From Parasphaerochaeta coccoides DSM 17374 (GTDB taxonomy: Bacteria; Spirochaetota; Spirochaetia; Sphaerochaetales; Sphaerochaetaceae): a stretch of 64,000 bases of DNA. The stretch spans positions 1,612,001 to 1,676,000 of the forward strand of contig NC_015436.1 in the NCBI RefSeq assembly GCF_000208385.1. The letters run 5' to 3'. The notes under the pieces were generated by a model, which worked only from the letters and a program-made list of their open reading frames with translations, had not been told where the DNA came from and searched no databases. Shown piece by piece: positions 1-64,000 of the stretch. How positions within the stretch are numbered: the first letter of the stretch is position 1; every line of letters starts with the position of its first letter. Made by a program: the position numbers and the translations under genes.

Positions 1-87
1 ATAGGTGACGAACTGCTTGATGGCTCCGATATAACTGCCCAGATGCAACTGTCCGCTCGGTTTGATGCCGCTTAACATTGTCTTCAT
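1..87 (-). CDS. trpS: Tryptophan-tRNA ligase, N-terminal fragment (cut by window edge)
   Basis: Only the first 29 codons are in the window. They read MKTMLSGIKPSGQLHLGSYI and onward, which is the start of a class I tryptophanyl-tRNA synthetase: the GxxPSGxxHLG block is the family version of the HIGH nucleotide-binding motif. The enzyme charges tRNA-Trp in the cytoplasm. The ATG at 87 is preceded by a GGAGGA about 12 nt upstream on the minus strand, which supports this start. The gene points out of the window and is divergent from mgtA. The identification is strong despite the short length; nothing can be said about the rest of the protein. Confidence 0.9.
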   Translation of the reverse strand, partial: MKTMLSGIKPSGQLHLGSYIGAIKQFVTY

Positions 88-373
88 GATTGAATTTGTC
101 CTCCGACGCCATTTCCGGCCATTGTCCGTTTCCTGTACGGGTTCATTCTTAGAATCCGCACGATGGGACGCCGCCGCGCCTTGCACTGTCACATTAAAAC
201 ACACTGCCCTATTGATTGCAATGAGGCAAGGATTTGACAGTCAGGAAGATCAATGATTCAGGGCATTGTAATTCCTGTAGTGGCTCATCCTCCTATCCAT
301 CGCTCCCGCACTACTTCACATCCAGAATTTCAGCGTCTAGAATTTCAGCGTCCAGAATTTCAGCCGAGGCATG
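88..373. other. Intergenic region between trpS and mgtA
   Basis: Divergent intergenic stretch with no open reading frame that resembles a protein. Its one clear structure is a set of three 15-bp tandem repeats near its right end, listed separately. The trpS promoter must lie here, but I could not pick one with confidence. Confidence 0.5.
321..364. repeat. Three tandem 15-bp direct repeats
   Basis: Three head-to-tail units with consensus TCCAGAATTTCAGCG occupy 321-335, 336-350 and 351-364. The middle unit has TCTAG in place of TCCAG, and the last lacks its final base. They lie just upstream of the proposed mgtA promoter, so they could be regulator binding sites or simply an unstable short repeat. 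No function is shown by the sequence. Confidence 0.85.
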
Positions 374-403
374 TTGACCCTCGGACATAAAATAAAATAT
401 TCT
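374..403 (+). promoter_or_regulatory. Candidate promoter of mgtA
   Basis: TTGACC (374-379) and TATTCT (398-403) are separated by 18 nt, a reasonable sigma-70 type match. It would give a leader of about 240 nt before the mgtA start. The assignment is by pattern only. Confidence 0.4.
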
Positions 404-652
404 GGGTATACGGAAAAACATCAGGGTTCCGGATTGCCCCTTCAATCATCGGAACTACGGCTTTGCCATGCTTGTGTTGTCCGCTTCTCTCTTGTTAATT
501 AATGAACGACCTGTTGCCTGACAGGTAATCTGTTGTAAGAGAAAAGAGATTTATTGTTCAGTTCCTGCTTCCCACTCATACGAAGCACGTTGCATGGAGC
601 TATTCTTTGTTGTGTTCCCTTGGGGGGACTCCTGCCGGAAAGGAGAAAAGAC
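404..652 (+). promoter_or_regulatory. Long 5' leader of mgtA, possible Mg2+-responsive RNA
   Basis: If transcription starts near 410, mgtA has an untranslated leader of about 240 nt. Long leaders that sense Mg2+ are usual for this transporter in other bacteria (the mgtA leader, the M-box). Here a 6-bp stem, ACCTGT/ACAGGT at 509-526, is visible. I could not match the region to the M-box consensus by eye, so a magnesium sensor is only an inference from gene identity and leader length. Confidence 0.3.
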
Positions 653-3298
653 ATGAAGTTCATCACCGGGAAAAACCAAGCCAACCGCATTCGGAAAAAC
701 AAACATGACAGCGAGACAAAGCTCAGAGCCTTTGCGTTCATGGAACAGGACGAACTTTTTGCCGCCGTCTCATCATCACCGACCGGACTCACTGGCGGCG
801 AAGCGGAAGACAGACAGGACGAATTCGGGAAGAACATCATCACAGCCGGACTCAAGAACACTCCTCTCCACCGGATGCGGGAAGCCGTGGTCAATCCTTT
901 CAACATCATTCTGCTGTTCATTGCCTCCGTGACATATTTCACTGATGTCGTAGCAGCCTCACGACCGGATTACGTGACAATCATCATCATCCTTGCCTTG
1001 ATTGTCCTCTCCAGCTTGGTCGCATTCCTCCAAAGCCAGCGTTCCAACGCCGCCGCCGAGAAACTGTCCCACATGATTTCCAATAAAATCCACGCATGGC
1101 GTGACGGAAAGCTTGTTGAGATTCTCCAGGAAGATGTCGTGCCCGGAGACATAATCCATCTTTCGGCAGGTGACATGCTTCCCGCCGATGTGCGGTTCCT
1201 GACGGTGAAGGACACCTTTGTCGCCCAGTCCGCCCTGACCGGAGAATCGAATCCTGTCGAGAAGTTCTCCGATATGAAAAATGAGCGGACGGACGCCTTG
1301 ACCGATGTAAAGAACATCGGTTTCATGGGTTCCAACATAGTCAGCGGAAGCGCCACCGCCCTGGTTCTGGCAACGGGCAACGATACGTATTTCGGCGCAA
1401 TGGCGGAAACGCTTTCCGGCGACAGAGCCAAGACCAGCTTTGAACGAGGTGTCGGAGCGGTCAGCGGACTTCTTGTCCGCATGATGCTGGTCATGTTGCC
1501 CATCGTTTTTCTAATCAACGGCTTTGCCAAAGGAGAATGGCCTCAGGCTCTGCTTTTCTCCATCAGCATTGCCGTGGGACTCACCCCGCATATGCTTCCG
1601 GTCATCATGACTTCGACCCTGGCCAAGGGTGCTGTCTCCATGTCCAGGCACAAGGTAATCGTCCGCACACTCGGCTCAATCCAAAGCTTTGGCGAGATGG
1701 ATGTACTCTGTACCGACAAGACGGGGACATTGACAGAAGACAGGATAGTACTGGAGAAATACATGAACCTCCGTGGAGAGGATGACGCACGTATCCTGCG
1801 CCATGCCTACCTCAACAGTTTCTTCCAGACAGGTTTGAAAAACCTCATTGACCTGGCCATCATTAACAGGGCTGTCCAGAACGGAGATGAGAGCATAACG
1901 GAGAATTACAGCCGGGAAGATGAAATTCCTTTTGATTTCAGTCGTCGGAGAATGAGCGTGGTTCTGGCTGACAAAACCGGCAAGAGGCAGTTGATCACCA
2001 AGGGTGCCGTGGAAGAAATGATAGGCATTTCATCCTTCGTGGAAATCAGCGGGCAGGTGCTTCCCATGGATGAGACGACCCGGCGTTCGGCCATGGCGGT
2101 GTATGAGAAATACAATGCAGCAGGTCTGCGGATGATTGCCATAGCACAGAAGAACGAGGTTCCTGAAAGCGGCGCCTTCAACGTTGCCGATGAGAAGGAC
2201 ATGGTACTCATTGGCTTCGTAGGATTCCTCGATCCTCCCAAGGAAAGCGCGAAAGCCGCAATCCTCACCTTGAAGAACCACGGAGTGAGAACCGTTGTAC
2301 TCACCGGGGACAGTGAAGGAGTCGCCGCGAAAGTCTGCGGAAAAGTTGGAGTAGACACATCCATCCTTCTCACAGGCAGGGATGTGGAAAAGATGGACGA
2401 CGCTGAACTGATTAAAGCCGTAAGGACGTGCGACCTGTTCGCAAAGCTGTCCCCCGCACAAAAGGAACGTGTCGTCAGTGCATTCCAGGCCGCCGGTCAC
2501 ACGGTGGGCTACATGGGCGATGGCATCAACGATGCTCCAGCCCTGCGCCAGGCAGACGTAGGCATTTCAGTGGACAGTGCCGTGGACATAGCCAAAGAAA
2601 CGGCGGACATCATCTTGCTGGAAAAAGACTTGATGGTACTTGAGAAAGGTGTCATTGAGGGCCGACGAACCTTCGGGAACATCGTGAAATACATCAAGAT
2701 GGCGGCAAGCGGAAATTTCGGTAACATGATTTCCGTCATGACGGCCAGCATCTTCCTGCCTTTCCTGCCAATGCTTCCCGTGCAGCTTCTGACACAGAAC
2801 CTTCTCTGTGATTTCGCTCAAATGGGCATGCCCTTTGACAGCGTTGATGATGAGTATGTCAGGAAACCCCGCAAATGGGAAACAAAATCAATCAAGTCAT
2901 TCATGGCATATATGGGGCCGCTGAGTTCTATATTCGACATCCTGTGCTTTGCCATCATGTGGTGGATTATCGGCGCAAACAAGCTTGCGCTTGCTCCTCT
3001 GTTCCAGTCCGGCTGGTTCGTGTTCGGAACGGTGTCGCAAGTCCTGGTCATCCATATGATTCGCACGGCGAAAGTACCGTTCTTTCAGAGTAGGCCGTCA
3101 CGTCCACTACTCATCTCTACTGTTTTGGTTGCTATCGTGGCGTTCGTGGTCGGGTTCAGTGGTTTTGCCATCGGTATCGACATGATGCCCCTTCCGGCAT
3201 CCTTCCTCCCATGGCTCGCCCTCATCCTGGCTGGTTATTTCCTCTGTGCCCAGATGACCAAGAGATTCTACGCCAAACGGTACGGAGACTGGTTGTAA
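653..3298 (+). CDS. mgtA: Magnesium-transporting P-type ATPase (MgtA/MgtB type)
   Basis: This 881-residue integral membrane pump imports Mg2+ at the cost of ATP. It shows the P-type ATPase order: cation-ATPase N-domain (about 30-90), actuator domain with TGES, first membrane bundle, phosphorylation motif DKTGTLT (Asp near 355), nucleotide domain, the hinge motif GDGINDAP near 622, and a C-terminal bundle of helices. The stretch NFGNM...PMLPVQLLTQNLL followed by a membrane-proximal region is typical of MgtA/MgtB. Length is close to E. coli MgtA (898). The reading frame is open from 554, but the ATG at 653 has AAAGGAG about 8 nt upstream and gives the normal N-terminus, so I chose it. It stands alone, ending at a bidirectional terminator. 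Confidence 0.92.
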   Translation: MKFITGKNQANRIRKNKHDSETKLRAFAFMEQDELFAAVSSSPTGLTGGEAEDRQDEFGKNIITAGLKNTPLHRMREAVVNPFNIILLFIASVTYFTDVVAASRPDYVTIIIILALIVLSSLVAFLQSQRSNAAAEKLSHMISNKIHAWRDGKLVEILQEDVVPGDIIHLSAGDMLPADVRFLTVKDTFVAQSALTGESNPVEKFSDMKNERTDALTDVKNIGFMGSNIVSGSATALVLATGNDTYFGAMAETLSGDRAKTSFERGVGAVSGLLVRMMLVMLPIVFLINGFAKGEWPQALLFSISIAVGLTPHMLPVIMTSTLAKGAVSMSRHKVIVRTLGSIQSFGEMDVLCTDKTGTLTEDRIVLEKYMNLRGEDDARILRHAYLNSFFQTGLKNLIDLAIINRAVQNGDESITENYSREDEIPFDFSRRRMSVVLADKTGKRQLITKGAVEEMIGISSFVEISGQVLPMDETTRRSAMAVYEKYNAAGLRMIAIAQKNEVPESGAFNVADEKDMVLIGFVGFLDPPKESAKAAILTLKNHGVRTVVLTGDSEGVAAKVCGKVGVDTSILLTGRDVEKMDDAELIKAVRTCDLFAKLSPAQKERVVSAFQAAGHTVGYMGDGINDAPALRQADVGISVDSAVDIAKETADIILLEKDLMVLEKGVIEGRRTFGNIVKYIKMAASGNFGNMISVMTASIFLPFLPMLPVQLLTQNLLCDFAQMGMPFDSVDDEYVRKPRKWETKSIKSFMAYMGPLSSIFDILCFAIMWWIIGANKLALAPLFQSGWFVFGTVSQVLVIHMIRTAKVPFFQSRPSRPLLISTVLVAIVAFVVGFSGFAIGIDMMPLPASFLPWLALILAGYFLCAQMTKRFYAKRYGDWL

Positions 3299-3324
3299 AA
3301 GAGGTAGCACCGATAAAATAGAAT

Positions 3325-3349
3325 CGGTCGGCTTTATTGAAGCCGACCG
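3325..3349. terminator. Bidirectional terminator between mgtA and the phosphatase gene
   Basis: A perfect 10-bp stem, CGGTCGGCTT/AAGCCGACCG, with a 5-nt loop sits between two convergent genes. Neither side has a strong T-run; the minus-strand exit is modestly T-rich. It probably serves both mgtA and the minus-strand gene. Confidence 0.7.
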
Positions 3350-3385
3350 GCACTTTCCACCTTGGAAAAGGTTTCAGGATAGGTT

Positions 3386-4552
3386 TCAGAATAACCGTGC
3401 TTTCAGTTGTCCTATCTGAACTTCGGTCAACCCTACTGTATTCAGCAGATAGCTTTCAGCAACATGACGGATATTCGCGTCCGTGACAGGGTTTCCTGCA
3501 TTCATCTCAACGAACAGATCGGTGATGATGCCCGCTATCCTGTCATATCTTTCCTCCCCCTTCTGTACAAAGAAATAGTTCCCATAGGTAATCATGTAAT
3601 CTTCCACTATTTCATTGACGGTCGCATCCATCAAAGCCTCAAGCAAGGCGACAACCATTCCCGCCCTGTCTTTTCCTTCATTGCAATGAATGAGATATGG
3701 CCCTTCATGAGCTGCCATGAACAGGAGTCCTGTTTTCAGCTTGGCGGTGAAATCCGCTGAAAAGAAATCAACGTCCATGCTCAGGGGGATGACAGAACCC
3801 TGTCCGACCAGTTTTTCATAATAGGGAGCCGCAGGCAGATTAGGAGCCATGCTCGCTTCACTGTCCGCCAGGTTAATCACAGTCTTGACTCCTGCCAGCT
3901 CGGCAAGTTTGGCCGCATAAGGCGCCCGTGCGTCATTCAGCACAGGGTTCGCGCTCCGATACAGGCGTCCGGGAGGAATCTTTCCTGCTTTGACATAACG
4001 GAAGTTCGCGAATATCTCATCGCTTGCATAAGCAGCGCGTTCTTCGGATTTTTCCAGATGACGGACTTCATATTCCCTGAGATAGCCTTTCTTTTCAGCA
4101 AGGTTGATGGAGACGGGAGAGCCAATGACAGCCCCTGTTCTCTCCGCAAAATTTCCATAACTTATAGCAAGCGCAACGTTTCCATTGCTTATCCTTACCA
4201 ACTGCTGACCTCGGTCAACATCACTGTATGTGGAGACATACGGAGCCGTGAAACTTCTGTCTCCCACGCTGACAGCCAGGATATCCCCCAGAGCGTATCC
4301 GGCTTCAGTCATTGCGGATTCAGCAATATCAGCTGTGATGTTTCCGTATTTGTCGATGTCCTGTACAGCCCCCTGTACAGCGACCAGAACAGCTTCCTGC
4401 TGTACGACGTCCTGCGCAGACGTTTGTACGGAAACAGGAACTTCCAGGACTGGTTCCTGCCTCTGCACACTTGTTGTCCGACAGGACAACATCAGGACTA
4501 GCATGAGCCCCAGGAACATGCGCGGCACACATTTCAACACAAACTTTTTCAT
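3386..4552 (-). CDS. Lipoprotein protein-tyrosine phosphatase with N-terminal SAM-hydrolase-like C-domain
   Basis: A 388-residue predicted lipoprotein: signal peptide with lipobox LMLSC, Cys24. Residues about 175-380 are a Y_phosphatase3-type phosphatase, with the signature HCNEGKDRAG (nucleophile Cys290, Cx5R loop) and the usual GRLYRSANP entry motif near 195. Residues about 65-160 are not part of that family. They match the C-terminal domain of SAM hydrolases (DUF62/SAM-HAT): DKYGNIT, GD..AVSVG, VSTYSDVDRGQQLVRISN and ALAISYGNFAERTG align with the C-domains of the two SAM hydrolases encoded at 21.7-23.5 kb. The N-terminal SAM hydrolase catalytic domain is absent. The protein should face outside the inner membrane, so its substrate is unclear. 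Start chosen for its GAGGAG 8 nt upstream. Phosphatase call strong; the fused domain is read by eye. Confidence 0.8.
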   Translation of the reverse strand: MKKFVLKCVPRMFLGLMLVLMLSCRTTSVQRQEPVLEVPVSVQTSAQDVVQQEAVLVAVQGAVQDIDKYGNITADIAESAMTEAGYALGDILAVSVGDRSFTAPYVSTYSDVDRGQQLVRISNGNVALAISYGNFAERTGAVIGSPVSINLAEKKGYLREYEVRHLEKSEERAAYASDEIFANFRYVKAGKIPPGRLYRSANPVLNDARAPYAAKLAELAGVKTVINLADSEASMAPNLPAAPYYEKLVGQGSVIPLSMDVDFFSADFTAKLKTGLLFMAAHEGPYLIHCNEGKDRAGMVVALLEALMDATVNEIVEDYMITYGNYFFVQKGEERYDRIAGIITDLFVEMNAGNPVTDANIRHVAESYLLNTVGLTEVQIGQLKARLF

Positions 4553-4769
4553 TTCCTTTTCTCCTCGGATAACCAGTCATCCGTGACAGATAGCATCCTT
4601 CCGGGCATTCATCACATACTACGTGGTTTCCTTGCACAGAACACTATACCGCAACCACACCCATGAGACAATTTCTTTTCTTTTTAGCCAACGTTTTGGC
4701 CAACGTGGTACTGGATGACTTATCGCCGGACAATCTGGCGCTCAATGACACTCAGGAGGCAAGATGACC

Positions 4770-4932
4770 AGCGGGTTCCCGTCATTGCGGCTCTCGCCAA
4801 GGAAGGAATCACTTTGGAGTTGGTAAAGTTTTCCGGCCACACCCAGTCCAACCAGGCGTTGGCGGACACGGAACTCGACCTCAATGCCTTCCAGCGCATA
4901 GCCTTCCTCGCTCATAGCGGCTCTTTATGTTG
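4770..4932 (+). pseudogene. Relic of methionine-binding lipoprotein (MetQ/NlpA family)
   Basis: About 45 codons translate to VPVIAALAKEGITLELVKF and, further on, ALADTELDLNAFQRIAFL. This matches the part of MetQ/NlpA D-methionine-binding lipoproteins just after the signal sequence (HAEIL..LLAKEGIDLE..., NLALADGELDANFFQH). There is no signal peptide, no start with a ribosome site, and the similarity stops after AFL, so almost all of the roughly 260-residue protein is missing. No MetI or MetN gene is nearby. The next gene is a trans-sulfuration enzyme, so a former methionine cluster is a reasonable reading. Confidence 0.7.
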
Positions 4933-4980
4933 ACTTTGTCCTGGAGTATACGCCTTAATGAGAGACAAGAGAGGCATGCA

Positions 4981-6150
4981 ATGAGTGAGGATTACAACTG
5001 TTCCCAGGAAACCATCATTGTCCACGGTGTCACTCCCTACGATTCCCGTACCGGAGCGATAAGCACTCCCATTTACCTGAGTTCAACCTTCCGCCATCCT
5101 GAACTTTTTCAATCGACAGGCTTTGACTATTCCCGCTCCCTGAACCCCACGAGACTAGAGCTGGAAAACACCATTGCCCGTCTTGAGAAAGGACGTTACG
5201 GACTTGCGTTCGCTTCCGGCATGAGCGCAATATCCGCGCTCATCAAGCTGTTCGCGCCGGGCGACCATATCATTGTCTCGATAGATCTGTACGGTGGTAC
5301 ATATCGCCTTTTCCATGATATCTACGAACCATACGGACTGCACTTCTCCTGGGTGGACACCGACGACCTTGAAGCAACAAAGAATGCCCTGCGACCCGGA
5401 ACGAAAGCTGTCTTCATTGAGACTCCCTCAAACCCCATGATGAAAGTCACTGACATCCGCGCGACGGCGGATATCATCCATTCCCACGGACAGAAGCACG
5501 GGCAGGAAGGATACCTCATTGTGGACAATACTTTTCTTTCCCCTTATTATCAAAATCCCCTGGAACTGGGGGCGGACTTTGTTGTCCATAGCGGGACAAA
5601 GTACATTTCCGGACACAATGACACGCTTTCAGGTTTCATTGTTCATGATGACGAGACAATCGCGGAAAAACTCCGTTTTCTCCAGATGAGCGAGGGTGGC
5701 ACGCTCAGCCCCTTTGAGTCATGGCTGATTCTCCGGGGACTCAAAACTTTGGCCGTCCGCATGGACAGACAGAGCGAGAACGCCTTGGTCGTAGCCATGT
5801 GGTTGCAAACTCATCCCAAAGTCGAATCAGTCTACTATGTCGGCCTGCCCGACCATCCCCATCATGAGCTTTCCCTCCGCCAAAGCAAAGGCTTCGGGGG
5901 AATGGTTTCCTTCTCCCTCAAAGACTCCGCCGATGTGGCATCTCTTTTGAAGAACATACGGCTGATCCTGTTCGCCGAAAGTCTGGGAGGCGTGGAAACC
6001 CTCCTCACCTATCCCATGGTTCAGACTCACCAAGCCATTCCCCCCGACATGAGGGAGCGGACAGGGGTCACCGACCGCCTGATGCGGTTGTCCGTCGGAC
6101 TGGAACGAGCGCAGGACATAATAGCCGACCTTAAACAGGCTCTGGACTGA
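4981..6150 (+). CDS. Cys/Met metabolism PLP-dependent enzyme (cystathionine gamma-synthase/beta-lyase type)
   Basis: A 389-residue cytoplasmic enzyme of the trans-sulfuration family. The PLP lysine is Lys207 in VHSGTKYISGH; YSRSLNPTRLELE, AFASGMSAISA and ESLGGVETLLTYP are all family blocks. Members convert O-acyl-homoserine, cystathionine, homocysteine or methionine; by-eye reading does not separate MetB, MetC and methionine gamma-lyase, though the C-terminal block YPMVQTHQAIPPDMRERTGV resembles MetB/MetC. The frame is open from 4927, but ATG 4981 gives the normal N-terminus; its ribosome site (GAGAGG) is weak. It follows the metQ relic directly. Confidence 0.85.
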   Translation: MSEDYNCSQETIIVHGVTPYDSRTGAISTPIYLSSTFRHPELFQSTGFDYSRSLNPTRLELENTIARLEKGRYGLAFASGMSAISALIKLFAPGDHIIVSIDLYGGTYRLFHDIYEPYGLHFSWVDTDDLEATKNALRPGTKAVFIETPSNPMMKVTDIRATADIIHSHGQKHGQEGYLIVDNTFLSPYYQNPLELGADFVVHSGTKYISGHNDTLSGFIVHDDETIAEKLRFLQMSEGGTLSPFESWLILRGLKTLAVRMDRQSENALVVAMWLQTHPKVESVYYVGLPDHPHHELSLRQSKGFGGMVSFSLKDSADVASLLKNIRLILFAESLGGVETLLTYPMVQTHQAIPPDMRERTGVTDRLMRLSVGLERAQDIIADLKQALD

Positions 6151-6255
6151 GAGCCACAAAGATGCAGAAAATTTCTACCGGCTCCGAGATTCATGGCGGA
6201 CATTCATGGCATGCACCGGATGCACTGAACGTCCGGCCGAGTTCATGTGCCATAG

Positions 6256-7866
6256 TCATTCAGTTTTCTCCTGTTCCTGCTGTATCCGGGAAATATATAC
6301 AGAAGGACTCATTCCGACATGGCGTTTGAAGACTTTTGAGAAATAATAGGAGTTCTCAAAACCAAGTGCCGCGAATATTTCATTGATACGGTTTTCTCCG
6401 CCTTTCATCATGCGGATGGCCTCATCAGTCTTTGCAGTGTTCACATATTCAATGAAACTCATTTCACACTGCCGGGAGAAAACGGAGGACAAGTAACCAG
6501 CGGAAACCCCAATGGTGGAGGCTACCTCGTCCAGCATGATGCGCGAATGTATATGGCTGTGGACATATTGCTTTGCCCGTTCTATGACAGAATCCTGGAC
6601 AGTGCCGTAATGCGAGAGATAACAGACAGCATCTTCTTCAAATACCTGGAGCCACCTGAGAAAAGCGGAACGAGTGCCGAGGTACGGCAATACATCTTGG
6701 TGGAAAGGATAGACAAGCGCGGAGGAATACTCAGTCTTCAGGCTCACCATGGCATGAGAGGCTATTTCCTCACAAAGCCACGCGACCTGATGCCTTTGGT
6801 ATGTCTCGGTGGCAATCCGCTCCCTTGCCTTGGATAGATACAGCCTCACGTCGCTGGAGTTCTTGGCATCCAGGGCTGCTGCAATCCGTTCCGTCAAGGA
6901 GTAAAGAGGCTGCCGACTGTATACCACGTCCTCCTTGCAGTCCTTTTGTGAAAGATCAGTCTCCCTGATGAAGAAAAGCTTATCAAGCCTGCGCAATTCA
7001 TCCCGCGCATCCTCAAGCCCATCAGGGCTGTCCTGGACGCCTGTCGCCAGGACATGGGTTGTTATTCCGGTGATTTTGGTGCTTGCATTTTTCAGCTTCA
7101 CTGTACAGGCTGCCACTCTCGAAGAAAAAGACGAAAGAGGAACATCCCATACCAGGAACTGGAAGGAATGATAAAAAGGTCTCACGCCACATATCGGCAT
7201 GAAATGAGAAAATGAATTCCCGATGACCTTGCGGGTGATTTCTCCCTGGTAATCATACATACGCTGATAATCCGCGGCGGAAAAACCAGTTTCCGGAGAA
7301 ATATCCGGATACTGCAACTGGACACATATGAAAGCATGATTGCGGAGCATACCTTTTTCCGCAAGCAAGGTACGGTATCTGGACTCAAGAGGCTCCGGCA
7401 AGGTCAACCTGACAAGGATGTCCTGTACATGACCCTGTTCGTCCAGGGAATGCAGGTCAGCGGCGTCCATGCGGAGAAGCTTCCTCCGCGCCTCACATTC
7501 AGGTTTGGCACGTTCGATGCACATGGCAAGAGCCGCCGCATCCATTTCCGTCTTCAACAGATAATCGAAAGCATTGTGATGCAGTGATTTCTGCACATAA
7601 CGGAACTCCTCAAGACACGTGAGCATGATGAAGACCACCTGCGGAAGTTCGACAGTGACTGTCCTGAGCAACTCTATCCCATCCATGATGGGCATGCTGA
7701 TATCACACAGGACAATGTCCGGCACTTCCTTGCGTATCATATCAAGGGCGGCCTTGCCGTTGCGCGCGGTGCCTATGACTTGACAGTCATGGGATTGCCA
7801 GTCCATAAGGAACCTTATGCCGGAAAGGATAATCGCCTCATCATCAACCAGCACGACTTTATACAT
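6256..7866 (-). CDS. Two-component response regulator, REC plus AraC-type DNA-binding domain (YesN type)
   Basis: 536 residues. The N-terminal receiver domain has the acidic pair VDDE and the phospho-acceptor Asp55 in VLCDISMP. A long middle region of no clear family follows, then a C-terminal AraC/XylS helix-turn-helix pair (about 425-530: IMLDEVASTIGVSAGYLSSVF and ENSYYFSKVFKRHVGMSPS). Regulators of this type control sugar-uptake operons next to them. The start at 7866 has GGGAGG 6 nt upstream and overlaps the end of the kinase gene by 8 nt, so translation is probably coupled. The likely target is the divergent ABC/heparinase operon starting at 8874. Confidence 0.9.
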   Translation of the reverse strand: MYKVVLVDDEAIILSGIRFLMDWQSHDCQVIGTARNGKAALDMIRKEVPDIVLCDISMPIMDGIELLRTVTVELPQVVFIMLTCLEEFRYVQKSLHHNAFDYLLKTEMDAAALAMCIERAKPECEARRKLLRMDAADLHSLDEQGHVQDILVRLTLPEPLESRYRTLLAEKGMLRNHAFICVQLQYPDISPETGFSAADYQRMYDYQGEITRKVIGNSFSHFMPICGVRPFYHSFQFLVWDVPLSSFSSRVAACTVKLKNASTKITGITTHVLATGVQDSPDGLEDARDELRRLDKLFFIRETDLSQKDCKEDVVYSRQPLYSLTERIAAALDAKNSSDVRLYLSKARERIATETYQRHQVAWLCEEIASHAMVSLKTEYSSALVYPFHQDVLPYLGTRSAFLRWLQVFEEDAVCYLSHYGTVQDSVIERAKQYVHSHIHSRIMLDEVASTIGVSAGYLSSVFSRQCEMSFIEYVNTAKTDEAIRMMKGGENRINEIFAALGFENSYYFSKVFKRHVGMSPSVYISRIQQEQEKTE

Positions 7867-8794
7867 CCCCATCCTCCCATGGCACGGTAATTGTAACGCG
7901 GGTTCCCTGTCCGGGACGGCTTGTGACCGCCAGGCCATATTCTTCCCCGTATGTGAGACGGAGCCGCTCATGGACATTGGACATGCCTATTCCTGAGAAC
8001 TGGCTGACAGAATTTCTTTTCAATTTCTTCTGCAAGGAATCCACCAAAGTCTCCTCCATGCCTACCCCATCGTCCTCAACAATGATTTCCAGTACATCCC
8101 CCTCATGGCGGCACGTCACCGTGATTGTCCCAAATTCTCCGGACGGTTCAATACCATGGTAGATGGCGTTCTCGACAATCGGCTGGAGGGAAAACTTGAG
8201 TATCATGGCATGAGCGACATTCCCAGGCATATCAACGATGAAATCAAAAGTCCCGACATAACGTATCTGCTGTATGGCTACGTAATCCCTGACCAGTTCC
8301 AGCTCGTTTGCAAGGAAAATACGTTCATCAGTTCCCTTGGAGAGTTGCTTGAGCAGGTTCGAGAGGCTGCGTGTCATTTCCTCTATGCCCTTGTTCTTCT
8401 GAACCTTCGCCATCCAGCGTATCGACTCAAGCGTATTGTACAGAAAATGCGGATTGACCTGACTTTGGAGCAAGGCTATTTCCTGCCGCTGCTTCTGCTC
8501 ATACATCTGCCCTGTAATCTCAAGCAGTTCCTGTATCCGAGTACTCATCTCATTGAGAGTCTTCCCTATTCCCGCAAATTCGTCCTTGCTCGTCTCGATG
8601 CTGGCATCATAGGAAAAACCGGAATCAGGCATTCGCCGGATGTGGGCGATGATTCTGTTCACCGGACGGGTGATGGAATGCGACAGGACAACGATCAAAC
8701 CGAAAGTCACGGCAAGAACCAGAACCACAATGAAGACAAGGGAAATGACAAAACTGTTCGCCTGCCTTCCCATGGTATCCTGGGGAATCATCAC
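7859..8794 (-). CDS. Sensor histidine kinase (YesM type), truncated at the N-terminus
   Basis: 311 residues where relatives have about 580. What remains is one membrane segment (about 14-37), HAMP domain (38-90), phospho-acceptor His116 in SQVNPHFLYNTLES, and an HATPase domain with the EN box (QPIVENAIYHG) and G-boxes (DDGVGM, GIGMSNVHERL). The first membrane segment and the whole extracellular sensor domain are missing. The only start is a GTG (8794) with no ribosome site. In-frame codons upstream look like the end of a sensor domain (NYDVMIPQD) but are cut off by a TAG at 8804-8806, and the divergent transport gene begins 80 nt away. It is either a deletion remnant still translated or a kinase that lost ligand control. 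Confidence 0.75.
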   Translation of the reverse strand: MMIPQDTMGRQANSFVISLVFIVVLVLAVTFGLIVVLSHSITRPVNRIIAHIRRMPDSGFSYDASIETSKDEFAGIGKTLNEMSTRIQELLEITGQMYEQKQRQEIALLQSQVNPHFLYNTLESIRWMAKVQKNKGIEEMTRSLSNLLKQLSKGTDERIFLANELELVRDYVAIQQIRYVGTFDFIVDMPGNVAHAMILKFSLQPIVENAIYHGIEPSGEFGTITVTCRHEGDVLEIIVEDDGVGMEETLVDSLQKKLKRNSVSQFSGIGMSNVHERLRLTYGEEYGLAVTSRPGQGTRVTITVPWEDGDV

Positions 8795-8873
8795 ATCATA
8801 ATTCTACATTGTCGGTTCCGGGAAACGGTCTGAGAATCATCAATGACTCCCTTGTGGAGCAAAAGGAGCAGAT

Positions 8874-10145
8874 ATGAAGAAAATCACAATGATTGTGCTG
8901 GCCATCGTCTGTACGGCGGGAATCCTGATGGCCGGTGGAGCCAAGGAAAGTCAGACATCATCAAGCAGAACCACAATAAAGGTGTCCACCTGGGATTTGA
9001 GTTCCAATCCCTCAGTAAGCAACGCGGTAGCCGCTTTTGAAGCAAAGAATCCGGACATCAAGGTCGAGCTCATGGACATTCCCAGCACGGAATATACCCA
9101 GAAGCTCTCAATCATGCTGAACGGAGGTTCTGATCTTGATGCCTTCTTCATCAAGGATGCCGACACTACCAAGAGCCTGTTCGACAAAGGGCAGCTCGCT
9201 GACATGAGACCATACATCGCCGCGGATTCTTTTGACATTGAAGGTTTCAACGGTCTGACCAAGAACTTCACCATGCCGAATGGAGCGGTCGTCGGTCTTC
9301 CGGTGCGTTCCGACTGGTATGTGATGTACTACAACAAAGACATCTTCGACGCTGCCGGCATTGCGTATCCCGGCAACGATTGGACATGGACTGAATTTGA
9401 ACAGCTTGCAAAGCGTCTGACCAGCGGCAGCGGTGCCACGAAAGTGTACGGTGCGCTTCTCCATACCTGGCAGGCATGTGTCCAGAACTGGGGAGTGCAG
9501 GATGGGAAACACACCATCATGGACAGCGACTATTCATTCTTCAAGCCTTATTACGAGATGGCGTTGAGAATGCAGAATGAAGACAAGACCCTCATGGACT
9601 ATGCCACGCTCAAGACAAGCAACATCCACTATTCCAGCGCTTTCCTTACCGGACGCGTAGCCATGATGCCCATGGGTACATGGTTCATCACCACGGCCAT
9701 TGATAAAGTGAAGATTGGCGAATCTTCCGTGCGCTGGGGTATCGTCACCCTTCCTCATGCCGAAGATGTCCCGCAGGGCTATACGGTCGGTTCCGCGACT
9801 CCCGTAAGCATGAACCAAGCCAGCTCCAAGAAGGATGCCGCGTGGAAATTCATCAGCTTCATGACCGGAGAGGAAGGAGCTTCCGAGTACGCCAAGGCCG
9901 GAGCTTTCCCTGGACGGAACAATGAAAAGACACTCTCATCCATAGCAAGCCTGAACGGTATGCCGGAAGGCGCTCTCCATGCCCTGCAAGTGACGAACAT
10001 CAGCTTTGACCGTCCGGGAGTGGACAAGGTTGCCGAAATCAATGCTATGCTTGGAGAAGAACACTCCATGATCATGTTGGGAGAAGTATCCATCAATGAA
10101 GGTCTGTCCACGATGAGCGCCCGCAACAAAGAAATACTCAGATAA
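8874..10145 (+). CDS. Sugar ABC transporter substrate-binding protein (family 1)
   Basis: A 423-residue exported binding protein. The signal peptide ends in ILMAGGAKES with no lipobox cysteine. The mature protein follows the SBP_bac_1 pattern: IKVSTWDL start, FEAKNPDIKVELMDIP, LDAFFIKD, GLPVRSDWYVMYYNKDIFDAAGI, and a C-terminal AWKFISFMTG. It would deliver a sugar or oligosaccharide to the two permeases that follow; no ATPase is encoded here, so a shared MsmK-type ATPase elsewhere is probably used. AAAGGAG precedes the start. Given the heparinase-like enzyme and uronate-type reductase downstream, an acidic oligosaccharide is the likely cargo. Confidence 0.9.
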   Translation: MKKITMIVLAIVCTAGILMAGGAKESQTSSSRTTIKVSTWDLSSNPSVSNAVAAFEAKNPDIKVELMDIPSTEYTQKLSIMLNGGSDLDAFFIKDADTTKSLFDKGQLADMRPYIAADSFDIEGFNGLTKNFTMPNGAVVGLPVRSDWYVMYYNKDIFDAAGIAYPGNDWTWTEFEQLAKRLTSGSGATKVYGALLHTWQACVQNWGVQDGKHTIMDSDYSFFKPYYEMALRMQNEDKTLMDYATLKTSNIHYSSAFLTGRVAMMPMGTWFITTAIDKVKIGESSVRWGIVTLPHAEDVPQGYTVGSATPVSMNQASSKKDAAWKFISFMTGEEGASEYAKAGAFPGRNNEKTLSSIASLNGMPEGALHALQVTNISFDRPGVDKVAEINAMLGEEHSMIMLGEVSINEGLSTMSARNKEILR

Positions 10146-10164
10146 CCTTCCATTTATTTCCTAC

Positions 10165-10190
10165 CGATGACCCGGCATACCGGGTCATCG
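10165..10190 (+). promoter_or_regulatory. Strong stem-loop between binding-protein and permease genes
   Basis: A perfect 11-bp stem, CGATGACCCGG/CCGGGTCATCG, with a CATA loop and no T-run. Such hairpins after a binding-protein gene usually protect its mRNA or reduce read-through, so that binding protein is made in excess over permease. Confidence 0.75.
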
Positions 10191-10209
10191 TCACTATAGG
10201 ATACCTTTT

Positions 10210-11121
10210 ATGAACACCACACAGCACCATGACCGTAAAAGAATGTCCCTTGAGAGGCACAATACATTGGTCGGAATCTCCTTCATCCTGCCTAATTTCA
10301 TTGGATTCGCCTGTTTCACCCTGATTCCCGTCATTTTCTCCTTCATCCTGAGCTTCGCTTCCTGGGACGGTTTCAACGCAATGAAAATCATTGGCTTCGC
10401 GAACTTCTCCGGCATATTCAGCGACCGGGTATTCAAGGCCGCGCTTTCCCACACTTTCACATATTCTGTCTTCACCGTCTTCTTTTCCATGCTGATGGCC
10501 CTGTTGCTGGCCGTACTGCTCAACCGGAAGGTCATAGGAACCAATTTCTTCCGATCAGCGGTCTTTTTCCCTTATGTGGCTTCGATTGTCGCGGTAGGCG
10601 CTGTCTGGAATGCCATGTTCATGAAAGACGCAGGACCAATCAATGCGTTCCTCCGCCTGGCTGGCATAGCCAATCCTCCCGGCTGGTTCGCAAGCGTCGC
10701 GTGGGCCATGCCTGCCATCATCATTGTCTCCGTCTGGAAGAACATGGGATATTTCATGCTCATTTACCTTGCCGCGTTACAGAACATACCTCAGTCCCTC
10801 TATGAAGCGGCAAGCATTGATGGCGCCAACGCCTGGAACAAATTCTGGAAGATTACCATGCCCATGCTCACGCCCAGCCACTTCTTTGTATTCATGATGC
10901 TGACCATCAACAGCTTCAAGGTCTTTGATTTGATTTTCGTATTGACTGGCGGCGGCCCCGGCATTGCTACCAAAGTCCTGGCAAATTATATCTACGACCA
11001 GTCATTCACCGCGTGGAATTTCGGCAAGGCGAGCGCGGCGTCCATGATTCTTTTCCTGATTGTCGGAACCATCACGGTGATACAGTTCCGCGCAGAAAAG
11101 AAATTCAATGATTTCCTGTAG
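10210..11121 (+). CDS. Sugar ABC transporter permease (MalF/LacF type)
   Basis: 303 residues, about six membrane segments. The EAA loop that contacts the ATPase reads YEAASIDGANAWNKFWKITMPML (about 198-220). Family motifs LPNFIGFACFTLIPVIFSF at the N-terminus and DLIFVLTGGGPG near 245 place it in the MalF/UgpA-like group. It pairs with the next permease. The ribosome site is weak (ATAGGA), and a strong stem-loop separates it from the binding-protein gene. Confidence 0.9.
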   Translation: MNTTQHHDRKRMSLERHNTLVGISFILPNFIGFACFTLIPVIFSFILSFASWDGFNAMKIIGFANFSGIFSDRVFKAALSHTFTYSVFTVFFSMLMALLLAVLLNRKVIGTNFFRSAVFFPYVASIVAVGAVWNAMFMKDAGPINAFLRLAGIANPPGWFASVAWAMPAIIIVSVWKNMGYFMLIYLAALQNIPQSLYEAASIDGANAWNKFWKITMPMLTPSHFFVFMMLTINSFKVFDLIFVLTGGGPGIATKVLANYIYDQSFTAWNFGKASAASMILFLIVGTITVIQFRAEKKFNDFL

Positions 11122-11131
11122 GAGCGACGCC

Positions 11132-11962
11132 ATGATAGAAAGAAAAAAGCTCAGCACACGATATATCTTCTACGTAATCCTGCTTTTGATTACCGTCGTT
11201 ACCCTTCTGCCTTTCGCCTGGATGTTCTCAGCATCCCTCAAGCCAGAAATGGAAGTCTTCAGCATACCCATCAAGTGGATTCCCGATAATCCCCTGTGGA
11301 AGAACTACTCCCTGATATGGCGCAAGATACCGCTGGGTCTGTTCACGTTCAACAGTGCCAAGCTTACCGTACTGATAACGATTATCCAGCTGCTCACGTC
11401 CAGCTTTGCCGCATATGGATTCTCAAAATGCAGATTCAAGGCCAGGGATATTCTCTTTGTCTGCTACATCATCACCATAGCCATCCCCTGGCAAGTATAC
11501 ATGCTTCCCCAGTACATCATCATGCAGAAATTCCGTCTCATAGATACCCATGTTGCGCTCATCCTCATGCAAAGCTTCACCGCTTTCGGGGTATTCCTCT
11601 TGAAGCAGTTCTACCAGTCAATTCCAGATGAGCTGATGGAAGCGGCGCGTATCGACGGGCTGTCCGAATATGGAATCTACGCACGCATCGTGCTTCCCCT
11701 GTCCAAGCCAGCAATGGCGACACTCACGATTTTCAGCTTTGTGACGGTATGGAATGATTTCATGGGTCCGATGATTTACCTGAATTCCACAAGCCTGAAG
11801 ACAATACAGCTGGGCATCCGCATGTTCATTTCCCTGTATTCAGCTGAATACAATCTAATAATGGCGGCCTCGCTCGTCGCGTTAATCCCCGTATTCATCA
11901 TGTATGTCGGATTCCAGAAGTTCTTTGTCCAAGGCGTCGCCACCAGCGGTCTGAAGGTATGA
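11132..11962 (+). CDS. Sugar ABC transporter permease (MalG type)
   Basis: 276 residues with six predicted membrane helices. The EAA loop is MEAARIDGLSEYGIYARIVLP (about 170-190), and the conserved start LPFAWMFSASLKPEMEVF is that of MalG-like subunits. The frame is open from 11108, inside the previous gene, but ATG 11132 has AGGAG 6 nt upstream and lies 10 nt after the first permease stop, so it is the better start. It completes the membrane core of the transporter. Confidence 0.9.
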   Translation: MIERKKLSTRYIFYVILLLITVVTLLPFAWMFSASLKPEMEVFSIPIKWIPDNPLWKNYSLIWRKIPLGLFTFNSAKLTVLITIIQLLTSSFAAYGFSKCRFKARDILFVCYIITIAIPWQVYMLPQYIIMQKFRLIDTHVALILMQSFTAFGVFLLKQFYQSIPDELMEAARIDGLSEYGIYARIVLPLSKPAMATLTIFSFVTVWNDFMGPMIYLNSTSLKTIQLGIRMFISLYSAEYNLIMAASLVALIPVFIMYVGFQKFFVQGVATSGLKV

Positions 11963-11965
11963 GCC

Positions 11966-12145
11966 GTGGAACATGTTCATCCCCTTCAACGACACCTGGG
12001 AAAGGCCGTGGACATCACCAGGGGCAACCTTCCCGGATACACTGACACGTTCAAGGCATCCACTTTGGTAGAAGGCATCTATCCGCCTATGGACAATATG
12101 GAACGGACGAACAAAGAGAACAGACGAATAAAGAGGGTACTATGA
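11966..12145 (+). CDS. Possible small ORF between permease and heparinase-like genes
   Basis: A GTG-initiated frame of 59 codons fills the gap and ends in an ATGA overlap with the next gene, the arrangement of coupled genes. It contains the protein-like run NLPGYTDTFKASTLVEGIYPP, but I do not recognise a family. The ribosome site (GAAGG, 8 nt before GTG) is modest. It could equally be the decayed 3' end of a lost carbohydrate-enzyme gene that kept its coupling to the heparinase-like gene. Low confidence either way. Confidence 0.3.
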   Translation: MEHVHPLQRHLGKAVDITRGNLPGYTDTFKASTLVEGIYPPMDNMERTNKENRRIKRVL

Positions 12146-14136
12146 AAATATGGCTCAATGATCCCAAGAGTATCATGGGAATGATTCGTTCCCGGAAGCC
12201 GGAACTTGTCTCAAGCACCTGCGCGGACGCGGATCTTGCCGCCGATGGCATCTTCACTTTCACCGCCCGATGGGATATGGAACGATGCACCGATCCTGTC
12301 CAGTTTCCCGGAAAACCGGACTGGACGTACCGGCACGGAGATGATGACGAATGGCTTTATCAGATGAACCGCCATGGTTTCCTGCCAGTCCTTGCCAAGG
12401 CTTACGGGTACACGGGGGACTTACGTTACAAGACTTCGTTCATCCATCTGATATCCGATTGGATTTCTTCCTGTCCGCTTTGTCCTGAGAGCCGCAAAAC
12501 CACATGGCGGAGCCTGGAAGCTGGGATACGGGTCAGGAACTGGCTTCTTTCCCTCCATCTCATCGGTGATTCCCTGCCTCCGGGTATTCTGGATGCCATG
12601 GAAAATTCGCTTCGACAGCACATGCAGTACCTTGTGGACGCGCACGATACTTTCCATGAGATATCCAACTGGGGAGTCCTTCAAGACGAAGGGTTGTTCC
12701 TTCTGGCCGTCTATTTTCAAAATGATGGATTGCGGAAGGTCGCCCTTGACCGCCTGGTACGCAACATGAGTCTGGCAGTCTTCGCTGATGGTTCACACTG
12801 GGAACAAAGTCCAATGTATACAGGAGAAGTCCTGGGAGCTTATCTGTCCGTTGTCAATGTCGCCTGCCAGCAAGAGATTCCCCTGCCTCCGGATTTTGCC
12901 CGGAGAACGGAGCTTATGGCGGTAGCATTTTCCTACTTCATGAAAAAAGATGGTATGCTCTATACTCATGGTGATACCGATGCAATCAATGCTTGTGACC
13001 TGATGGCATTTGCCGCTGCCGTTACCGGAAACCCCGGACTCAAAGCCATTGCCGGTGACGACGGCGCCGACTTATATCCTTTCTTCTGTTCTCCTGCCCA
13101 AGTCACGGCTTATGATGCCCTGGAACCCCAGCTTCAGAGAATGAGCGTTTCCCTTCCAGACAGCGGCCATTTCTTTTTACGGGGAAAACACCTCGATGTC
13201 CATTTTTCCTGCGGTTCCCTTGGCAGCGGACATGGACATGCCGACCTCCTGCATGTGGATGTCTCATATGAAGGAGAGGATGTATGGGTGGATTCCGGAC
13301 GGTACACGTACAGGGATATTCCCATCAGATGGGAGCTGAAAGGCGCGTTGGCTCATAACACTCCTGTAATCGGGAACCAATCGTTTACAGAACCCACCGG
13401 AACCTGGTCATTCGGTCGCGTCGCCCTTCCAGTAAAGAAATCCATCCGGACGGAAAAGGACATGGATTGCGCATCAGGCGGGCATCTGGGCTATCTGGTT
13501 TCCCATGGCATATATGTGGAACGGAAAGTACTGCGTCTGGGCGAACATGTGGTTGTCGTGGTGGATATATTCCACTGCCCTTCTTCCACTGACACTACTG
13601 ACACTACTGACACGGTGGTGACATCTTCATTCCATTTTCATCCTGACATCCGGCTTAATTCTGACATCCTCCTTGATCCTGACACCAGGCTTGAACAAGG
13701 GGCTGTATTCGGCATTTCAGGCAGAACCGTTTCAGGCAACATGGCGTTGATCCGTCACGGAAGCGTGACACTGGAAAACGCACCATATTCTCCGGCATAC
13801 AATGAAATCACTGAAGGTTCTGTGATACGCAGCATGACGCATCTGAATCGTTCCATGGTTCAGGCCGCCGTCTTGTCGCTCTCATTGACTGATGACCTCC
13901 GACCTCTTGCTGTAAGCACCCGACCGGTGACCTTTGCACGGAAGCAGACGGAACTGGACGACAGGCTGTCCCTGGGAATGGCCATAAGCTATGGTTCGGA
14001 TGAATATACAGTGATGGTAGTGGAAGAAGATTTAATCGGTGAAGTTGACCTATACCGTTGCAACGGACAGGAAGGCTATGGGAGAGTTCAGGTCTTCATT
14101 GGCACATCGCCCCATGGCACATGTCTGGAATGGTGA
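12142..14136 (+). CDS. Heparinase II/III-like polysaccharide lyase
   Basis: 664 residues, no signal peptide, so probably cytoplasmic and acting on imported oligosaccharides. The N-terminal half (about 30-330) is the alpha-helical toroid of heparinase II/III and alginate-lyase relatives (EISNWGVLQDEGLFLLAVYF, DGSHWEQSPMYTGEVLGAY). The C-terminal half has the beta-sandwich signature GSGHGHADLLHVDVSYEGEDVWVDSGRYTY near 355-385, including the HxH pair. Such enzymes cleave uronate-containing glycans (heparin, alginate oligomers) by beta-elimination; substrate cannot be fixed from sequence. A 9-bp coding microsatellite (TGACACTAC, 13590-13614) adds a short TDTTDTTDT linker. Start supported by GAGGG 5 nt upstream. 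Confidence 0.85.
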   Translation: MKIWLNDPKSIMGMIRSRKPELVSSTCADADLAADGIFTFTARWDMERCTDPVQFPGKPDWTYRHGDDDEWLYQMNRHGFLPVLAKAYGYTGDLRYKTSFIHLISDWISSCPLCPESRKTTWRSLEAGIRVRNWLLSLHLIGDSLPPGILDAMENSLRQHMQYLVDAHDTFHEISNWGVLQDEGLFLLAVYFQNDGLRKVALDRLVRNMSLAVFADGSHWEQSPMYTGEVLGAYLSVVNVACQQEIPLPPDFARRTELMAVAFSYFMKKDGMLYTHGDTDAINACDLMAFAAAVTGNPGLKAIAGDDGADLYPFFCSPAQVTAYDALEPQLQRMSVSLPDSGHFFLRGKHLDVHFSCGSLGSGHGHADLLHVDVSYEGEDVWVDSGRYTYRDIPIRWELKGALAHNTPVIGNQSFTEPTGTWSFGRVALPVKKSIRTEKDMDCASGGHLGYLVSHGIYVERKVLRLGEHVVVVVDIFHCPSSTDTTDTTDTVVTSSFHFHPDIRLNSDILLDPDTRLEQGAVFGISGRTVSGNMALIRHGSVTLENAPYSPAYNEITEGSVIRSMTHLNRSMVQAAVLSLSLTDDLRPLAVSTRPVTFARKQTELDDRLSLGMAISYGSDEYTVMVVEEDLIGEVDLYRCNGQEGYGRVQVFIGTSPHGTCLEW

Positions 14137-14409
14137 ACCATCATGGGAATACCTTCCATTACCGACTAACGATGAAAGAAACCTCTATGTCCTTGCCTGC
14201 GCGGATACGGTAGGCGGGAGCGACATCTCTTCCTTCTGGACAACTGTCCCGGCCACCGGAAGCCAATATCATTCCGGCAAAAGAGACATAAAGAGATACT
14301 GGAGGGTACTAAAAGGTGCTAGAGGAAGTTTGCTATCGTTGACACTTCCCTATCGATGTTTTACTATCGACATCAGATGCCATTGAGATATATGGTAAAG
14401 GAGTAAAAC

Positions 14410-15174
14410 ATGGGATTGTTTGACCTGACAGGGAAAAAAGCGATAGTCACCGGAGCATCTTCCGGTCTCGGTGTTCAGTTTGCCTTGGCATTGGCACGGC
14501 AGGGAGCTGATGTAGCCGTCGTCGCCCGCCGTGTCGAGAAGTTGCAGGATGTACAGAAGCAGATCGAGTCACTGGGAGTAAAGAGCATTGCCTTGAAGTG
14601 CGATGTCTCCAAAAGCTCCGACATTGCCTCTGTCGTAGCGGAAGTGAAGAAGCAGTTCGGCAGAATTGACATCTTGGTGAACAACGCAGGCATAGCTCTT
14701 GCCGGTCCTGCCGAGGCCCAGGACGATGAGCTGTGGACGACCATGATGAACGTCAACATCAACGGTGTATATTACTTTGCCCGTGAAGCTGGCAAAGTGA
14801 TGCTTGAGCAGAAGTATGGCAAGATCATCAACATCGGCTCAATCCACAGCACTGTTGCCATGAAGGGGCTGCCTCTTACCGCGTATTGTACCACAAAGGG
14901 TGGCGTAGAGATGCTGACGAAGGCTTTGGCAAACGAATGGGCTAAGAAGGGTATCACTGTCAACGCCATCGGACCTGCCTACTTCCCCAGCGAAATGACA
15001 GGCGGCTTGCTGGCCAATGAAGGCATGCGTCAGCTCATTGAGACTTCTTGTCCTATGGGGCGTCCCGGACGTGACGGGGAATTGGACGGTGCTTTGATTT
15101 ACTTTGCCTCCGATGCTTCGTCCTACACCACCGGACAATTGCTCACCGTAGATGGTGGCTGGACGACCATCTAG
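14410..15174 (+). CDS. Short-chain dehydrogenase/reductase (gluconate 5-dehydrogenase or uronate reductase-like)
   Basis: A 254-residue classical SDR. Cofactor motif TGASSGLG (16-23), NNAG (about 91-94), catalytic serine in INIGSIHST, catalytic YCTTK, and the C-terminal SSYTTGQLLTVDGGW are all present. It resembles KduD/IdnO-type enzymes that reduce 5-dehydro- or 2-dehydro-gluconates and the unsaturated uronate product DEH. Following a heparinase-like lyase, reduction of a lyase product is the likely role, but this is inferred from context. AAGGAG stands 6 nt before the ATG. A factor-independent terminator follows. Confidence 0.85.
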   Translation: MGLFDLTGKKAIVTGASSGLGVQFALALARQGADVAVVARRVEKLQDVQKQIESLGVKSIALKCDVSKSSDIASVVAEVKKQFGRIDILVNNAGIALAGPAEAQDDELWTTMMNVNINGVYYFAREAGKVMLEQKYGKIINIGSIHSTVAMKGLPLTAYCTTKGGVEMLTKALANEWAKKGITVNAIGPAYFPSEMTGGLLANEGMRQLIETSCPMGRPGRDGELDGALIYFASDASSYTTGQLLTVDGGWTTI

Positions 15175-15213
15175 ATTTCATGCAGACATCATGAATTTCG
15201 ACATTAGGATGAC

Positions 15214-15240
15214 AGACCGGTCCACGTGGCCGGTCTTTTT
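15214..15240 (+). terminator. Rho-independent terminator after the SDR gene
   Basis: AGACCGG...CCGGTCT hairpin (15214-15236) followed by TTTTT. It closes the polysaccharide locus. Confidence 0.85.
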
Positions 15241-15262
15241 CTCATTGTCTATATTTTTCCAT

Positions 15263-15405
15263 TTTACACGCTTAAAAACGAATCAATAGACAATATTAAC
15301 ATCTAAAATCACCAAATAACCCGAAAGTATTATATGGTTTTCTCTGCTTTTCCTGCAAAATCATACCTTTGGGTAATAGCTTTCTGACGTCAGTACGTTT
15401 ATACT
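15263..15405 (+). promoter_or_regulatory. Conserved 5' element of lipoprotein copy 1
   Basis: About 143 nt that recur almost unchanged before copy 3 (28417-28559). The core is an inverted repeat, ACCCGAAAGTAT (15319-15330) and ATACCTTTGGGT (15363-15374); as RNA it pairs with one G-U and one mismatch. Shorter versions lie before copies 2 and 4 at a similar distance from the start codon (about 95-130 nt). It should hold the promoter or a shared regulatory site of the family. Confidence 0.75.
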
Positions 15406-15476
15406 ATTTTCTAATTACTACCATATGCGTAAGCTGGCATGTCATCATCTTCTTCACGGAGAAAGGAAAAGATACC

Positions 15477-15511
<35 letters not shown>

Positions 15512-15522
15512 AACTAAGCGTC

Positions 15523-17649
15523 ATGGTCTTCCTGACCATCCTGATGCTTCTTATCACCTTCATTTCATGCGACAACAAGCTGAATATTTCAAATACCAAT
15601 GCAGTGCGTTTCAGTACGGAAATCGGACGCAAAGCCACGGCAAATTTCGAATGGCAAGCTGATGATGAAGTCGGCATCTACATGCTGGAACATGGTACTG
15701 GCACGGCAGCTACTGCCGCCCCGGAACGTGCAAACAAACTCTACACGGCTGACACGGCCTTCCAGACCTCCGGCTTCTCTCCTGTTGACGCCTCCAACAC
15801 CTTGAAGTGGAATGACATTGCCGATAATGCCGACGACACGTTCGACTTCATTGCCTATTATCCTTACGTGTCACCCATCACTGATACCACGGCTCTACCC
15901 ATAAATGTCTATCCGGGTTCCGGGGAACAGGACACCGGAAAGGCTGACTTCCTGTGGGGACGCACCGACAATGTACAGAACAATACCTCGACGGTGCATC
16001 TGAAACTTGACCACATGCTCTCCCGCCTGATTGTCAACATCTCCCCAAGCACTACCGTTGATGCTACGGCTATCAATGATGCCGCCGGTGGATTTACTGC
16101 TACGGTCAGAGGCTTGAACACGCAGACCACAATCAATCTGAATGACGGAACCTTGGATGCTGCCAGTGTCATTGAGTCTATTGTCATGAAGGACATTTCC
16201 GACACCCTTACTCAATCTGAAAGAAATGAGGGCAAGCGCAGGTTCGAGGCTGTGCTGATACCTGTGGACAACACTGATGCCCTGGCTAACGTGAGCCTGG
16301 AGTTTACCCTGAGCGGTGGTGCTGGCGCTGGTACATACACATGGGCAGCGAATTCCGTAGCGACCTCTGACCAGGGCAAGATTCACTTTGACAAAGGCAA
16401 GCAGCATGTCTACAACATGACGCTGAACACGGATGCTCATGAAGTCGCCGTTGCCGCTATTGAGATTGAGATACAAGACTGGGACACCGGGGACGGCGTG
16501 AACGGGGCTGCTACGTTCAAACCATACCGAGCCGTCTCCGCCGGAAGTTATCACACGATGATCCTGAAGAATAACGGCACGCTCTGGGCGACGGGAGACA
16601 ACAGATTTGGTCAACTGGGTGACGGCACTACGGATGACAGAAGCATACCCGTGCAGGTCAAGGATGATACCGATGGTTCCGGGTTCATGACTGATGTCGC
16701 GGCTGTCGCCGCCGGAGAGAACCATACGATGATTTTGAAGAAGGACGGCACGCTCTGGGCGACTGGATACAACGGAGAGGGTCAACTGGGTGACGGCACT
16801 ACGACCGACAGAAGCACGCCCGTACAGGTCAAGGCTAGTACCGATCCCAATGACTTCATGACTGATGTCGCGGCCGTCTCTGCCGGAAATGAGTACACGA
16901 TGATCCTGAAGAAGGACGGCACGCTCTGGGCGACTGGATACAACGATTCTAGTCAACTGGGTGTCGGTGATAATACCAACAGAAGCACGCCCGTGCAGGT
17001 CATGACTGGTGTCGCGGCTGTCTCCGCCGGACTGGAGCATACGATGATTTTGAAGAAAGACGGCACGCTCTGGGCGACTGGATGGAACAGTGCTGGAGAA
17101 CTGGGGATCGGTAATAATGAAAACAAAAGCACGCCCGTGCCGGTTTCGTTCATGGGTTCTGATGTCGCGGAAGTCTCCGCCGGAAGCAGTTACACGATGA
17201 TTCTGAAGAAGGACGGCACGCTCTGGGCGACTGGATTCAACTATTATGGTGAACTGGGTCTAGGCACCAGCGGTTCGGGAACCAACAAAAGCACGCCCGA
17301 GCAGGTCAAGGCCAGTACCACTCCCGACGACTTCATGACTAATGTCGCGGCAGTCTCCGCCGGAAGCAGTTACACGATGATTCTGAAGAAGGACGGCACG
17401 CTCTGGGCGACTGGATCCAACCAGTATGGTCAACTGGGTGACGGCACTTCGGGTGCAGTGAACAACAAAAGCACGCCCGTGCAGGTCATGACTGGTGTCG
17501 CGGCTGTCTCCGCCGGATGGAGCCATACGATGATCCTGAAGAAGGACGGCACGCTCTGGGGGACTGGACACAACGTATTTGGTCAACTGGGTCTGGGTGA
17601 CAGCGGTTCCGCAAGCAACAGAAGCACGCCCGAACAGGTAGTTTTCTGA
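15523..17649 (+). CDS. Fimbrillin-like/RCC1-repeat lipoprotein, copy 1 (phase-variable, apparently OFF)
   Basis: The open frame from ATG 15523 gives 708 residues. The hydrophobic segment ends in the lipobox ITFISC (Cys16), but without the upstream (GA)n start the signal lacks any positive charge, which argues that 15477 is the real start. About residues 25-325 are fimbrillin-like (Mfa_like_1 pattern: VRFSTEIGRKA, DEVGIYML, FDFIAYYPY, KADFLWG, LKLDHMLSRLIVNI, HVYNMTLN). From about 340 come seven RCC1 repeats of the form SAGxxHTMILKKDGTLWATGxNxxGQLGDGT, enough for one seven-bladed propeller. Probably surface or periplasmic and adhesive, by inference. The repeats are near-identical at DNA level, so internal recombination is likely. 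An internal start at 15523 cannot be excluded. Confidence 0.8.
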   Translation: MVFLTILMLLITFISCDNKLNISNTNAVRFSTEIGRKATANFEWQADDEVGIYMLEHGTGTAATAAPERANKLYTADTAFQTSGFSPVDASNTLKWNDIADNADDTFDFIAYYPYVSPITDTTALPINVYPGSGEQDTGKADFLWGRTDNVQNNTSTVHLKLDHMLSRLIVNISPSTTVDATAINDAAGGFTATVRGLNTQTTINLNDGTLDAASVIESIVMKDISDTLTQSERNEGKRRFEAVLIPVDNTDALANVSLEFTLSGGAGAGTYTWAANSVATSDQGKIHFDKGKQHVYNMTLNTDAHEVAVAAIEIEIQDWDTGDGVNGAATFKPYRAVSAGSYHTMILKNNGTLWATGDNRFGQLGDGTTDDRSIPVQVKDDTDGSGFMTDVAAVAAGENHTMILKKDGTLWATGYNGEGQLGDGTTTDRSTPVQVKASTDPNDFMTDVAAVSAGNEYTMILKKDGTLWATGYNDSSQLGVGDNTNRSTPVQVMTGVAAVSAGLEHTMILKKDGTLWATGWNSAGELGIGNNENKSTPVPVSFMGSDVAEVSAGSSYTMILKKDGTLWATGFNYYGELGLGTSGSGTNKSTPEQVKASTTPDDFMTNVAAVSAGSSYTMILKKDGTLWATGSNQYGQLGDGTSGAVNNKSTPVQVMTGVAAVSAGWSHTMILKKDGTLWGTGHNVFGQLGLGDSGSASNRSTPEQVVF

Positions 17650-17668
17650 CCGGAACATGAGGAGATAC

Positions 17669-17711
17669 CGGCGCACACGTCGAACGATTAACAAGCCGTT
17701 CCGTTGCGCCG
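17669..17711 (+). terminator. Conserved 3' stem-loop of copy 1
   Basis: Outer stem CGGCGCA/TGCGCCG with an inner AACG/CGTT, just after the stop. Related structures follow copies 3 and 4, with sequence changes that largely keep pairing. There is no T-run, so it may stabilise the 3' end or terminate weakly. Confidence 0.6.
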
Positions 17712-17786
17712 ACCACATCTCCCTGCCACTCCTCATGGCTACGTGTCATTTGCATGGGGAGCAGAGTGGGAAAATTTTCAAAAAAC

Positions 17787-17831
17787 GGGGAACCAATGGC
17801 ACGAAAAAGGTTACGGGATTCCCCTTTTTTT
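17787..17831 (+). terminator. Rho-independent terminator after copy 1
   Basis: GGGGAA (17787-17792) pairs with TTCCCC (17819-17824), with a possible inner ACC/GGT, followed by seven T. It separates copy 1 from copy 2. Confidence 0.7.
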
Positions 17832-17912
17832 CACGCTCGCTGTTTTCCTGGGAAATACACGCCAGAAACCGTATCAATAAACGATATTGATATCTTCAAG
17901 CGTAAAATAGTT

Positions 17913-18020
17913 AATAAGTATTATATGTTTTCCTCGAAAAATCGTATTTTCGGGTAATACCTCAACGACCATAACCAGACCTACACTGTTCCAGCCATTA
18001 ACCATACATGGTCGATGGCT
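17913..18020 (+). promoter_or_regulatory. 5' element of lipoprotein copy 2
   Basis: AAGTATTATATG and TATTTTCGGGTAAT correspond to the core of the element before copies 1 and 3, but the left arm of the inverted repeat has lost its ACCCGA part. A separate interrupted stem, AGCCAT-ACCAT/ATGGT-ATGGCT (17993-18020), lies 36 nt before the start codon; a weaker hairpin is in the same place before copy 3. Confidence 0.55.
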
Positions 18021-18056
18021 TATGCCGTCTTCTCAAAGAAAATGAGGAAAACAACC

Positions 18057-20375
18057 ATGAGAGAGAATACATTAATTATTACAATTCTTATGAGCATCAT
18101 GATTCTCTTTGTCGCTCTTGTTTCATGCGAGGGCAAAGTGCGTGTTTCGCACGCCACCGACGTGCGCTTCTCCACGGAGATAGGACGCAAAGCCTCCGCT
18201 GACTCCGGCTGGGAACCCAATGACGAAGTCGGCATCTACATGGTGAATCATGGCGCCCTGGCAGCTTATGCCGCCACGGAGCGTGCCAACCAACCCTACA
18301 AGGCTGACATAGCCTCCCGAACCTCCGGCTTCACTCCTGTTGATGTCTCCCACCCCTTACAGTGGGATGACATCTCCAACCCTGCCACTACACACTTTGA
18401 CTTCATCGCCTACTATCCCTATGCATCATCCATCGCTGATACCACCGCCCTGCCCATTAATATCTATTCGGCTGGTACCGGGGAACAGGATACCGGAAAG
18501 GCGGACTTCCTGTGGGGGCATAGCAAGAACGTGAGCACATACGCTGGCGGTGTCCAGAACAATACCTCAACGGTACGGCTGAAACTTGACCACGCTCTTT
18601 CCCGTCTGCTGGTCACCATCAAGCCAAGCACGACTGTTGACGCCACGGCTATCAATGCTGCCACCGGTGGATTCACCGTCACGGTCACAGGCACAAGCAC
18701 ACAAGCCACGATCAATCTTGATACTGGAGCCGTATCTGTTCCTGGCAATGGTGCGCCTATCCGCATGAAGGACATTTCCGCCGACACGCTTACCGCCATG
18801 GAAAGAGCCGCAGGAAAGCGCCAGTTTGAAGGTGTGTTGATACCTACGGCTCACTCCACTGCTTTATTGAATGCCCTGGAACTGGAGTTTGTCCTGACTG
18901 ATGGTAGTGGCACTGATACTGCATACACATGGAAAGCGACGTCCGTAGCGGACAAAGATAAACACCTGATTCACTTTGACGCGGGCAAACAGCATGTCTA
19001 CACCATGACCCTGAATACGTCTGACGATGTGGTCGCCGTCGCCGCAATCGAAATTGGAATCGAGGACTGGGACACCGGGGACAGTATAAACACAGACGCG
19101 CTCAAGGTGTACTGCCTCTCCTTTGATGGCAATAACGCGACAAGCGGCACGGCTCCGGGAAAGATGTACGCTCATGCCGGAAGTCCAATCACGGTGCCAG
19201 GTTCTGGGACACTGGATAAAACCGGGCATTATTACTTCGGGGGATGGAATACGACGTCTGACGGCACGGGAGTCCGGTATTCCGCAGGTGACTCCTTCAC
19301 CATGCCTGCTCATGACGTGACACTGTATACGTTCTGGGCGGTGAAACTCAAAGCTGTCACCCTCGGAGGCTATCACACACTGATGCTGAAAGAGGACGAC
19401 ACGCTCTGGGCAACAGGAAACAACGCCTTTGGTCAATTCGGTGATGGTACCACTGAGAATGCAACAAACACACCTAAACAAATCAACTCTGATGTCACGG
19501 CTGTCTCCGCCGGAATCTATCACACGATGATCCTGAAAAAGGACGGCACGCTCTGGGCAACAGGACTCAACGATCGTGGACAACTGGGTGACGGCTCCCT
19601 TACAGACAGAAGTACGCCCGTGAAGGTTATGGATGATGTCAAGGAAGTCTCCGCTGGACTCTGGCACACAATGATCCTGAAGAAGGACGGCACTCTCTGG
19701 GCGACAGGGGAGAACGAATATGGACAACTTGGTGATGGTACTTCAGGTGATCTGAACAACAAAAGCACGCCCGTACAGGTCAGTTCTGATGTTGCGGCTG
19801 TCTCCGCCGGACATCATCACATGATGTTCCTGAAGAAGGACGGTACACTTTGGGGGTCTGGATTCAATACATCTGGTCAACTGGGTGACGGCTCTCTGAC
19901 AGACATAAGCACACCCGTGAAGGTTATGGCTGATGTCAAGGAAGTCTTCGCCGGAAGCTATCACACGTTTATCGTGAAGAAGGACGGCACGCTCTGGGGG
20001 ACAGGAGGCAACGATCATGGCGAATTGGGTGTCAATGATATAATCGACAAACCCGCGTTCGTGCAAGTCATGGCCATCATGGGTACTGATGTCGCATCAG
20101 TCTCTGGCGGAATCCGCAACACGATATTCCTGAAGAAGGACGGGACGCTCTGGGCGACAGGAGACAATCATCCTCAGTTTGACATCACCGATCCGGCTGA
20201 TATATTAACGCCCGTTCAAGTCATGACTGATGCCGCAGCAGTATCCACTGATGGGGTTTGCACGCTGTTTGTGAAGAAGGACGGGACGCTCTGGGGAACT
20301 GGATTCAACAAACATGGTCAACTGGGTGACGGCACTACGACAGACAGAATTACGCCCGTGCAGATTATATTCTGA
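18057..20375 (+). CDS. Fimbrillin-like/B-repeat/RCC1 lipoprotein, copy 2 (fixed start)
   Basis: 772 residues from ATG 18057, which has GAGGA 8 nt upstream. The start reads MRENTLIITILMSIMILFV and ends in lipobox ALVSC (Cys24). The ATGAGAGAG here is what the long GA tracts of copies 1 and 3 replace, so this copy looks locked ON. Domains: fimbrillin-like about 30-355, one InlB/Listeria-Bacteroides B-repeat about 365-440 (YCLSFDGNNATSGTAPGKMYAH...FGGWNTTSDGTG...TLYTFW), then seven RCC1 repeats, the last few more diverged (one reads NHPQFDITDPADI). Likely anchored in a membrane by its lipid and exposed. No partner or chaperone gene is adjacent. Confidence 0.85.
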   Translation: MRENTLIITILMSIMILFVALVSCEGKVRVSHATDVRFSTEIGRKASADSGWEPNDEVGIYMVNHGALAAYAATERANQPYKADIASRTSGFTPVDVSHPLQWDDISNPATTHFDFIAYYPYASSIADTTALPINIYSAGTGEQDTGKADFLWGHSKNVSTYAGGVQNNTSTVRLKLDHALSRLLVTIKPSTTVDATAINAATGGFTVTVTGTSTQATINLDTGAVSVPGNGAPIRMKDISADTLTAMERAAGKRQFEGVLIPTAHSTALLNALELEFVLTDGSGTDTAYTWKATSVADKDKHLIHFDAGKQHVYTMTLNTSDDVVAVAAIEIGIEDWDTGDSINTDALKVYCLSFDGNNATSGTAPGKMYAHAGSPITVPGSGTLDKTGHYYFGGWNTTSDGTGVRYSAGDSFTMPAHDVTLYTFWAVKLKAVTLGGYHTLMLKEDDTLWATGNNAFGQFGDGTTENATNTPKQINSDVTAVSAGIYHTMILKKDGTLWATGLNDRGQLGDGSLTDRSTPVKVMDDVKEVSAGLWHTMILKKDGTLWATGENEYGQLGDGTSGDLNNKSTPVQVSSDVAAVSAGHHHMMFLKKDGTLWGSGFNTSGQLGDGSLTDISTPVKVMADVKEVFAGSYHTFIVKKDGTLWGTGGNDHGELGVNDIIDKPAFVQVMAIMGTDVASVSGGIRNTIFLKKDGTLWATGDNHPQFDITDPADILTPVQVMTDAAAVSTDGVCTLFVKKDGTLWGTGFNKHGQLGDGTTTDRITPVQIIF

Positions 20376-20441
20376 TAGGCCAACGTGTAAAAGAATCTAA
20401 CCAAATACCGTGGTAGAAAGAAAAGCCGGTGGAACTGTTGC

Positions 20442-21695
20442 ATGAGCGACCTTGTTTCTGTCATGCTGGAAAAAATCGTACATGCGAGGCCATCCATGAA
20501 CCTACGAATTTCTCCAGCTCATGCCAAGAACTTCCTTCTCACCTACCACGGTTTGGTCGGGGAACCACGCTTCCAGGGTCATGAGGGAATCATCGGGTTT
20601 GTCCGCCAGGCGGGATGCATACAGTTTGACCCTGTGGATAGCTGCGGGCGGAACGCTGATCTCGTCCTTCAAGCCCGGATACCGGATTACCGACCCTCAT
20701 GGCTGTATAATGAACTGTACGACAACCGCCGCCTCGTTGACTACTTTGACAAGAACATGGCTATCTTCTCCATTGAAGACTGGCCGTATTTCGAGAGGAT
20801 GAGAAAATATTTCCGCGCACACCCCCGCCTGACTCCAACCATCCGGAACGCCTGCGCGGAAATCCTGCGCCAGATTGCGGACAACGGAGGCGTACTCACT
20901 TCACAGGACGCAGATATTCCGGGGAAAGTAGACTGGTCATGGGCACCAACGAAACTTTCACGGGCTGCGCTGGAAGCACTGTATTTCCAGGGAGACCTAA
21001 TCATCCATCACAAGGTCGGCACAATCAAGCACTATGCGCCCACACGGGAACACATCCCTGCGGAAATACTGAACGTATCAGAACCACATCCCCATGACGG
21101 AGAATATGTGGCATGGCATGTGAAACGCAGGATAGGAGCAGTAGGAATGCTCTGGAACAGACCATCAGACGCGTGGCTGGCCATCATGGGCATGTCAGGG
21201 GAAACGCGTAAAGCCGCGTTCAGCCTCCTGGAACAAAGAGGGGATATCATACCTGTACACATTGACGGACTCAAGGATGTCCTGTACATACGCCGGGAAG
21301 ATGAACCACTGTTGCAGACGTGCATCACGAAAAAGAATGAAGTCCGGAGACTTGAATTCATCGCTCCGCTGGACAACATCATGTGGGATCGACGACTGAT
21401 CGAAGCTTTTTTTGGTTTTTCATACAAGTGGGAAATCTACACGCCCCAAGCGGACAGGAAATACGGATGGTATGTCCTTCCGGTCCTCTGGAACGGTGAA
21501 TTCATTGGGCGGATAGAAATGACGGCGGACCGGAAGCAGAAAGTCCTTGCCGTGAAGGGCTTCTGGCCGGAGAAAACCTTCTCATCCTCCGGCAAGGACA
21601 ACCGACGGCAGTTCACCGCCGCGTTGGAAAAGCGACTCGAAAAGTTCGCGGCCTTCAATGGCTGCATCGATGTACAACACACCGCACGGAGCTAG
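20442..21695 (+). CDS. Winged-helix DNA glycosylase of the AlkZ/YcaQ family
   Basis: 417 residues of the HTH_42 family. Members unhook DNA interstrand crosslinks or remove alkylated bases with a QxD or QxQ catalytic motif; here it is GCIQFDPVD near 65. Other family blocks: SWLYNELYDNRRLVDYFDKN, LEALYFQGDLIIHHKVG, RRLEFIAPLDNIMWDRRLIEAFFGFSYKWEIYTP, YGWYVLPVLWNGEFIGRIE. Cytoplasmic. ATG 20442 has only a weak GGTGGA upstream, and MNLRISPAHAKNF at 20496 is an alternative start. It has no functional link to the lipoprotein genes on its left; it converges on the SAM hydrolase operon. Confidence 0.85.
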   Translation: MSDLVSVMLEKIVHARPSMNLRISPAHAKNFLLTYHGLVGEPRFQGHEGIIGFVRQAGCIQFDPVDSCGRNADLVLQARIPDYRPSWLYNELYDNRRLVDYFDKNMAIFSIEDWPYFERMRKYFRAHPRLTPTIRNACAEILRQIADNGGVLTSQDADIPGKVDWSWAPTKLSRAALEALYFQGDLIIHHKVGTIKHYAPTREHIPAEILNVSEPHPHDGEYVAWHVKRRIGAVGMLWNRPSDAWLAIMGMSGETRKAAFSLLEQRGDIIPVHIDGLKDVLYIRREDEPLLQTCITKKNEVRRLEFIAPLDNIMWDRRLIEAFFGFSYKWEIYTPQADRKYGWYVLPVLWNGEFIGRIEMTADRKQKVLAVKGFWPEKTFSSSGKDNRRQFTAALEKRLEKFAAFNGCIDVQHTARS

Positions 21696-21716
21696 TTTGT
21701 TGCTCGTTATTTTCTA

Positions 21717-22577
21717 TTATTTCCTGTCATCCCCGGCACGCCTGAACGATACCTTCCAGCCCTGACCGGTACCGATATTGTATGCCTTGGCAAAGCTCCC
21801 TTGGTTGATGGCCACACCCATGCGATAGAGGGAGTTGACATAGACAAGAGGATGCCCGGCAGGAACATCGCCGAAGCTATGACAATAGACTATCGTGCTA
21901 CGGTACATCGGAGTGCCTTGGCCGGTTATGCTGACATCAACCAAATCCCCAAACTTCAGACCGAGGGTCAAGAATGCCTCTCTTTCCACGCTTGTCCACA
22001 GAGAACCAAAACGCGCGTCAAGCACGTCAATGCTCCCCTTTACCTCATCAGGCAGGATTTCAGTCTGGGTGGTAGGAAGGATGACAAGCGAGGACAGCGG
22101 AAGAACAGGCCCTACAGCATCAAAGGGAATAAGTCCCGCAGCGAGTTTTGCGCCCGTGACCGCATACAGGTCGCGGCCATGGAACGTATAGGATTCGCTG
22201 CTGCCAGGTCGCCGATGGAGGCTCTCCTCTATCTCCCGCGCTTCCTCTATGCCAACATCCTTGGCAATATGAGTCAGAGTACCGTTGTCCGGTGTCACGA
22301 CGAAATGGCCGCTCCTTGTCCGGACAACAATGCTTTTCCTGTCCGTCCCTACCCCTGGATCCACCACGGATATGAAGACCGTGCCTTCCGCCCAGTAGCT
22401 GAGAGTCTGGACAAGGTTGTAGGATGCCTCAAAGATATGGTAAGGAGGAACCTCGTGTGACAGGTCGAATATCTTTAATTCCGGGTTGATGTCCAGCGCG
22501 ACACCATACATCGCGGCGACAGCTCCATCGGTACGTCCGAAATCAGTCTGAAAAACCAGCGTCCTGTTCATTTTCAT
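21717..22577 (-). CDS. SAM hydrolase (adenosine-forming), DUF62/SAM-HAT family, copy A
   Basis: 286 residues. The N-terminal catalytic domain carries VFQTDFG, VVDPGVGTDRKS, VTPDNGTLTH and TFHGRD; the Asp73-Arg80-His133 triad used to activate water is intact. The C-terminal beta domain (about 185-280) completes the adenosine site in the trimer. The known reaction is S-adenosylmethionine plus water to adenosine plus methionine. It is last in an operon with the ECF transporter and dipeptidase; AGGAGGG stands 8 nt before the ATG. A 57-nt gap separates it from copy B, the only gap in an otherwise overlapping operon. Why two copies are kept is not evident. Confidence 0.88.
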   Translation of the reverse strand: MKMNRTLVFQTDFGRTDGAVAAMYGVALDINPELKIFDLSHEVPPYHIFEASYNLVQTLSYWAEGTVFISVVDPGVGTDRKSIVVRTRSGHFVVTPDNGTLTHIAKDVGIEEAREIEESLHRRPGSSESYTFHGRDLYAVTGAKLAAGLIPFDAVGPVLPLSSLVILPTTQTEILPDEVKGSIDVLDARFGSLWTSVEREAFLTLGLKFGDLVDVSITGQGTPMYRSTIVYCHSFGDVPAGHPLVYVNSLYRMGVAINQGSFAKAYNIGTGQGWKVSFRRAGDDRK

Positions 22578-22634
22578 TTTTCATTCCCTCCTGTAGGTAG
22601 TGGCCAGAAAATAGCGGCCAGCAAGCTGTGAAAC

Positions 22635-23486
22635 TTAAGGTCGTGCAAAGCTGACCATCCAATCCGACCCGAAATGCAAACCATGACGAGCGCAGATATC
22701 ATCCTGGTTCAAAGCCAAGCCTATGCGTTCCATCTCATTGACGTAGATGATGGGTTCTCCCTTGGTGACATATCCGAATGATGACTGGAAAAGGACGATT
22801 TGGGAGAAAAAAACGGCGTCCCCATGGGAAACAGTCACCTGTAGCCTGTCGCCGAAAGCAAAACCTGCTTGGGTGAATTGCTTCCGGGGAATGTTTGTCC
22901 AGAGATTGCCGAAATTCGGATCACCGATTTCAAAGATGCCGCTGACGACACCTCCCTCGACCGTGGAAGACACCAGAGGATGGCGCACAATCCGGGAAAC
23001 AGGATATTCAGATCCGACTTCCTCGAAGCTGATGATGCCGGAAGCGAGGCGGGCGGCACAATAGCCAAAAAGATCCCGACCATGGAATACATTGGTTCCG
23101 GAGCTTGCGGGTCTGCGGTTCACCTTTTCATTGATTTCCCGCACCTGTATGATTCCTGGTGAAACATCGAGGTGAGTCAATGCTCCGTTGTCCGGGGTCA
23201 CAATATAATGCCCGCTTTCCGTCAGGGCTACACATGCCCTGCGTGGGGTTCCTACTCCAGGATCGACTACCGACACGAAGACAGTTCCCGCTGGCCAAAA
23301 GCGGACGGTCTGGAAAAGCCGATATGACGCGCTCCATGTATCGTACTTGGGAATCTCATGACTGCCATCGATGATCTCAAGGGTTCTGTCAACACTCTTG
23401 ACCACCCCGTACATGGCACTGACAGCTCCTTCCTTGTACGTGAAATCTGTCTGAAAGACAAGCATTGGCTTCTTTGTACCGCTCAT
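22635..23486 (-). CDS. SAM hydrolase (adenosine-forming), DUF62/SAM-HAT family, copy B
   Basis: 283 residues, paralogue of the next gene. The blocks VFQTDFTYKEGAVSAMYGVV, VVDPGVGTPRRA, VTPDNGALTH and VFHGRDLFG are present; the triad is Asp75, Arg82 and His135. The aromatic/Gly residue after the first Asp differs between paralogues (TDFT here, TDFG in copy A), which may mean different substrates or rates. Its ATG overlaps the dipeptidase stop by 4 nt (ATGA), so it is co-translated with the transporter operon. Confidence 0.88.
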   Translation of the reverse strand: MSGTKKPMLVFQTDFTYKEGAVSAMYGVVKSVDRTLEIIDGSHEIPKYDTWSASYRLFQTVRFWPAGTVFVSVVDPGVGTPRRACVALTESGHYIVTPDNGALTHLDVSPGIIQVREINEKVNRRPASSGTNVFHGRDLFGYCAARLASGIISFEEVGSEYPVSRIVRHPLVSSTVEGGVVSGIFEIGDPNFGNLWTNIPRKQFTQAGFAFGDRLQVTVSHGDAVFFSQIVLFQSSFGYVTKGEPIIYVNEMERIGLALNQDDICARHGLHFGSDWMVSFARP

Positions 23487-24940
23487 ATCTTCTTTTCTCC
23501 CTGAAACTCATCACTGAAACTGTAATCGTCACTGTCCATAGTGGCAAGAGACACCATGGCATCTCCGTATATGCGTAGCAGGATAGAGATGTCCTTCAGG
23601 TCGATGCACTCATCCACTTGGTGTGCCAAGGAAACGCCTCCCGGCATCAGCGGGCCGAAAGCCACGCATCGTGGCACGACTTTCGCATAGGTGACGCCGC
23701 CACTGATAAAGGGTGCTGACTGTTCGTCTCCCGTAGCTTTCCTGTATATGTCTGCCAGGGCTGTCACAAAGGGAGATGCCGCGTCCGCAAGGGTAGGCGG
23801 CGCATCGTAATCCAAGGATATCTCCAGATGGGGACAGGCACTTTGCAAAAGAGCTGTCAGCTCACCAGATGTGACGCCGTAGGGATAGCGACAGTCGATT
23901 TCCCCGTATACTTTCCCTTCTTTCAGCCGAAGGATGCCAAGGTTCATGGTCAGTCTGCCCATAGGAGGGATGTCGCGGGAAAGATTCGCTCCGGCTCCGT
24001 AATGGTCTGAAAACACGGAAGCAACCAAGCGGGCGAAATCATCATCTTCCACATGTGCTATAGCGGCGCAGAGTGCTGTAGTGGCACTGCGTCCATCTTC
24101 CGGACGCGAAGCATGGGCAGCAATTCCCTTCACGTTGACTTCGATTCGGCATGATGTTCGCTCTGATGTCCGCTCTGATATCTGGTCTGACGGCAAGCTG
24201 CGGACACTTCCCTCCACTCCCCCGTCACGGAAAATCTCCAGGGAAGAAAAAGCCTCCCGATACTCCGTTTCCGTGGCGGAGGAACGGATGACGGCGCGGG
24301 CGGCAGGAGAAATGACATTGCACTGTACCCCTCCCTCGAACTGTTCAATAGAGGTCTGCACGCTTCCCTGTATGCGCCACATCAAAGCTCCCTTCTCTCC
24401 CAGGCACACAGGAAAGGCACTGTCCGGAGTGAAGGCGAAATCAGGCGTTCCGGCCTTCCTCACATACCGTACCATGTCATCCATGGTTCTTTCCTCATCC
24501 CCTCCTATGACCAGCCGCAACTCCCGCTTGGGATGGATGCCCGCCTCCTTGATTGCTTTCAACGTATAATACGTGACCAGGAAGGGAGCTTTCATGTCTT
24601 GAGTACCCCGCCCATAGAGGATATCTCCCTCGATTTCCGCTCCGAACGGATTGCGGGACCACCCGGTACCCGGCTCCACGACATCGACATGTGAAATGAC
24701 ATCGATGCGCCCTTCTCCCGTTCCGGGCAGGCTGATTGAAACGACATGTCCGTCATATTCGGCAACAGAAAAACCATCCCTCCTGCCCATCCCAAGGACA
24801 TAAGCAAAGGCATCCGCGACAGCAGCTCCATATGGTCGGGCTGCATCAGAAGTCGCGCCATCGTACACGGACGGGATGCGGAGCAAGGCGCGTAAATCGG
24901 CGAGGAATCCAAGAGGGAGGAAGGAGTATGCGTCCATCAT
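23483..24940 (-). CDS. M20 family metallopeptidase, PepV/Sapep-like dipeptidase
   Basis: 485 residues. Zinc-site motifs in order: VISHVDVVEPGTGW (His and Asp), GRGTQDMKAP (bridging Asp), GGDEERTMDD (catalytic Glu and zinc Glu), FTPDSAFPV, and GGVTYAKVVP near the C-terminus. The lid-domain insertion and the YGRGTxDxK block are typical of PepV-like dipeptidases, which hydrolyse dipeptides or N-acyl amino acids in the cytoplasm. ATG 24940 overlaps the EcfT stop by 4 nt; the upstream GTG at 24955 is less likely. In this operon it may process what the ECF transporter brings in. Confidence 0.85.
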   Translation of the reverse strand: MMDAYSFLPLGFLADLRALLRIPSVYDGATSDAARPYGAAVADAFAYVLGMGRRDGFSVAEYDGHVVSISLPGTGEGRIDVISHVDVVEPGTGWSRNPFGAEIEGDILYGRGTQDMKAPFLVTYYTLKAIKEAGIHPKRELRLVIGGDEERTMDDMVRYVRKAGTPDFAFTPDSAFPVCLGEKGALMWRIQGSVQTSIEQFEGGVQCNVISPAARAVIRSSATETEYREAFSSLEIFRDGGVEGSVRSLPSDQISERTSERTSCRIEVNVKGIAAHASRPEDGRSATTALCAAIAHVEDDDFARLVASVFSDHYGAGANLSRDIPPMGRLTMNLGILRLKEGKVYGEIDCRYPYGVTSGELTALLQSACPHLEISLDYDAPPTLADAASPFVTALADIYRKATGDEQSAPFISGGVTYAKVVPRCVAFGPLMPGGVSLAHQVDECIDLKDISILLRIYGDAMVSLATMDSDDYSFSDEFQGEKKI

Positions 24941-25791
24941 GCGTAAGGATACCACATCTGATGACCTGGGATGAGGACATTACGGACTATAACCCAGTAC
25001 AGGCAGAACAGCCCAAGGGCAAGGGTCAGCCAGAAAAAAACCTTGTCCGAGCGTGTCGGCTCATGCTCGCTGTAGTACGACCTTTTTTTCAACCTTCCAT
25101 AACCGCGGAGATCCATCGCGTTGCTGATTGTACCGATGCGGTCAAAGGATGTGATTATCAGGGGGACGAGAATCAATGTCGTCTGCTTCAGCCGTTTCAT
25201 CAGGGAAATCCTGCGGCTGTCCATCTCCACGCCACGAGCCTGCATGGATATCTTGATGTTCTGGAAATCACGCCCGATATCCGGGATATACCGGAAAGCA
25301 AGGGAAAAAACGGAACATATCTTGTAAGGAACGCCCATGGAATATAATCCCGCGGCAAGCTCGGAGGGCACGATGCTAAGAATGAAAACCAAGGACACGA
25401 GGAATGATGTGTACATCTTGAAGATACGCACAGCAAGGTACCAGAGGGTTTCTCTGCTGATGAAAAGACGGGGCGTCACTGAAAAAAGAATGGTTCGCGT
25501 CCGTCCCACCCATTGTTCCCCGACTGCGGGATCAGCCACCCAGAAAAGGACGATGTTCAAAAGGTTCATCAACAGCACGATGACAAAGAAAGGCTTGAGA
25601 ATGCGCCAGTTCGGCTTCAAGGAGAACAACCCTATGAGGCAGATGATGAAAAGAGGTACCAACAGTCTGAGGTCGAACGACATGATGAGATACACCATCA
25701 GGATGACAAACAGACGTACCTTCGTGGTTCCGGAGAGTTTATGCAGGAATGTATCTCCGGGAATCATGTTGATGAGAAGCCGGTTGTTCAT
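24937..25791 (-). CDS. ecfT: ECF transporter transmembrane component EcfT
   Basis: 284 residues, about five membrane helices. The two cytoplasmic coupling motifs that touch the ATPases are SMQARGVEM and AMDLRGYGR (Ala/Leu-Arg-Gly). It forms the energising module with the tandem ATPase encoded just upstream and holds the S component. Overlaps both neighbours by 4 nt (ATGA), so the module is made in fixed proportion. Confidence 0.88.
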   Translation of the reverse strand: MNNRLLINMIPGDTFLHKLSGTTKVRLFVILMVYLIMSFDLRLLVPLFIICLIGLFSLKPNWRILKPFFVIVLLMNLLNIVLFWVADPAVGEQWVGRTRTILFSVTPRLFISRETLWYLAVRIFKMYTSFLVSLVFILSIVPSELAAGLYSMGVPYKICSVFSLAFRYIPDIGRDFQNIKISMQARGVEMDSRRISLMKRLKQTTLILVPLIITSFDRIGTISNAMDLRGYGRLKKRSYYSEHEPTRSDKVFFWLTLALGLFCLYWVIVRNVLIPGHQMWYPYA

Positions 25792-27503
25792 ATGCTTCCC
25801 TCCCTGTTCCGCAGTCGAGTCTCATAGGCAATGAAGTGCTGGATGAAAGCCTCCGGTGAAATCCCCAAGCGCATAGCCAGCGTATAGAGTGAAGTCTGCT
25901 TGAGATTCGCCCTCCCTATGACATCATCATTGGCAAGAACCTTGAAGACTGCATCATCAGCAATCTTCTCCCCGTCCGCAAAAACGACGGCACGGTCAGT
26001 ATACTCAATGGCCAAATGCATGTCATGGGTAATGAATATGATGGTGATTCCGTAGTCCCGGTTCAGAACATCAAGGAACTCCATGATTTCCGTGTAATGT
26101 CGATAGTCCTGTCCTGCGGTCGGTTCATCCAGGATGATGATGTCGGGGCGGGTGGACAAGATGGATGCCACGGTGACACGTTTCTTCTGACCATAGCTCA
26201 CCATGGAGACAGGCCAGTTGCGCATCCCATACAGTCCGCACATACGGAGGGTTTCACTGACCACGGCATCGCTTTCTTCCTGTGGTCTTTCCCTCAAAGT
26301 CAACGCAAGGGCTACTTCATCCTTGATGATGTCCTTGACCAGCATCTGGTTGGGATTCTGCATCACATACCCGACGCGGTTCCCTATTTCCTTGATGGAC
26401 AGGCTGGACGCATTAATGTTCCCCAGCGTGATGGAACCGTTCCCAGGGCGGACGATGCCGCACAGCAGCTTGGCCATCGTCGATTTCCCTGCCCCGTTCT
26501 TTCCAATGAAAGCGACCTTCTCCCCTTTCCTGATTGAGAACGAAACATCCTTGACGACCAAGTCTTTCTCATAAGCAAAGGACATCCCTTCCACAGACAC
26601 CACCATTTCTCCCGTGACGGACGGAGCGGGAGGGAGAGACAGCCTCTGGTGTTCCTTCAATTTGTCGGCGTACCGGCTCACATCCAGGGTATGGATGGAC
26701 GATGGCCTGTCCGCTTCCGTAACATGGCAGTCGGCATAACGGAGCGCGGTGATGTAGAGGGGTTCCCGGATACCGTAACGTTCCAATGTGTCCGAGGCAA
26801 GAAGGTTGTCAGGAATGCCGTTGAAAACAATCCTTCCCTTGTCAAGCATGATGATGCGGTCGATATTCCTGTACAGGACATCTTCAAGGCGATGCTCAAT
26901 GATGACAACGGTCTTTCCCCGCTGGTGGATGGCATCTATCAGTTCGATGGCACCCATGCCCGCGCGCGGGTCCAGGGAAGCCAGCGGTTCGTCGAATATG
27001 AGGATGTCCACATCATCATGGAGTACTCCCGCAAGAGAGACTTTCTGCTTCTGTCCTCCGGAAAGCTGGTAGGGGACATGGACGAGATAGTCCTCCATCC
27101 CGACGATTTCCGCCGCTTCACGAACCCTGGTGAGCATTTCCTGCCGGGGTGTATTCCGATTCTCAAGCGCAAAGGCAATGTCCTCTCCCACGGAAAGCCC
27201 GACGAACTGGGCATCAGAATCCTGAAGCACCGTCCCAACATGCTTGCTTAGTTCAAAAAGACTGGACTTCCTGGTTTCTTGTCCCATGACCACGCAAGAA
27301 CCAGAAATGTCCCCTTCAAACGAGAAGGGGACAAGGCCGTTGATACAGTTGGCAAGAGTAGATTTGCCGCTTCCGCTTGGTCCGAGGATGAGTATTTTCT
27401 CACCCAGACCTATCGTAAGGTCTATGTCATGCAGTGTAGGCTCAGTCTGCGATTTATAACGGAAGCTGAAACCGCGGAACTCTATGGCCGGAAGGCTGCT
27501 CAT
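25788..27503 (-). CDS. ECF transporter ATP-binding protein, two ABC domains in one chain
   Basis: 571 residues with two complete ABC cassettes: first Walker [10 protein letters not shown] (about 38-46), signature LSGGQKQ and Walker B ILIFDEPLASLD; second Walker A GKNGAGKST (about 332), signature VSYGQKKR (a variant), Walker B IIILDEPTAGQD. This corresponds to EcfA1 and EcfA2 fused, as in YkoD-type proteins. Hydrolyses ATP to drive the EcfT/S-component pair. Overlaps the S-component gene and ecfT by 4 nt each. Confidence 0.9.
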   Translation of the reverse strand: MSSLPAIEFRGFSFRYKSQTEPTLHDIDLTIGLGEKILILGPSGSGKSTLANCINGLVPFSFEGDISGSCVVMGQETRKSSLFELSKHVGTVLQDSDAQFVGLSVGEDIAFALENRNTPRQEMLTRVREAAEIVGMEDYLVHVPYQLSGGQKQKVSLAGVLHDDVDILIFDEPLASLDPRAGMGAIELIDAIHQRGKTVVIIEHRLEDVLYRNIDRIIMLDKGRIVFNGIPDNLLASDTLERYGIREPLYITALRYADCHVTEADRPSSIHTLDVSRYADKLKEHQRLSLPPAPSVTGEMVVSVEGMSFAYEKDLVVKDVSFSIRKGEKVAFIGKNGAGKSTMAKLLCGIVRPGNGSITLGNINASSLSIKEIGNRVGYVMQNPNQMLVKDIIKDEVALALTLRERPQEESDAVVSETLRMCGLYGMRNWPVSMVSYGQKKRVTVASILSTRPDIIILDEPTAGQDYRHYTEIMEFLDVLNRDYGITIIFITHDMHLAIEYTDRAVVFADGEKIADDAVFKVLANDDVIGRANLKQTSLYTLAMRLGISPEAFIQHFIAYETRLRNREGSI

Positions 27504-28090
27504 TCCTCTTCTTTCAGGTTCGTTCCCTTGGCATATCTGCTTGCCAACAGGAACAGGATAGGTATGCCAAGAACCACGAGAACCAAGACATTGGCAAGAC
27601 CTCCAAACAGGGACTGTGCAAAAGTGATGTTCAGTTCACCACCATAGAAAAGCACGGTAAGTACAGGAGTCACGACACCAAAAGCAATGGCATTGCCCAC
27701 GAGGGCGATGACTGCATAGATGATTGCCTGTGTCGCAGTGAAGATGCCATTCTTGATGTCCGCGCCATAGACAGGAAGCAGACCGACGAAGAAGGCAAGC
27801 ACGCCATTGCCGATGGACCAGTCGAACCAATAGCCCCATCCACCAATCAGGTCGGCTATGATGTTTCCGACTGTGGAGGCGACAAAAGCCGGAAGCGGCC
27901 CGAAAAGCGCTCCGACGAATACCGGGACGAGCTGGGCGGTGGTCAGCCGGGTATTGGTGAATATAGGGATGCCGCCGTAATTCATCAGCACACCGAACAA
28001 CGCGGCGCCAATGCCAATCGCGACTATTGTCTGAGTATTCCACGTCCCGACAAGGACTTGGCCGATAGTCTTCTTCTTTTCGTCACTCAT
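27500..28090 (-). CDS. ECF transporter substrate-binding S component (UPF0397-like)
   Basis: 196 residues, six hydrophobic helices (about 16-36, 48-70, 75-95, 100-120, 130-150, 160-182). The start TIVAIGIGAALFGVL and the GxLFGPLPAFVASTVGNIIADL block resemble UPF0397/ECF S components; I cannot assign the ligand. First gene of a six-gene operon that also encodes a dipeptidase and two SAM hydrolases, which hints at a nucleoside, methionine or peptide-related ligand, but that is inference. AAGGGG lies upstream of the ATG. Confidence 0.8.
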   Translation of the reverse strand: MSDEKKKTIGQVLVGTWNTQTIVAIGIGAALFGVLMNYGGIPIFTNTRLTTAQLVPVFVGALFGPLPAFVASTVGNIIADLIGGWGYWFDWSIGNGVLAFFVGLLPVYGADIKNGIFTATQAIIYAVIALVGNAIAFGVVTPVLTVLFYGGELNITFAQSLFGGLANVLVLVVLGIPILFLLASRYAKGTNLKEEE

Positions 28091-28165
28091 CCTTCACCCC
28101 TTCGATTCAGTCTCTCCGCCGAATCTTTTTTCACGTGTCCCGTGCGATAACACCGCACATGTCCG

Positions 28166-28205
28166 ATAGTATCCAGAGTATTATCTCCTATGTCAAGAAC
28201 TTGAC
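28166..28205 (-). promoter_or_regulatory. Candidate promoter and operator of the ECF/SAM-hydrolase operon
   Basis: On the minus strand TTGACA (28191-28196) faces TACTAT (28166-28171, spacing 19) or GATACT (28168-28173, spacing 17). The -35 box lies inside a perfect 14-bp palindrome, GTCAAGAACTTGAC (28192-28205), a likely repressor site. Confidence 0.5.
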
Positions 28206-28416
28206 GTAAAAAATTATTAAATATCTCTAATTAGTATGAATTAAATTCTCAATCCGCTTTTTCAAAAAATTGATGCTCCGACAGGGAAATAAAAAATTCC
28301 ACTATAATCCACCATAATCTGCTCATACAAAGCGTTGGTGAGAGTCAAAAAAAGTCGGACATGTCACAAAAGTTTTGCGTCATTCTCCTTTCCCATGTTC
28401 TCAGTTTCCATAGACC

Positions 28417-28559
28417 TTTACACGCTTAAAAACGAATCAACGACCGCTATTAACATCTAAAATCACCAAATAACCCGAAAGTATTATATGGTTTTCTCTG
28501 CTTTTCATGCAAAATCATACCTTTGGGTAATAGCTTTCTGCCATCACTACGTTTACACT
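28417..28559 (+). promoter_or_regulatory. Conserved 5' element of lipoprotein copy 3
   Basis: A 143-nt near-duplicate of 15263-15405. The inverted-repeat arms are ACCCGAAAGTAT (28473-28484) and ATACCTTTGGGT (28517-28528). The region between the operon promoter and this element (about 28206-28416) is AT-rich and holds no gene that I can see. Confidence 0.75.
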
Positions 28560-28625
28560 GATGCCAATCATCAACCCTGCATGGTTGACTACGTGTGACA
28601 TTTTTTCAAGGAAAAAGGAGCAGAC

Positions 28626-28665
<40 letters not shown>

Positions 28666-28680
28666 CTGAAAGAGCTGCAT

Positions 28681-30840
28681 ATGAACAAATCTAGCAGGTC
28701 AGGTTTTGTGGTTCTTACGACCATTCTGATGCTACTTGTCGCCCTTATTTCATGCGACAACAAACTGAATGTTTCACATACCAATGCAGTGCGCTTCTCC
28801 ACGGAGATAGGGCGCAAGGCCACCGCAAATTCCGAATGGCAAGCCGATGATGACGTCGGCATTTACATGCTGGAACATGGTACCGGCACGGCAGCTACTG
28901 CCGCCTCAGAACGTGCAAACAGACACTACACGGCTGACATGGCCTCCCAGACTTCCGGCTTCTCTCCTGTTGATAATGCCAACACCTTGAAGTGGAATGA
29001 CATTGCCGCTAATGCCAACGACACGTTCGACTTCATCGCCTACTATCCCTATGATGAAAACATCTCTGACCCTACGGCCGTGGACATAGACATCAACCGG
29101 AGTTCCTCGGAACAGATGACCGGGACGGCTGACTTCCTGTGGGGACGCACCGACAACATACAGAACAATACCTCGACGGTGCATCTGAAGCTTGACCATA
29201 TGTTCTCCCGCCTGATTGTCAACATCTCTCCCAGCACGACCGTCGATGCGGACGCCATCACGGGTGGCGTACTTTCTGCTATGGTCGAAGGCACAAGCAC
29301 GCAAGGCACGTTCAACCTGGATACCGGAGCCTTGTCAGTCACAAGTTCCGTTGAGGGAATCATCATGAAGAACATCTCCCACACCCTCAGCCAAGCAGAG
29401 CAGGATGCGGGCAAGCGCAGGTTTGAAGCGGTACTGATACCTGTGGTTCACTCAGATGTCCTGCTGGATGCTTTGAAACTGGAATTTACCCTGGGCTCTG
29501 ATACATACACATGGGCAGCGAATTCCGTAGCGACCTCTGACCAGGGCAAGATTCATTTTGACAAAGGCAAGCAGCATGTCTACAACATGACGCTCAATAC
29601 CAATGACAATGAAGTCGCCGTTGCCGCTATTGAGATTGAGATACAGGACTGGGACACCGGGGACGGCATAAACGCCCCTGCTGTCAAGCTGGGAGTCAAG
29701 AAAGTCTCCGCCGGAAATTTCCACACGATGATCCTGAAAACGGACGGCACGCTCTGGGCGACAGGACGGAATAATTTTGGTCAACTGGGGGTCGGTACTT
29801 CAGGTGATTCGAACAACAAAAGCACGCCCGTGCAGGTCATGACTGATGTCAAGGCTGTCTCCACCGGAAATTATTACACGATGATCCTGAAGAAGGACGG
29901 CACGCTCTGGGCGACTGGAGCCAACGGAGAGGGTCAACTGGGTGACGGCACTACGACCAACAGAACTACTCCCGTGCAGGTCAAGGCCAGTACCGCCGCC
30001 AACGACTTCATGACTGATGTCAAGGAAGTCTCCGCCGGATACTTCCATACGATGATAGTGAAAAAGGATGGGACGCTCTGGGCGACAGGATTCAACTCTC
30101 AGGGTCAACTGGGTGTCGGTGATAATGACGCTAGAAGCACGCCCGTGTATGTCATGGAGAATGTCGCGGCTGTCTCCGCCAGAGGTTATTACACGATAAT
30201 CCTGAAGAAGGACGGCACGCTCTGGGCGACTGGACAGAATGGCTATGGTCAACTGGGTGACGGCACTACGACCGACAGAATCACGCCCGTACAGGTCAAG
30301 GCAAGTATCGCTCCCAACGACTTCATGACTGATGTCAAGGCCGTCTCTGCCGGATACAATCACACGTTGATCCTGAAGAAGGACGGGACGCTCTGGGCGA
30401 CGGGATACAACTATTATGGTCAACTGGGTGACGGCACTTCGGGTACAGTGAATAACAAAAGCACGCCCGTGCAGGTCTGGGCTTCTACCGATGGTTTAGT
30501 GAAAATGACTGATGTCGCGGCGGTCTCCGCCGGATACGCTCACACGTTGATCCTGAAGAAGGACGGGACGCTCTGGGCGACTGGATACAACCTTCACGGT
30601 CAACTGGGTCTGGGTAACAGTGGGGCGGGAACCAACAGAAACATACCCGAGCGGGTTAAGGCTAGTCCCGATGACTTCATGACTGATGTCGCGGATGTTT
30701 TTGCTGGATACTACCATACGATGATAGTGAAGAAGGATGTCACGCTCTGGGTGACTGGAGACAACGAATATGGTCAACTGGGTCTGGGTAACAGCGGGGA
30801 GGGAACCAGCAAAAACATACCCGAACAGGTAGTTTTCTGA
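28681..30840 (+). CDS. Fimbrillin-like/RCC1-repeat lipoprotein, copy 3 (phase-variable)
   Basis: 719 residues from ATG 28681. Here the internal start gives a passable signal peptide, MNKSSRSGFVVLTTILMLLV with lipobox ALISC (Cys25), and GAAAGAG lies 6 nt upstream, so some expression without the GA-tract ATG is possible. Fimbrillin-like domain about 35-330, seven RCC1 repeats about 340-719. Long DNA stretches match copy 1 almost exactly (for example the block ending HVYNMTLNT and the repeat core), showing recent duplication or gene conversion. The last repeat has KKDVTLWVTG instead of KKDGTLWATG. Converges on mglC. Confidence 0.82.
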   Translation: MNKSSRSGFVVLTTILMLLVALISCDNKLNVSHTNAVRFSTEIGRKATANSEWQADDDVGIYMLEHGTGTAATAASERANRHYTADMASQTSGFSPVDNANTLKWNDIAANANDTFDFIAYYPYDENISDPTAVDIDINRSSSEQMTGTADFLWGRTDNIQNNTSTVHLKLDHMFSRLIVNISPSTTVDADAITGGVLSAMVEGTSTQGTFNLDTGALSVTSSVEGIIMKNISHTLSQAEQDAGKRRFEAVLIPVVHSDVLLDALKLEFTLGSDTYTWAANSVATSDQGKIHFDKGKQHVYNMTLNTNDNEVAVAAIEIEIQDWDTGDGINAPAVKLGVKKVSAGNFHTMILKTDGTLWATGRNNFGQLGVGTSGDSNNKSTPVQVMTDVKAVSTGNYYTMILKKDGTLWATGANGEGQLGDGTTTNRTTPVQVKASTAANDFMTDVKEVSAGYFHTMIVKKDGTLWATGFNSQGQLGVGDNDARSTPVYVMENVAAVSARGYYTIILKKDGTLWATGQNGYGQLGDGTTTDRITPVQVKASIAPNDFMTDVKAVSAGYNHTLILKKDGTLWATGYNYYGQLGDGTSGTVNNKSTPVQVWASTDGLVKMTDVAAVSAGYAHTLILKKDGTLWATGYNLHGQLGLGNSGAGTNRNIPERVKASPDDFMTDVADVFAGYYHTMIVKKDVTLWVTGDNEYGQLGLGNSGEGTSKNIPEQVVF

Positions 30841-30857
30841 CCGGAACATGAGGAGAT

Positions 30858-30900
30858 ACCGGCGCACACGCGCAACCAACAGGTCGTCGGTTGCGCCGGT
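30858..30900. terminator. Conserved 3' stem-loop between copy 3 and mglC
   Basis: Nine-bp stem ACCGGCGCA/TGCGCCGGT; an alternative inner stem GCGCAACC/GGTTGCGC is possible. It lies between convergent genes and matches the structures after copies 1 and 4. Confidence 0.65.
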
Positions 30901-30909
30901 TCATTCCCT

Positions 30910-32850
30910 TTATTTCCGTTTCAAGTACTTCACACTGTCCAAAGCGACCGCTGCAATGATGATGAAACCCTTGAATACGAATTGAAGGTTCGTGTCAATA
31001 CCAAGGAACGTGAGACAGTATGTCAGGCCAGTAAAGATGATGACACCGATGACTGCCCCTCCGATTTTCCCGATTCCTCCGTTGAATGAAATTCCACCAA
31101 CGACACAGGCGGCTATCGCATCCAGCTCATACCCTTGCCCGGTTCCCGCGCTGGCATTTGCCCTGAAAGCCTCAAAGAAAGCACCGAGTCCGTAGAAGAC
31201 ACCAGCCATGATGAAAACCTTCAGCGTCACCTTGAACACGCTGATACCACTGACACTGGCCGCTTCCGAGTTGCCTCCCACTGCATACATGTTTTTGCCG
31301 AACGTCGTCTTGTTCCAGATGAACCACGCGACGATTACCGCTATGGCAGCCGGTATTATCAGCTTGGGGAACGTGATGAGCTCGCCGTTGACAAAACCCA
31401 GTATCCAGCGACCACCCAGAGCATCCTTGATCGTGCTATCGATGGAACCGACCGGAGTGCCGCTGGTTCCGAAGAACAACAGGCCGTAGATGATCAATTG
31501 CGTCGCCAGCGTCGAGATGAACGGATGTATCCGCAGACGCGCGGTAAATACTCCGGCAAATGTACTGAACAATACACACAACACGACTGAAATGCTCATT
31601 GCCATCAGCACCCGGACGACCATCGGTATTGTCGAAAAATCCCATGGTCCCATTTTAAAAAGAGTCACAATGTTCGTTCCGGGATGAAGTATCAGCCCGG
31701 TGAGGACAGCACCAAGGGCAACCATGCGCCCGACGCTCAAGTCAGTACCCGCCAGCAATATGAGACCGGCGACTCCCAGCGCATAGAACATACGCACCGA
31801 AGACTGTTCCAGTATGGTCAGGATATTAGGAAGGGAAAACAAGTTCCCGCTGCCGGAAACCGACGCAAGGATGATACAGACGATGAAGAACACGATGATG
31901 GCCAGATACAGGCCATTCGCAAGAAGGAACTTGGAAATGGTGAAGTTCTGCCAGTAATCCCTGAACCGCAGGCGGATGTTTTCTGAGAACTTTGTCTTGC
32001 CGTTGCGCAGGCTCCTGTTCTTCTGCACTCGGTCAATGAACGGCTGGTTCCTGGACTCCTTGCCGTGATTGACCGATGCCTGGAGATTGCTTTTCGCATC
32101 AAATATCTCCGACTTGACCTCATACCGGCAGACGGTAAGGGCATCCTGGAGCTGTGCCTTTGCATCAGAGACGGCCTTTCCGCTGAACTTCGCGGTTATT
32201 TCCTTCTCCTTTTCCTTTCCTTTCAGCCGTATGGCGGCAACTTGAGCGTGGAATGCATCACGGGCTCCCCGTATGGCGACATTCTCCTTGGCCTCGACCT
32301 GCCGTTCATATTTCGCGGAAAGAGCATTCACATATCCGACAGTATCGCGCGTCAACCAATAAATGGCATCCTTGTGCTGTGCGGCATCCTTCCGGGCAGC
32401 TTTAATCTTCTGCCTGTAATCGGCAATGATTTTTGCCTTGGTATCGGCATCAATCATGCGGTTTTTCTTTACGGAAACAATTTCCTGGCTCAGCTCCATG
32501 ATGCGGGAGATACCACCCCTTCTCAGCCGATCCAGCTTTTCCGAAAATTCAGCCACCCGTTCATCTTCTTCAAGGGAATGGACAGCGGTTATATCATACA
32601 CTCGCCGGACAAACCTGAATGAAATGTCCTGGAGGATGTGCGCGAAAGGGACGCTCTTGCCGGAGGCTCTCAATGCATTGCGCTCCGCAAGAAGATCATC
32701 GTGCTGTCTTTTCCTGAGCTCATATACCAGTGCGTCATACCTGTGCCGGATATGTCTCTTATCCTCAAGGGAAGAAGACGCCGCAAGTTCTTTCTGCCGT
32801 GCCTCCTTCAACTTCTGGATTTCTTCTGCATAAGATGTATTCCGTGCCAT
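30910..32850 (-). CDS. mglC: Galactose/glucose ABC transporter permease MglC with long N-terminal cytoplasmic extension
   Basis: 646 residues. Residues about 309-646 are a BPD_transp_2 permease of the MglC/RbsC type (LLAGTDLSVGRMVALGAVLTGLIL, TFGKNMYAVGGNSEAASVSGI, AACVVGGISFNGGIGKIGGA) with around ten helices. Residues 1-300 are an unusual charged, helical, probably coiled-coil region (for example KGKEKEKEITAKFSG) with no signal peptide, so it should lie in the cytoplasm beside the MglA ATPases. Usual MglC proteins are about 330-400 residues. Last gene of mglBAC; 18 nt after mglA. Confidence 0.88.
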   Translation of the reverse strand: MARNTSYAEEIQKLKEARQKELAASSSLEDKRHIRHRYDALVYELRKRQHDDLLAERNALRASGKSVPFAHILQDISFRFVRRVYDITAVHSLEEDERVAEFSEKLDRLRRGGISRIMELSQEIVSVKKNRMIDADTKAKIIADYRQKIKAARKDAAQHKDAIYWLTRDTVGYVNALSAKYERQVEAKENVAIRGARDAFHAQVAAIRLKGKEKEKEITAKFSGKAVSDAKAQLQDALTVCRYEVKSEIFDAKSNLQASVNHGKESRNQPFIDRVQKNRSLRNGKTKFSENIRLRFRDYWQNFTISKFLLANGLYLAIIVFFIVCIILASVSGSGNLFSLPNILTILEQSSVRMFYALGVAGLILLAGTDLSVGRMVALGAVLTGLILHPGTNIVTLFKMGPWDFSTIPMVVRVLMAMSISVVLCVLFSTFAGVFTARLRIHPFISTLATQLIIYGLLFFGTSGTPVGSIDSTIKDALGGRWILGFVNGELITFPKLIIPAAIAVIVAWFIWNKTTFGKNMYAVGGNSEAASVSGISVFKVTLKVFIMAGVFYGLGAFFEAFRANASAGTGQGYELDAIAACVVGGISFNGGIGKIGGAVIGVIIFTGLTYCLTFLGIDTNLQFVFKGFIIIAAVALDSVKYLKRK

Positions 32851-32868
32851 GATTCTCCCCTTCTTTTC

Positions 32869-34365
32869 TCACAGATATTTGGCCGATAGCCTGAGTAAAT
32901 CTTCCTGGTCGGTCGCTTTTGTATCAACTACGCCCGAAAGACGGCAGTTTGACATGACTGCTATGCGGTTGGTGACACCCAAGATTTCCGGCATCTCGCT
33001 TGACACCATGATGACAGTCTTCCCTTCCTTCGCCATCTTGATGATCAATTGGTATATCTCATATTTGGCACCGACATCGATGCCTCTGGTAGGCTCGTCC
33101 ATCAGGAAAATCTCAGGTTCGCGTTCCAGCCATTTGCCAATGATGACCTTCTGCTGATTGCCACCGCTCAAGGCACTGATGAGCTGATCAGGTGACGTAC
33201 ACTTTGTATTCATCCTGCCTATTTCCCTGGTGGTCGCGTCAAACATCTTCCTCTCGGACAGGATGTTGAACGTCTTGTAACCTTCAAGGTTCGTGATGGT
33301 CGTATTGAACTTTATGGTATCTTTGCCGAACATGCCGTTGAGCTTGCGTTCTTCAGTCACCAGCGCAAAGTTGTATTCCATGGCATCACGGCTGTTCCTG
33401 AAGCGCAACGACCTGCCCCCCAGGATGATTTCACCCGATGCTATGGTGCGTATGCCGAACAAGGACTCAAGCAACTCGCTTCGTCCTGCCCCCACCAAGC
33501 CGTATATGCCGAATATCTCTCCCTTGCGTACGGTAAAGGAGATGTCTTCAAGGACAGGTTCATATTTCGTCGTCAGATTCCTGACTTCCATATAGGGTTC
33601 GCCGGGGATGTTGTCCACCTCCGGGTATCGTTTGTCAAGGGAACGACCAACCATTGCCGATATGACTTCATTCACCGTAGTTTCCTTGGTTGGCTTGGAA
33701 AATATCATCTTTCCGTCACGGAGGACGGCGGTTTCATCACAGATTTCAAAGACTTCATCAATCTTATGGGAAATATAGACGAAGGAGACACCCTTCTTCT
33801 TGAGGCTCTCAATGATTGAAAACAACTTTTTCACCTCACGCTCGGTGAGGGAAGACGTAGGTTCGTCAAGTACGATGATTCGGGCGTCATATGAGACTGC
33901 CTTGGCAATCTCCACCATTTGACGCTGGGAAACGGACATTGTGCGCATGATGGTTCGTGGATTGATGTTCATTTTGAGCGATGAGAAAAGCCTGATGCTT
34001 TCTTTCAGCATCCGCGCCTCATCAACCACACCGAACCGTTTGGGATAGCGACCGAGGAACAGATTGTCAACAATGGATCTGTCCAGGCACTGGTTCAGCT
34101 CCTGGTGAACCATGGCTACACCGTTCTCCAAGGCTTCCTTCGGGTTCTTGAACTCGACCGGGCGGCCATACAGCATGATTTGTCCTTCATCCCTGGTATA
34201 AATGCCAAAGAGACATTTCATCATTGTAGATTTGCCAGCTCCGTTCTCACCCATCAGGCCAAGGACGACGCCTTTGCGGACCGTCAGGTTGATACCATCA
34301 AGCACTTTATTCTGTGCAAATGATTTAGATAGATTCTTGATTTCAAGCACTATGTCTTTGTCCAT
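32869..34365 (-). CDS. mglA: Galactose/glucose ABC transporter ATP-binding protein MglA
   Basis: 498 residues with two ABC domains as in all MglA/RbsA proteins: Walker A GENGAGKST near 38, signature MSVSQRQM, Walker B IIVLDEPTSSL; second domain with a degenerate Walker A (GLVGAGRSE), signature LSGGNQQK and Walker B IFLMDEPTRGID. The frame is open to 34449, but ATG 34365 (MDKDIVLEIKNL) has GAGGAG 5 nt upstream. Energises MglC. A 12-bp hairpin separates it from mglB. Confidence 0.92.
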   Translation of the reverse strand: MDKDIVLEIKNLSKSFAQNKVLDGINLTVRKGVVLGLMGENGAGKSTMMKCLFGIYTRDEGQIMLYGRPVEFKNPKEALENGVAMVHQELNQCLDRSIVDNLFLGRYPKRFGVVDEARMLKESIRLFSSLKMNINPRTIMRTMSVSQRQMVEIAKAVSYDARIIVLDEPTSSLTEREVKKLFSIIESLKKKGVSFVYISHKIDEVFEICDETAVLRDGKMIFSKPTKETTVNEVISAMVGRSLDKRYPEVDNIPGEPYMEVRNLTTKYEPVLEDISFTVRKGEIFGIYGLVGAGRSELLESLFGIRTIASGEIILGGRSLRFRNSRDAMEYNFALVTEERKLNGMFGKDTIKFNTTITNLEGYKTFNILSERKMFDATTREIGRMNTKCTSPDQLISALSGGNQQKVIIGKWLEREPEIFLMDEPTRGIDVGAKYEIYQLIIKMAKEGKTVIMVSSEMPEILGVTNRIAVMSNCRLSGVVDTKATDQEDLLRLSAKYL

Positions 34366-34418
34366 AACACTCCTCGCTCGCATGCTGCCTGAAAGTACAT
34401 CCATATAATACCACAAAA

Positions 34419-34447
34419 GCATGCGGGAAACATCATTTCCCGCATGC
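34419..34447 (-). promoter_or_regulatory. Strong stem-loop between mglB and mglA
   Basis: Perfect 12-bp stem GCATGCGGGAAA/TTTCCCGCATGC with a 5-nt loop. It probably lowers read-through into mglA and protects the mglB message, as at 10165. Confidence 0.8.
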
Positions 34448-34482
34448 ATGGATGCTACATTTTCCGCTGAGCCGCAGACTGA

Positions 34483-36035
<1,553 letters not shown>

Positions 36036-37742
36036 ATGACCTATGGAATCCTGCTAATTGATGATGAGGTCGCTGTCCGTGATTCAATACGGAAGCTCGT
36101 GCCTTGGGAGCAGTACGGTTTCTCAGTAATCGGCGAGGCCAGCAATGGACTTGAGGCTCTTGACATGCTGGAAGATACATCGCTGTCGCCGGATGCCATT
36201 ATTACAGACATCAAGATGCCATATATGGACGGCATAGATTTCATCAAGGAAATCCGCCGCCGCTATCCCCCCATCATACTGATTATCCTCAGCGGCTATG
36301 ATGAATTTACCTATGCTCAGACGGCCATACGTTATAATGTCAGCGAGTATGTCCTCAAGCCAGTGAGTACAAGTGACATGGAGGCACTGCTTGGCAGGGT
36401 GAAACAACGGCTCAATGAAGAACGCGGGCAAGCCTTGGACATTGCGCATCTGACCGCGGTCTACAACAACGTGCTTCCCCTGCTCCGTGAAAAATTCCTC
36501 ACATCCCTGCTTTCTCCGCTGAACACAAGCGAAAAAGAAAACGTGCTTCATCGGGCGCATGATTACGGCATAGACTTGGAGTGTGATTTTTTCATGGTCG
36601 CACTGTTCGAACCCGAAGATTTGCCGAGCCCTGAAGGACTCGATACGACTCATCTGACTCCTTTGGCAATGCAACAGGTTGCCGCTGATGTTTTCCAGGA
36701 TGAAGACGAACAGCGCAAGCCTTTGGTGTTTCTCAATGAAAACCAGGTAATCCTGCTTTTCCGGGGCATGGGAAACACTGAAAATCACTTTTCACAGCTT
36801 TTCATCAAGCAGGTCATCCGTTCCAGCGAAAAACTGTCATCATGGCTGAAACGGTATCTCTCCCGCCCTTCTGCCCTTGCAGTCGGTTCTGTTGTCAGGA
36901 ACGTACAGGATATCAGCCGTTCCTATGAAGATGCCCTCACAGCGTTGAACTACAGTACAATCTTCCCCGACCAGCAGATTCTCTATATCGGAGATCTGGA
37001 ACAAGGAAGCGCCGAAGCCCTGTTCCCTGGACATATTGCCCGCAGGCTCGACCAACGCCTGCGCGGAGAGCTTGCGTCAGCCATAAAGTTGGGAACGGAG
37101 GAACAGACAGCGGTTCTGATTGACAGGCTCGCCGCTTCATACATGATGGATGCCGGTTCGGGTTCGGGGGCCGGGGCAAGCGCGGTCGGCGGTTTCCTTA
37201 TGGAAATGCTTGCCATCTTCTTTGAGATAGCATCATCTTTCGGCTCAAACCTGTATGAAGCGGCATCAGCTCCCGGACAGGGAGAAAGAAATCTCCTGGG
37301 GGAACTGGGGACTATGACATCCCTCAACAAAGCATGCAAATGGTGCGCGCAGATAGCAGGACGGCTCCACGAACACATCACGGGATTGAGAAAAAACTCC
37401 CATGTCAGGTTCATTGAGGATGCGAAAAGACTTATCTATGAGCATCACGCGAAAGCAACGTTCGGGCTGGAACAAATCTGTGACATGATTGGGGTAAGCA
37501 CATCTCATTTCAGCATGACTTTCCGAAAGGAGACAGGCGAGACGTTCGTCCGGTACCTGACGCTTGTCCGGCTGGAGCATGCAAAGGAGCTACTGAGAAA
37601 CACTGAGTTGAAAAGTTATGAAATAGCCGAAGCCGTAGGTTTCACTGAACCTAATTATTTCAGCTTCTGCTTCAAACGTCTGATAGGAATGTCTCCCTCC
37701 CAGTTCAGGCGGGAGCTGCGTCCGGGGAACGACAATGCGTAA
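36036..37742 (+). CDS. Response regulator, REC plus AraC-type DNA-binding domain (YesN type)
   Basis: 568 residues. Receiver domain with LLIDDE and phospho-acceptor Asp58 in IITDIKMP; a long middle segment with a Gly/Ser/Ala-rich stretch near 375; C-terminal AraC helix-turn-helix pair (FGLEQICDMIGVSTSHFSMTF and EPNYFSFCFKRLIGMSPSQF). The kinase gene starts 8 nt before its stop. Location between mglBAC and a second mglB, with a binding-protein gene downstream, makes the mgl genes its likely targets. Start supported by AAGG 4 nt upstream. Confidence 0.92.
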   Translation: MTYGILLIDDEVAVRDSIRKLVPWEQYGFSVIGEASNGLEALDMLEDTSLSPDAIITDIKMPYMDGIDFIKEIRRRYPPIILIILSGYDEFTYAQTAIRYNVSEYVLKPVSTSDMEALLGRVKQRLNEERGQALDIAHLTAVYNNVLPLLREKFLTSLLSPLNTSEKENVLHRAHDYGIDLECDFFMVALFEPEDLPSPEGLDTTHLTPLAMQQVAADVFQDEDEQRKPLVFLNENQVILLFRGMGNTENHFSQLFIKQVIRSSEKLSSWLKRYLSRPSALAVGSVVRNVQDISRSYEDALTALNYSTIFPDQQILYIGDLEQGSAEALFPGHIARRLDQRLRGELASAIKLGTEEQTAVLIDRLAASYMMDAGSGSGAGASAVGGFLMEMLAIFFEIASSFGSNLYEAASAPGQGERNLLGELGTMTSLNKACKWCAQIAGRLHEHITGLRKNSHVRFIEDAKRLIYEHHAKATFGLEQICDMIGVSTSHFSMTFRKETGETFVRYLTLVRLEHAKELLRNTELKSYEIAEAVGFTEPNYFSFCFKRLIGMSPSQFRRELRPGNDNA

Positions 37743-39513
37743 CAAGAAGCGTGATAAAATACGTGACAGGAGCATCAAGTCAATCATCACCCTGGCGATT
37801 GCAACAATTTCCATAGCCTTCATCCTCATCATCAGCATCGTCCTCTACTCCGAATCAGTTTCGGCGTTGACAGAAAACTCCTACGTGATGACCAAGGAAG
37901 TCGTCTATCAAGTGAACACGAACCTCGACTATTATCTTTCTGGTATCATATCGATGGCTTCTTATGTGAAAAACATGGTAAGGGAGACTGAAGAATACCC
38001 CTCTGGGGATATCATAGAAAGAATCCTGCCAATCATAGAGTCGCGCAGTGACATTGAGACCATCGCCTTGCTCGATGCTGACGGACAGTTAGTCTTCAGC
38101 TCCGCGCGCGGGGCTGTCAAGGCGTCTGGAACCATACGGGAACAACTCTGGTTCACACGCGCCGTCGGTACGGAAGGGAATTACTATTTCACCGGACCGC
38201 ATGTGCAGAATCTTTTCACCGGCCAGTACCCATGGGTCATCTCGTACAGCCAAGAGATAACCTACGTGGGAACGAATGGGGAACGGAGTCCGGGGATACT
38301 TTTGATAGACATGAATTTCTCCGCGGTACGGGACATCACCGACAGGGCGACCTTGGGACGTTCCGGCTACGTCTATCTGGTGGACAATGAAGGCGGCATT
38401 GTCTTTCATCCTCGGCAGCAACTGATCAACGCCGGACTGCTTGCGGAAGATACGGAATCTGTCCAGGACCATGTCTTCGGTTCCTTCATCAACTCATTCG
38501 CGGGACGCAAACGGCTCACTGTCGTCGATACGGTCAGCTACAGCCGCTGGAGGATTGTCGGCATCGCCTTCATGGACGAAATAACCGACCAGCTCACCAG
38601 CCTCAGTCTGGTAATGTCCATCCTGGTCGTCATCTGCGTTTTCGTCGCAGTCTTCATCGCCCGACTCGTGTCTACTTCAATAACTCGTCCCATCAAGAAA
38701 CTGGAACGACTGATGAAGCAGGTCGAAGGGGGGAACATGATGGTGGACACCGATGTGCGGGGCAATCTTGAAGTCCGGGCGCTCTCCCGTTCATTCGGTC
38801 ATATGATTTCACGCATACGCAAGCTGATGGATGACATTGTCCGTGTCCAGGAAATGAAACGCAAGAGTGAGATGGATGCAATGCAGGCGAAAATCAATCC
38901 CCATTTCCTCTATAACACCCTTGACTCGGTCGTCTGGCTGGCTGAACAAGGAGATACCCAAAGCGTCATCAGGATGATATCTGCCCTTGCCCGGCTGTTC
39001 CGCATCAGTATCAGCAAGGGGCATGACATCATTACGTTGGGCGAGGAACTGGAACATGTGGGCAACTATCTGTTCATCCAGCAGATGAGGTATGTGAACA
39101 AGTTTGAATTCACCATCGACCTGCCAGATGATCTGAAGAACAAGCCGACAATCAAGCTGATTGTCCAACCCATCGTAGAAAATTGCATCTATCATGGCAT
39201 CAAATATCTTCAGGAGATGGGACGCATCGACATCCGTGTCTTCCGCCGTCCTCCTGGGGCCTTGGTCATTGAGATTAAGGACAATGGCGTCGGCATGATT
39301 CCGGAAGTATTCGATAGAATCATGGAGCCACGGACGACTCATTCATCTTCAAGCAACGGCATAGGCGTCCGCAATGTCTCCGACCGCATCAAGCTGTATC
39401 ATGGTAATGATTATGGTCTTGAAATCCAGAGCGAGGCCGATATCGGTACGATAGTCCAGCTTGTCATACCAGAGGGAAAGGACATCCCTCCCATAAAGGT
39501 GGCGAAGAAATGA
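37735..39513 (+). CDS. Sensor histidine kinase (YesM type, dCache-like sensor)
   Basis: 592 residues. Membrane helix about 16-38, an extracellular sensor of about 250 residues with Cache features (DIETIALLDADGQLVFSS, GYVYLVDNEGGIVFHPR), second helix about 290-312, HAMP, phospho-acceptor His390 in AKINPHFLYNTLDS, and HATPase boxes QPIVENCIYHG, DNGVGM and NGIGVRNVSDRI. Complete, unlike the kinase at 7.9 kb. Lies between its regulator (8-nt overlap) and a lipoprotein sugar-binding protein (4-nt overlap), so it may sense the loaded binding protein. Confidence 0.92.
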   Translation: MRNKKRDKIRDRSIKSIITLAIATISIAFILIISIVLYSESVSALTENSYVMTKEVVYQVNTNLDYYLSGIISMASYVKNMVRETEEYPSGDIIERILPIIESRSDIETIALLDADGQLVFSSARGAVKASGTIREQLWFTRAVGTEGNYYFTGPHVQNLFTGQYPWVISYSQEITYVGTNGERSPGILLIDMNFSAVRDITDRATLGRSGYVYLVDNEGGIVFHPRQQLINAGLLAEDTESVQDHVFGSFINSFAGRKRLTVVDTVSYSRWRIVGIAFMDEITDQLTSLSLVMSILVVICVFVAVFIARLVSTSITRPIKKLERLMKQVEGGNMMVDTDVRGNLEVRALSRSFGHMISRIRKLMDDIVRVQEMKRKSEMDAMQAKINPHFLYNTLDSVVWLAEQGDTQSVIRMISALARLFRISISKGHDIITLGEELEHVGNYLFIQQMRYVNKFEFTIDLPDDLKNKPTIKLIVQPIVENCIYHGIKYLQEMGRIDIRVFRRPPGALVIEIKDNGVGMIPEVFDRIMEPRTTHSSSSNGIGVRNVSDRIKLYHGNDYGLEIQSEADIGTIVQLVIPEGKDIPPIKVAKK

Positions 39514-40541
39514 AAAGACGGCACCTTCCGCATTTCTGTTTCACCGCAGGCATCACTACCGCAGGCATCATTGCATGCATGATATTCGTGGTCTCCTGTT
39601 ACCGGAATCCGGCGAACACAGTCACCCTGCTTTCTTCACGTCCTGAATCCCAGGAGAAGCCGATACGCATGGCTTTCCTGACCAACATGCAGGGAGGAGA
39701 ACACTGGGGGAACATGAAATCCGGCGCACGTTTCGCCCGCAGCATGCACGGGAACATGACCATTGAGTTCTATGCTCCCATCAACGAGGCTGACTATCAC
39801 GGACAGACGGAACTTCTCCAGCAGGTAGTGGACGCGGACTTCGATGCGCTCGTGATTTCCTCCAGTCATGCTACATATGCCGCATCGACGATACAGCAGG
39901 CTCTGGCAAAAGGTATGATGGTCGTCACCGTCGATAACGATATCCTTGCCGCCGATGGCACGTCCCTTGCAAAGGCTCATGTCGGAACCGACTCACGGGA
40001 AGTGGGGAAGAAAGCCGCCATGAAGGGCATGGAGCTTGCGCCACAGGTACGCAAGGCACTGGTTGTCGCCTCTGTGCCGGAAAGCACTTCCATGATGGAA
40101 AAGACGGCTGCAATCACTGAAATTTTTTCTGAATCCGGTATCGAATTTCAAGTGATTTTCTGCCATGCGGACGCAACCATAGCCTACGGGCAGGTCAAGG
40201 CAGCACTGGAAAGTCCTGTAGCCATAGACATCATCATAGCACTGGAGGAATACGCCGCACACGGAGTGGCCGACGCCCTTGCCGAGACATCAGCAAAGGC
40301 AAGACCGGTTTTCATCGGGTCGGGTAATTCCCGCTATCAGTTGAACCTGCTGGAAACAGGAAGGATGGACGCACTGGTCGTTGAGAACTCATTCACAATG
40401 GGATATCTCGCCGTGGAAGCGGCAGCTTCCCTGGCAGGCGGACGGAACGTCGTCCCCGTGCCGGTGGAATTTGCCATTGTCACCCCGCTAACAATGTGGG
40501 AAGAACATCATCAGCGGCTTCTTTTTCCTCTGACGAACTGA
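39510..40541 (+). CDS. Periplasmic sugar-binding lipoprotein, likely accessory sensor of the two-component pair
   Basis: 343 residues. Signal peptide with lipobox FVVSC (Cys near 30), then a Peripla_BP_4/RbsB fold: RMAFLTNMQGGEHWGNMKSG, ADFDALVISSSHATYAASTIQQAL, VVTVDNDILAADG, HVGTDSREVGKKA. No permease or ATPase is coded with it; instead it overlaps the kinase gene by 4 nt (ATGA). Binding proteins in this position act as ligand receptors for the kinase in several three-component systems, so I infer a sensing, not transport, role. Confidence 0.85.
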   Translation: MKRRHLPHFCFTAGITTAGIIACMIFVVSCYRNPANTVTLLSSRPESQEKPIRMAFLTNMQGGEHWGNMKSGARFARSMHGNMTIEFYAPINEADYHGQTELLQQVVDADFDALVISSSHATYAASTIQQALAKGMMVVTVDNDILAADGTSLAKAHVGTDSREVGKKAAMKGMELAPQVRKALVVASVPESTSMMEKTAAITEIFSESGIEFQVIFCHADATIAYGQVKAALESPVAIDIIIALEEYAAHGVADALAETSAKARPVFIGSGNSRYQLNLLETGRMDALVVENSFTMGYLAVEAAASLAGGRNVVPVPVEFAIVTPLTMWEEHHQRLLFPLTN

Positions 40542-40544
40542 ACG

Positions 40545-41567
40545 TCATTTGAACTGCCGGTAGGTTTCACGGGTAATCAGCTGATAGGGAATCCAGACAT
40601 ACTGTCCGTCGGTCAGGGGATAGCCTATGCTTTCCTCGGTCGGGATTCTTCCCTGGGAAAGTTCGTAAGCTATGTTGAAGACAGCAGTGCCTTGGTTGAC
40701 GGCATCGTTTAGCACCGTACCAAGGAGAGTGCCTTCCTCAAGAGCCTGGAGCGCAGGAGCGGTGGCATCGACTCCGACGACCGGCATATACCTGTCACCC
40801 CTGAAATATCCGGCGGATTTCAATGCCTCGATAGCGCCAAGAGCCATGTCATCATTGTTGGCAAAGACTGCTTCAATGGCGTCTCCATGGGCAGCGATGA
40901 AGCCTATCATCTTCTCCTGCCCTCTGACACGATCCCACAGGGCGGTGTCTTCGGCGAGCTTCTCAATCCTGATGTTGTTGTCGGCAAGGCATTTCATTGT
41001 ATACTCAACCCTCAGGTCGGTGTCCTGATGGCCAGGCTCCCCGCGCAACATCACATACTGGAGGATTCCATCGCCGTTCTTGTCCGCTTCAGGATGTGTC
41101 TTCCAATAATCGGCTATGATCTGCGCACTCATTATACCGGACTGCTCGGCCTTTGCTCCGACATAGTACACCTTGTCCCATTTTGCCATGTCCTCGGCCA
41201 AAGGTTCGCGATTAAAGAACACCACGGGGATGCCCGCCTTCTTCGCTTTTTCAATGATGACTCCCGCGGCAGTCCTGTCAACGGGATTGACGGCCATGGC
41301 TTTGATTCCCTTGGCAATGAACTGATCAACCTTCCCGTTCTGGTTGACCTGGAGATTCTGCGAATCGACGATATCAACCATCGCCTTGCCTTGGGAGGCT
41401 GTAGTTATGGCCGCCCTGACCCCGGTGATGAACGTATCATCGAACTTATATGCCGCGACTCCGATTTCAGGCATGCTTTCTTTCCGTCCGCCAGCGTACA
41501 GGCCGGTGACAAGGACAAAAAGAAGACAGGCTCCGGCTACAATTCTCTTAATCATGCGTGACATCAT
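40545..41567 (-). CDS. Galactose/glucose-binding protein MglB, normal topology
   Basis: 340 residues. Signal peptide ending GLYAGGRKES, then the usual MglB order: IGVAAYKFDDTFITGVRAAI, QNLQVNQNGKVDQFIAKGIKAMAVNPVD, GIPVVFFNREP, KVYYVGAKAEQSG, DKNGDGILQYVMLRGEPGHQDTDLR, VFANNDDMALGAIEAL, PVVGVDATAPALQ. The calcium-site region DKNGDGILQ is intact. Stands alone and converges on the previous gene with a 3-nt gap. It may supply MglAC as an alternative receptor. ATG 41567 has AAGGAG 10 nt upstream. Confidence 0.9.
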   Translation of the reverse strand: MMSRMIKRIVAGACLLFVLVTGLYAGGRKESMPEIGVAAYKFDDTFITGVRAAITTASQGKAMVDIVDSQNLQVNQNGKVDQFIAKGIKAMAVNPVDRTAAGVIIEKAKKAGIPVVFFNREPLAEDMAKWDKVYYVGAKAEQSGIMSAQIIADYWKTHPEADKNGDGILQYVMLRGEPGHQDTDLRVEYTMKCLADNNIRIEKLAEDTALWDRVRGQEKMIGFIAAHGDAIEAVFANNDDMALGAIEALKSAGYFRGDRYMPVVGVDATAPALQALEEGTLLGTVLNDAVNQGTAVFNIAYELSQGRIPTEESIGYPLTDGQYVWIPYQLITRETYRQFK

Positions 41568-41770
41568 GCGTGAATGACTCCTTGGACTCTGCTTCCTTGA
41601 ACTCTCCCAAGAAGTTTCGCATGACTACGGTCGTGAGTACAGACGTTTTTTCATGGGGACATATTGTAAAGGTCAGGGGCGTCCCCATTCTCATAATCTT
41701 TACATTTCTTGCGTTACACGTGTTTGAAACGGAACACAGGCGACACTATCCGCATCTTTGGATTCGCGTA

Positions 41771-41816
41771 ACCCGAAAGTACTATATCTCTTTACGTCAA
41801 AATCATACTTTCGGGT
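41771..41816 (+). promoter_or_regulatory. 5' element of lipoprotein copy 4
   Basis: The clearest version of the family inverted repeat: ACCCGAAAGTA (41771-41781) and TACTTTCGGGT (41806-41816), 11 of 11 pairs, with AT-rich sequence between. It lies about 130 nt before the start codon. The rest of 41568-41944 shows no gene. Confidence 0.75.
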
Positions 41817-41933
41817 AATCGTCACTATTACCGATATCCCTTACATTAACTCATCAATTCATCATGCTTCGCCAGATTAACCAATCACTTCATTATATTT
41901 GATGAATGATTTTTGGTTTTCATGGAAAAATAA

Positions 41934-41941
41934 GGGGGGGG
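41934..41941 (+). repeat. G8 homopolymer at the ribosome binding site of copy 4
   Basis: Eight G residues preceded by TAA and followed by AAAGTG, the presumed start codon. When the four copies are lined up on their start codons the G-run sits where the others have AAGGAG or GAGGA. A change in run length would change the spacing or strength of the ribosome site. Confidence 0.85.
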
Positions 41942-41944
41942 AAA

Positions 41945-44488
41945 GTGAGAAAAAACAGCATTGTGTTTGTAAGCATCTTCATGGTGTTTTTCGTCTTTGT
42001 TGCATGTTCCGGCGAAGTAGAGGTTCCGCACGCCAGCAACGTGCGCTTCACCACGGAGATCGGACGCAAGGTCATGGCTGACTCCGCATGGCAAGCCGGT
42101 GATGAAGTCGGCATCTACATGGTGGAAGCCGGTGAGGACGTGGCTACTGTCGCCGCGACCGACCGTGACAATGTGCAGTACGTGGCAGATACGGCGGGCA
42201 TCAACTTCTCCGCCTTCTCCCCTGTTGACGCCTCCAACCCCTTGAAGTGGGATGACAACTCCAACCCTGCCATCACACACTTTGACTTCATCGCCTATTA
42301 TCCCTATGTATCGCCCATCGCTGATACCACGGCTCTGCCCATACATGTCTATCCCCTTGGTTCCGGGGAACAGGATACCGGAAAGGCTGACTTCCTATGG
42401 GGACGCACCGACACTGTACAGAACAATACCCCAACGGTACGACTGAAGCTTGAGCACATGCTCTCCCGTTTGATTGTCAACCTTGGGCCAAGTACCACCA
42501 TTGATAAGGATGCCATCAACGGTGGTACGCTTGTCGCCACTGTCACAGGCTTGAACACGAAGACCTCAATCAATCTGAATGACGGAACCTTGGGCACTCC
42601 TGGCGACGTTGTTCCTATTGTCATGAAGGACATCTCCGGCACGCTCACGGATGCGGAAAGAAGTGCGGGGAACCGCCGTTTTGAGACTGTGCTGATACCT
42701 GTGGACAACGCTACTGCTCTGGCTGCCTTGCAACTGGAGTTTGCCCTGACTGATGGTAGTACTGATACATACACATGGGCAGCGACTTCCGTAGCGACCT
42801 CTGACCAGGGCAAGATTCACTTTGACGCGGGAAAGCAGCATGTCTACAACATGACGCTCAATACGTCTGATAATGAAGTCGCCGTTGCCGCCATCCAGAT
42901 TGAGATAAAGGACCAAGACACCGGAAGTTTGGTGAACGGGGCAGCGGAAAAGGCATACAGCCTCACCTTTGGAGCCAACGGAGCCACGAGAGGCAGTGCG
43001 CCGGGACGGATGTATGCTCATAAGGGAAGCCAGGTCACACTGCCGACTCCTGGAACGTTGGAAAAGAATCTCCATTACTTCTACGGATGGAATACTGAGA
43101 CTGATGGCAGCGGAGATTCATATGCCGTTGGAGACTCTTTCGTGATTCCTGGGCAGGATGTGACACTATATGCAATCTGGGTGGAGAACCAATACAGCGT
43201 CTCCTTTGATGGCAACGGAGCCACGGGAGGCAATACTCCGGGACGGATATATGCTCATAAGGGAAGCAAAGTCACACTGTCGGCTCCGGGAACATTGGAA
43301 AAGGACATCCATTACTTCTACGGATGGAATACTCTGCCTAATGGCAACGGAACCCAATATGCCGTTGGCGAGTCCTTCACCATGCCCGCCAATGATGTGA
43401 CGTTGTATGCGCGGTGGCTGGTGAAGATCAAGGCAGTCTCCGCCGGAAAGTCCCATACGATGATTCTGAAGATGGACGGCACGCTCTGGGCGACAGGAGA
43501 CAACTATTATGGTCAACTGGGTGACAAAACGATGCCCACCAGAACTACTCCCGTGCGGGTGAGTTTGGATGTCGCGGCAGTCTCCGCCGGAGAGTCCCAT
43601 ACGATGATTTTGAAGAAGAACGGCACGCTCTGGGCGACTGGACGCAACAATTATGGCCAACTGGGTGACGCCACTCGGATCAGCAGATATATTCCCGTGC
43701 AAGTCAAGGTTAGTACCAGTCTTACCGACTTCATGACTGATGTCGTGGCTGTCTCCACCGGGGAGCGTCATACGATGATTCTGAAGAAGGACGGCACGCT
43801 CTGGGCGACTGGAGACAACGAATTTGGTCAAGTGGGTGACAAAACGATGACCACCAAAACTACTCCCGTGCGGATGGGTTTGGATGTCGCGGCTGTCTCC
43901 GCCGGAGCCACCCATACGATGATCCTGAAGAAGGACGGCACGCTCTGGGCGACTGGACGCAACTATTCTGGGCAATTGGGTGACGACACTCGGACCGACA
44001 GAAGAATGCCCGTGCTGGTCATGTCCATAGGTTCTGATGTCGCGGCTGTCTCCGCTGGAGCCACCCATACGATGATCCTGAAGAAGGACGGCACGCTCTG
44101 GGCGACTGGAGACAACAGCTATGGTCAACTGGGCATCGGTAATAATGAAGACAAAAACACGCCTGTGAAGGTCATGACTGATGTCAAGGCCGTCTCTGCC
44201 GGGGTCTCCCACACGATGATCCTGAAGAAGGACGGCACGCTCTGGGCGACTGGAAACAACGAATATGGTCAGCTGGGCCTGGGTGACAGCGGTTCGAGAA
44301 CTCACAGATGCACACCCAAGCAGGTCACGTCCATGGGTTCTGATGTCGCGGAAGTCTCCGCCGGAGCTGAGCTCACGATGATTTTGAAGAAGGACGGCAC
44401 GCTCTGGGCGACGGGGCGGAACCGTTTTGGTCAACGGGGTGATGGCGATACGTCCGAAAAAACAACGCCTGTACAGATTATTTTTTGA
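41945..44488 (+). CDS. Fimbrillin-like/two B-repeat/RCC1 lipoprotein, copy 4
   Basis: 847 residues from GTG 41945, the position matching the ATG of copies 1-3 (all are followed by AGA). The start, translated with its initiating Met, is MRKNSIVFVSIFMVFF, with lipobox VFVAC. The frame is also open from ATG 41906 through the G8 run, without a ribosome site. Domains: fimbrillin-like about 30-335; two B-repeats about 345-500 (YSLTFGANGATRGSAPGRMYAH, YSVSFDGNGATGGNTPGRIYAH, both ending TLYA.W); seven RCC1 repeats to the end. Largest copy. Same predicted location and role as the others. Confidence 0.83.
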   Translation: MRKNSIVFVSIFMVFFVFVACSGEVEVPHASNVRFTTEIGRKVMADSAWQAGDEVGIYMVEAGEDVATVAATDRDNVQYVADTAGINFSAFSPVDASNPLKWDDNSNPAITHFDFIAYYPYVSPIADTTALPIHVYPLGSGEQDTGKADFLWGRTDTVQNNTPTVRLKLEHMLSRLIVNLGPSTTIDKDAINGGTLVATVTGLNTKTSINLNDGTLGTPGDVVPIVMKDISGTLTDAERSAGNRRFETVLIPVDNATALAALQLEFALTDGSTDTYTWAATSVATSDQGKIHFDAGKQHVYNMTLNTSDNEVAVAAIQIEIKDQDTGSLVNGAAEKAYSLTFGANGATRGSAPGRMYAHKGSQVTLPTPGTLEKNLHYFYGWNTETDGSGDSYAVGDSFVIPGQDVTLYAIWVENQYSVSFDGNGATGGNTPGRIYAHKGSKVTLSAPGTLEKDIHYFYGWNTLPNGNGTQYAVGESFTMPANDVTLYARWLVKIKAVSAGKSHTMILKMDGTLWATGDNYYGQLGDKTMPTRTTPVRVSLDVAAVSAGESHTMILKKNGTLWATGRNNYGQLGDATRISRYIPVQVKVSTSLTDFMTDVVAVSTGERHTMILKKDGTLWATGDNEFGQVGDKTMTTKTTPVRMGLDVAAVSAGATHTMILKKDGTLWATGRNYSGQLGDDTRTDRRMPVLVMSIGSDVAAVSAGATHTMILKKDGTLWATGDNSYGQLGIGNNEDKNTPVKVMTDVKAVSAGVSHTMILKKDGTLWATGNNEYGQLGLGDSGSRTHRCTPKQVTSMGSDVAEVSAGAELTMILKKDGTLWATGRNRFGQRGDGDTSEKTTPVQIIF

Positions 44489-44505
44489 CTAGAAGACAGG
44501 AGGAT

Positions 44506-44552
44506 ACCGGCGCACACGCCAACCGATTAATAAATCGTTCCGTTGCACCGGT
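44506..44552. terminator. Conserved 3' stem-loop after copy 4
   Basis: ACCGGCGCA/TGCACCGGT (one mismatch), with an inner CGATT/AATCG-like stem. It matches the structures after copies 1 and 3. Confidence 0.6.
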
Positions 44553-44560
44553 TCATTCCC

Positions 44561-44680
44561 ATGCTCACATTCTTCGTCCTTGTCATAGTCAGTTGCATTG
44601 CCTGCAACATCTCACTGCCCGCCATCATCGACAAAGACTCACAGGAATTATTGATACTTCATCTGGCAGGCACCCAATGA
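44561..44680 (+). CDS. Possible 39-residue lipoprotein-like micro-ORF
   Basis: Starts MLTFFVLVIVSCIACN, which resembles a short lipoprotein signal peptide, and ends with LLILHLAGTQ. No ribosome site is seen, and the body is too short for a known family. It may be the beginning of a decayed lipoprotein gene. The remaining sequence to 44798 holds nothing I can recognise. Confidence 0.18.
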   Translation: MLTFFVLVIVSCIACNISLPAIIDKDSQELLILHLAGTQ

Positions 44681-44798
44681 AAACAGGACAGCGGTTCCGA
44701 CAAGACCAACGTCCTTCTGGGATACGGGGAGAGATCCGCGCGAGAACCAAGCGGACATCATGGGCATTGCCGACACAATGTGGCGGGGCAGAGTCCTG

Positions 44799-45428
44799 CT
44801 ACAACCTCACCCGGCGGCTCAGCCAGTTCACCATGACATTGACCATGTAGTAGATGAACGCAATGACCGCATACATGCCCAGTACATGTGAGGATTTGAC
44901 GAACTTACCCATGATAATCATGCCGGCGCCCATCAATTCTTCTATGCCTACAATCCAGCAGAATGACGTATCCTTGATTGCGGTGACAAATTGTCCCATC
45001 AAGGGGACAAGTATCTTTTTCACCGCTTGGGGAAGAATAATGTATATATACATCTGGAACTTGTTCAAGCCCAGAGCCTTGGCAGCCTCCCATTGTCCAG
45101 CTGCAATGCCGTTCAGCCCGCCCCTGACGATTTCAGCGACCATAGCGGAGGTGAATACCGTCATGGCAACGATAGCGGAAACCAACGCAGGCAGACGCAA
45201 GGTGAAACGGAAGCCGATGATGAACAGCAAAAGAGGAATATTCCGGACAGCATTAATGTAGACAGTCGCGACCACACGGGCAACGCGCCCTCCGGCGACT
45301 TTCATCAATCCCAGAATCATTCCGAAGACAAAGCTCAGGGCGATGGTTACGAAAGCAATGATCAGAGTAACGCCAAGCCCGTGCATCAGAAAATTGAATA
45401 CGTCAAAGGAGAAAAACCCGGAAGTCAC
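44799..45428 (-). CDS. Polar amino-acid ABC transporter permease (HisM/GlnP type), second subunit
   Basis: 209 residues from a GTG that overlaps the previous stop by 4 nt (GTGA); the longer frame to 45554 lies inside the upstream gene. About five membrane helices. HisMQ signature: NIPLLLFIIGF, MVAEIVRGGLNGIAAGQWEAAKALGLNKFQMYIYIILPQA (EAA loop about 125-160). Last gene of the operon and partner of the permease encoded at 45425-46090. Confidence 0.88.
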   Translation of the reverse strand: MTSGFFSFDVFNFLMHGLGVTLIIAFVTIALSFVFGMILGLMKVAGGRVARVVATVYINAVRNIPLLLFIIGFRFTLRLPALVSAIVAMTVFTSAMVAEIVRGGLNGIAAGQWEAAKALGLNKFQMYIYIILPQAVKKILVPLMGQFVTAIKDTSFCWIVGIEELMGAGMIIMGKFVKSSHVLGMYAVIAFIYYMVNVMVNWLSRRVRL

Positions 45429-46090
45429 GCCACACCCCCCTTCTGCATACGCTCGAACCTGGCGACGATCAAGGAAAGAGGCAGGCACAGGGCAAGATAG
45501 AGGAGTCCCGTTACGATGAACGACGGCCCGTAGTAGAGATTCCCCGATGCCCAACTGTCGGAACGGTACATAAGATCCCCTCCCGCGACCATGGCCATGA
45601 TGGAGGAGTTCTTAATCAGGTTGACAAGCTGGTTGGCCATGGGAGGAAGGGCAATGCGCATGGCCTGTGGTATGATGACCATTACCATGGACTGGAGATG
45701 AGAAAACCCTTGGCTGAGAGCCGCCTCGGTCTGGCCTTTGGGAACCGCACGGATGGCGGCCTCGACGACCGCCCCTCCGAAAGCTCCCGTATACAAAGCC
45801 AGCCCGATGCTTCCCACCGCAAATGAACTGAGCATGATTCCTATGCGGGGAAGCGCGTTGTAGAGGAAAAGCACCTGCACGACCAACGGTGTATTCTGGA
45901 AGAAACTCATGTACGCTCCGGCAATCCTTGAGCTACGCCTGCTGCCTGATGTACGTGCCAGCCCTACGACAAGGCTGATGGCAAGAGTGGCGACAAGAGC
46001 TGTCAGCGAAACACTGACCGTTACCCATAGCCCTTCAAGAAATACATCGAAATTTCTAAATAACGCTTCCCACTTGAACCATGCAAACAT
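45425..46090 (-). CDS. Polar amino-acid ABC transporter permease (HisQ/GlnP type), first subunit
   Basis: 221 residues with membrane helices near 15-45, 60-80, 90-115 and 180-205. Family motifs: FFQNTPLVVQVLFLYNALP and AVVEAAIRAVPKGQTEAALSQGFSHLQSMVMVIIPQAM (EAA loop). Starts 2 nt after the binding-protein stop. Forms a heterodimer with the next permease. Confidence 0.88.
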   Translation of the reverse strand: MFAWFKWEALFRNFDVFLEGLWVTVSVSLTALVATLAISLVVGLARTSGSRRSSRIAGAYMSFFQNTPLVVQVLFLYNALPRIGIMLSSFAVGSIGLALYTGAFGGAVVEAAIRAVPKGQTEAALSQGFSHLQSMVMVIIPQAMRIALPPMANQLVNLIKNSSIMAMVAGGDLMYRSDSWASGNLYYGPSFIVTGLLYLALCLPLSLIVARFERMQKGGVA

Positions 46091-46092
46091 AC

Positions 46093-46902
46093 TTATTTAT
46101 CCAATCCCCATTTTGCCTTCATGGCAAGCAGCTCGCCGCTAGCGTCCAGATCAGCAATGGTGGAGTTCACAACGGACAGAAGCGCAAGGTTCCCCTTCTT
46201 CATGGCGGCGCCATATTCCTGTGGGGAATATTTGTCGGGCAGAATCTCACTGGAATCTTCCACATATCCCATCAGGATGGCACGATCCACGGAGAAAGAG
46301 TCAATCCGTCCGGAGTCCAAAGCAACCTTGAGCTCAGGATACGATGCATACTCGCTGAATTTCAATGTGATGCCCTGGTTCTTTGCCTCAGTCTCCAGGA
46401 CGGCCTTGGTCGTAGCGCTCTGAGCGACACCGATGGTCTTTCCGTCAAGGTCTTTCAGGCTCTTGTAGCCACCGCTTTTCTTGACAAGAAGGGATACTGC
46501 ATCCGTGTAATAAATGGTTGAGAACTCATAACTGAGCTTGCGTTCTTCGGTGACAGTAAAGGTGGCAATGACAATATCAAGCTCACCGGTATCAAGGAGA
46601 GGTCCGCGTGTCTTGGCTGTCACTGGCGTGAAAGAGACTTTGCTCGCGTCGCCCAAGATGACTTTGGCTATCTGGCGGGCAAGATCAGTCTCAAAGCCTA
46701 CGTTCGCGCCGGTCGATATGTCTTTATACCCGAAACCAGGCACATCAACTTTGACACCGACATTCAATACTCCCCTGCTCTTAATCTTATCAACTTCATT
46801 GGAAGCACCGCTTTCCTTGGAGCCGGCGGCAAAGAGTACGGATGTGGACACCAGCATGACGCACAACAACATCACCAAGCCAGAAATACATTTCTTTTTC
46901 AT
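46093..46902 (-). CDS. Amino-acid ABC transporter substrate-binding protein (SBP_bac_3)
   Basis: 269 residues from ATG 46902, preceded by GAGGTGGGG; the frame is open to 46929. Signal peptide ends LFAAGSKES, with no lipobox Cys at the cut. Mature protein: GVLNVGVKVDVPGFGYKD, GFETDLARQIAKVILGD, FTPVTAKTRGPLLDTGELDIVIATFTVTEERK, GKTIGVAQSATTKAVL. These are glutamate/glutamine/aspartate-type SBP_bac_3 features; the exact ligand is not certain. The 196-nt gap upstream contains a short hairpin CCGGAT/ATCCGG (47015-47029). Confidence 0.9.
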   Translation of the reverse strand: MKKKCISGLVMLLCVMLVSTSVLFAAGSKESGASNEVDKIKSRGVLNVGVKVDVPGFGYKDISTGANVGFETDLARQIAKVILGDASKVSFTPVTAKTRGPLLDTGELDIVIATFTVTEERKLSYEFSTIYYTDAVSLLVKKSGGYKSLKDLDGKTIGVAQSATTKAVLETEAKNQGITLKFSEYASYPELKVALDSGRIDSFSVDRAILMGYVEDSSEILPDKYSPQEYGAAMKKGNLALLSVVNSTIADLDASGELLAMKAKWGLDK

Positions 46903-47098
46903 TTTCCCCACCTCATATAATGGAATCACCAGGAATTGTGCCTTTGGCTCAATTCCCTCTCCGCCTTGCTTTACAAATGTCCGGGTTATCCACTATGTTC
47001 CAAATACGACACTTCCGGATACAATCCGGCCGTGATACGGCATTTTCTTTCTGTATCAAATTTCAATATCAGAGTAATGGTAGCCGCCGAGCCGGCAG

Positions 47099-47845
47099 TC
47101 AGGCGCTTTTCAGTATTTGACTCAGGAACCGCTTGGTACGTTCATGCGTCGGATGCCCGAACACCTGCGCGGGGGCTCCATCCTCAACTATCTTTCCTTC
47201 ATCGAGGAACAGAACACGGTCGGCGACGCTCTGGGCAAAACCCATCTCGTGCGTCACGACCACCATGGTGATATCCTTACGGGCAATGTCTTTCATCACA
47301 TCAAGCACACCTTTGACCATCTCCGGGTCAAGAGCGCTGGTCGGTTCATCAAACAACATGATCTTGGGCTGCATTGTCAGGGCACGGGCTATGGCCACCC
47401 GCTGCTGCTGTCCACCGGACAACTGGTTCGGGTACATGGAGGCTTTGTCGGCGACACCGACCTGCTCCAGGTTATTCATTGCGATTTCACGAGCCTCCGC
47501 AGGCGTGAGACGCTTGAGTCTGACAGGGGCAAGGGTCAGATTTTCCAGCACGGTCTTATGGGGATAGAGATTGAAGTTCTGGAATACCATGGACATGTCC
47601 TGGCGAAGGTTATGGAGCTGCCCGTCACTCAAGCCAGAAAGATTGTTGCCAAAAACTTCCACTTCACCATCAGCAGGAACCTCGAAACGGTTCATGCAAC
47701 GAAGCATCGTACTCTTTCCTGAACCTGACGGACCAATGATGACAGTCTTTGAGCCTACGGGTATGGTGACATCGATGCCCCGCAGGACTTCGAGCGAACC
47801 GAATCCCATCCTGACACCTTTCATTTTTACTGCCGTTCCTTTCAT
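47099..47845 (-). CDS. Amino-acid ABC transporter ATP-binding protein (GlnQ type)
   Basis: 248 residues. Walker [10 protein letters not shown] near 38, Q-loop [22 protein letters not shown], signature LSGGQQQR, Walker [16 protein letters not shown], and H-loop [22 protein letters not shown], which is diagnostic of polar-amino-acid importers. ATG 47845 has GGGAGGG upstream; the frame opens earlier (47887). First gene of the operon, behind a leader with a terminator. Confidence 0.92.
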
Positions 47846-47920
47846 AATCCTACCCTCCCGCGAGGTTTTCGTTCTCTCTCCACCCACTATATCCGCACAT
47901 GTCGTCCGGATATAAAAAAA

Positions 47921-47945
47921 GCGCCACTCTCCTGAGAGACCGACG
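47921..47945 (-). terminator. Terminator hairpin inside the leader of the amino-acid ABC operon
   Basis: On the minus strand a GC-rich hairpin built on CTCTC-AG-GAGAG with GCG/CGC ends is followed by seven T (47914-47920). It lies between the promoter (48010-48038) and the first gene, so transcription must pass it: an attenuator or riboswitch expression platform. A CAGGGA/TCCCTG stem lies upstream in the leader. I cannot match the leader to a known riboswitch. Confidence 0.7.
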
Positions 47946-48009
47946 CCGTTGTCAGTTCATTAACCATTTCAGCAGGGAACAACTGGCTCCCTGTCGTATT
48001 TAGTTTGCT

Positions 48010-48038
48010 ACAATATGGAATTTGAAGAAACGTGTCAA
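48010..48038 (-). promoter_or_regulatory. Promoter of the amino-acid ABC operon leader
   Basis: Minus strand TTGACA (48033-48038) and TATTGT (48010-48015) with 17-nt spacing, a near-consensus sigma-70 promoter. It gives a leader of about 160 nt before the ATP-binding gene. Confidence 0.75.
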
Positions 48039-48401
48039 CAACAAAAAATAAAAAAAGAACTCGGATACTCCCTTGTTTTTCAGACTCCGGGAGACATATT
48101 TGATTTCCCCACAAGCAAAGAAGGAAATATTTGAGGAAACCGATGGTATCCCGGATATTCTTCGCTGTGAAACAAAAAGTGTCTGGATGGATAAAAAAAC
48201 GAAAAAATTTTCTTGATGCAATTTAAAAATGGAAAATTAATGCATGAATATCCATGTATAGTGTATGTCTATTCCATATTTACCTGGTATCAGTGAATAT
48301 TTTGAATATTTATTCATTTTGTTCGTATGTGACGTTTATTTTGAAATTGCCTCCCTATTTTTCTATTTCCGAACTTGTGATAGCCCATAATACCGGTCAA
48401 A
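48039..48401. other. AT-rich intergenic region between ABC operon and luxS
   Basis: Markedly AT-rich, with no convincing coding sequence or RNA on either strand. It separates two divergent promoters. Confidence 0.6.
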
Positions 48402-48430
48402 TTGACAAAGAAAGCCGTTCTCCGTACTGT
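48402..48430 (+). promoter_or_regulatory. Promoter of luxS
   Basis: TTGACA (48402-48407) and TACTGT (48425-48430), 17 nt apart, about 50 nt before the luxS start. Confidence 0.7.
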
Positions 48431-48488
48431 TCTCCTAACGTGTCACGTCTCCAAAGGAGCAAGGAAAACCATGCAAGGAGAACCATCC

Positions 48489-48965
48489 ATGGAAAAGATT
48501 CCCAGTTTCACTGTCAACCATCTGGTGCTGGAGCCCGGCATCTACATCTCCCGCACGGATAATCTGGGAGAACGCTCGCTTATAACCTATGATGTGAGGA
48601 TGACAACACCGAACAAGGAACCTGTGATGAATACGGCGGAGGTACATACCATTGAACATCTGGGAGCTACGTTCCTGCGCAACCATCCCCACCATAAGGA
48701 TGATGTGATTTATTTCGGTCCCATGGGATGCAGGACTGGTTTCTACTTAATCCTGAAAGACGGAGTAATCCACGAGGAAGTCCTTGCGTTGGTCAAGGAC
48801 ATGTATGCCTTCATCAGTACCTATGAGGGAGAGATACCCGGAGCGTCCGCCAGGGACTGCGGCAACTGGCAGGACCAGAATCTACCCATGGCCCGTTACT
48901 ATGCCCAGCGTTATTTTGCCGTCCTGAATGCCCTGGAAGACTGCTCATTTGTTTACAAAGACTGA
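48489..48965 (+). CDS. luxS: S-ribosylhomocysteine lyase LuxS
   Basis: 158 residues, normal length. It splits S-ribosylhomocysteine into homocysteine and DPD, the precursor of AI-2. The metal site is complete: His53, Glu56 and His57 in HTIEH, plus Cys124 in ARDCGNW; the active-site Cys81 is in GPMGCRTGFYL. AAGGAG lies 8 nt before ATG 48489; the frame opens at 48402 but that would start in the promoter. Followed after 19 nt by the nucleosidase that makes its substrate. Confidence 0.95.
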   Translation: MEKIPSFTVNHLVLEPGIYISRTDNLGERSLITYDVRMTTPNKEPVMNTAEVHTIEHLGATFLRNHPHHKDDVIYFGPMGCRTGFYLILKDGVIHEEVLALVKDMYAFISTYEGEIPGASARDCGNWQDQNLPMARYYAQRYFAVLNALEDCSFVYKD

Positions 48966-48984
48966 AGAAAACTGAGAGAGAAGA

Positions 48985-49665
48985 ATGGAAGCTGTCATCA
49001 TCGCCGCCATGTTCGAGGAGATATCACCGTTACGGGAGAGGCTTTCACCCCGCCCGCTCATGCAGAGAGGTGTCTTCCGGCTTGAGAAGGCATCATGGGA
49101 AACCCTGGACATCATGCTGGTACAATGCGGCATTGGCAAGGCGAACGCTGCGGCGGCAACATCCATTGCTTTGGAAAAATTCTCTCCGCAGATAATCCTG
49201 AACATGGGATCCGTAGGTTCTTTGTCACCAGAGCTTGAGGTCGGGGACATATCCCTCATCGAGGAGTTCACGTACCATGACGCGGATGCTACGGTCTTTG
49301 GCTACGCCCTTGGCCAGATACCCCGCATGCCGGCAACATATGCCACGGATATCACTCCGTTCCTCAACCTTCCCCATGAGGGTTATGCGGTGAAGCCGGG
49401 CGTTCTGGTGACCGGAGACATGTTCTCTACTGACGACAGGCGCATCGAAGCCATCCGCCGGAATTTCCCACGGGCAACCGTCCTGGACATGGAAGGAACC
49501 GCTATAGCCCAGACGGCATCCCATTACGGACTTGGGCTGATATCGGTGAAATCAGTCTCTGACAAAGCCGGGAAGGATGCTGATGACAGTTTCCGCGCCA
49601 ATCTTGAAAAAGCCTCGCGCAATTGTACTGATTATGTACTGAAAATCCTGGAAACCCTGCTGTAA
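48985..49665 (+). CDS. mtnN: 5'-methylthioadenosine/S-adenosylhomocysteine nucleosidase
   Basis: 226 residues. Removes adenine from SAH, MTA and 5'-deoxyadenosine, feeding LuxS. Family blocks: IIAAMFEEISPLRE at the N-terminus, VQCGIGKANAAAATS, NMGSVGSL, VTGDMFSTDD, VLDMEGTAIAQ (substrate-binding Met-Glu) and SVKSVSDKAGKDA (catalytic Asp). In an operon with luxS, the usual AI-2/methyl-cycle pair. Confidence 0.93.
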   Translation: MEAVIIAAMFEEISPLRERLSPRPLMQRGVFRLEKASWETLDIMLVQCGIGKANAAAATSIALEKFSPQIILNMGSVGSLSPELEVGDISLIEEFTYHDADATVFGYALGQIPRMPATYATDITPFLNLPHEGYAVKPGVLVTGDMFSTDDRRIEAIRRNFPRATVLDMEGTAIAQTASHYGLGLISVKSVSDKAGKDADDSFRANLEKASRNCTDYVLKILETLL

Positions 49666-49999
49666 ACCAGGCTTTCACCATGGATTTCAAGAAAATCCGT
49701 TATCATAAAATGGCATGCGTAACTCATCGTCCCGCTCCTTCTTTCATGACTTCCCTTGCCAGATCCTGTAGCATTCCACCTGGTCACTTTCGGGGAAAGC
49801 CTCCATGCATGAGCGGAATCTTGATTGAACTTTTCCCTTCAAAACCTTACCCTCCCGTGACAGGCGTCAGGTATTTCTTCCTTATTCATATCCTTCTCAC
49901 AGATTTTGTATTGAAGATATCCGTCATGCCTGAGTACCATTGATTCTGATGGGATGCATCCCAATGGATGCACAAGTCGGACGCAGGAGCAAGCGAGTA
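49666..49999. other. Intergenic region between the nucleosidase and the Ugp-like operon
   Basis: 334 nt. An ATG-led frame at 49680 exists but does not look like protein. No clear terminator or promoter was found. Confidence 0.5.
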
Positions 50000-50923
50000 A
50001 TGGAAACTAGTGGAAAAAGGAGCATCTCAAGACGGCAGGAACACTGGGGAAAGCCTGGAAAGTTGGAAAAACCGGGAAAAGCGTCTCCCTATCTGTATTT
50101 CCTGCCTGCCGTGGCGCTTGCCGTGATCTTCTCTTACTGGCCGTTCATCAAGACGCTGGTCAATAGCTTCCATATAGTCAATTTCAAAGGTGAACTGGTG
50201 CGTTTCGTCGGTCTGGAGAACTATACGCGGTTGGCGGCCAATGCCAGCTTTCTCACCAGCCTGAAGAATACGGCACGCTTCACCCTGATCTTCACTCCGG
50301 TGAACATGGTGGTATGCCTCGGCCTGGCCATCCTGTGCCAGCGGCGGCGTCGGGGTTCTTCTTTCAATGAGCTGCTGTTTTTCCTCCCCATGGCCGTGTC
50401 GATGTCCAGTGCCGCCCTGATTTTCAAGGCGTTGTTCAATCCGACCATCGGAATCGTGAATTGGGCGCTGGGGACTGACATCAATTGGTTCAACGATCCT
50501 GCCCATGCAATGACCACGCTGGTGGTTCTGGGCGTATGGCTTGATGTCGGCCTGAATTTCATCCTCTTGCTCACAGCCTTGCGCAACGTGCCGCGACCCT
50601 ATCTTGAGGCGGTGGCCATGGAAGGCAGCTCCTGGTGGCGTGCCTTGCTCTCCATCCAACTGCCCCTGATATCCCCTACCTTGATATTCGTCTTCATGAC
50701 GGGTGTCAAGAATGCCATGCTGATGTCCGGACCGGTAATCATCATGACCGAAGGCGGCCCCTACCGATCCACCCAGACAGTAGTTTTCCAGATGTACCTG
50801 GAAGGTTTCACCAGCGGCAACTACACCTTGGGTTCAACCTTGAGCGTAGTCATCTTCCTTTTTACCCTTATGGTGATGCTGGGCATCCTTGCCTTTGAGA
50901 AAAGGAGGGTGTACTACTCATGA
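50000..50923 (+). CDS. Sugar ABC transporter permease (UgpA/MalF type)
   Basis: 307 residues from ATG 50000 (AGGAG about 10 nt upstream); earlier in-frame ATGs at 49940 and 49964 lack ribosome sites. A Lys/Arg-rich cytoplasmic N-terminus is followed by six helices. EAA loop YLEAVAMEGSSWWRALLSIQLPLISP near 205-230 and IIMTEGGPYRSTQTVVFQMY near 250 are UgpA/MalF features. Overlaps the next permease by 4 nt. Confidence 0.88.
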   Translation: METSGKRSISRRQEHWGKPGKLEKPGKASPYLYFLPAVALAVIFSYWPFIKTLVNSFHIVNFKGELVRFVGLENYTRLAANASFLTSLKNTARFTLIFTPVNMVVCLGLAILCQRRRRGSSFNELLFFLPMAVSMSSAALIFKALFNPTIGIVNWALGTDINWFNDPAHAMTTLVVLGVWLDVGLNFILLLTALRNVPRPYLEAVAMEGSSWWRALLSIQLPLISPTLIFVFMTGVKNAMLMSGPVIIMTEGGPYRSTQTVVFQMYLEGFTSGNYTLGSTLSVVIFLFTLMVMLGILAFEKRRVYYS

Positions 50924-51771
50924 AATTCACGTATGACATGGTGCGCCGCCACCGCAAGGCTCAGGACATAGCACTGGGAGCAAGCGCTGCCATTCTGGGC
51001 ATCATTGTGGTCTTTCCCATACTTTATACCATTTCCGCATCCTTGTTCCGGATGAGTGACTTTGCCCAGTGGCCTCCGCGCCTATGGACCAGCAGTCCCT
51101 CATGGGACAACTACCTGCGGGTTTTCCGCAACTCCCTGATGGTTCGCTATGTGTATAATTCCTTGGGTACTGCCTTGATCGGGACGATTTTCCGTGGAGC
51201 CATCTCAATCCTGGCCGGGTATGCCGCCGCAGTGCTTTCCTTCCGTGGCCGTGACTTCCTGTTCGTCTTCATTCTGGCTACCATGCTGGTTCCGTCCGAT
51301 GCGCTTCTGATAGAAAACTACCTGACAGTCATGCGTCTGGGATGGACCAACACGTGGGTTGGCATCCTGTCCATACAGATTCTTGCGCCGGTGAACATGC
51401 TGATGTACCGCCAGTACTTCAAGACGATTCCACGGGAATACCGTGAAGTGGCTATGATCAGCGGCTGCGGGGACTTCGGATACCTGCGGATGATAGTATT
51501 GCCCATCTCCATGCCTATCGTCCTGACGTTGTCCCTCCAGTCCTTCATCTCCATCTGGAACTCATACCTCTGGCCGCTGTTGGTCACCACCGACCAGAAC
51601 ATGCGTACCGTTCAGGTCGGCATCACCATGCTTGGGTTCTCGGAGAGCCTGGACTACGGCCCGTTGTTTGCCGCCCTTGCCGTAATCATGGTTCCGTCCA
51701 TTGTCATCTTCGCTTTGCTGCGCAAGAGAATCATGGACGGCATCCTGGGAAATATAACCACTACCCTGTGA
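50920..51771 (+). CDS. Sugar ABC transporter permease (UgpE/MalG type)
   Basis: 283 residues, six helices. EAA loop YREVAMISGCGDFGYLRMIVLPISMP (about 169-195), and the MalG-like start FPILYTISASLFRMSDF. Coupled to both neighbours by 4-nt overlaps. No ATPase gene is in the operon. Confidence 0.88.
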   Translation: MKFTYDMVRRHRKAQDIALGASAAILGIIVVFPILYTISASLFRMSDFAQWPPRLWTSSPSWDNYLRVFRNSLMVRYVYNSLGTALIGTIFRGAISILAGYAAAVLSFRGRDFLFVFILATMLVPSDALLIENYLTVMRLGWTNTWVGILSIQILAPVNMLMYRQYFKTIPREYREVAMISGCGDFGYLRMIVLPISMPIVLTLSLQSFISIWNSYLWPLLVTTDQNMRTVQVGITMLGFSESLDYGPLFAALAVIMVPSIVIFALLRKRIMDGILGNITTTL

Positions 51772-51794
51772 GGGGCCTTATGAGGAGAGACATC

Positions 51795-53180
51795 ATGAAA
51801 AAGACGATACGCACGATGGGTTTTCTGTTCAGTTTTCTGTTCATTGCGCTTTGCCTGGGAACCGCCACGCTCTTTGCGGCGGGCTCCCGCGAACACGAGC
51901 GCGTATCCTCCGGATCACGAACTGTCACCTGGTGGCATTCGAACAGTGGCTTGCGGGGACAGGCGACCGACGACCTCGTCGCGGCCTTCAATGCGACGAT
52001 TGGTCAGGAAAAAGGCATAACGGTGCAGGCCGTCTATCAGGGTGCCGCGACGGACATCACCACAAAGCTGCGTGCAGTCTTCCAAAGCGGCAGGGCGCAT
52101 GATCTTCCCGACATTGCCCAGGTTGACGCCACAGGCATCATTGATGTACGAGCGTCCCGTGAGCTTGTTCCCCTTAATAACCTGGCCGCCCGCGACGGAT
52201 TTGACCTAAGCGTCATAGAACCTGCCGCCTTACAGTCTCTGATGTACAAGGACACAATTCTCGGCATGCCGTTCAACAACTCCACCATCCTGCTGTACTA
52301 CAACAAGACGGCCTTTGATGAAGCAGGACTTGACCGCGCTCCCCGTACCTTGTCGGAAATGGCTGACTATGCGGCCAAGCTGACCCGCCGCAAAACGGAC
52401 GGCAGCATTGAACGCCATGGCTTTGCCAATGTTCCCACCACCTATGAGTTGGTGTCGTGGATAGGCCAACAGCATGTCCAACAAAATGGCGTGTCCTACC
52501 TGACCGACAAGCGTAATGGTCATGACGGCAATCCCACCAAGGTCGTCTTTGATGAAAACGGAACCATGAAGACATTCCTCACCCAATGGCGTAAGGTGTG
52601 GGAAGCCGGAGGGCTGGCAAATCTGACCAGCGGACTGACCGGAGAATTTGCCGCTGGCAAGGTGACCATGATTGTCGCATCGACCAGCAACCTGACCACA
52701 ATCCTCCAAACCATCGACGGGCGTTTCGAGCTTGGCGTGGCATACTTCCCACGGGTCACGGAAAATTCTGACGGTGGAGTGAACATCGGCGGTGGTTCGT
52801 TGATGGCCTTCGACAGGGGGTTGAACCAGACTGATGCGGCATGGGAGTTCATCAAATTCGCGTCCAGCGCGGAGCAACAGTTCATCTGGCTGGAAAAAAC
52901 AGGCTATTTCCCCGTCAACCTCGGAACCTACGATCTGCCCGAAACCAAGGAGTTCCTTGCCAGGAATCCTCTGTTCCAGGTGGCGATAGACCAGCTCCAT
53001 GACAGCAATCCCGCCTTGTACGGGCTATGGGTTCCCTCCGCCTACCAGATATACTATGTGTTCCAGAACGGCATCCGCGACTTCCTTGAGAACAATCGGG
53101 ACATTGACGCGACCATTGCCACTCTGTCCAAAGAAATCACTACCTATCTGGATGATTTCAACAGGGCGAATCCGGAGTGA
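51795..53180 (+). CDS. Sugar or glycerol-phosphate ABC transporter substrate-binding protein (UgpB-like)
   Basis: 461 residues from ATG 51795 (GAGGAG 7 nt upstream); the frame opens at 51768, overlapping the permease stop. Signal peptide ends TLFAAGSREH without a lipobox Cys. Mature part: TVTWWHSNSGLRGQATDDLVAAFN, VQAVYQGAATDITTKLRAVFQSG, LPDIAQVDATGI, GMPFNNSTILLYYNKTAFDEAGL, AWEFIKFASSAEQQFIWLEKTGYFPV. The WWHS start and YFPV block are typical of UgpB. The ligand may be glycerol-3-phosphate, a phosphodiester or an oligosaccharide. Confidence 0.88.
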   Translation: MKKTIRTMGFLFSFLFIALCLGTATLFAAGSREHERVSSGSRTVTWWHSNSGLRGQATDDLVAAFNATIGQEKGITVQAVYQGAATDITTKLRAVFQSGRAHDLPDIAQVDATGIIDVRASRELVPLNNLAARDGFDLSVIEPAALQSLMYKDTILGMPFNNSTILLYYNKTAFDEAGLDRAPRTLSEMADYAAKLTRRKTDGSIERHGFANVPTTYELVSWIGQQHVQQNGVSYLTDKRNGHDGNPTKVVFDENGTMKTFLTQWRKVWEAGGLANLTSGLTGEFAAGKVTMIVASTSNLTTILQTIDGRFELGVAYFPRVTENSDGGVNIGGGSLMAFDRGLNQTDAAWEFIKFASSAEQQFIWLEKTGYFPVNLGTYDLPETKEFLARNPLFQVAIDQLHDSNPALYGLWVPSAYQIYYVFQNGIRDFLENNRDIDATIATLSKEITTYLDDFNRANPE

Positions 53181-53182
53181 GC

Positions 53183-54070
53183 ATGAAAGGGTACATGAAA
53201 GGATTGGCGACCAGTACCAATATCATCAGCTTCCGACGTTCGGGCGGGCATGCCCCGATGATTTCCTTCATGGATGTCCTTTCCGCCCATGGGTGGAAGA
53301 ATCTTGATTTGAATTTCTGCGAGATGATGAACCCAGAATCCACGCTGAGGACGGAAGAATCTTCCGTGTATCTCGAAAGGCTGATGCACTTGCGCGAGAA
53401 GCATGGCTTCGTCTACATGCAGAGCCATGCGCCTTATGTACGAGACCGCTTTGCAATGAAGGATGATGAGGGCAGGGAATCTGATGTCCTGATGGCAAAG
53501 GCCATAAGGATATCCGCCTCCTTGGGCATTCCCCATGTTGTCGTCCATCCCGCTCCCCTCCCGTCAGACAGACCACGCAGGGAAATCATCTCCCGCAACG
53601 TTGCGTGGCTCTCTCCTTTCGTAGAACTGGCCTCCGGCCTGGGTGTGGCGCTTGCCCTTGAGAACCTGGACGCGGAAAATGAGATTCATGATGCAGACGA
53701 ACTCTGTACTTTGGCCGATGCGTTCGGCAAGGCTCCTGTGGGAATCTGCTATGATTTCGGACATGCCAACATGCACGGGAAGCGCGACCATGCCGCCTTT
53801 CTCCGTACCGTAGGCAAACGCCTGACGGCCACCCATGTGGCGGACAATAATGGGACGGAGGATGAGCACCTCCTGCCCTTCCATGGAACGATAGCATGGG
53901 AGGAATGTCTTCCGATACTCTCCGGGATAGGATACGACGGATATCTGACCTATGAAATCATGTTCTTTTCACGGCATCTGCCAGAGCAGACCAAGGGAGC
54001 TTTCCTTGATTATGCGCTGGCAACTGGCAATCATTTGATGGAACTGGCGGCTAAACCAACCTTTGTTTAA
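53183..54070 (+). CDS. Xylose-isomerase-like TIM-barrel protein (sugar phosphate isomerase/epimerase family)
   Basis: 295 residues of the AP_endonuc_2 fold. Metal-ligand type blocks: MQSHAPYV, PHVVVHPAPLP, VALALENLDAENE, VGICYDFGHANMHG, ATHVADNNGTEDEHLLPFHGTIAWEE and GYLTYEIMF. The FGHAN and HVADNNG motifs match sugar isomerases/epimerases more than endonuclease IV. ATG 53183 has GGAG 5 nt upstream; a GTG at 53177 would overlap the previous stop but also its own ribosome site. Last gene of the Ugp-like operon, so it probably acts on the imported sugar. Confidence 0.82.
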   Translation: MKGYMKGLATSTNIISFRRSGGHAPMISFMDVLSAHGWKNLDLNFCEMMNPESTLRTEESSVYLERLMHLREKHGFVYMQSHAPYVRDRFAMKDDEGRESDVLMAKAIRISASLGIPHVVVHPAPLPSDRPRREIISRNVAWLSPFVELASGLGVALALENLDAENEIHDADELCTLADAFGKAPVGICYDFGHANMHGKRDHAAFLRTVGKRLTATHVADNNGTEDEHLLPFHGTIAWEECLPILSGIGYDGYLTYEIMFFSRHLPEQTKGAFLDYALATGNHLMELAAKPTFV

Positions 54071-54525
54071 TCTTCATCATCACGGAAGAACATGCAGCGG
54101 TCGGAGAACTCGCACCCCGCGCAGGCTGAACCAGGGCATTGCTGAAAGGCTACGCCAACCGAGGAAAGCTGACGGACATGCCATTCCAGCTCATCGATGC
54201 GACGGTCAAGATCAAGACGCTTCTCCATGGCATCGCTCAACTTTCCCCTATACTGCTTGAGCAAGGCAACCCGCCGCTTCTCCCCTGTCACGTCCTCCGC
54301 GCCCATCCTGATGATGCGACCGATGTCCTCCAGGGAAAAGTCGAGGGCTTTCAATTGTAGCAAGCGGCGCAGATAGACCAAGTCCGCATCGGTATAGAAT
54401 CTCTGACCTCCGCCAGTCCTTGCCTGTGTTTTCAACAAGCCGAGCGACTCATAATAGCGTACTGTCCGGACAGTGACCTTGGCTTTCCGCGCCAGCTCTC
54501 CTATCCGGTATTTACCATCTTCCAT
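54067..54525 (-). CDS. MerR family transcriptional regulator with C-terminal cysteines
   Basis: 152 residues from ATG 54525 (MEDGKYRIGELARKAKV; AGGA close upstream), frame open to 54570. The MerR winged-helix domain (RIGELARKAKVTVRTVRYYESLGLL, GGGQRFYTDADLVYLRRLLQLKALDFSLEDI) is followed by a coiled coil and CPGSACAGCEFSDRC, four cysteines near the end that could bind a metal or Fe-S cluster. It converges on, and overlaps by 4 nt, the TIM-barrel gene. Its target is unknown. Confidence 0.85.
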   Translation of the reverse strand: MEDGKYRIGELARKAKVTVRTVRYYESLGLLKTQARTGGGQRFYTDADLVYLRRLLQLKALDFSLEDIGRIIRMGAEDVTGEKRRVALLKQYRGKLSDAMEKRLDLDRRIDELEWHVRQLSSVGVAFQQCPGSACAGCEFSDRCMFFRDDED

Positions 54526-54649
54526 GTTTCCTGTTGTATCATGAAGCATATCTTCCTGCAAAGGGTTCATACGTTTTCATATCATGCGCCGGGACTACGC
54601 GGGAACCATGCCCTGAAACACTACACAGGGAACAGACTATGATAGTAGC

Positions 54650-55336
54650 ATGAAATACTCATCAAACCACGCTGACAGTTCTACCATCATCAAGGAAATG
54701 CCGGTCGAGGATCGTCCGCGGGAAAAAATGATGACCCGTGGCGCGACATCCCTTTCCGACAGGGAGCTGGTCATGATTCTCCTGGGTTCCGGCAGCAGGA
54801 AGCGTCCGGTATGTACCTTGGCCAATGACCTGCTTGAAATCCTTGACAGAACCGATAACCCTTCCATGGAGACGCTTTTGACCATAAAGGGCATGGGACA
54901 GGCAAAAGCGGCGGTAATCTGCGCCGCATGGGAGCTGGGCAGGCGCAAGCCGCCCAAGCGGAGAATCTTCATCCAGTCCCCGCCTGATGTATACCCCTTA
55001 ATCAGGCATTACGCCGACAGGACACGGGAACATTTCATCTGCGTCGCCCTCAATGGCGCCCATGAGGTAATCAGCGTGGATGTCGTATCAATCGGATTGG
55101 TCAACAGGACGCTTGTCCATCCCAGGGAAGTATTCGCCTTGCCCATGAAGAACCGGGCGGTGGCAGTCATCGTCGCCCATAATCATCCGTCCGGGAATCT
55201 GACTCCCAGTCCCGAAGACCTTGACGTGACACATCGCCTCAAAATTGCCGGAGACGTCGTGGGCATTAATGTACTCGACCATCTGATCTTTTCCGAGGAA
55301 AGTTTCTATTCACTGCTTGAAGGCGGGGAATTTTGA
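54650..55336 (+). CDS. radC: RadC/YicR family JAMM-domain protein
   Basis: 228 residues. N-terminal helix-hairpin-helix (LLTIKGMGQAKAAVI, about 76-90), then the MPN/JAMM domain with the metal motif HNHPSG (His177, His179) and Asp190 in SPEDLDVTHRL. The family is widespread; the old link to recombinational repair is weak, and the metal motif suggests a protease or nuclease-like activity. It overlaps the cation-efflux gene tail to tail by 31 nt. The ribosome site is weak. Confidence 0.9.
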   Translation: MKYSSNHADSSTIIKEMPVEDRPREKMMTRGATSLSDRELVMILLGSGSRKRPVCTLANDLLEILDRTDNPSMETLLTIKGMGQAKAAVICAAWELGRRKPPKRRIFIQSPPDVYPLIRHYADRTREHFICVALNGAHEVISVDVVSIGLVNRTLVHPREVFALPMKNRAVAVIVAHNHPSGNLTPSPEDLDVTHRLKIAGDVVGINVLDHLIFSEESFYSLLEGGEF

Positions 55337-56319
55337 CTTACGGCGACAGGCGGCGGGACATTGCCATCAGGAGCATGGAAAGTCCCGTCTACAGACTCCC
55401 CTGCGGGATTCACATGGACAGTCACATGCTTTGCGCAAGGAAACTGATGTTCTATGGAATGGTGGACATCTTCTGCTATGTTGTGGGCCGCACGCAGGGA
55501 AAGCTCGCTGTCACAGCGGATTTCCACCTCGACATAATAGCCGAAGCCGGTTCTCCGTGTCTTGAGCAAATCTATACCGAGAACTCCATTGATTGATTTG
55601 ATGGCAGATTTAAGGGATGCACGTGTTTTTTCATCGACCGAAGCGTCAAGAAGGACATTGATTGACTCCATCAAGACATGAACGCCCGCCTTAAGAATCA
55701 GAAGACAGATGAGAAGTGATGCAATAGGTTCCAGCACAGGCATGCCGAGTCTGGCGCCAAGTATGCCGACGAATACACCAAGCGCACTGAATACATCGGA
55801 ACGATGATCCCATGCCGTGGCCTCCAGGGAGGACGAGCCGGTAGCCTTCGCTACGCGTTTGGTATAGCGATAGAGAACTTCCTTGCTCACCATGGTTCCC
55901 GCGGCAACCGCCAGGGGAAGAAGGGTAGGAATGACAATGGATTCAGGGTTGAGCAAAAGCTCTACGCCACGGATTCCTATGAATATGCCGCCGCCGACCA
56001 GAGCCAAGGCAAGGAAAAGCGATACAATGCTTTCCGCCTTCTCATGACCGTATTGATGCTCGCGATCCGCCTGTTTCCGGCTCACGGCGACGCCGCCGAT
56101 TACCAAGAGGCTGGAAGCAACATCCCCAAGGGAGTTGACTGCGTCGCTGACCAATGCAGCGGATCCTCCCATGATTCCCGCAACCAATTTGGCGATGCTC
56201 AGAAGGGCATTGGCGAACGTGGATATGAATGCCGCGGCCAGGGCTTTCCGTGCTGGCAAGGAGGATGAACCCCCGTCCTTGCTTGATATCTGGCGGGTTG
56301 TCCGTTCCTTCTTTTTCAT
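55306..56319 (-). CDS. Cation diffusion facilitator (CDF) metal-efflux protein
   Basis: 337 residues from ATG 56319; the frame to 56466 runs inside hisIE. Six membrane helices, with site residues in SDAVNSLGDVASS and TAWDHRSDVFSALG (HxxxD-type), then the cytoplasmic ferredoxin-like domain near 215-300 (GVLGIDLLKTRRTGFGYYVEVEIRCD). Exports Zn2+, Mn2+ or Fe2+; specificity not resolved. Starts only 7 nt after hisIE with a poor ribosome site, so it is probably co-transcribed with, and translationally dependent on, the his operon. Confidence 0.9.
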   Translation of the reverse strand: MKKKERTTRQISSKDGGSSSLPARKALAAAFISTFANALLSIAKLVAGIMGGSAALVSDAVNSLGDVASSLLVIGGVAVSRKQADREHQYGHEKAESIVSLFLALALVGGGIFIGIRGVELLLNPESIVIPTLLPLAVAAGTMVSKEVLYRYTKRVAKATGSSSLEATAWDHRSDVFSALGVFVGILGARLGMPVLEPIASLLICLLILKAGVHVLMESINVLLDASVDEKTRASLKSAIKSINGVLGIDLLKTRRTGFGYYVEVEIRCDSELSLRAAHNIAEDVHHSIEHQFPCAKHVTVHVNPAGESVDGTFHAPDGNVPPPVAVSQNSPPSSSE

Positions 56320-56326
56320 GGCAATC

Positions 56327-56938
56327 TCAGCGGCTATGCCGTCCCTTGAGGACTTCAATGACATCGGCAAGCTGGACGTTCTTGGCCGCCAGCAGAACCA
56401 AAAGATGATACATAAGGTCGGCGACCTCGCCCAAGAACAGGTTGCGGTTATCATCCTTGCTTTCAATGATCAGTTCGACCGCTTCCTCACCCACTTTCTG
56501 GGCAATGCGGTTCAAGCCGCGGCTGAACAGGTGGTTGGTATAGGAGCCTTCCACAGGATGTTCCCTGCGGTCGTGAATCACCTGTTCAAGATAGAAAAGA
56601 AATTCGGTAGAGATGATGTCCTCTGGCTTGTTATTCTCATCGAAGCACGTGTCCGCTCCGGTATGGCATACTGGTCCTGAAGGAACTGCCTTGATGAGAA
56701 GCGTATCATTGTCACAGTCATGGAGTATCTCACGCAGCTCAAGGTAATTTCCGCTGGTTTCCCCTTTTGTCCAGAGCTTCCCGCGGGAACGTGACCAGAA
56801 TGTCACACGTCTTTTTTCTTCAGTAAGACGCAGGGCTTCTTCATTCATGTAACCGAGCATCAGAACCCTGCGGGTCTCGGCATCCTGGACAATGGCCGGA
56901 ACCAAGCCATTCCCTTTGGCAAAATCAACAGGCATCAT
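56327..56938 (-). CDS. hisIE: Bifunctional phosphoribosyl-AMP cyclohydrolase / phosphoribosyl-ATP pyrophosphatase
   Basis: 203 residues. HisI half (about 1-110): GYMNEEALRLT, WTKGETSGNYLEL and the zinc-site VCHTGADTCF. HisE half (about 115-203): VGEEAVELIIESK and EVADLMYHLLVLL, a MazG-like helical domain. Catalyses steps 2 and 3 of histidine synthesis. Fused order as in enterobacteria. Last his gene. Confidence 0.95.
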   Translation of the reverse strand: MMPVDFAKGNGLVPAIVQDAETRRVLMLGYMNEEALRLTEEKRRVTFWSRSRGKLWTKGETSGNYLELREILHDCDNDTLLIKAVPSGPVCHTGADTCFDENNKPEDIISTEFLFYLEQVIHDRREHPVEGSYTNHLFSRGLNRIAQKVGEEAVELIIESKDDNRNLFLGEVADLMYHLLVLLAAKNVQLADVIEVLKGRHSR

Positions 56939-56949
56939 TCTTTCCCTTC

Positions 56950-57741
56950 CTACTTTCCTTGCGGAATACGAACGACTATACCATGTTCACGAAGAAAAAT
57001 CTTCAACTGATTCATCTCGACTTCATGAAAATGAAAGATTGATGCGGCAAGCGCGGCGTCAGCACATCCCTTGTCAAATACTTCAAAGAAATGTTCCATG
57101 TTTCCCGCTCCCCCGCTGGCAATCACCGGCACGGAACAGGATGAAGCTACCTTCCTGGTCAGTTCAATGTCAAAACCGTCCTTGGTTCCATCTTTGTCCA
57201 TTGAAGTAAGCAGGATTTCCCCGGCTCCTCGCGCGGCGGCTTCACGTACCCATGAAAGCGCGTCCATGCCCGCGGGAGTACGGCCTCCGTCAAGATACAC
57301 CTCCCACCCATCCTCACCGTCCGGCAAGCGGAACCGTGAACTGCGGCGGGCATCCACGGCGCAGACGACGCATTGGGAACCATAGCGGCGGGCAAGCCGT
57401 TCCAGCAACGCGGGGTCACGCACTGCGGCACTGTTCACGGATATCTTATCCGCGCCGGAAGACAGCAGGACATCAACGTCGGCATCCGTCCTGATGCCTC
57501 CACCTACAGTAAAAGGAATGTCAATGCGCCGCGCTATCTTCTCGACCAAAGCACTGAAGGTCGAACGTCCTTCTACCGTGGCAGTGATGTCGAGGAATAC
57601 CAATTCATCCGCTCCGCATGCCGCGTAAGCGGCTCCCAGCTCCACAGGATCACCAGCATCCCTCAAGCCGATGAAGTTGATGCCCTTGACTGTCCTCCCA
57701 TCACGGACATCCAGACAGGGAATGATTCTTTTTGCCAGCAT
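56950..57741 (-). CDS. hisF: Imidazole glycerol phosphate synthase, cyclase subunit
   Basis: 263 residues from ATG 57741, one nucleotide after the hisA stop, with AAAGGAGG upstream. (beta/alpha)8 barrel; [12 protein letters not shown] holds the catalytic Asp11, and VDARRSSRF holds the second one. Works with HisH to make IGP and AICAR. The insertion region [13 protein letters not shown] is normal. Confidence 0.95.
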
Positions 57742-57742
57742 C

Positions 57743-58492
57743 TCATGCCTCCTTTTCCAGCTGAGCCTGGAGCAATCCCAGCTCGTCAAGAGTGAAACGT
57801 CCTTCATACAGCGCCTTGCCTACTATGACACCATGCAGTCCTAAAGCCGCCAGTTGTCTTATATCGGCCAAGGCAGCTATTCCTCCGCTGGCTATCAGCA
57901 TGAGCTTCCTGTTCCGGCGTACAGCCTCCGCGGACAGGCTCGCGTACAACTCACAGGAAGGACCGGAAAGCATACCGTCACGGGATATGTCAGTTGAAAT
58001 GACCGTCGTAAAGCCAGAGTCAAGATAGTCTCCGACAAAGTCACTCACAGGGAGCGAAGATACTTTTTTCCATCCATGGGTCGCAATATAGCCATCATGG
58101 GAGTCGGCGCCTAAAATAAGCACATCCGCTCCAAATTCATCCAGCCATGACAGGACCGTGGCCCGGTCGGAGGCCGCCATGCTTCCACACGTCACCTGCC
58201 GCGCACCTGCCGCAAGTGCGGCTCGGAGACTGGTGGAATTTTTGATGCCTCCCCCAAAATCAATATGGAGGGATGTCGCGTCCGCTATCCGTTCCAAGAC
58301 AGCAAGGTTCTTCGGCTCCCCACCAGCAGCCCCGTCAAGATCGACCATGTGGAGACGTTTCAGCCCAGCTCTCTCGCAAGAGAGGGCAAATGAAAGCGGA
58401 TCAAGATCATAGGAAACTTGCCGGGAGAAATCTCCCTGGCTCAGACGGACGATTCTGCCGTCACGTATATCCATGGCAGGTATCAGATACAT
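57743..58492 (-). CDS. hisA: ProFAR isomerase
   Basis: 249 residues, barrel closely related to His[20 protein letters not shown] carries the catalytic Asp8; [16 protein letters not shown] carries the second acid. Overlaps hisH by 10 nt. Confidence 0.95.
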
Positions 58493-59094
58493 ATGGCTTC
58501 ACCTCCCTGGGCAAGAAAATTCTTCAAGACCTGGGCTCCGGCAGGACCGCTTTTCTCCGGATGAAACTGTACACCGGCATGGTTTCCAATGCGCAGGGCA
58601 GCGGAAAACGTCACCCCAGCGTAGGGACATGTGGCGATTGTTCCCGTTTCAACAGGAACACGGTAGCTGTGGACAAAGTAGAACATTTCTCCTGATGGAA
58701 TTGATGCAAATAGGGGGTCGTCAGCGGTGGGGGTGATGGAATTCCAGCCCATATGCGGTACTTTATTGTTAATATCTCCGTGTATCAATCCTACTTCGGA
58801 ATTAAATATCCCCATACAGTCAGTTGAATTTTCCTCGCTCCACCGGCACATGAGTTGCATCCCCAGACAGATGCCCAGAAAAGGACGCGTGATTTTCTTC
58901 AAACTTTCATCAAGTCCGGCCTTTTTCAGGTACTCCATGGCGGTGGAGGCTTCCCCTACACCAGGAAAGATAACATGACTACAGGATGATAGCTTCTCCA
59001 TGTCGTCACTTACTACTGATGTCACTCCCAGCCTGTCCAACGCGCACCGTACCGAGGTAATGTTTCCCGCTCCGTATTTCACGATTCCTACCAT
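58483..59094 (-). CDS. hisH: Imidazole glycerol phosphate synthase, glutamine amidotransferase subunit
   Basis: 203 residues, class I glutaminase: oxyanion strand PGVGEASTAMEYL, nucleophile in GICLGMQLM (Cys near 78), and GVQFHPEKS with the His-Glu pair. Supplies ammonia to HisF. Confidence 0.95.
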   Translation of the reverse strand: MVGIVKYGAGNITSVRCALDRLGVTSVVSDDMEKLSSCSHVIFPGVGEASTAMEYLKKAGLDESLKKITRPFLGICLGMQLMCRWSEENSTDCMGIFNSEVGLIHGDINNKVPHMGWNSITPTADDPLFASIPSGEMFYFVHSYRVPVETGTIATCPYAGVTFSAALRIGNHAGVQFHPEKSGPAGAQVLKNFLAQGGEAICI

Positions 59095-59117
59095 GTTATA
59101 TTCCTCCCCGCCTTTTC

Positions 59118-60278
59118 CTATAAGACGCCTTTGGTGCTGGGCAGCCGGTCATCCCAAGGATACCGTTTGACAGCTTTGCGCAAGGCACGGGCAAAGGCTT
59201 TAAAGATGGCTTCAATCTGATGATGCGTGTTTCCCCGTGTCACCGAGATATGGAGATTACATTTCGCCGCGTCACTGAACGACTTGAAAAAATGCTCCAC
59301 AAGCTCAGTTGGAAAAGTCCCGACATATTCGCGGGCAAAAGTGGCATCCCAGACAAAATATGGTCTGCCGGAAAAGTCAAGCGCTACATCAGCCCTCACT
59401 TCGTCCATAGTGAGAATCTCAAAACCGTACCGGGAAATACCTCTTTTATCTCCCAATGCTTCAACACAAGCCTGACCAAGTACCAGAGCCGTGTCCTCGA
59501 CTGTATGATGTTCATCCACATCTATGTCTCCCTGTACATCCATGTCCATGTCCCAACCGCTATGGCGGACGATTTGGCTGAGCATATGATCAAAGAACGG
59601 CAGTCCGGTATGAACATGACCACCTGTTCTGCCGTCAAGGTTCAGGGAAAGGGTAATGCGCGTCTCCGCTGTCATGCGTTTCACTTCCGCAGTACGGGAA
59701 GTCCGGATGGTTTCGGTTCCCGTGATGGTTCCGGTGATGAACGAAGCCACTTGACGCCAGTCATTGCTGACAAGTGCCAGAGTCTCCCCCAACCCCGCGT
59801 TCTCCGCGTCTTGTCTCATGGCAGACGGAGCAAAGAGGATTGCGCGGCACCCAAGGTTCTTCGCCAGCACCACATCAGTCAGACGGTCTCCAATGACCAG
59901 GGAATGTTCCATATCGTATCCGTTTTCCTTTGTATAAGCGGAGAGCATGCCTATGCCAGGCTTGCGCCCTGTACAGTTATCGGCGGGAAGGGACAGGTCG
60001 ATATGCTGCGCGGAGAAAACAATGCCCTCCCCCTCAAGGGTCGAGACAATCCTCCGGTGTACCGGGAGAAAATCATTCATGGGAAATGAAGGCGTCCCGA
60101 CGCCATCTTGGTTGCTCACCATGACAAATTCCAGGTCGGTCATGTCAGCAATTGTTTTCAGCGCACCGAACACTCCAGGAATCCAGATGATCTTACCGTA
60201 GCTATCCACTTGATCTTCTTTTACAACAACTCCATCCCTGTCAAGGAATAGAACTACTTTATAAGGAGTGCTTACCAT
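59118..60278 (-). CDS. hisB: Bifunctional histidinol-phosphatase / imidazoleglycerol-phosphate dehydratase
   Basis: 386 residues. N-terminal HAD-type phosphatase (about 1-175): FLDRDGVVV, VMVSNQDGVGT, the zinc-loop region and VIGDRLTDVVLAKNLG. C-terminal dehydratase (about 200-386): HTGLPFFDHML, DEHHTVEDTALVLG and GNTHHQIEAIFKAFARAL, the Mn-binding histidines. The fusion is typical of gamma-proteobacteria and some Bacteroidota; most bacteria have separate enzymes. Shares one base with hisC. Confidence 0.95.
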   Translation of the reverse strand: MVSTPYKVVLFLDRDGVVVKEDQVDSYGKIIWIPGVFGALKTIADMTDLEFVMVSNQDGVGTPSFPMNDFLPVHRRIVSTLEGEGIVFSAQHIDLSLPADNCTGRKPGIGMLSAYTKENGYDMEHSLVIGDRLTDVVLAKNLGCRAILFAPSAMRQDAENAGLGETLALVSNDWRQVASFITGTITGTETIRTSRTAEVKRMTAETRITLSLNLDGRTGGHVHTGLPFFDHMLSQIVRHSGWDMDMDVQGDIDVDEHHTVEDTALVLGQACVEALGDKRGISRYGFEILTMDEVRADVALDFSGRPYFVWDATFAREYVGTFPTELVEHFFKSFSDAAKCNLHISVTRGNTHHQIEAIFKAFARALRKAVKRYPWDDRLPSTKGVL

Positions 60279-61435
60279 TACATGTCCTCCTGCTGATCCG
60301 CTTTCATGCGGTCATATTCCTTCAAAGCGGCAAGCACTTCGTCATTTTCCTCACGGCTTCCCACGGTAATCCTGACGCATCCTGCGCACCCCTGTTCCCT
60401 GTTCCTGTTGCGGATGATGATTCCCTTGTTCCTCAGACAGGCGGTCATGGAATCCGCGTCATCAGTCTTCACCAGCAGGAAATTCGCATCACTCGGATAG
60501 ACTGTACGTATACAGGAAAAGGAGGGCAATGACTTTTCCATCCTTTTCCTTTCCTCCAAGACCTGCGTGACCATTTTATGGACACCATCCCTGTCATCCA
60601 GGGCACGCAGAGCAAGCTTCTGGGAAGGTGAACCGAGATTATAGGGGTATGCCACAGCGCGGGCAAGTTTCATCAAGGAAGGATGTCCCATCATGAAACC
60701 CACCCTGGCTCCCGCCAATGCCCATGCTTTGGATAAAGTGCGCATCACTACGAGACGGGGATTCTTCTCCAAAAGGGACAATGCGGACGGCACAGTTGAA
60801 AAATCAGCATACGCTTCATCAACCACCGTGATGCCATCAAAAGCCTCGGCAAGGGCGGCAATCGTCCCCGGCGGAAAAGCATTGCCGGTAGGATTGTTCG
60901 GCGAACAGAGAAAAAGTATCTTTGGCCGGCCTTTCTTCTCCATCCTTTCTCCCTGATTTTCCCGCTCCCCCTGATTTTCCGTTCCACCAGAAGACAATTT
61001 TTCCACGGCAGCACGTGCAAAATCACAATCCAGGGTGAAATCAGCCGCAAGTGGAATCTTCTGCACCGTGACATCATTGATATGGGCAAAGACTTCATAT
61101 GCTCCATAGGTCGGGGAAAGAGTGATGATGCTGTCCTTTCCGGAAACACAGAGCACCCTGATAAGGACATCAATCAGTTCATCGCTTCCGCTTCCTGATA
61201 TTATACAATCTTCTTTTATTCCGATAACGGAAGAATACTTTTGAATTAATTCATGGGCAGAGGGGTCGGGGTATCTGTTTATCCCCGGTTCGGCAATCAA
61301 GGCTTTCCATGACTCATTGGCATCAAGGGAGACTCTGGCGACACCTGTAAATTCATTGCGTGCCGAACTGTATGGGATCAGATCGCGCATGGCCGGCCTG
61401 ACCAGTTCCTTCAACCATGGTTCATCTATTCTCAT
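60278..61435 (-). CDS. hisC: Histidinol-phosphate aminotransferase
   Basis: 385 residues, PLP fold type I. SGSDELIDVLIRV, TPTYGAYEVFA, CSPNNPTGNAFP, VVDEAYADF, PLP lysine in TLSKAWALAGARVGF. A charged insertion near 155-172 contains a duplicated ENQGER, from an 18-bp tandem repeat near 60953-60985 that keeps frame. Overlaps hisD by 4 nt. Confidence 0.95.
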   Translation of the reverse strand: MRIDEPWLKELVRPAMRDLIPYSSARNEFTGVARVSLDANESWKALIAEPGINRYPDPSAHELIQKYSSVIGIKEDCIISGSGSDELIDVLIRVLCVSGKDSIITLSPTYGAYEVFAHINDVTVQKIPLAADFTLDCDFARAAVEKLSSGGTENQGERENQGERMEKKGRPKILFLCSPNNPTGNAFPPGTIAALAEAFDGITVVDEAYADFSTVPSALSLLEKNPRLVVMRTLSKAWALAGARVGFMMGHPSLMKLARAVAYPYNLGSPSQKLALRALDDRDGVHKMVTQVLEERKRMEKSLPSFSCIRTVYPSDANFLLVKTDDADSMTACLRNKGIIIRNRNREQGCAGCVRITVGSREENDEVLAALKEYDRMKADQQEDM

Positions 61436-62787
61436 GTCTTTCCTCCTTGGGGAATAGTTTCCCGCAACAGGTTCATCCGCGTCCTTACGGCTTGCGCATG
61501 CGCTTGCAACCCTTCCCCCTCAGCCATGGCGACTATGGTCGGGGCAAGTCTTTCCAATCCTTCACGGGAAAGCTCCTGGACAGTAATCTTCTTGTAGAAG
61601 GTATCCAGGCTTACTCCACTGTAGGAATGAGCCCACCCACCGGTAGGCAGGGTGTGATTGGTTCCTGAAGCATAGTCACCGGCGGATTCCGGAGACCAGG
61701 AGCCAAGGAATATTGAGCCCGCGTTAGTGATTTCCTTTTCATAATCCACTGGCATTTCCGTCTGGATGATGAGATGCTCAGCCGCATAGAGATTGGCAAT
61801 ACCGACAGCCTCCGCCATCTTCTTGACCACGATTGCCCTGCTATGACCCAGGGATGATGAAATATAGCCCAAACGTCCTGACTCTCCCGCCATTCTTTCC
61901 AGCCACGTGTCCACGTAGTCAAGGAAAGCATCAGCTTTCACTGTGTCCGGTTCAACCAAGACCAGGATTGCCTGGCTGTCAGACCCATGCTCAGCTTGGC
62001 TCAACAGGTCAACTGCCACGAAGTCGGGACGCGCGGTTCCGTCCGCCAGAACCATGACTTCCGAAGGCCCGGCAGGCATGTCTATGGCTGTTCCGTCCAT
62101 GGAAGCTCTTTGCTTGGCATAGGTGACATATGTGTTGCCCGGTCCCAGAACCTTATGGCAGCGGGGTACTGATTCCGTCCCGTATGCCATTGCAGCTATG
62201 GCCTGCGCTCCACCCACGGTGAATATCCGTGTCACTCCCGCAAGACGCGCAGCGTACAGGATGGCCGGATGAACCGTACCGTTTGGAGATGGCGGGGTAC
62301 AGAGGATGATTTCCTTGCAACCGGCTATGGAGGCAGGCACGGCAAGCATCAGGACGGTAGAGAACAGAGGCGCGGTTCCGCCGGGGATGTAGATGCCGAC
62401 CTTTTCCAGGGGAACGGACTTACGCCAGCAGGTCACGCCCGGCATTGTCTCAACCCTTTGCGGAAATGGCATCTGCGCTTCATGGAAAGTACGTATGTTC
62501 CTTGCGGCGACGCTTAACGCTTCCTTTAGGTCATCGCTCATAAGGATTCCCGTCTCAACAATGAATCTATCTCTTTCTTCCATAGATATTTCCAATGTTT
62601 GTAAGTATGCCTTATCAAATTCTTTCTCATAGGTGAATAATGCGCTGTCCCCTTGCGAACGCACGGTGTCCATGATTCTGTCCACGCTCATGCGGACATC
62701 CTCATATGATGTTTCAGGACGGGAACAGAGAGCTTCCCATTCCCCGGATCCCGGATAGTAAGCACGCCTTATGAATAGTCTTCCCAT
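61432..62787 (-). CDS. hisD: Histidinol dehydrogenase
   Basis: 451 residues. VGIYIPGGTAPLFSTVLMLAVPA, GGAQAIAAMAYGTESVP, GPGNTYVTYAKQ, MPAGPSEVMVLAD, and the zinc-site region LLSQAEHGSDSQA and GTNHTLPTGGWAHSYSG are present. NAD-dependent last two steps of the pathway. Starts 3 nt after hisG. Confidence 0.95.
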   Translation of the reverse strand: MGRLFIRRAYYPGSGEWEALCSRPETSYEDVRMSVDRIMDTVRSQGDSALFTYEKEFDKAYLQTLEISMEERDRFIVETGILMSDDLKEALSVAARNIRTFHEAQMPFPQRVETMPGVTCWRKSVPLEKVGIYIPGGTAPLFSTVLMLAVPASIAGCKEIILCTPPSPNGTVHPAILYAARLAGVTRIFTVGGAQAIAAMAYGTESVPRCHKVLGPGNTYVTYAKQRASMDGTAIDMPAGPSEVMVLADGTARPDFVAVDLLSQAEHGSDSQAILVLVEPDTVKADAFLDYVDTWLERMAGESGRLGYISSSLGHSRAIVVKKMAEAVGIANLYAAEHLIIQTEMPVDYEKEITNAGSIFLGSWSPESAGDYASGTNHTLPTGGWAHSYSGVSLDTFYKKITVQELSREGLERLAPTIVAMAEGEGLQAHAQAVRTRMNLLRETIPQGGKT

Positions 62788-62790
62788 AGT

Positions 62791-63669
62791 CTACTCCGTC
62801 AGTTTCTCAATAGGTGTGACAAGGATTCCTTGGGCGCCAAGTTCCCTGAGTTTCTCAAAGATGTCCCAGAAAGTGTCTTCCGCGACCACCATTTGCACGG
62901 AAACCCACCCTTCTTCAAGCAGCGGCGTGACCGTAGGGCTTTTCATCCCTCCCGCAATCTTTGATACCGCGGTCACATGGTCAGCGGGCAGGTTGAACAT
63001 GATGTACTTGTAAGATTTTGCCCTGATTACCGAATCAATCCTCAGCAGGAGACGTTCAAGAATAACCTGTCGGGGCGATGCTTCGCTCATGAAGCCTTGG
63101 CGGGAAACCATCACCGCCGTGGAGCTGTAGAGAGGCTCAACTTCACGCAGGCCGTTCATCAGGAGCGTCGTGCCTGAACTGACCAGGTCGCAGATGGCAT
63201 CAGCAATACCCGCGGCTGGCGCTATCTCCACCGAACCGGAAAGATAGCAGATTTTGGCCGTGACCCCGCGTTCTTCCAGGATTCTTCCCAGGATGTTGGG
63301 ATAGCTGGTGGCAATACGCTTGCCCGCAAGCCATTGCAGGCCACCGTAGGGGAAATCCCGTGGCACAGCCACAGAGAGCCGGCACTGGGCAAATCCTAAA
63401 TCCCGCACAATCTCCAAATCATCCGGACATCGTTCATCCAGCTCGTTGCGTCCCACTATACCTATGTCAGCGACACCATCGCGGACATACGCTGGGATAT
63501 CATCGTCCCGAACAAAAAGGAACTCAAGGGGAAAATTGCGTGCATGCTCTTTGAGCAAGCGGGAGTCCGAACCAAAGGAAATCCCGCACCCGGCTATGAT
63601 TTCAAGCGATTTCTCGCTCAACCTCCCTGTTTTCTGGACAGCCAGCCTCAATCTCTCCGTCCCTTCCAT
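62791..63669 (-). CDS. hisG: ATP phosphoribosyltransferase, long form
   Basis: 292 residues, including the C-terminal ACT-like regulatory domain (about 218-292: AGGMKSPTVTPLLEEGWVSVQMVVAEDTFWDIFEKLRELGAQGILVTPI). So histidine feedback should act on this single chain, and no HisZ is needed. Catalytic blocks: KTGRLSEKSLEII, DIGIVGRNELDE, ICDLVSSGTTLLMNGLRE. GGGGGG precedes the ATG. First structural gene of the operon. Confidence 0.95.
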   Translation of the reverse strand: MEGTERLRLAVQKTGRLSEKSLEIIAGCGISFGSDSRLLKEHARNFPLEFLFVRDDDIPAYVRDGVADIGIVGRNELDERCPDDLEIVRDLGFAQCRLSVAVPRDFPYGGLQWLAGKRIATSYPNILGRILEERGVTAKICYLSGSVEIAPAAGIADAICDLVSSGTTLLMNGLREVEPLYSSTAVMVSRQGFMSEASPRQVILERLLLRIDSVIRAKSYKYIMFNLPADHVTAVSKIAGGMKSPTVTPLLEEGWVSVQMVVAEDTFWDIFEKLRELGAQGILVTPIEKLTE

Positions 63670-63706
63670 GATTCCCCCCTGAACCGGCGTGATACCGGAA
63701 AAATAT

Positions 63707-63734
63707 AAAAAAAACCTCCGACAGAGCGGAGGTT
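63707..63734 (-). terminator. his operon attenuator (rho-independent terminator)
   Basis: On the minus strand AACCTCCG-CTCTGT-CGGAGGTT, an 8-bp perfect stem, runs into eight T. It sits between the histidine-rich leader peptide and hisG, so ribosome stalling at His codons should decide whether it forms. Confidence 0.9.
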
Positions 63735-63760
63735 CCTATGACAAGACAACCACACACCTG

Positions 63761-63817
63761 TCAGCTGCGACTTCCGGGAAAATGGTGATGATGGTGTGCG
63801 TTGCGTACTTTCTTCAT
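63761..63817 (-). CDS. hisL: his operon leader peptide with five consecutive His codons
   Basis: An 18-residue open frame, MKKVRNAHHHHHFPGSRS, ends 26 nt before the attenuator stem. Five His codons in a row in the leader of a complete his operon are the classic sign of attenuation: low charged tRNA-His stalls the ribosome and prevents the terminator. No Shine-Dalgarno sequence is seen, and the best promoter would place the transcript start only a few nucleotides before the ATG, so translation may be nearly leaderless. Confidence 0.88.
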   Translation of the reverse strand: MKKVRNAHHHHHFPGSRS

Positions 63818-63827
63818 GATGGAATCA

Positions 63828-63857
63828 ACAATACCGGCCGACATCGTACAATGTCAA
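63828..63857 (-). promoter_or_regulatory. Candidate his operon promoter
   Basis: Minus strand TTGACA (63852-63857) and TATTGT (63828-63833), spacing 18. Beyond it, to 64000, nothing recognisable was found. Confidence 0.6.
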
Positions 63858-64000
63858 GACAGCACCCCCTCCTTTCAGGTTTCTTTCGGCAATCCTTCCC
63901 GCAATCCTAGGAACGAACCTCAAAATCGCCTTCCGTCACATTGTTTTCCTGAGTGGCACGGAGTGAAGAACGCACGGACAGGGAGACAAGAACCCTGACC

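Follow-up and report, generated by a model that had tools for sequence, protein, structure and literature searches.

A G8 Run Ahead of a GTG-Start Lipoprotein Gene of Parasphaerochaeta coccoides Is Probably a Length-Buffered Shine-Dalgarno Site

Introduction

Runs of guanine upstream of genes have been described in two systems close to the one analysed here. In Helicobacter pylori, a G-repeat in the tlpB leader is read by the small RNA RepG, and this produces graded output (PMC8295292). In Treponema pallidum, poly-G tracts of at least 8 vary within isolates, and those tracts that have been characterised act in promoters (PMC7864442). Two of the T. pallidum tracts listed there have their first base 7 nt ahead of the annotated start; the one at tp0381 varied widely in length and the one at tp0986 hardly did (PMC7864442).

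The subject of this study is a run of eight guanines (G8) that precedes a lipoprotein gene. Like the tlpB repeat it is a G homopolymer in the mRNA leader of a surface-related gene, but a known small RNA reads the repeat in H. pylori, whereas the run here is the ribosome site itself. With the T. pallidum tracts it has in common a spirochaete host and G runs of at least 8 upstream of outer-membrane protein genes; it differs in that the characterised T. pallidum tracts act in the promoter, at transcription, and the G8 sits on the ribosome site.

Parasphaerochaeta coccoides DSM 17374 is a spirochaete of the termite gut with a single-contig genome of 2,227,296 bases. The stretch that we analysed, referred to as the window, comprises bases 1612001-1676000 (64,000 nucleotides) and includes four copies of the lipoprotein family, here numbered 1 to 4 (Table 1). 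A previous sequence-only reading of the window had asked whether the G8 ahead of copy 4 is a translational switch.

Results

The G8 run and the start codon of copy 4

Bases 41932-41947 read AA GGGGGGGG AAA GTG, with AAA at 41942-41944 and GTG at 41945-41947. The reading frame of copy 4 is intact from this GTG, and the predicted protein has a lipoprotein signal peptide with a VFVAC lipobox, a fimbrillin-like domain (PF13149), two List_Bact repeats (PF09479) and RCC1 repeats. Alignment of copies 1-4 at their starts (GTG AGA AAA AAC AGC in copy 4, ATG AGA GAG AAT ACA in copy 2 and ATG AGA GAG AGA in copies 1 and 3) confirmed that the G8 occupies the ribosome-site position, three nucleotides before the GTG. 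The run spans positions -11 to -4, where copies 1-3 have AAGGAA, GAGG or AAGGAG.

The genome's own 16S tail ends CACCUCCUUUCU (written GGATCACCTCCTTTCT in the pairing test), and its CCUCC pairs with the tract. AAGGGGGG pairs with this 16S 3' end at -9.2 kcal/mol, as expected of a Shine-Dalgarno site. This pairing, together with the nine sister copies described below, supports the proposal that the GTG start has this run as its Shine-Dalgarno site; the G8 is real and serves as the ribosome-binding site of copy 4. It resembles the site of any GTG-started gene in being purine-rich, in its CCUCC pairing, in its suitable spacing and in its conservation among sisters, but differs from the usual site in consisting of one base type, with many pairing registers possible.

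A different arrangement would apply if translation began at the ATG at 41906, which shares the frame of the lipoprotein. The run would then be coding (AGG GGG GGG), and slippage in it would shift the frame and make an ON/OFF switch. However, no ribosome site was found upstream of this ATG, and the signal peptide is already complete from the GTG. The GTG is retained in all nine GTG-start sister copies, whereas the matching ATG is out of frame in four of them (1800951, 1803615, 1806269 and 1515635) because of small, one-base changes in the length of a non-coding stretch. The GTG is the likely start because the ATG at 41906 has no ribosome site and its frame is lost in those four copies, and we infer that the GTG is used for initiation in the cell. 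A coding G run was rejected on these grounds, and we hold it to be most improbable. A proven start at 41906, which the sequence-only reading had named as a result that would count against its own proposal, is unlikely for the same reasons. The G8 is likewise not an in-frame repeat switch, as it precedes the GTG and the upstream ATG has lost its frame in four of the nine copies.

Table 1. Features of the window that bear on the G8 run and the lipoprotein family (positions are those of the window).
Feature	Position	Strand	Basis or remark
Copy 1: ATG followed by a 30-nt AG repeat, out of the lipoprotein frame, OFF as read	15477..15509	+	
Copy 2: ATG AGA GAG AAT start without repeat tract	18057..20375	+	
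Copy 3: ATG followed by a 32-nt AG repeat, not in frame, OFF when read from that ATG	28626..28660	+	
Family-wide inverted repeat TAACCCGAAAGTA ... TACTTTCGGGTAA	41769..41818	+	upstream of copy 4
Upstream in-frame extension from ATG 41906, judged non-coding	41906..41944	+	frame and ribosome-site check
13-nt purine tract AAGGGGGGGGAAA	41932..41944	+	comparison with sister copies
G8 homopolymer, Shine-Dalgarno core	41934..41941	+	sequence; pairing with own 16S tail ending CACCUCCUUUCU
Lipoprotein gene copy 4, GTG start, 847 codons	41945..44488	+	translation, domain matches

The purine tract in the nine GTG-start copies

Copy 4 is one of nine GTG-start copies in the genome that have no GA tract. 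In eight of the nine, the GTG is preceded by a purine tract of 12-13 nt, and the G-runs in those eight are 2, 3, 3, 4, 4, 5, 6 and 8, that of copy 4 being the longest. The nine tracts are AAGGGGAAAAAAA, AAGGGTAAAAAAA (two copies), AAGGGGGAAAAA, AAGGAGGGGAAA, AAGGAGAAAAAA, AGGGGGGAAAAA, AAGGGGGGGGAAA and the divergent GGAGGAAGGTAAAAA. The aligned spacing to the start codon is 4-5 nt, which is suitable for a Shine-Dalgarno site, and all tracts except the two AAGGGTAAAAAAA copies showed clear pairing, with energies of about -5 to -9.5 kcal/mol and copy 4 near the strong end.

The tracts differ mostly by A/G substitutions and their length is nearly constant. In a comparison that excluded the divergent copy at 1515635, divergence per nucleotide was 0.25 in the tract versus 0.10-0.13 in the flanks, i.e., about twofold. 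We infer that the tract is subject to drift and not to selection for slippage; a twofold divergence is also expected from slippage, however, and counts against the drift reading. The G8 would have arisen in a purine tract in which A and G freely replace each other while the length hardly changes, and one single-base slip probably contributed to it.

Rarity and placement of long G runs

This genome has fewer long G/C runs than expected. A 464 kb sample contained one run of at least 8 versus ~14 expected from dinucleotide frequencies, and genome-wide there were 12 versus ~67 expected. With its eight identical bases, the G8 thus belongs to a class of homopolymers that is rarer than expected, and in length and rarity it is like the homopolymers of phase-variable (contingency) loci. 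Homologues of MutS and MutL, which usually lower mononucleotide slippage, are encoded in the genome. The premise that G runs of at least 8 are slippage sites held up to the extent that the G8 has a length at which runs slip elsewhere, in Treponema pallidum (PMC7864442).

Just before the start codon of a long open reading frame lie 3 of the 12 runs of at least 8, versus 2.8% of G4-G6 runs (binomial P ~0.004, or 0.036 if the two family loci are counted once; the runs at trmB and at the relic were placed by eye). The three are the G8 of copy 4, a G9 at the same place in a dead family copy (244353, minus strand) whose frame is broken at codon 9, and a G9 a few bases before the ATG of the housekeeping gene trmB. 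Because a pseudogene holds one of the three and another precedes a housekeeping gene, a run before a start is not a mark of switching. Part of the excess is a matter of position, ribosome sites in the sister copies being G-rich already. In view of the strong depletion in the genome, the G8 and G9 in the two family leaders could be tolerated or favoured there, which counts against the reading preferred here. Two other long runs are possible coding slippage sites: a G10 at genome positions 1393286-1393295, inside a 201-codon open reading frame, and a G8 at 541733-541740, inside a pyrrolidone-carboxylate-peptidase-like open reading frame.

Graded post-transcriptional control, e.g., by a putative C/U-rich small RNA acting on the run as RepG does, has a precedent in 5' leader G runs of 7-16 (PMC8295292). 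At copy 4, however, the run lies on the ribosome site, and a long run is present in only one intact copy of the family. We regard such control as very doubtful.

The dead copy with the G9 (~244220-244360, minus strand) is one of two dead GTG-start copies; in it the signal peptide is fused to the final residues of the RCC1 end, and the other, at ~1919220, breaks off when its signal peptide has barely begun. Codons 2-4 of copy 4 (41948-41956) contain an A6 run. The dead copy at 244353 is frameshifted because its matching A run is one A shorter, and the A6 run of copy 4 could be a frame-shifting site too.

Predicted effect of run length on initiation

The calculation of pairing and spacing energies covered G3 to G13 and used two lengths of the 16S tail and three spacing penalties. 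Its spacing parameters and its conversion factor of 0.45 are those of the published RBS Calculator; they are generic and not fitted to spirochaetes. The combined energy was -1.7 kcal/mol for G5, -7.1 for G6, -8.7 for G7, -9.4 for G8, -9.6 for G9 and -9.5 for G12. Relative to G8, predicted initiation was 0.73-0.85 for G7, 0.35-0.71 for G6 and 0.03-0.48 for G5, and 1.1-2.5-fold for G9. With the longer 16S tail, G9-G13 raised predicted output 1.1- to 5-fold. The minimum free energy of the local RNA was -10.9 kcal/mol at every length from G4 to G12, and mRNA folding that depends on the G run was rejected on that basis.

In this model, pairing at G8 is near a plateau that extends from G7 up, and output would be flat around G8. 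The homopolymer would buffer its own spacing, because several pairing registers are available and a good one exists at any length of at least G7. A strong loss is predicted to need contraction to G5 or less, i.e., the loss of at least three Gs. The suggestion that a change of length would alter the spacing or occupancy of the ribosome site enough to switch the gene was therefore not supported, given the plateau, the self-buffering, the constant folding energy and the size of the contraction needed.

Were the G8 a translational switch, its slippage would move or mask the Shine-Dalgarno site, turn copy 4 up or down and make a second type of switch beside the GA tracts. The position and length of the run suit this, as does the variation of spirochaete poly-G tracts of at least 8 within isolates (PMC7864442); moreover, only three A separate the run from the GTG, and G5 is predicted at 3-48% initiation. 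Against this, the predicted change in output for a one-base step is no more than ~2.5-fold and a good register is retained from G7 up, a like run precedes both a dead copy and trmB, and in the other eight sister copies the run is shorter. We consider a switch of this kind unlikely. Also unlikely, in our estimation, is that the purine tract of the GTG subgroup is a one-sided translational rheostat, in which A/G substitution would set the strength of each copy and contraction of the G run to 5 or fewer before the three A would nearly silence it. The G8 may well slip, but the effect should be small, and the run probably does not work as an on/off switch in the manner of the GA repeats.

An inverted repeat upstream of the family genes

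The inverted repeat upstream of copy 4 is also present at 28471-28531 and ahead of most family copies, with various start types, and its second arm is often TACCTTTGGGTAA. The conserved upstream element sits ~130-175 nt before the start. The arm spacing takes two values that are exactly 10 bases (one DNA turn) apart, and for this reason a protein-binding operator would fit better than an RNA hairpin. The repeat is a probable operator or promoter element. One copy of it precedes a MATE-like transporter gene (genome 1166067).

These observations bear on whether the G8 is a promoter-type poly-G, as at the tpr genes of Treponema pallidum, with a transcript starting just past the run. The tprL transcript begins four bases after its poly-G, and 8 versus 10 G alters reporter output (PMC7864442). 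A start just past the G8, however, would leave almost no leader, yet all sister copies retain a ribosome site. The region yielded no sigma-70-like promoter, nor any promoter or terminator match near copy 4, and the conserved element lies well upstream of the run. A promoter role for the G8 is thus very improbable.

The lipoprotein family

Approximately 42 copies in the genome have the same N-terminal domain as copy 4. In 24 of these an AG/GA repeat of 19-95 nt comes directly after the ATG (copies 1 and 3 of the window and 22 further loci elsewhere), and a smaller group, which includes copy 2, has an ATG AGA GAG start without a long tract. The GA tracts place 6 of the 24 copies in the lipoprotein frame and 9 in each of the other two frames. 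This split is close to random, as would be expected for slipping ON/OFF genes, and the GA-tract copies would represent a large ON/OFF gene family that is apparently undescribed. In copy 3 (28626-28700) and its MNKSS sister copies, an internal ATG (28681 in copy 3) opens the lipoprotein frame near the stop of the shifted frame, and so "OFF" copies of the MNKSS subtype may be translated by re-initiation.

That the G8 is distinct from these GA tracts, as had been claimed, is borne out by the lack of a GA tract in the subgroup of copy 4. The GA-tract copies are simple-sequence contingency genes, with the repeat inside the reading frame, of the same protein family and genome, but their tracts shift the frame after the ATG, whereas the G8 is outside the reading frame.

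In a search of 139 genomes of the same taxonomic family, the N-terminal domain turned up in this genome only, and a GTDB scan for relatives gave RCC1-type matches only. The literature collection that was searched contained no paper linking Sphaerochaeta with phase variation.

Discussion

Overall, we think it probable that the G8 is the buffered Shine-Dalgarno site of a GTG-start member of this large, species-restricted family, in which the gain or loss of one G would be a weak tuning at most. The run would act as a strong ribosome site, with small changes in length taken up by its many pairing registers, and copy 4 would for that reason be expected to be translated whenever it is transcribed. 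If the less likely rheostat were true, the family would possess, in addition to the ON/OFF GA tracts, a second mode that is graded.

This analysis distinguishes the GA tracts after the ATG, which are a true contingency device, from a look-alike within one family, and the modelled energies suggest why a homopolymer ribosome site should tolerate small changes in length. The more interesting result is the family itself, with ~42 lipoprotein genes and 24 GA-tract switches in one spirochaete, and an N-terminal domain absent from the other genomes of the 139-genome set.
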